In this document: positions 1 through 13,525 of the stretch, in pieces
How the letters are laid out: each line of letters opens with the position of its first letter
How positions within the stretch are numbered: the first letter of the stretch is position 1
NCBI GenBank assembly: GCA_003487005.1
Contig: DNFG01000220.1
Span: 1,864 to 15,388, forward strand
DNA from: Bryobacterales bacterium
GTDB lineage: Bacteria; Acidobacteriota; Terriglobia; Bryobacterales; Bryobacteraceae
Direction of reading: 5' to 3'
Length of the DNA: 13,525 nt
Notes under the pieces: model-generated
Seen by the model: only the letters and a program-made list of their open reading frames with translations
What the model was told of the DNA's origin: nothing
Databases searched by the model: none
Translations under genes and position numbers: made by a program

Positions 1-1085
1 CGCACGTTGCCCGGCCAGTCGTAGTCCATCACCAGTTCGAGCGTCCGTGGCGCCATCTTCTGCGGCGTCCGGTTCATCTGTTCCGCGAACTTCTGCAAAA
101 AATGGTTCGCCAGCAGCGGGATGTCCTCCCGCCGCGCTCGCAAGGGAGGAATCTCGATGGCGAACACGTTCAGGCGGTAATACAAATCCGGCCGGAACTT
201 CTTCTCTTCGACCAGCGTCTCCAGCCGCTTGTTCGTCGCCGCAATGGCCCGGAAATCCACCTTGACCGCGTGGGAATCGCCCACCCGGACGATCTCCTTC
301 TCCTGCAAAACGCGCAACAGATCCGTCTGCGTCCGCAGACTGATGTCCGCGATCTCGTCCAGAAAGACGGTTCCGCCTTCGGCCACCTCGAACTTGCCTT
401 TCTTGCGCGCCTGCGCCCCGGTGAACGCGCCCTTTTCGTGCCCGAACAGTTCGCTTTCCAGCAGCGTCTCGGTCAGCGCGCCGCAGTGGATCACCACCAT
501 CGGATTGAACCGCCTCGGGCTGGCCGCGTGCACCGCCCGCGCCACCACTTCCTTGCCGGTCCCGCTCTCTCCCGTGATCAGCACCGTCGCGTCCGTCGGC
601 GCCACCGTCTCCACCAACTCCACCACGCGCTTCATCGCCGGACTCTGCCCGATCAGCGACGTCTCCGGGAAGATCTGCTTCAGATTCTCCCGCAACCGGA
701 CCACCTCCCGCGCCGCCGACCGGTGCGAGATCGCATTCGACACCAGATGGACCAGCTCATCCGGATCAAATGGCTTCGTGATGTAATCGTACGCGCCGTT
801 TTTCAGCGCTTTAACGGCTGTTTCGACGCTCGCGTAGCCGGTCATGATGATGACGGGCATCTCCGGATCCGCTTCCTTGAGCCTTGCCTGCAACTCGATG
901 CCGTCCACGCCGGGCATCTTGATATCGACCAGCGCCAGATCAAACCGGTCCGCCGCCATCCGCTCGAGCGCATGGTGCGCCCCAGGGCAGATTTCGACCT
1001 CGAAACCCTCGCTCTCGAACCACTTGCCGAGCGAATCGCGCACCACGGGATCGTCGTCCACGATCAGAATGTGCCCGCTGGTCAT
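1..1085 (-). CDS. Sigma-54-dependent response regulator, NtrC family (C-terminus cut off by window edge)
   Basis: A cytoplasmic two-component activator that, when phosphorylated, uses ATP to open sigma-54 promoter complexes. The first 361 residues are visible. The receiver domain (about 5-120) has the acidic pocket D10-D12, phosphoacceptor D54, T82 and K104. An AAA+ domain follows from about 143: Walker A GESGTGKE at 172-179, the sigma-54-contacting GAFTGA loop at 219-224, Walker B ending LDE at 242-244, and an arginine-finger region (RPDLYYRLNVF). The frame leaves the window in the WPGNVR region, so the end of AAA+ and the expected Fis-type HTH are missing. The start is fixed by an ATGA overlap with the stop of the upstream kinase gene, its probable partner. 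HCGAL replaces the usual NCGAL before the GAFTGA loop, a minor variation. A sigma-54 promoter lies at the head of this same operon. The family is certain; the target is inferred. Confidence 0.95.
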   Translation of the reverse strand, partial: MTSGHILIVDDDPVVRDSLGKWFESEGFEVEICPGAHHALERMAADRFDLALVDIKMPGVDGIELQARLKEADPEMPVIIMTGYASVETAVKALKNGAYDYITKPFDPDELVHLVSNAISHRSAAREVVRLRENLKQIFPETSLIGQSPAMKRVVELVETVAPTDATVLITGESGTGKEVVARAVHAASPRRFNPMVVIHCGALTETLLESELFGHEKGAFTGAQARKKGKFEVAEGGTVFLDEIADISLRTQTDLLRVLQEKEIVRVGDSHAVKVDFRAIAATNKRLETLVEEKKFRPDLYYRLNVFAIEIPPLRARREDIPLLANHFLQKFAEQMNRTPQKMAPRTLELVMDYDWPGNV

Positions 1086-2722
1086 GCGCTCTCTCCTTCC
1101 CGCGGCGCCGCCAGTCCGGCCGGCGCGCGCAACGGCAACTCCACGATGAACTTCGCCCCGGCCCCCACCTGGCTTTCCACCAGCAGCGCTCCACCATGCC
1201 GGTCCACGATCCCTTTCGCCACCGCCAGACCCAGGCCTGTCCGGTGCTGGTTCTCCTTCGTGCTGAAGAACGGCTCGAAGATCTTCTCCATCACATCCGC
1301 CGCGATCCCCGGCCCGTTGTCCAGCACCTCGATCCGGATCCCCTCACCCCGGTCCACGGCAGCCGTCCGGACCCGGATCTGGCCGCCCTGGCCGATCGCC
1401 TCGTTCGCATTCGCCAGCAGGATGATCAGGACCTGCTGGATCTGCGCCGGATCCCCCTGAATCTCCGGCAACTCCTCACTCAACTCTTCCACCAGTTCAA
1501 TCTGGCTCAACTCGAACTGATGCAGCATCAGCCGCGTCGCCTGCCGGATCACCGTATTTACGTTCACGGCCGCCAACTGCGGCGGTTTCTGCCGCGAGAA
1601 CGCCAGCAGGCTCTTCATCAACTCCCCGCAGCGTTTGCTCTCCCGCTCGATGATCTCGACATTCTCCCGCATTCGCGCCTTCGTCTTCGCGTCCGCCTCC
1701 AGCCGGTCGATATCCTTCAGCGTCAGCCGGGCGTAGGTCAACATCCCGAACAGCGGATTGTTCACTTCGTGGGCCACCGTCGCCGCCAGCCTCCCCAGGC
1801 TCGCCATCTTCTCGCTGGTCACCATGCCCCGGTGGGCCGTCTCCAGTTCGCTCGTTTTCTGTTGGACTCGCGACTCCAGCGTCTCCGCCCACTCCCTCAG
1901 CTTCGCGTGGGTCCGGTGAATTTCCGCCGCCATCGCGTTGAAGCTGCGCCCCAGCACCCCGAACTCGTCCTGGGTATCGACATGAATCCGGTGCGTGGTT
2001 TCCCCGCGCGTGAGTTTGATCGTGGCCGCGAACAACTCCCGCATCGGCCGGTGCACCACGAGCCACACAAACAGCAGGCTCAGAACGCTCATCACGCCCG
2101 CTGTCCCCAGCGTGAAGAGCGCCATCTGCGTCCGGTGCTCCACCAGTTGGGCATCCACGCCGGCCAGGTCCAGATGCGCGTCAATCACCCCCAGAATCCG
2201 CCGCGAGGCCGGATGCGCGTGGCATGCCGCGTTACTGCACTCGGGCTGGTTCTCGATTGGCCGGATCACCGCCAGCGTCCGCCGCCCGTCCGCGTTGCGG
2301 AAGATCCGCGCCCGGTCCCGGCGCGCCAGTTTGGTCAGAGGCTGCGCCTGAGCGTGGCAGGCGTAACACGCCTCCGCCGACTTGTCGACCATCGTGCCCG
2401 ACTCCGACGCTTCCGTCGAATGCTGAACCAGTCCGTCTTCATTGATGATCCGGAGCCGGCGAATGCCCGGCTCCTTCCCAATGTCCCGGATCATGGTGTA
2501 CAGACGCTCACGATCGTTCTTCAACATCGCGTCGTACGAGCTGAAGTGGACGATATCCGCCACCCGCTCCGCCGACAACAGCACGAGCGATTCGAGGTGC
2601 CGCTGTTCCAGCCGTTGCTGCAGATAGCCGTAGAGCCCGAAACACACGAGGACCGCCGCCACCAGCAGCACGGCCAGTTTCCCGGCCACGCTCACACGAC
2701 GCCCACTCGTGGCGGCGGCCAT
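1082..2722 (-). CDS. Membrane sensor histidine kinase with two c-type-heme-like motifs in its periplasmic sensor domain
   Basis: 546 aa. One membrane helix at about 14-34, a periplasmic domain at about 38-198, a second helix at about 201-223, then HAMP (about 224-275), a short coiled coil, HisKA and HATPase_c. The phosphoacceptor is H318 in the motif AHEVNNPL. The N box is ANANEA (437-442), the G1 box DNGPGIA begins at 468, and the F (PFFSTK) and G2 (GLGLA) boxes follow. The sensor domain holds CYACH (C119, C122, H123), a canonical c-heme motif, and CSNAACH (C162, C167, H168), a CX4CH variant. Covalent heme would make this a sensor of redox state or of a gas/nitrogen-oxide ligand; the ligand is inferred. 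Its start is 3 bp after the NrfD-family gene stop, and its stop overlaps the response regulator start. This packing ties sensing to the electron-transfer genes upstream. The kinase call is certain; heme attachment is likely but not shown. Confidence 0.95.
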   Translation of the reverse strand: MAAATSGRRVSVAGKLAVLLVAAVLVCFGLYGYLQQRLEQRHLESLVLLSAERVADIVHFSSYDAMLKNDRERLYTMIRDIGKEPGIRRLRIINEDGLVQHSTEASESGTMVDKSAEACYACHAQAQPLTKLARRDRARIFRNADGRRTLAVIRPIENQPECSNAACHAHPASRRILGVIDAHLDLAGVDAQLVEHRTQMALFTLGTAGVMSVLSLLFVWLVVHRPMRELFAATIKLTRGETTHRIHVDTQDEFGVLGRSFNAMAAEIHRTHAKLREWAETLESRVQQKTSELETAHRGMVTSEKMASLGRLAATVAHEVNNPLFGMLTYARLTLKDIDRLEADAKTKARMRENVEIIERESKRCGELMKSLLAFSRQKPPQLAAVNVNTVIRQATRLMLHQFELSQIELVEELSEELPEIQGDPAQIQQVLIILLANANEAIGQGGQIRVRTAAVDRGEGIRIEVLDNGPGIAADVMEKIFEPFFSTKENQHRTGLGLAVAKGIVDRHGGALLVESQVGAGAKFIVELPLRAPAGLAAPREGESA

Positions 2723-2725
2723 GGC

Positions 2726-3901
2726 TTAGTCCCCCGGCGTCGCCGCGGGCTGCAACTTGTCCGGCGCGCCTTCGGGATCTCCGGACTCGCTGTCGTGCAT
2801 CGGCTCGAACAACGGCAGATACTTCGCCGCCAGTTTGAAGATCGCGAATCCCGCCGCCACGATCGCGAGCGTGATCACCACTTCGGTCCACTTCGGGATG
2901 TACGTCACTCCGGAGGCGCGTTCCATGCCCGTCACGGCGATGTTCAGCCGGTTCACCAGGAATCCGAACAGGAACATCGTGACCGCCGCGTACATCGTGT
3001 GCGGGTTCTGCCGCGTCCGCTCCCGGAACAACAGCAGCATCGGCACCGCCATCAGCATGATCTCCAGCACGAACAGCCGGCTCTCCCAGCCCGGATCTTC
3101 CAGGGCAGCCCAGGCGCCGCGATGGTTCAGGTCGAGAAATCGCATCGTCAGATAACAGGCGATCACCACCGCCAGCACCCGCGACAGCTTCTGGATCAGC
3201 GGCCATTCCAGTTCCCGGCCGAAGGCCTTCGAGCTGTGCCAGCTCTCGAAAATCGTCATCGCCAGACCTACGCCGATCGCCGACACGTAGAAGAGGACCG
3301 GCAGCAGCGGCGTGTACCACAGCGTGTTCAATTTCCCGTTGGCGATCAGATACAGGCTGCCCAGCGAACTCTGGTGCAGCGTGGACAGAATCACGCCCAT
3401 GATGATGATCGGCAGCATCACGCCCTTCAGCACCCGCCGCGGCCGCTGCAGGCCCAGTTTCTCCAGAATCACCGGCAGAAACTCGAGGAACAGCACCGTC
3501 GTGTACAGCGTGACGCACCAGCCGACTTCAAACATCACCGAACGCGGATTCCACATGATGATCGGGTGCCAGACCCGGTGGGGCTGTCCCAGATCGAACA
3601 TCAGCGCCACCACCACCAGCACATAACCCAGGAACGCGGTCAAAATCGCCGGCCGGACCACCGGCTTGAACTCCTCCAGATGGAAGATGTGGACGATCGC
3701 CGCCAGCGTGAACCCGCCCGCCGCCAGACCGACTCCGCACAAGATGTCAAACCCGACCCAGATCCCCCAGGGGAACTGATCCGACAGGTTCGTCGCCCCG
3801 CCCAGCCCGTAGAAAATCCGGATGTAGGTGGCATACAGGCCCGCCACCATCAGGGCCGCGAAAACCCATTGCCAAAACGTCCGTGGCATGAAGCGGCTCA
3901 T
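2726..3901 (-). CDS. HybB/NrfD-family polytopic membrane subunit (quinone-interacting)
   Basis: 391 aa, about nine or ten transmembrane helices. It resembles the HybB branch of the NrfD/PsrC superfamily, integral subunits that exchange electrons between a four-cluster Fe-S protein and the quinone pool without binding heme. HybB-like hallmarks are DQFPWGIWVGFD (41-52) and LHQSSLGSLYLI (175-186). After the last helix the tail (about 366-391) is acidic and low in complexity. The start at 3901 is chosen over an upstream in-frame ATG at 3952 because GGAGG lies just before it and because it forms an ATGA overlap with the stop of the ferredoxin gene. The upstream start would add 17 Arg/Gly-rich residues inside that gene. 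The partner is clearly the adjacent ferredoxin. No hydrogenase subunits are nearby, so the name hybB would overstate the function. Confidence 0.92.
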   Translation of the reverse strand: MSRFMPRTFWQWVFAALMVAGLYATYIRIFYGLGGATNLSDQFPWGIWVGFDILCGVGLAAGGFTLAAIVHIFHLEEFKPVVRPAILTAFLGYVLVVVALMFDLGQPHRVWHPIIMWNPRSVMFEVGWCVTLYTTVLFLEFLPVILEKLGLQRPRRVLKGVMLPIIIMGVILSTLHQSSLGSLYLIANGKLNTLWYTPLLPVLFYVSAIGVGLAMTIFESWHSSKAFGRELEWPLIQKLSRVLAVVIACYLTMRFLDLNHRGAWAALEDPGWESRLFVLEIMLMAVPMLLLFRERTRQNPHTMYAAVTMFLFGFLVNRLNIAVTGMERASGVTYIPKWTEVVITLAIVAAGFAIFKLAAKYLPLFEPMHDSESGDPEGAPDKLQPAATPGD

Positions 3902-4644
3902 TTCTCGCCTCCTTCGGCCGCCGCCACTTCCTCGCGGCGATGCGTGATCCAATAAACTCCGCTCATCAGCACCGTGCCCAGAATCACCACGTCCGGCACG
4001 TGTTTCAGCGCCGCCCAGGTGTAGGTGGGCAGCGACTCCTTCGGCAGGTTCCCCGGCATGTTGAGCTTTTCGTAGGGCTCCGAACCGATCATCAGCACGC
4101 TCGTCCCGCCCACTTCCTCCATCCCGTAGATCGCCGGATGATACTCGCCCGGGCTCGCCTCCATCCGCTTTTTCGCAATCGCGATCACTTCGTCCCGCTC
4201 ACCCGTGATCGTCGCCTCGAACGGGCAAGCCTCGGAACAGTGGGTGATCCCGCCGAACGACACCCGCTCCGCGCACATGTCGCACTTCTTCACCAGCGGC
4301 AGCCGCTCGTTCCATTCGTACGATGGCACCTGGAACGGGCACGCCATCATGCAATACCGGCAGCCCATGCACTTCTCCGGGTGGTACACCACCGGGCCCG
4401 CCGCCGTCTTCTCGAACGCCGCCACCGGACACACGCTCGCGCAAGCCGGGTCTATGCAGTGCATACACAGCTTGCGCGAAAATTTCTCTCCGTGGGTCGT
4501 GATCGTGGTCAGTTTCTGCGCCGAAGTCTTTTCCGTCCCGGCAATCTCGTCGGTGTAAGGCAGCTTCCACTTTTCAGAGCAAGCTGCCTCACAGAGACGG
4601 CATCCAACACAGAGGACATTGTCGTATAGAACCGCTTTGGCCAT
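3898..4644 (-). CDS. Four-[4Fe-4S] ferredoxin-like electron-transfer subunit with C-terminal membrane helix (HybA/FdnH type)
   Basis: 248 aa. Sixteen cysteines in four clusters: C12/C15/C18/C22, C60/C63/C68/C72, C92/C95/C98/C102 and C121/C124/C136/C140, the pattern of DmsB/HybA/FdnH subunits that wire a catalytic subunit to a membrane quinone-reactive partner. The segment after the clusters (EVGGTSVL near 177-184) and a single membrane helix (about 213-232) point to the HybA/FdnH subgroup. There is no Tat signal: the first Cys motif begins at residue 12. The Fe-S domain is therefore either cytoplasmic or carried across with an unseen Tat-exported partner, as FdnH is. A strong ribosome site, GAGGGAGG, precedes the ATG. 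The stop overlaps the start of the NrfD-family gene. It lies 92 bp after the GcvH-like gene; that gap holds an imperfect inverted repeat and a possible promoter. Confidence 0.93.
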   Translation of the reverse strand: MAKAVLYDNVLCVGCRLCEAACSEKWKLPYTDEIAGTEKTSAQKLTTITTHGEKFSRKLCMHCIDPACASVCPVAAFEKTAAGPVVYHPEKCMGCRYCMMACPFQVPSYEWNERLPLVKKCDMCAERVSFGGITHCSEACPFEATITGERDEVIAIAKKRMEASPGEYHPAIYGMEEVGGTSVLMIGSEPYEKLNMPGNLPKESLPTYTWAALKHVPDVVILGTVLMSGVYWITHRREEVAAAEGGEK

Positions 4645-4662
4645 CGAGGCCTCCCTCGTGAA

Positions 4663-4700
4663 TTCCAGACCAGTTTATCCTGATCTGTAGAAGAGTTCAA
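4663..4700 (-). promoter_or_regulatory. Possible sigma-70-type internal promoter for the ferredoxin gene
   Basis: On the minus strand, TTGAAC (4700-4695) and TAAACT (4677-4672) are separated by 17 bp, each matching the consensus at four of six positions. A start near 4665 would give a leader of about 20 nt containing the GAGGGAGG ribosome site. The match is only moderate, and read-through from the upstream sigma-54 promoter would make it unnecessary. Confidence 0.3.
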
Positions 4701-4725
4701 CACCTTTTTGTGTGAAACTCTACAG
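4685..4725. repeat. Imperfect inverted repeat between the GcvH-like and ferredoxin genes
   Basis: Outer arms CTGTAG and CTACAG pair perfectly. Inner arms AGTTCAACAC and GTGTGAAACT pair except for two central mismatches, and a 3-nt bulge sits on one side. The loop is CTTTTT. On the transcribed (minus) strand no U-run follows the stem, so a simple intrinsic terminator is unlikely. It could be an mRNA-processing or stabilising hairpin, or a binding site: the minus-strand part TGTTGAACTCTTCTACAG resembles the dyad upstream of the operon promoter (12 of 18 positions). Confidence 0.5.
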
Positions 4726-4736
4726 CACTCGCCTAG

Positions 4737-5405
4737 CTAGCTGAGGAAGAACTCTTCGGCCGCCTTCTTCCAGGTCTTCGCGTCCAGCGCGGCGGCAGGA
4801 TCAGCAACCGGTTCGCCACCATCAGCGGCCGTCGCACCAGCCAGCTGCGGCTGCAGGGCAAACAGCCGGTCCGCCGCTTCCTGCATCCACGACCGCACCA
4901 GATTCACCGGCAGCAGGTTGCGGGCCGGGCTGTCTTCGTCCGGCGAGAACACGTTCATCATCCAGCCTTTTCCGTAAGGTTCTTCCCGGAGCAGCGTGGG
5001 GTTGGTCAGCAGCGTGCTATTGATTTCAACAACTTCACCTTCCACCGGGCTCACGAGTTCGATCTTCTCGCCATTGCGAATGAAGCTCGCCACCTTCTGC
5101 CCCTGACGAACCCACTGGCCCGGCTTCGGCAGTTCGATCCGGTCCACCGGTCCCGCGAACGCCGCCGCGAAAGCGTCAGCACCTACGCGATTGACATTCT
5201 TCCGTTCCCGCTGGACCCAGGTGTGACCAGGGTGATACCGGACATTCGACGGAACGGCAAATCCACCAACCACTTCCGGATCGCTTTCCGCCATCACGGG
5301 CTGCAGTTCGGTTTCGGTCGCAATCTTCGGCGCCTTCTTCCGGTTCAGAACCAGGTCAATCACGATAAACGTTGCGAAAGTGAGAACGAGTAAGAGAACG
5401 GTCAT
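4737..5405 (-). CDS. Membrane-anchored GcvH-like (lipoyl-domain fold) protein, first gene of the redox operon
   Basis: 222 aa. An N-terminal membrane helix (about 2-20) is followed by RKK, which by the positive-inside rule puts the rest in the cytoplasm. Residues about 50-152 follow the glycine-cleavage H-protein pattern: HPGHTWV (58-64), a VGADAFA segment, ELPKPGQWV, SPVEGEVVEIN (119-129) and EEPYGKGWMMNV (141-152). In true GcvH the lipoylated lysine lies seven residues before the xPVxGEV motif. Here that position is glycine, and the nearest lysine, K114, is two residues off, so lipoylation is doubtful. The tail beyond 155 is Ala/Pro-rich and ends in a short amphipathic stretch. No other glycine-cleavage gene is nearby, and the neighbours are redox and sensor genes, so a glycine-cleavage role is unlikely. 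AGAGGAG lies 8 nt before the ATG, and a sigma-54 promoter lies upstream. Confidence 0.85.
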   Translation of the reverse strand: MTVLLLVLTFATFIVIDLVLNRKKAPKIATETELQPVMAESDPEVVGGFAVPSNVRYHPGHTWVQRERKNVNRVGADAFAAAFAGPVDRIELPKPGQWVRQGQKVASFIRNGEKIELVSPVEGEVVEINSTLLTNPTLLREEPYGKGWMMNVFSPDEDSPARNLLPVNLVRSWMQEAADRLFALQPQLAGATAADGGEPVADPAAALDAKTWKKAAEEFFLS

Positions 5406-5458
5406 GGCTTTAACTCCTCTGTGTTGTATTCACCGGCTTCATCCGGCACCCTTCTATA

Positions 5459-5475
5459 TGCAGGTCGCGTGCCAA
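5459..5475 (-). promoter_or_regulatory. Sigma-54 (RpoN) -24/-12 promoter of the redox operon
   Basis: The minus strand reads TTGGCACGCGACCTGCA. It matches TGGCACG-N4-TTGCW at all but one defined position (CTGCA for TTGCA), and the invariant GG and GC are exactly 10 bp apart. Transcription would begin near 5448, leaving a leader of about 43 nt with an AGAGGAG ribosome site before the GcvH-like ATG at 5405. The operon's last visible gene encodes a sigma-54 activator, which makes the assignment coherent. Confidence 0.82.
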
Positions 5476-5539
5476 ACTCGCCAGAGGAGCTAAGTGATTG
5501 ATTTACCGTGGTGTTACTCGAAAGGCCGAAACATCAGGG

Positions 5540-5558
5540 CTGTTGCGATTCTCAACAG
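5540..5558. promoter_or_regulatory. Dyad operator, probable enhancer site (UAS) for the sigma-54 activator
   Basis: CTGTTGCGATTCTCAACAG is a 19-bp dyad in which eight of nine symmetric base pairs match around a central T. Its centre lies about 100 bp upstream of the predicted sigma-54 start, a normal distance for an NtrC-family enhancer. Assignment to the response regulator of this operon is inference from position. Confidence 0.55.
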
Positions 5559-5617
5559 GCGCTGCCGTATTTATCCGCAAAACCGACCCAAGCCCCATAT
5601 TTTTCATGAATTTAGGG

Positions 5618-5660
5618 CAGTGTTGAAAAATCCGATACCCAGTGTTGTGAATTTCAACGC
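5618..5660. promoter_or_regulatory. Second, weaker enhancer-like element with a CAGTGTTG direct repeat
   Basis: CAGTGTTG occurs at 5618-5625 and again at 5640-5647, a 22-bp period or about two helical turns. The second copy continues into TGTTGTGAATTTCAAC, sharing the TGTTG-N7-CAAC layout of the dyad at 5540-5558 (13 of 19 positions identical). It lies about 200 bp upstream of the sigma-54 start and overlaps the stop codon of the acetyltransferase gene. Confidence 0.4.
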
Positions 5661-6142
5661 TTTTCGGGCTCATCGGGCCCGCCCAGCACGAAATCCACCT
5701 CGAACATCTGATACGGGGTCCGCTTCATCCCCACACGCTCGTATGTGCCCTGCGCCCGGGCATTATCCTTCTCCACATACAACCGCAACCCGCACACCCC
5801 CGGCGTCGAACGCGCCAACTGCTCCACATGCGCGTACAATGCCTTGAAAACCCCTCGTGACCGGTATTCCGGCTCTACCCAGACGCTTTGAATCCACCAG
5901 AATACCCCGTTGCGCCAGTCCGACCACTCGTAGGTGATCATCATCTGCCCGGCGCGCCGCCCGTCCACCTCGGCAAGATAATACAGTCCGCGGGAACGGT
6001 CGTCGAACAGCGCGTGGACGCCATCCCGCAACCGGTCCAGATCGAGCGACAAATGCTCTGTTTCCAAAGCCATCGCGGCATTGCCGCGAACCAGAAACTC
6101 GGCGTCGGCGGGCGTGGCGAGGCGAATCTGCGGTGCAACCAT
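5654..6142 (-). CDS. GNAT family N-acetyltransferase
   Basis: 162 aa, the usual size of a single GNAT domain, soluble and cytoplasmic. It would transfer acetyl from acetyl-CoA to an amine; the substrate cannot be told. Motif A is at about 87-104 (SVWVEPEYRSRGVFKALY), with the acetyl-CoA loop RSRGVF, a variant in which the second small residue of R-x-x-G-x-G/A is Phe. Motif B is LYVEKDNARAQGTYERVGMK (121-140), with the Asn and Tyr typical of the family. The N-terminus IRLATPADAEFL is the standard opening. GGAGAGG just precedes the ATG. It starts 10 bp after the stop of the propeller gene, so the two are probably cotranscribed. Confidence 0.93.
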   Translation of the reverse strand: MVAPQIRLATPADAEFLVRGNAAMALETEHLSLDLDRLRDGVHALFDDRSRGLYYLAEVDGRRAGQMMITYEWSDWRNGVFWWIQSVWVEPEYRSRGVFKALYAHVEQLARSTPGVCGLRLYVEKDNARAQGTYERVGMKRTPYQMFEVDFVLGGPDEPEKR

Positions 6143-6152
6143 CCTCTCCAGA

Positions 6153-7193
6153 CTAACTGAGACGCCGCAGTTTGGTCACCCGCCCGACTTCCACCCACTC
6201 AACGACGAAGATATTGCCGTCCCTGTCGAAACAAGCCGAGTGAGGGCAGACGAACTTGCCCGGGATGAACTTCTCTCTCGGCTCGCGCCGCAGTTTGCCC
6301 CAGGTTCCCGAAGGATCGTCCCCAAGATGGGCGACCAGGCGGTCCTGCCCGTCGAGCAGCGTCACTCGCGCTTCGAGATCCGGAATCAGCAGCAGTTCCC
6401 CCTGGATATCGAAGTGACACGGCAGTTTCACCGTCCCTTCGGCCGAAAAATGGTGATGCCGCCCGTCCAGCGTGAAATACTGCAAGCGCCGGTTCGTGCG
6501 ATCCGCCACCAGAATCAGCGGTTCGCCGGCCCGCCGGCGATCCAGCCAGATTCCGTGCGGGCTGTTCAGTTGCCCCGCCTCTTTCCCCTTGCCGCCGAAT
6601 GTGCGGATGTACTCGCCCCTGGCGTTGTACTGGATCACGAAGCTGGATCCATAGCCGTCCGCCACATAAACATCGCCGTTCGGCGCCACGGTCAGGTTGG
6701 TCGGGCTGTACTTGACCGCCGGATTGCCGTCCGCGTCCACCGGATACTCCGGCGACACCTTCGGGTAGCCCAGAGTCCAGACCTCTTGGCCCTTCAGCGT
6801 CGCCTTCACGACGATATTCCGTTTCGTGTCACACAGATAGAGGAATTCGTCCGAGCCTTCCCGGTTGATGTGCAGCCCGTGCGCGCCTCCCTTGAAGTCC
6901 CGCCCCCAGCTCTTCACAAACTTCCCCGCCGGATCAAAAACCACCATCGAATCATCGCTTTCGCTGGTCGAATGCACCGTGTGGTGGATGTAAATCAGCC
7001 CCTGCGAGTCCACACAAACGCCATGCACGTTGCCGTAGCGGATCGTCCGCGGCAGTTCGCCCCAATCATGGATCACTTCGTACTGAAATGCGCCCTCGCC
7101 AACAATCGGGCGCTTCAGTCCACTCTTGTCCTGTGCGCCCAAAATCGCGGGCGCGGTGGCAAAAAAGGCGCGGCGGCTCAACTTCAAGGACAT
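6153..7193 (-). CDS. Tat-exported NHL-repeat / six-bladed beta-propeller protein
   Basis: 346 aa. The N-terminus LSRRAFFATAPAILGAQ (5-21) is a twin-arginine signal (R7, R8) with a short hydrophobic core, so the protein should be exported folded. The rest is a run of propeller blades with NHL-style signatures, for example VHGVCVDSQGLIYI, NLTVAPNGDVYVADGYG, GQLNSPHGIWLD and ACFDRDGNIFVVEW, the last near the C-terminus. Such proteins resemble the propeller found with peptidylglycine-lyase-like enzymes and are common in environmental bacteria, mostly with unknown ligands. The start at 7193 is preferred over the in-frame ATG at 7208 because GGAGGG lies 7 nt before it; the longer start would sit inside that ribosome site. 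The gene is divergent from the copper-efflux operon and upstream of the acetyltransferase. Confidence 0.92.
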   Translation of the reverse strand: MSLKLSRRAFFATAPAILGAQDKSGLKRPIVGEGAFQYEVIHDWGELPRTIRYGNVHGVCVDSQGLIYIHHTVHSTSESDDSMVVFDPAGKFVKSWGRDFKGGAHGLHINREGSDEFLYLCDTKRNIVVKATLKGQEVWTLGYPKVSPEYPVDADGNPAVKYSPTNLTVAPNGDVYVADGYGSSFVIQYNARGEYIRTFGGKGKEAGQLNSPHGIWLDRRRAGEPLILVADRTNRRLQYFTLDGRHHHFSAEGTVKLPCHFDIQGELLLIPDLEARVTLLDGQDRLVAHLGDDPSGTWGKLRREPREKFIPGKFVCPHSACFDRDGNIFVVEWVEVGRVTKLRRLS

Positions 7194-7236
7194 CCCGGTT
7201 CCCTCCACATCGAATGAAGGTACTTTACCACGGTGT

Positions 7237-7242
7237 TATGCT
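7237..7242 (+). promoter_or_regulatory. Possible extended -10 promoter of the copper-efflux operon
   Basis: TG-T-TATGCT (7234-7242) is an extended -10 element. The -35 region at the right spacing (ATGAAG, 7214-7219) is poor. A start near 7249 would put the 5' end only about 3 nt from the ATG at 7252, a near-leaderless message. That would explain why no clear ribosome site precedes this gene. Confidence 0.35.
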
Positions 7243-7251
7243 TGAATTGGA

Positions 7252-7605
7252 ATGACTCGCTGGAGCCAGGCCGTTCTGTTGCTGTTGCTGAGCGTCACGC
7301 TCATCGCGGCTCCGTGCGCCCATTGCACCATTCAGCCGGCATCCCAAGCCCACCACGATCCCGCCCACGACTGCTGTCCGAAGCAGAAGCAGGACCAGGA
7401 AACCGGCGGTTGCGGCTGGATGCCCGCCCAGTATGTCGCTCCCGAGGGTCTCACGCCCGCTGTCGAACTTGCCCTAGCCGGGTCCGTGCCCGTCGTGCCG
7501 GCCGTTGAATCCGCGCTTCCCCTGCTGGAGACGCCCGTTTTCGACGAAGCTCCGCCCCCCGTCAGTCCCCCCCTCTTCCTGACCAACGCCAGCCTGCTGA
7601 TCTAG
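7252..7605 (+). CDS. Small secreted Cys/His-rich protein leading the copper-efflux operon
   Basis: 117 aa; I do not recognise a named family. A Sec-type signal (about 1-20, hydrophobic core VLLLLLSVTLIAA) is followed by a short stretch with possible soft-metal ligands: C22, C25, H34, H35, H39, C41, C42 and C54. The rest (about 60-117) is Pro/Ala/Val-rich with an acidic patch. There is no clear lipobox because proline precedes C22. It lies 57 bp upstream of the outer-membrane channel gene and on the same strand, so a role as a periplasmic copper buffer or as a regulatory leader peptide is plausible. Both ideas are inferred. The start is supported by the signal peptide, not by a ribosome site. 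Confidence 0.75.
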   Translation: MTRWSQAVLLLLLSVTLIAAPCAHCTIQPASQAHHDPAHDCCPKQKQDQETGGCGWMPAQYVAPEGLTPAVELALAGSVPVVPAVESALPLLETPVFDEAPPPVSPPLFLTNASLLI

Positions 7606-7662
7606 CTCCACGCCCCAAAAGCGGCCCTCAACCCCGTTTGAAGTGCGTTTAAGGAGCAGTTT

Positions 7663-8907
7663 ATGCGTGTTCTTGCGCTCGTTTTGGCGTTTCTGCCGCT
7701 CGCGCAGGCCTCCGAACTCGAGGATCTGATTCAGCAGGCGCTGCGGCACAACCCGGAAATCCAGGCAGCACAGAAGCAACTCGAAGCCGCACGACAGCGC
7801 CCCGCGCAGGCTTCCAGTCTGCCTGATCCTATGTTTTCAGCCGGTTACGTCAGCATGGGCGGCCCGCTGCCGGGCCAGGGTCTCGGCCGGGAGCCGCTCG
7901 CCCGCCTCGGCTTCATGGCCTCGCAGATGTTCCCGGCTCCCGGCAAGCGCCGCCTTCGCGGCGCCATCGCCCTCAAGGAGGCATCGGAAGCCGAGCAGCA
8001 GTACTTCGCCGCCCAACTCGAGGTCGTCGCCCGCGTGAAGGCGGCGTGGCACGAACTGGCCTACTCGCACGAGGAACTCGGCGTGCTTGATCGTTCACGC
8101 GGCCTTCTCGAACGGATGCTGAAAGTTACCGAGGCACGCTACTCGACCGGCGAAGGCTCCCAGGCCGACCTCTTGCGTGCCCAGACCCAGTTAACGCTGC
8201 TCGAAACCCGCGCCGAGCGCGCCCGCCTCGCCATCGACAGCCGTGCCGCCGAATTGAACGCCCTCGCCGCCCGTCCGCTCGACACCCCGATCGCCCGCCC
8301 CTCCACGCCGCCGGTCCGCGAAATGGTCGTCTCGCTCGACCGACTTTACGAGCAGGCGCGCGCCTTCGCTCCGGTCCTCATCAAGAGGCAGCACGCCGTG
8401 GCGAAGACCGAACTCGCCCTGAACCTGGCCCGCAAGGAGGGCGCGATCGACTACACCATCGCCGGCGGTTACTCCACGATGGGCCGGATGGACAACCGCT
8501 GGGGCAACATGTACGAAGCCCGCGTCGATATCAATCTCCCCTTCTTCACGCGCGGCCGGCAGCGCGCAGCCATCGCCGAACAGGCCCACGAACGCGACCG
8601 CGCCCGCCGCGACTACCAGGCCGCCGGCAACGATCTCCTGTTCCGCATCAAGGACGATGCCCTGCTCAGCGCCACAGCCTGGCGCCTGCTCCGCCTCTAT
8701 GAATCCACGCTGATCCCCCAGGCGGCGCTGACCCTCGAAGCTTCGCTGCCTGCCTATGAAACGGGGCAGGCCGATTTCCCCGCCCTTCTCGCCAGCCTGA
8801 TGGCCGTGCTCGATTACGAACTCGAATACCATCGCGAACGCCTCGAATACCACCGGGCGCTGATCCGCCTCGAACAGGCTACCGGCCTCGAACTGGTGGA
8901 GGAATAA
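7663..8907 (+). CDS. TolC-family outer-membrane efflux channel (CusC-like by context)
   Basis: 414 aa. A Sec signal (cleavage probably after AQA, residue 16) is followed by two outer-membrane-efflux-protein repeats rich in long alpha-helix, for example the segments at about 20-50, 115-205 and 300-410. PNPE-like HNPEIQAAQKQLEAARQ opens the first repeat. It would form the outer-membrane tunnel of the tripartite pump. Unlike E. coli CusC there is no lipobox cysteine. AAGGAG lies 6 nt before the ATG. The adaptor gene follows after 4 bp, so the channel, adaptor and pump are one operon. Substrate assignment rests on the neighbours, not on this sequence. Confidence 0.92.
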   Translation: MRVLALVLAFLPLAQASELEDLIQQALRHNPEIQAAQKQLEAARQRPAQASSLPDPMFSAGYVSMGGPLPGQGLGREPLARLGFMASQMFPAPGKRRLRGAIALKEASEAEQQYFAAQLEVVARVKAAWHELAYSHEELGVLDRSRGLLERMLKVTEARYSTGEGSQADLLRAQTQLTLLETRAERARLAIDSRAAELNALAARPLDTPIARPSTPPVREMVVSLDRLYEQARAFAPVLIKRQHAVAKTELALNLARKEGAIDYTIAGGYSTMGRMDNRWGNMYEARVDINLPFFTRGRQRAAIAEQAHERDRARRDYQAAGNDLLFRIKDDALLSATAWRLLRLYESTLIPQAALTLEASLPAYETGQADFPALLASLMAVLDYELEYHRERLEYHRALIRLEQATGLELVEE

Positions 8908-8911
8908 CGCC

Positions 8912-10279
8912 ATGACAAAGAAGATCCTACTTGTTCTGGCCATGATCGCCGCTTTCGTCGCCGGCATGACCCAGCACCGCTGGTGGGGCGCCGGCCACGA
9001 CGACCACGCCCACTCGCACGATCACAAATCCGGCTACCACTGCCCGATGCACCCCGGCTACAAGTCCGATGGCCCCGGGAAATGCGGCATCTGCGGCATG
9101 GAACTCGTGCCCGATTCCGCGCCCGCGGCGGATGTTCCGAAGGGCAAAATCCTCTACTATCGCGACCCGCAGGCCCCCGATTACCGCAGCGACCAACCCG
9201 GCCTGAACCCCGAAACCGGCAACGACCTCGAACCCGTCTATGACGAACCCGGCCCCGGCCATGTCGCGATCAGCACGGAAAAACAGCAGTGGATCGGCGT
9301 CCGCACGCAACTCGTCGAGCGGATGACCGTCAGTGACTCGCTGCGCGTGCCCGGACGCGTCGCCGTCGATGAAACCCGCCTGACCCGCGTCTCTTCGCGC
9401 ACGATGGGCTGGATCGACAAAGTCCACGCCGACTTCACCGGCCGCCTCGTCAAACGGGGCGAACCCCTGCTGACCCTCTACAGCCCCGAACTGACCGCCT
9501 CCCAGCAGGAGTTTCTCCTCGCCCGCAAAGCCCGCGCCACGCTGCGCGAATCCAGCGTCGCCGCCGTCCGCGCCGCCAACGAATCGATGGTCGAGGCCGC
9601 CCGCGAACGACTTCGCCACCACTGGGGGCTCGACGAAGCCGCTCTCCGCCGGCTCGAAGAGTCCGGCGAAGTGCAGCGGACGAGCACTCTCTATGCTCCG
9701 TCCACCGGCTTCATCGTCTCCCGGAACGCCTTCCCCGGCGCGCGGGTGACGCCCGAAACCGAACTCTATTCGCTCGCCGACCTGAGCCGCGTCTGGGTCA
9801 ACGCCGATGTCTTCGAGACGGACGCCGGTCGCATTCGCCTCGGGCAGTCCGCCCGGGTGGAGCCCGCTTACGCGCCCGGCCGCTCCCTGATGGCCCGGGT
9901 CAGCTACATCTTCCCGCGCGTCGATCCGCAGTCCCGGACGATGCCCGTCCGTCTCGAACTGGATAACCCCAACTTCACGCTGAAACCCGATCAATTCATG
10001 AACGTCGAATTCGCCTTCGCTTCCACGCCGAGGCTCGTGGTCCCCGAGGAAGCCATCCTCGACGGCGGCTTGACCCAAACCGTTTACGTTGATCGAGGCG
10101 AAGGCATCTTCGAACCCCGCCGCGTCGAGACCGGCGAACGCTTCGATGGCCGCGTCGAAATCGTCAGTGGCCTGAAGGAGGGCGAGCGCGTCGTCGTCTC
10201 GGGCGTCTTCCTGCTCGATAGCGAGAGCAAACTGAAGAACCCGTCAGCCGCCTCGGGCGGGGCGCACCAGCATGATTAA
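8912..10279 (+). CDS. cusB: CusB-type RND periplasmic adaptor with N-terminal heavy-metal-binding domain
   Basis: 455 aa. An N-terminal membrane anchor or signal (about 4-20) is followed by a His-rich stretch (H29, H32, H34, H36, H38) and a heavy-metal-binding domain at 42-67 with C44, M46, H47, C58, C61 and M63. A second, related unit begins at LYYRDPQAPDYRSD (81-94), but its usual MHP and CGM ligand motifs are changed to QAP and TGN. The rest follows the adaptor plan: a lipoyl-like hybrid half (about 160-192, GWIDKVHADFTGRLVKRGEPL), a helical hairpin, the second lipoyl half (LYAPSTGFIVSRNAFPGARV) and beta-barrel and membrane-proximal domains. It bridges pump and channel and can pass Cu(I)/Ag(I) to the pump. 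GGAGG lies 9 nt before the ATG. Its stop overlaps the pump start by 8 bp. Confidence 0.94.
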   Translation: MTKKILLVLAMIAAFVAGMTQHRWWGAGHDDHAHSHDHKSGYHCPMHPGYKSDGPGKCGICGMELVPDSAPAADVPKGKILYYRDPQAPDYRSDQPGLNPETGNDLEPVYDEPGPGHVAISTEKQQWIGVRTQLVERMTVSDSLRVPGRVAVDETRLTRVSSRTMGWIDKVHADFTGRLVKRGEPLLTLYSPELTASQQEFLLARKARATLRESSVAAVRAANESMVEAARERLRHHWGLDEAALRRLEESGEVQRTSTLYAPSTGFIVSRNAFPGARVTPETELYSLADLSRVWVNADVFETDAGRIRLGQSARVEPAYAPGRSLMARVSYIFPRVDPQSRTMPVRLELDNPNFTLKPDQFMNVEFAFASTPRLVVPEEAILDGGLTQTVYVDRGEGIFEPRRVETGERFDGRVEIVSGLKEGERVVVSGVFLLDSESKLKNPSAASGGAHQHD

Positions 10280-13200
10280 CCGCGTCATTCAGTTCTCCGC
10301 CGATCACAAGGGTCTCGTGCTGTTGTTCACCGCCGCGCTCTGCGCCCTCGGCTGGTGGAGCATGCACAACGTCGCCCTCGACGCCATCCCGGACCTCAGC
10401 GACACTCAGGTCATCATCTACGCCAAGTGGGAGCAAAGCCCCGACCTGATCGAGGACCAAGTCACTTACCCGATCGTCACCGCGCTCCTCGGCGCGCCAA
10501 AAGTGCGCACGGTGCGCGGACTCTCCGATTTCGGCGCCGCCTACATTTACGTCATCTTCGAGGATGGCACCGACATCTACTGGGCCCGCACGCGCACGCT
10601 CGAATATCTCAGCGGCGTGCAGGGCCGCCTCCCGAAGGGAGTCAGCGTCGAACTCGGCCCCGACGCCACCGGCCTCGGCTGGGTCTTCCAGTACGCCCTC
10701 GTGGACCGCTCCGGCCGCCAGGATCTCGCCCAACTCCGCTCGCTCCAGGACTGGTCCATCCGCTACCAGTTGCAGAGCGTCGAGGGCGTCGCCGAAGTCG
10801 CCGCTGTCGGCGGCTTCGTCAGGCAGTACCAGGTGCAGGTGGACCCGAACCGCCTCCGCGCCTACAATCTGCCGATGGACCGCGTCGTTGACGCTGTCCG
10901 CCAGGGCAACGCCGATGTCGGCGGACGTCTCGTCGAGTTCGCCGGCGCCGAGTACATGATCCGCGGCCGCGGCTATGCTCGTTCGGTCCGCGACCTCGAA
11001 CAGATCGCCGTCGCGGCCACCGAAAACGGCGTCCCCATTCGCGTCAAGGACGTCGGCCGCGTCACCCTCGGCCCCGATCTGCGCCGCGGCGTCGCCGACC
11101 TCGACGGCCAGGGCGATGTCGTCGGCGGCATCGTCGTCATGCGCCAGGGCGAGAACGCTCTCAAGGTGATCGACCGTGTGAAGGAGCGCCTCGACGCCAT
11201 CCGGCCCACGCTGCCCGAGGGCGTCGAGATCGTCACCACCTACGACCGCTCCGACCTGATTCTGCGTGCGATTGACAACCTCAAATGGACCGTGGCGGCG
11301 GAACTCCTGGTTGTCGTGATCGTCATCATGATCTTCCTCTGGCACCTGCCCAGCGCCGCGGTGCCCATCATCACGCTGCCCGCCGCCATCCTGATTTCGT
11401 TCATCGGCATGAAGTTCTTCAATGTCGAAGCCAACATCATGTCGCTCGGCGGCATCGCTATTGCCATCGGCGGCCTTGTGGACGCCGCAATTGTCGTCGT
11501 CGAACAGACCCACAAAAAACTCGAGGAATGGGAGGAGGCCGGACGCCCCGGACCCGCCGCCCACGCCATCGTCGCTGCCGTTCAGGAAGTCGGTCCGGCC
11601 AGCTTCTTCTCGCTGCTTGTGATCGCGGTTTCTTTCGTGCCCATACTTGCGCTGGAAGCCCAGGAAGGCCGCCTGTTCAAGCCGCTCGCTTACACGAAGA
11701 ACCTCGCCATGTTCGTCGCCGCGTTCCTGGCCATCACGCTCGACCCGGCCCTGCGGCTGATGTTCACCAGCACCAACCCGATCTTCGGCCGGATCCGGAG
11801 CGAAGCCCAGCACCCGGTCTCGCGCGTGCTCATGCGCTGGTATGAACCCGTCTGCCGCGCCGCACTGCGCCACCGCTATGCCGTGATCGGCGGCGCTCTG
11901 CTGATGGTGCTGGCCACTGTGCCCGTCTATCGCAAGCTCGGCAGCGAGTTCATGCCGCCCCTCGACGAAGGCTCGCTGCTCTACATGCCCACCACGCTGC
12001 CGGGCCTCTCGATCGGCGAAGCCGAACGCCTCCTCCAGATCCAGGACCGCCTGATCGCGCAATTCCCCGAGGTCGAACGCGTCTTCGGCAAGGCCGGCCG
12101 CGCCGATACCTCCACCGACCCCGCGCCGCTCTCGATGTTCGAAACCGTGATCCTGCTTAAACCCCAGAGCGAGTGGCGATCGAAACCAACCTGGTACTCC
12201 GAGTGGGCCCCCGAGTGGCTGAAACCGGCCCTCCGGCGCATCACGCCCGACCGGATCTCGCAGGAGGACCTGATCAATGAATTGAACGCGCGCGTCCAGA
12301 TCCCCGGTGTCTCCAATGCGTGGACCATGCCCATCAAGGCCCGGATCGACATGCTCACCACCGGCATCCGAACGCCCGTCGGCGTCAAAGTCAGTGGCGC
12401 GGACTACCGCGAAATCGACCGCCTCGCCGCGGATGTCGAGCGCGCCGTCCAGGCCGTTCCCGGTACGCGCAGCGTCTTCGCCGAACGTTCCGGCGGCGGA
12501 TGGTTCCTCGATTTCGTCTGGAAGCGCGAGGAACTGGCCCGCTACGGCCTGACCATCGACGAAGCCCAGATGGCCGTCACCAACGCCATCGGCGGCGAGA
12601 ACCTGACCACCACCGTCGAAGGCCGCGAACGCTATCCCGTCAACGTGCGCTACGCCCGCGATTTCCGCTCCACCCGCGCCGCCCTCGAAAACGTGCTCGT
12701 CCCCGTGATGGGCGGCATGACCCAGGTCCCCCTTCGCCAGTTGGCCGACGTTCGCGCCGAGGCCGGCCCCGCCATGTACCGCAATGAAGACGGCCTTCTG
12801 ACGGGCTATGTCTACATCGACATAGACACCTCCGACATCGGCGGCTACCTGGAGCGCGCCCGGGCCGCCGTCAGCAAGAACGTCACGATCACTCCCGGCT
12901 ATGGCCTCTCGTGGAGCGGCCAGTACGAAGCCATGGACCGCGCGGCCGAACGCCTGACCATCGTGGTGCCCGTCACCCTCGCTGTCATCCTGCTCCTCCT
13001 CTATCTGAATACGCGGTCCGGCGTGAAGACCGCCATCGTCCTGCTCGCCGTCCCCTTCTCCGCCATCGGCGCCGTCTGGCTGCTTTATCTGCTCGACTAC
13101 AACATGAGCATCGCCGTCTGGGTCGGCGTCCTCGCCCTGCTCGGCATCGATGCCGAAACCGGCGTCTTCATGCTGCTCTATCTCGATCTGGCCTACAAGA

Positions 13201-13525
13201 AAGCCGGCGAAGCCGGACGCCTGCGCAACAAGGCCGAGTTGCACGAAGCGATTGTTGAAGGCGCCGTCCGGCGCATTCGCCCGAAGTTCATGACCGTCGC
13301 CACCACCTTCATCGCCCTCACCCCCATTCTCTGGGCCCAGGGCACCGGAGCCGACGTCATGAAGCGCATCGCCGCTCCGATGGTCGGCGGCGTGTTCACC
13401 TCTTTTCTGCTCGAACTGGTGGTCTATCCCGCGATCTACGAGGTTTGGAAATGGCATTCGGAAGTCAAACGAAACGTCTCGGCGATGGCACATTTTAGGC
13501 GGTCCAGCGGCCAGATCGGAAGAGC
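10272..13525 (+). CDS. cusA: CusA-type heavy-metal RND efflux pump (stop not reached in window)
   Basis: 1084 codons are open to the window end. It is the inner-membrane proton-driven pump of the Cus system. The N-terminus MINRVIQFSADHKGLVLL, the PDLSDTQV segment and the two-half RND layout are typical. The three methionines that bind Cu(I)/Ag(I) in E. coli CusA (M573, M623, M672) align with M572 (LLYM), M622 (APLSM) and M694 (RIDM). The 22-residue shift of the third comes from an insert around WYSEWAPEWLKPALRR. Proton-relay acids are conserved: D404 in TM4 (GLVDAAIVVVE) and E962 in GIDAETG. Homology to CusA ends near residue 1061 (YPAIYEVWKW), so nearly all the protein is here. The last four codons are adapter sequence and the true stop is unknown. 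The start overlaps the adaptor's stop by 8 bp. Confidence 0.95.
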   Translation, partial: MINRVIQFSADHKGLVLLFTAALCALGWWSMHNVALDAIPDLSDTQVIIYAKWEQSPDLIEDQVTYPIVTALLGAPKVRTVRGLSDFGAAYIYVIFEDGTDIYWARTRTLEYLSGVQGRLPKGVSVELGPDATGLGWVFQYALVDRSGRQDLAQLRSLQDWSIRYQLQSVEGVAEVAAVGGFVRQYQVQVDPNRLRAYNLPMDRVVDAVRQGNADVGGRLVEFAGAEYMIRGRGYARSVRDLEQIAVAATENGVPIRVKDVGRVTLGPDLRRGVADLDGQGDVVGGIVVMRQGENALKVIDRVKERLDAIRPTLPEGVEIVTTYDRSDLILRAIDNLKWTVAAELLVVVIVIMIFLWHLPSAAVPIITLPAAILISFIGMKFFNVEANIMSLGGIAIAIGGLVDAAIVVVEQTHKKLEEWEEAGRPGPAAHAIVAAVQEVGPASFFSLLVIAVSFVPILALEAQEGRLFKPLAYTKNLAMFVAAFLAITLDPALRLMFTSTNPIFGRIRSEAQHPVSRVLMRWYEPVCRAALRHRYAVIGGALLMVLATVPVYRKLGSEFMPPLDEGSLLYMPTTLPGLSIGEAERLLQIQDRLIAQFPEVERVFGKAGRADTSTDPAPLSMFETVILLKPQSEWRSKPTWYSEWAPEWLKPALRRITPDRISQEDLINELNARVQIPGVSNAWTMPIKARIDMLTTGIRTPVGVKVSGADYREIDRLAADVERAVQAVPGTRSVFAERSGGGWFLDFVWKREELARYGLTIDEAQMAVTNAIGGENLTTTVEGRERYPVNVRYARDFRSTRAALENVLVPVMGGMTQVPLRQLADVRAEAGPAMYRNEDGLLTGYVYIDIDTSDIGGYLERARAAVSKNVTITPGYGLSWSGQYEAMDRAAERLTIVVPVTLAVILLLLYLNTRSGVKTAIVLLAVPFSAIGAVWLLYLLDYNMSIAVWVGVLALLGIDAETGVFMLLYLDLAYKKAGEAGRLRNKAELHEAIVEGAVRRIRPKFMTVATTFIALTPILWAQGTGADVMKRIAAPMVGGVFTSFLLELVVYPAIYEVWKWHSEVKRNVSAMAHFRRSSGQIGR
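13513..13525 (+). other. Illumina adapter remnant at the contig end
   Basis: The last 13 bases read AGATCGGAAGAGC, identical to the common start of Illumina TruSeq-type adapters in the read-through orientation. It follows the pump reading frame directly. Bases just before it may be genuine, but the 3' end of the contig should not be trusted. Confidence 0.9.

Follow-up and report, generated by a model that had tools for sequence, protein, structure and literature searches.

A heme-kinase-linked HybAB/HmcBC-like electron-transfer gene set with an archaemetzincin and no neighbouring catalytic subunit

The window analysed here, a stretch of 13,525 nucleotides from the genome of a Bryobacterales bacterium, carries on its minus strand (positions 3-5405) five genes in one apparent operon, encoding a GcvH-like protein, a HybA/HmcB-like iron-sulfur (FeS) protein, a HybB/HmcC-like NrfD membrane subunit, a sensor histidine kinase and a response regulator (RR). 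Past the window's left edge on the same contig, beyond the RR, lies a sixth gene, for an archaemetzincin (AMZ, M54 protease), and no catalytic subunit is found there. The gene set suggests a respiratory accessory that is self-contained and has so far gone undescribed, which we tentatively prefer to read as an inducible electron-transfer module without a dedicated catalytic subunit. A periplasmic redox or gas signal would be sensed by the kinase's Cache-like domain with its two c-hemes, and the kinase would phosphorylate the RR, which would bind dyads upstream of its own operon and switch that operon on together with sigma-54 RNA polymerase. The FeS protein and NrfD subunit may then move electrons, in one direction or the other, between menaquinone and a soluble carrier, perhaps ferredoxin, and protons may be moved as well, while the GcvH-like protein, which lacks the lipoate lysine, would act as a cytoplasmic membrane adapter and the archaemetzincin may trim or remove some component. 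The six genes are as follows.

3..1085, minus strand: sigma-54 RR (REC-AAA+; PF00072, PF00158), continuing past the window
1082..2722, minus strand: sensor histidine kinase, 546 aa, with Cache-like periplasmic domain, HAMP, HisKA and HATPase
2726..3901, minus strand: HybB/HmcC-type NrfD membrane subunit with 10 predicted TM helices (PF03916, 82.9 bits)
3898..4644, minus strand: HybA/HmcB-type protein for four [4Fe-4S] clusters, 248 aa (PF13247, Fer4_11; HmcB and HybA models)
4737..5405, minus strand: membrane-anchored GcvH-like protein, 222 aa (PF01597, GCV_H, 72.5 bits; predicted model; alignments)
L002 692-1267, minus strand: archaemetzincin, sixth gene, beyond the RR and outside the window

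Judging from the coordinates, the NrfD and FeS frames overlap by 4 bp, as do those of the kinase and RR; the NrfD subunit starts at the ATG at 3901, overlapping the FeS stop, and a longer TTG frame runs from 3952. The coordinates and domain matches confirm the compact five-gene operon, with its motifs and overlaps, that an earlier note had described, and the note's headline view of a HybAB-like pair under heme-kinase control with no catalytic enzyme is well supported. The five-gene order, whose conservation the note had wanted surveyed, is kept, within an identical order of all six genes, in 21 of the 27 loci L005-L031, so that the arrangement is above chance. Rearranged or split forms occur in L030 and L032-L038, in records labelled Gemmatimonadota, Nitrospinae, Syntrophaceae and Rokubacteria, and the window's own genome holds a second copy of the gene set. 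No description of the module was found in the literature searched, nor any paper joining archaemetzincin with NrfD or NrfD with GcvH; a search for NrfD, glycine cleavage and histidine kinase together gave a single result, unrelated by its title.

A catalytic subunit gene past the left edge, which the earlier note had named as counter-evidence, was found neither there nor in the 35 loci (577 kb), in which no HybC, HybO-part or molybdenum-enzyme match was found at E 1e-4; a catalytic partner adjoining the module was rejected for the loci examined. The FeS-NrfD pair might instead be the quinone-reactive part of a respiratory enzyme, with a Tat-borne catalytic subunit encoded elsewhere and the FeS protein hitchhiking on it, an arrangement that we judge unlikely. 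The earlier note's first alternative, a module shared by enzymes encoded elsewhere, may still apply. In keeping with the Tat-borne partner, the FeS protein (16 Cys, C-terminal TM helix) has no Tat signal of its own, unlike HybA, its best PDB match is 1kqf_B (FdnH), and the window's own genome has seven molybdopterin-domain matches that pass the cut-off, each of them on another contig. FdnH is likewise not known to have a signal of its own. In addition, K/R residues are more frequent on the C side of the FeS tail in 21 of 25 relatives, a count that leaves out L006, whose TM helix was misplaced by the script; the FeS protein of L032 is partly masked. Against hitchhiking, however, stands the lack of any catalytic gene near the module in all 35 loci, and the distant FeS versions of L033-L036 carry their own Tat signals and so need no carrier.

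The NrfD subunit belongs to its Pfam family (cut-off 25.8 bits), shares 114 of 379 residues with HybB, and gave nothing at E 0.01 in a sequence search of the PDB. An excerpt of PMC8076601 names 25 HybB functional (proton/quinone) residues, of which 17 are kept here. The NrfD subunit's predicted orientation is the same as in the lineages with Tat signals, although the hint for the window's own protein is weak, at a 3:3 tie. Together, this orientation and the K/R-rich C side of the FeS protein argue for a periplasmic FeS domain, out of the reach of a cytoplasmic ferredoxin. A more specific version of the module, as a ferredoxin-linked quinone oxidoreductase free of a catalytic subunit, with its own dedicated di-heme two-component system, a GcvH-like adapter free of lipoate, regulated archaemetzincin proteolysis and one enhancer code shared by several phyla, is in this full form doubtful. 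In favour of ferredoxin as the carrier, L023, L026, L027 and L029 have a 2-oxoacid:ferredoxin oxidoreductase cluster no more than 5 kb from the GcvH gene, and another such cluster is found in L033; against it, all of L005-L022 are without this neighbour.

The kinase carries two c-heme motifs, CYACH (CX2CH, residue 119) and CSNAACH (CX4CH, residue 162), both located between two predicted TM helices. Both motifs occur in 25 of 29 kinases (a count confined to those scoring above 150), and the CX4CH cysteines are invariant across 24 aligned kinases. Against Pfam, the sensor domain reached 20.0 bits with Mcp40H (cut-off 27) and 11.9 bits with the Tll0287-like family, both below cut-off, with CXXCH present. 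We take the Mcp40H sensor to be a heme-Cache domain of the NO-sensing kind. A Foldseek search with the whole kinase returned mostly kinases among the matches listed, and the VIA-align rows covered mostly residues 286-533, so the sensor fold is not placed structurally.

Two other readings turn on this sensor. In one, the module would sense the quinone pool and hand its own redox state to the kinase, electron transfer serving signalling alone; such a role would suit the close linkage, in most loci, between kinase and module and the lack of a nearby catalytic subunit. Yet the kinase already has a conserved di-heme sensor, the HybB residues kept (as listed in the excerpt cited above) are arguably beyond a sensor's needs, and in the genome of L038 the kinase, RR and archaemetzincin lie on a different contig from the FeS-NrfD pair, so that we hold this reading decidedly improbable. 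In that genome, though, the pair is a distant one, its NrfD 30% identical, and the kinase is without heme motifs. The earlier note's second alternative, that the kinase reads the module's redox state, found no direct support: a heme sensor domain is built into the kinase itself, and the regulatory arrow that is visible runs from the RR to the operon, by way of the sigma-54 promoter and candidate dyads. The other reading is a defence against redox stress or NO, in which the heme kinase would detect NO or a similar signal, the module would re-route electrons and the archaemetzincin would clear damaged protein. According to an excerpt of PMC12889525, heme-Cache domains fused to signalling modules acted as NO, not oxygen, sensors, and the kinase's sensor distantly resembles Mcp40H. 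This match is weak, however, the second heme motif falls outside the family's description as excerpted, and no NO-detoxifying gene is conspicuous among the conserved neighbours, which are annotated in part, all of which leaves NO defence very unlikely.

Control of the module by its own RR is supported by the DNA upstream of the operon. The RR has the domains of an NtrC-type sigma-54 activator: REC, AAA+ with sigma-54 interaction, and an HTH end that lies past a masked stretch which the gene enters, in another frame (L002 1283-1531). Candidate enhancer dyads resembling TGTTGARATTYTCAACA are found upstream of the module, together with the window's best-scoring sigma-54 site, which begins 69 nt before the gcvH-like ATG.

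5459..5474, minus strand: sigma-54 (-24/-12) promoter-like site, TGGCACGCGACCTGCA
5643..5659, minus strand: candidate enhancer dyad 1, CGTTGAAATTCACAACA
5621..5637, minus strand: candidate enhancer dyad 2, TATCGGATTTTTCAACA, spaced 22 bp from the first dyad
5541..5557, minus strand: candidate enhancer dyad 3, TGTTGAGAATCGCAACA
4686..4702, no strand assigned: additional dyad between the gcvH-like and FeS genes, TGTAGAAGAGTTCAACA as read on the plus strand (L095 position 728)

Of the 28 module promoters, 24 had a sigma-54 site scoring at least 8, compared with 9.7% of the 4,000 control windows; for a score of at least 10 the figures were 11 promoters and 0.3% of windows. Nineteen promoters contained 48 dyads, compared with a mean of 3.2 over 30 shuffles, and sites in the gcvH-FeS gap recur in 10 of 18 relatives. 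A dyad matrix trained on Acidobacteria-like promoters was applied to the held-out loci L023-L038 (231 kb) and, as controls, to L039-L083 (677 kb), 45 loci that have GcvH-like genes without the module. Above 15 bits it found 22 sites in the held-out set against six in the controls, and above 13 bits 31 against 29; some of the held-out loci are Acidobacteria, in which promoter matches may reflect common descent, and the control loci are unmatched in composition. The dyads found in held-out loci, which include other phylum labels, support the proposal that the RR controls its own module through these candidate sites.

Dyads also occur elsewhere in the genomes. A 62-aa ferredoxin gene is preceded by a dyad and a sigma-54 site in the window's own genome and in that of L005, with a homologue in just 3 of 18 relatives (E 1e-8). 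Citrate synthase is a lead as a possible RR target, going by an exact dyad in the own genome, a dyad pair in that of L005 and weak sites (11.5-13.4 bits) in those of L016, L020 and L022; in the others of the 18 genomes no site above 11 bits lies upstream of it. As a general RR target VOR finds no support in the own genome, the 10 kb examined at its VOR cluster being free of dyads above 11 bits. A two-dyad pattern matched 11 places and its backward control four forward and four reverse, counts near enough that the three-mismatch two-dyad matches are mostly chance, and a further dyad-pattern search, including the citrate synthase site, matched six places against one in the control. A near-dyad on C171, inside open frames, is probably chance.

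The earlier note mentions neither the archaemetzincin, which lies outside the window, nor the loss of the lipoyl lysine, the lack of a Tat signal on the FeS protein or the promoter. NrfD-type subunits are usually taken as anchors of a catalytic enzyme; here the set recurs under several phylum labels with none nearby, equipped with a heme sensor and a promoter code of its own and linked to an archaemetzincin. With the dyad code the regulon can be searched for directly, and the link between kinase and module can be put directly to the test. The ferredoxin-linked accessory reading, if true, would give bacterial archaemetzincin a physiological setting and define a new class of respiratory accessory.

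Among known systems, Escherichia coli hydrogenase-2 has in HybA and HybB the same pairing of a four-cluster FeS protein with a C-terminal TM helix and a 10-TM NrfD subunit. The module differs from it in having no HybC/HybO-like gene in 35 loci and no Tat signal on its FeS protein, and in adding its own two-component system, GcvH-like protein and archaemetzincin; the HybA model (182 bits, cut-off 263) and the HybB-type PRK10881 stay below cut-off. The best NCBIfam models are those of the Hmc complex of sulfate reducers, HmcB (244 bits) and HmcC (319 bits), but both scores are under the cut-offs of 420 and 550, and Hmc membership was rejected, with no HmcA-like multiheme cytochrome in the window. 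Across 34 loci, six open reading frames have at least three CXXCH motifs, L036 contributing three, L030 two and L035 one, with none in the window; some are probably not real cytochrome genes, and one of the two in L030 is the frame matched as NrfD. Heme-Cache sensors (sCache_heme, Tll0287/GSU0582) are likewise signalling proteins whose Cache-like domain, bearing CXXCH, lies in the periplasm, as described in the excerpted PMC12889525, whereas the kinase here falls below the Pfam cut-off and has the second motif, CX4CH. With the glycine cleavage H protein, the GcvH-like protein shares its fold: the structure model (mean pLDDT 84.8) matches GcvH structures, with TMt values of 0.72-0.89 to 21 GcvH chains among the matches listed. 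It differs in its layout, an N-terminal TM anchor followed by the GcvH domain and a C-terminal extension of helices, and in the lipoyl lysine, whose position is G112 in the alignment to 3hgb and which the family alignment lacks in 29 of 30 sequences (K in one), and a lipoate-carrier role was rejected because this lysine is gone. The archaemetzincin agrees with peptidase M54 in family score (NF033823, 148 bits, cut-off 145) and in its zinc motif (HEXXH..G..C-X4-C), whose alignment to 3lmc is gap-free. For this family, of whose biological importance 'very little is known' according to an excerpt of PMC3427221, standalone copies exist too, whereas the copy described here is operon-linked to a sigma-54 RR.

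The source draft assembly (4.47 Mb, 527 contigs, 84% complete) carries the window at C524:1864-15388, and Bryobacteraceae MAGs are the closest named relatives among the matches listed for its GcvH-like protein. The genes of the module are given below in transcription order, continuing past the window's left edge into the adjoining contig stretch L002.

4737-5405, minus strand: GcvH-like gene, first in transcription order
3898-4644, minus strand: FeS gene, second
2726-3901, minus strand: nrfD/hybB-like gene, third
1082-2722, minus strand: histidine kinase gene, fourth
from 1085 and out of the window, minus strand: sigma-54 response regulator gene, fifth
L002 1283-1531: HTH-bearing end, beyond the regulator's masked stretch and in a different frame from the regulator
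L002 692-1267: archaemetzincin gene, beyond the HTH-bearing end
L002, after the archaemetzincin gene: partial ORF, read as VWA-like

The regulator frame enters a masked stretch past the window edge. The archaemetzincin passes the cut-offs of both NF033823 (148 bits, cut-off 145) and PF07998 (80.1 bits, cut-off 24.4), and may act on a component of the module.

The gene content and order of this module, its promoter-like site and its dyads are all seen in the sequence and in comparison with relatives. A species-representative collection scanned with the GcvH-like protein yielded at least 79 loci (80 of 91 matches kept), whose gene order was read from phmmer on all ORFs. The six genes are consecutive on one strand in 21 of the 27 loci L005-L031 (L005-L022 and L027-L029). 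Elsewhere in this range the contig stops just past the GcvH-like gene (L026, L031), the gene after the GcvH-like one is not FeS (L023, L024, L025), or the module is rearranged (L030). The genomes of L023 and L025 carry FeS, NrfD, kinase and regulator genes in that order on a separate contig, which continues into an archaemetzincin in L025 and ends before any in L023, while those of L024, L026 and L031 have no NrfD match at E 1e-15. In L032-L038, labelled Gemmatimonadota, Nitrospinae, Syntrophaceae, Rokubacteria, Proteobacteria, Gemmatimonadales and Desulfobacterium, the module is rearranged or split, several loci having two or three GcvH-like genes; in the other 45 loci a GcvH-like gene occurs without the module. 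The sets in L012 (titled Arcobacter) and L030 (titled Riflebacteria) resemble Acidobacteria ones, and these bins may be mislabelled.

The source genome holds a second, divergent full set (contig C450, L130 1308-7822), di-heme kinase included, with FeS-NrfD-GcvH-like opposite kinase-archaemetzincin-regulator. At this locus just two dyad-like sites exceed 11 bits, at 13.6 and 14.4; one falls within the kinase gene and the other lies 1.7 kb past it. M54 matches occur in 52 of 149 Acidobacteriota genomes sampled; among the best-scoring 30 M54 loci, a sigma-54 regulator adjoins the archaemetzincin in 18, and the eight best-scoring all belong to the 12 without one.

The window's best sigma-54 site begins 69 nt before the GcvH-like ATG. 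Across the -120 to -25 region, sites scoring at least 8 occur in 24 of 28 promoters versus 9.7% of 4,000 control windows, and sites scoring at least 10 in 11 of 28 versus 0.3%; L021 has none in this stretch. Upstream of the site in the window lie dyads at -254, -232 and -152, to which the response regulator would bind. The pattern TGTTG-N7-CAACA with at most two mismatches was found 48 times in 19 promoters (300 bp each) versus a mean of 3.2 and a maximum of 7 in 30 shuffles; altered spacing or arms gave 1 to 7 matches, and at three mismatches the counts were 80 versus 23. An extra dyad lies between the GcvH-like and FeS genes (window 4686-4702), and 10 of 18 relatives have one in the same gap.

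A weight matrix trained on the same 19 promoters, whose matches there are circular, found 22 sites above 15 bits in L023-L038 (231 kb, outside training) versus 6 in the control loci L039-L083 (677 kb, not matched in composition); above 13 bits the counts were 31 versus 29. The 22 sites are spread over 13 of the 16 loci, and 12 fall in L032-L038, under other phylum labels, one of them (L032, 20201) 5 kb away from the module. For example, L033 has three dyad sites between its regulator and GcvH genes, L034 three ahead of its first GcvH gene, and L035 two flanking the regulator end; in the genome of L037 three (17.9, 13.7 and 13.6 bits) precede the FeS gene. L036 and L038, whose kinases lack heme motifs, have no site above 15 bits.

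Within the source genome the two-dyad pattern occurs at 11 places, including the operon at two mismatches and a citrate synthase promoter at three, and the single-dyad pattern is exact only at these two. The citrate synthase dyad (22.3 bits, exact; L099 1500-1516 on C76, 123-139 bp before the gene) is the strongest of the pattern matches there, and the genome of L005 also has a dyad pair before its citrate synthase gene. A sigma-54 site, with a dyad 70 bp upstream, precedes a 62-aa ferredoxin gene (L088 1431-1532, C319); both are kept in the genome of L005 (L199). From these sequence patterns, citrate synthase and the ferredoxin are leads as regulator targets.

Both CX2CH and CX4CH are present in 25 of 29 kinase homologues (each above 150 bits); those of L018 and L021 have CX4CH alone, and those of L036 and L038 neither. 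In an alignment of 24 kinases that left out these four loci, C119, C122, H123, C162 and C167 do not vary and H168 is almost invariant. We read the helix/strand order of the predicted sensor as Cache-like, with the heme motifs in two insertions; the model has a mean pLDDT of 77, lower near the first heme motif, and a pTM of 0.38, and the Pfam Mcp40H sensor scored 20.0 bits, under its cut-off of 27. Such a kinase would sense a redox or gas signal. Just past the kinase in L036 (15180-17857) are ORFs with 11 and 4 CXXCH motifs.

Neither E. coli HybC, a part of the HybO sequence, nor any of seven molybdopterin-type proteins from the source genome gave a tblastn match at E 1e-4 in 35 loci (577 kb); only HybA, HybB and ActB matched, ActB at FeS gene positions among the matches listed. 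ORFs with at least three CXXCH motifs occur in 3 of 34 loci. Few neighbours are shared. The clearest is a VOR-type 2-oxoacid:ferredoxin oxidoreductase cluster with a CoA-transferase, less than 5 kb from the GcvH gene in L023, L026, L027 and L029; the cluster immediately follows the GcvH gene in L023, and its first gene is also in L024. It is absent from all of L005-L022, L025 and L028; L033 has another oxidoreductase, and the source genome's own VOR cluster (C228) has no dyad above 11 bits in the 10 kb covered. The GNAT and NHL-repeat genes upstream of the module (window 5654-7208) are kept only in L006, L007 and L010 among 18 close relatives, some with contigs short upstream. Window 7663-13523, plus strand, is probably a heavy-metal efflux operon: it encodes an outer-membrane efflux protein, a CusB-like adaptor whose score is under the cut-off, and a large pump labelled RND-type from its ORF.

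Electrons would move between a soluble carrier and quinone. We have modest confidence that the carrier is ferredoxin, because the neighbours behind this proposal occur in a minority of loci and the topology hints run against it. The FeS protein has 16 Cys; no Tat signal was seen in the FeS proteins of the Acidobacteria-like set and L030, and those of L033-L036 have twin-arginine signals. The FeS tail carries more K/R on its C side in 21 of 25 relatives, a count without L006; L005, L028, L029 and L030 show a tie, as does the window. An N-in orientation is predicted for 14 of 15 NrfD proteins, that of L032 being weakly reversed. On these tail and NrfD topology predictions, the side of the membrane faced by the FeS domain is a genuine puzzle.

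The predicted model of the GcvH-like protein resembles GcvH structures, with G112 at the lipoyl position, which is K in 1 of 30 sequences. NrfD is identical to E. coli HybB at 114 of 379 aligned residues. It shares 17 of 25 functional HybB residues named in PMC8076601 (D58, R89, Y99, D109, S129, E133, Y141, E148, E155, H184, S186, S187, S190, K198, R265, E291 and R329); E268 is replaced by D, and T63, Y77, Y84, H85, S95, S105 and H200 are not kept. The six-gene combination is undescribed in the literature searched, where subscription journals were thinly covered, and the lipoate-free GcvH-like adapter, di-heme kinase sensor and shared enhancer code are likewise unreported there; every part of the module is a member of, or lies near, a known family.
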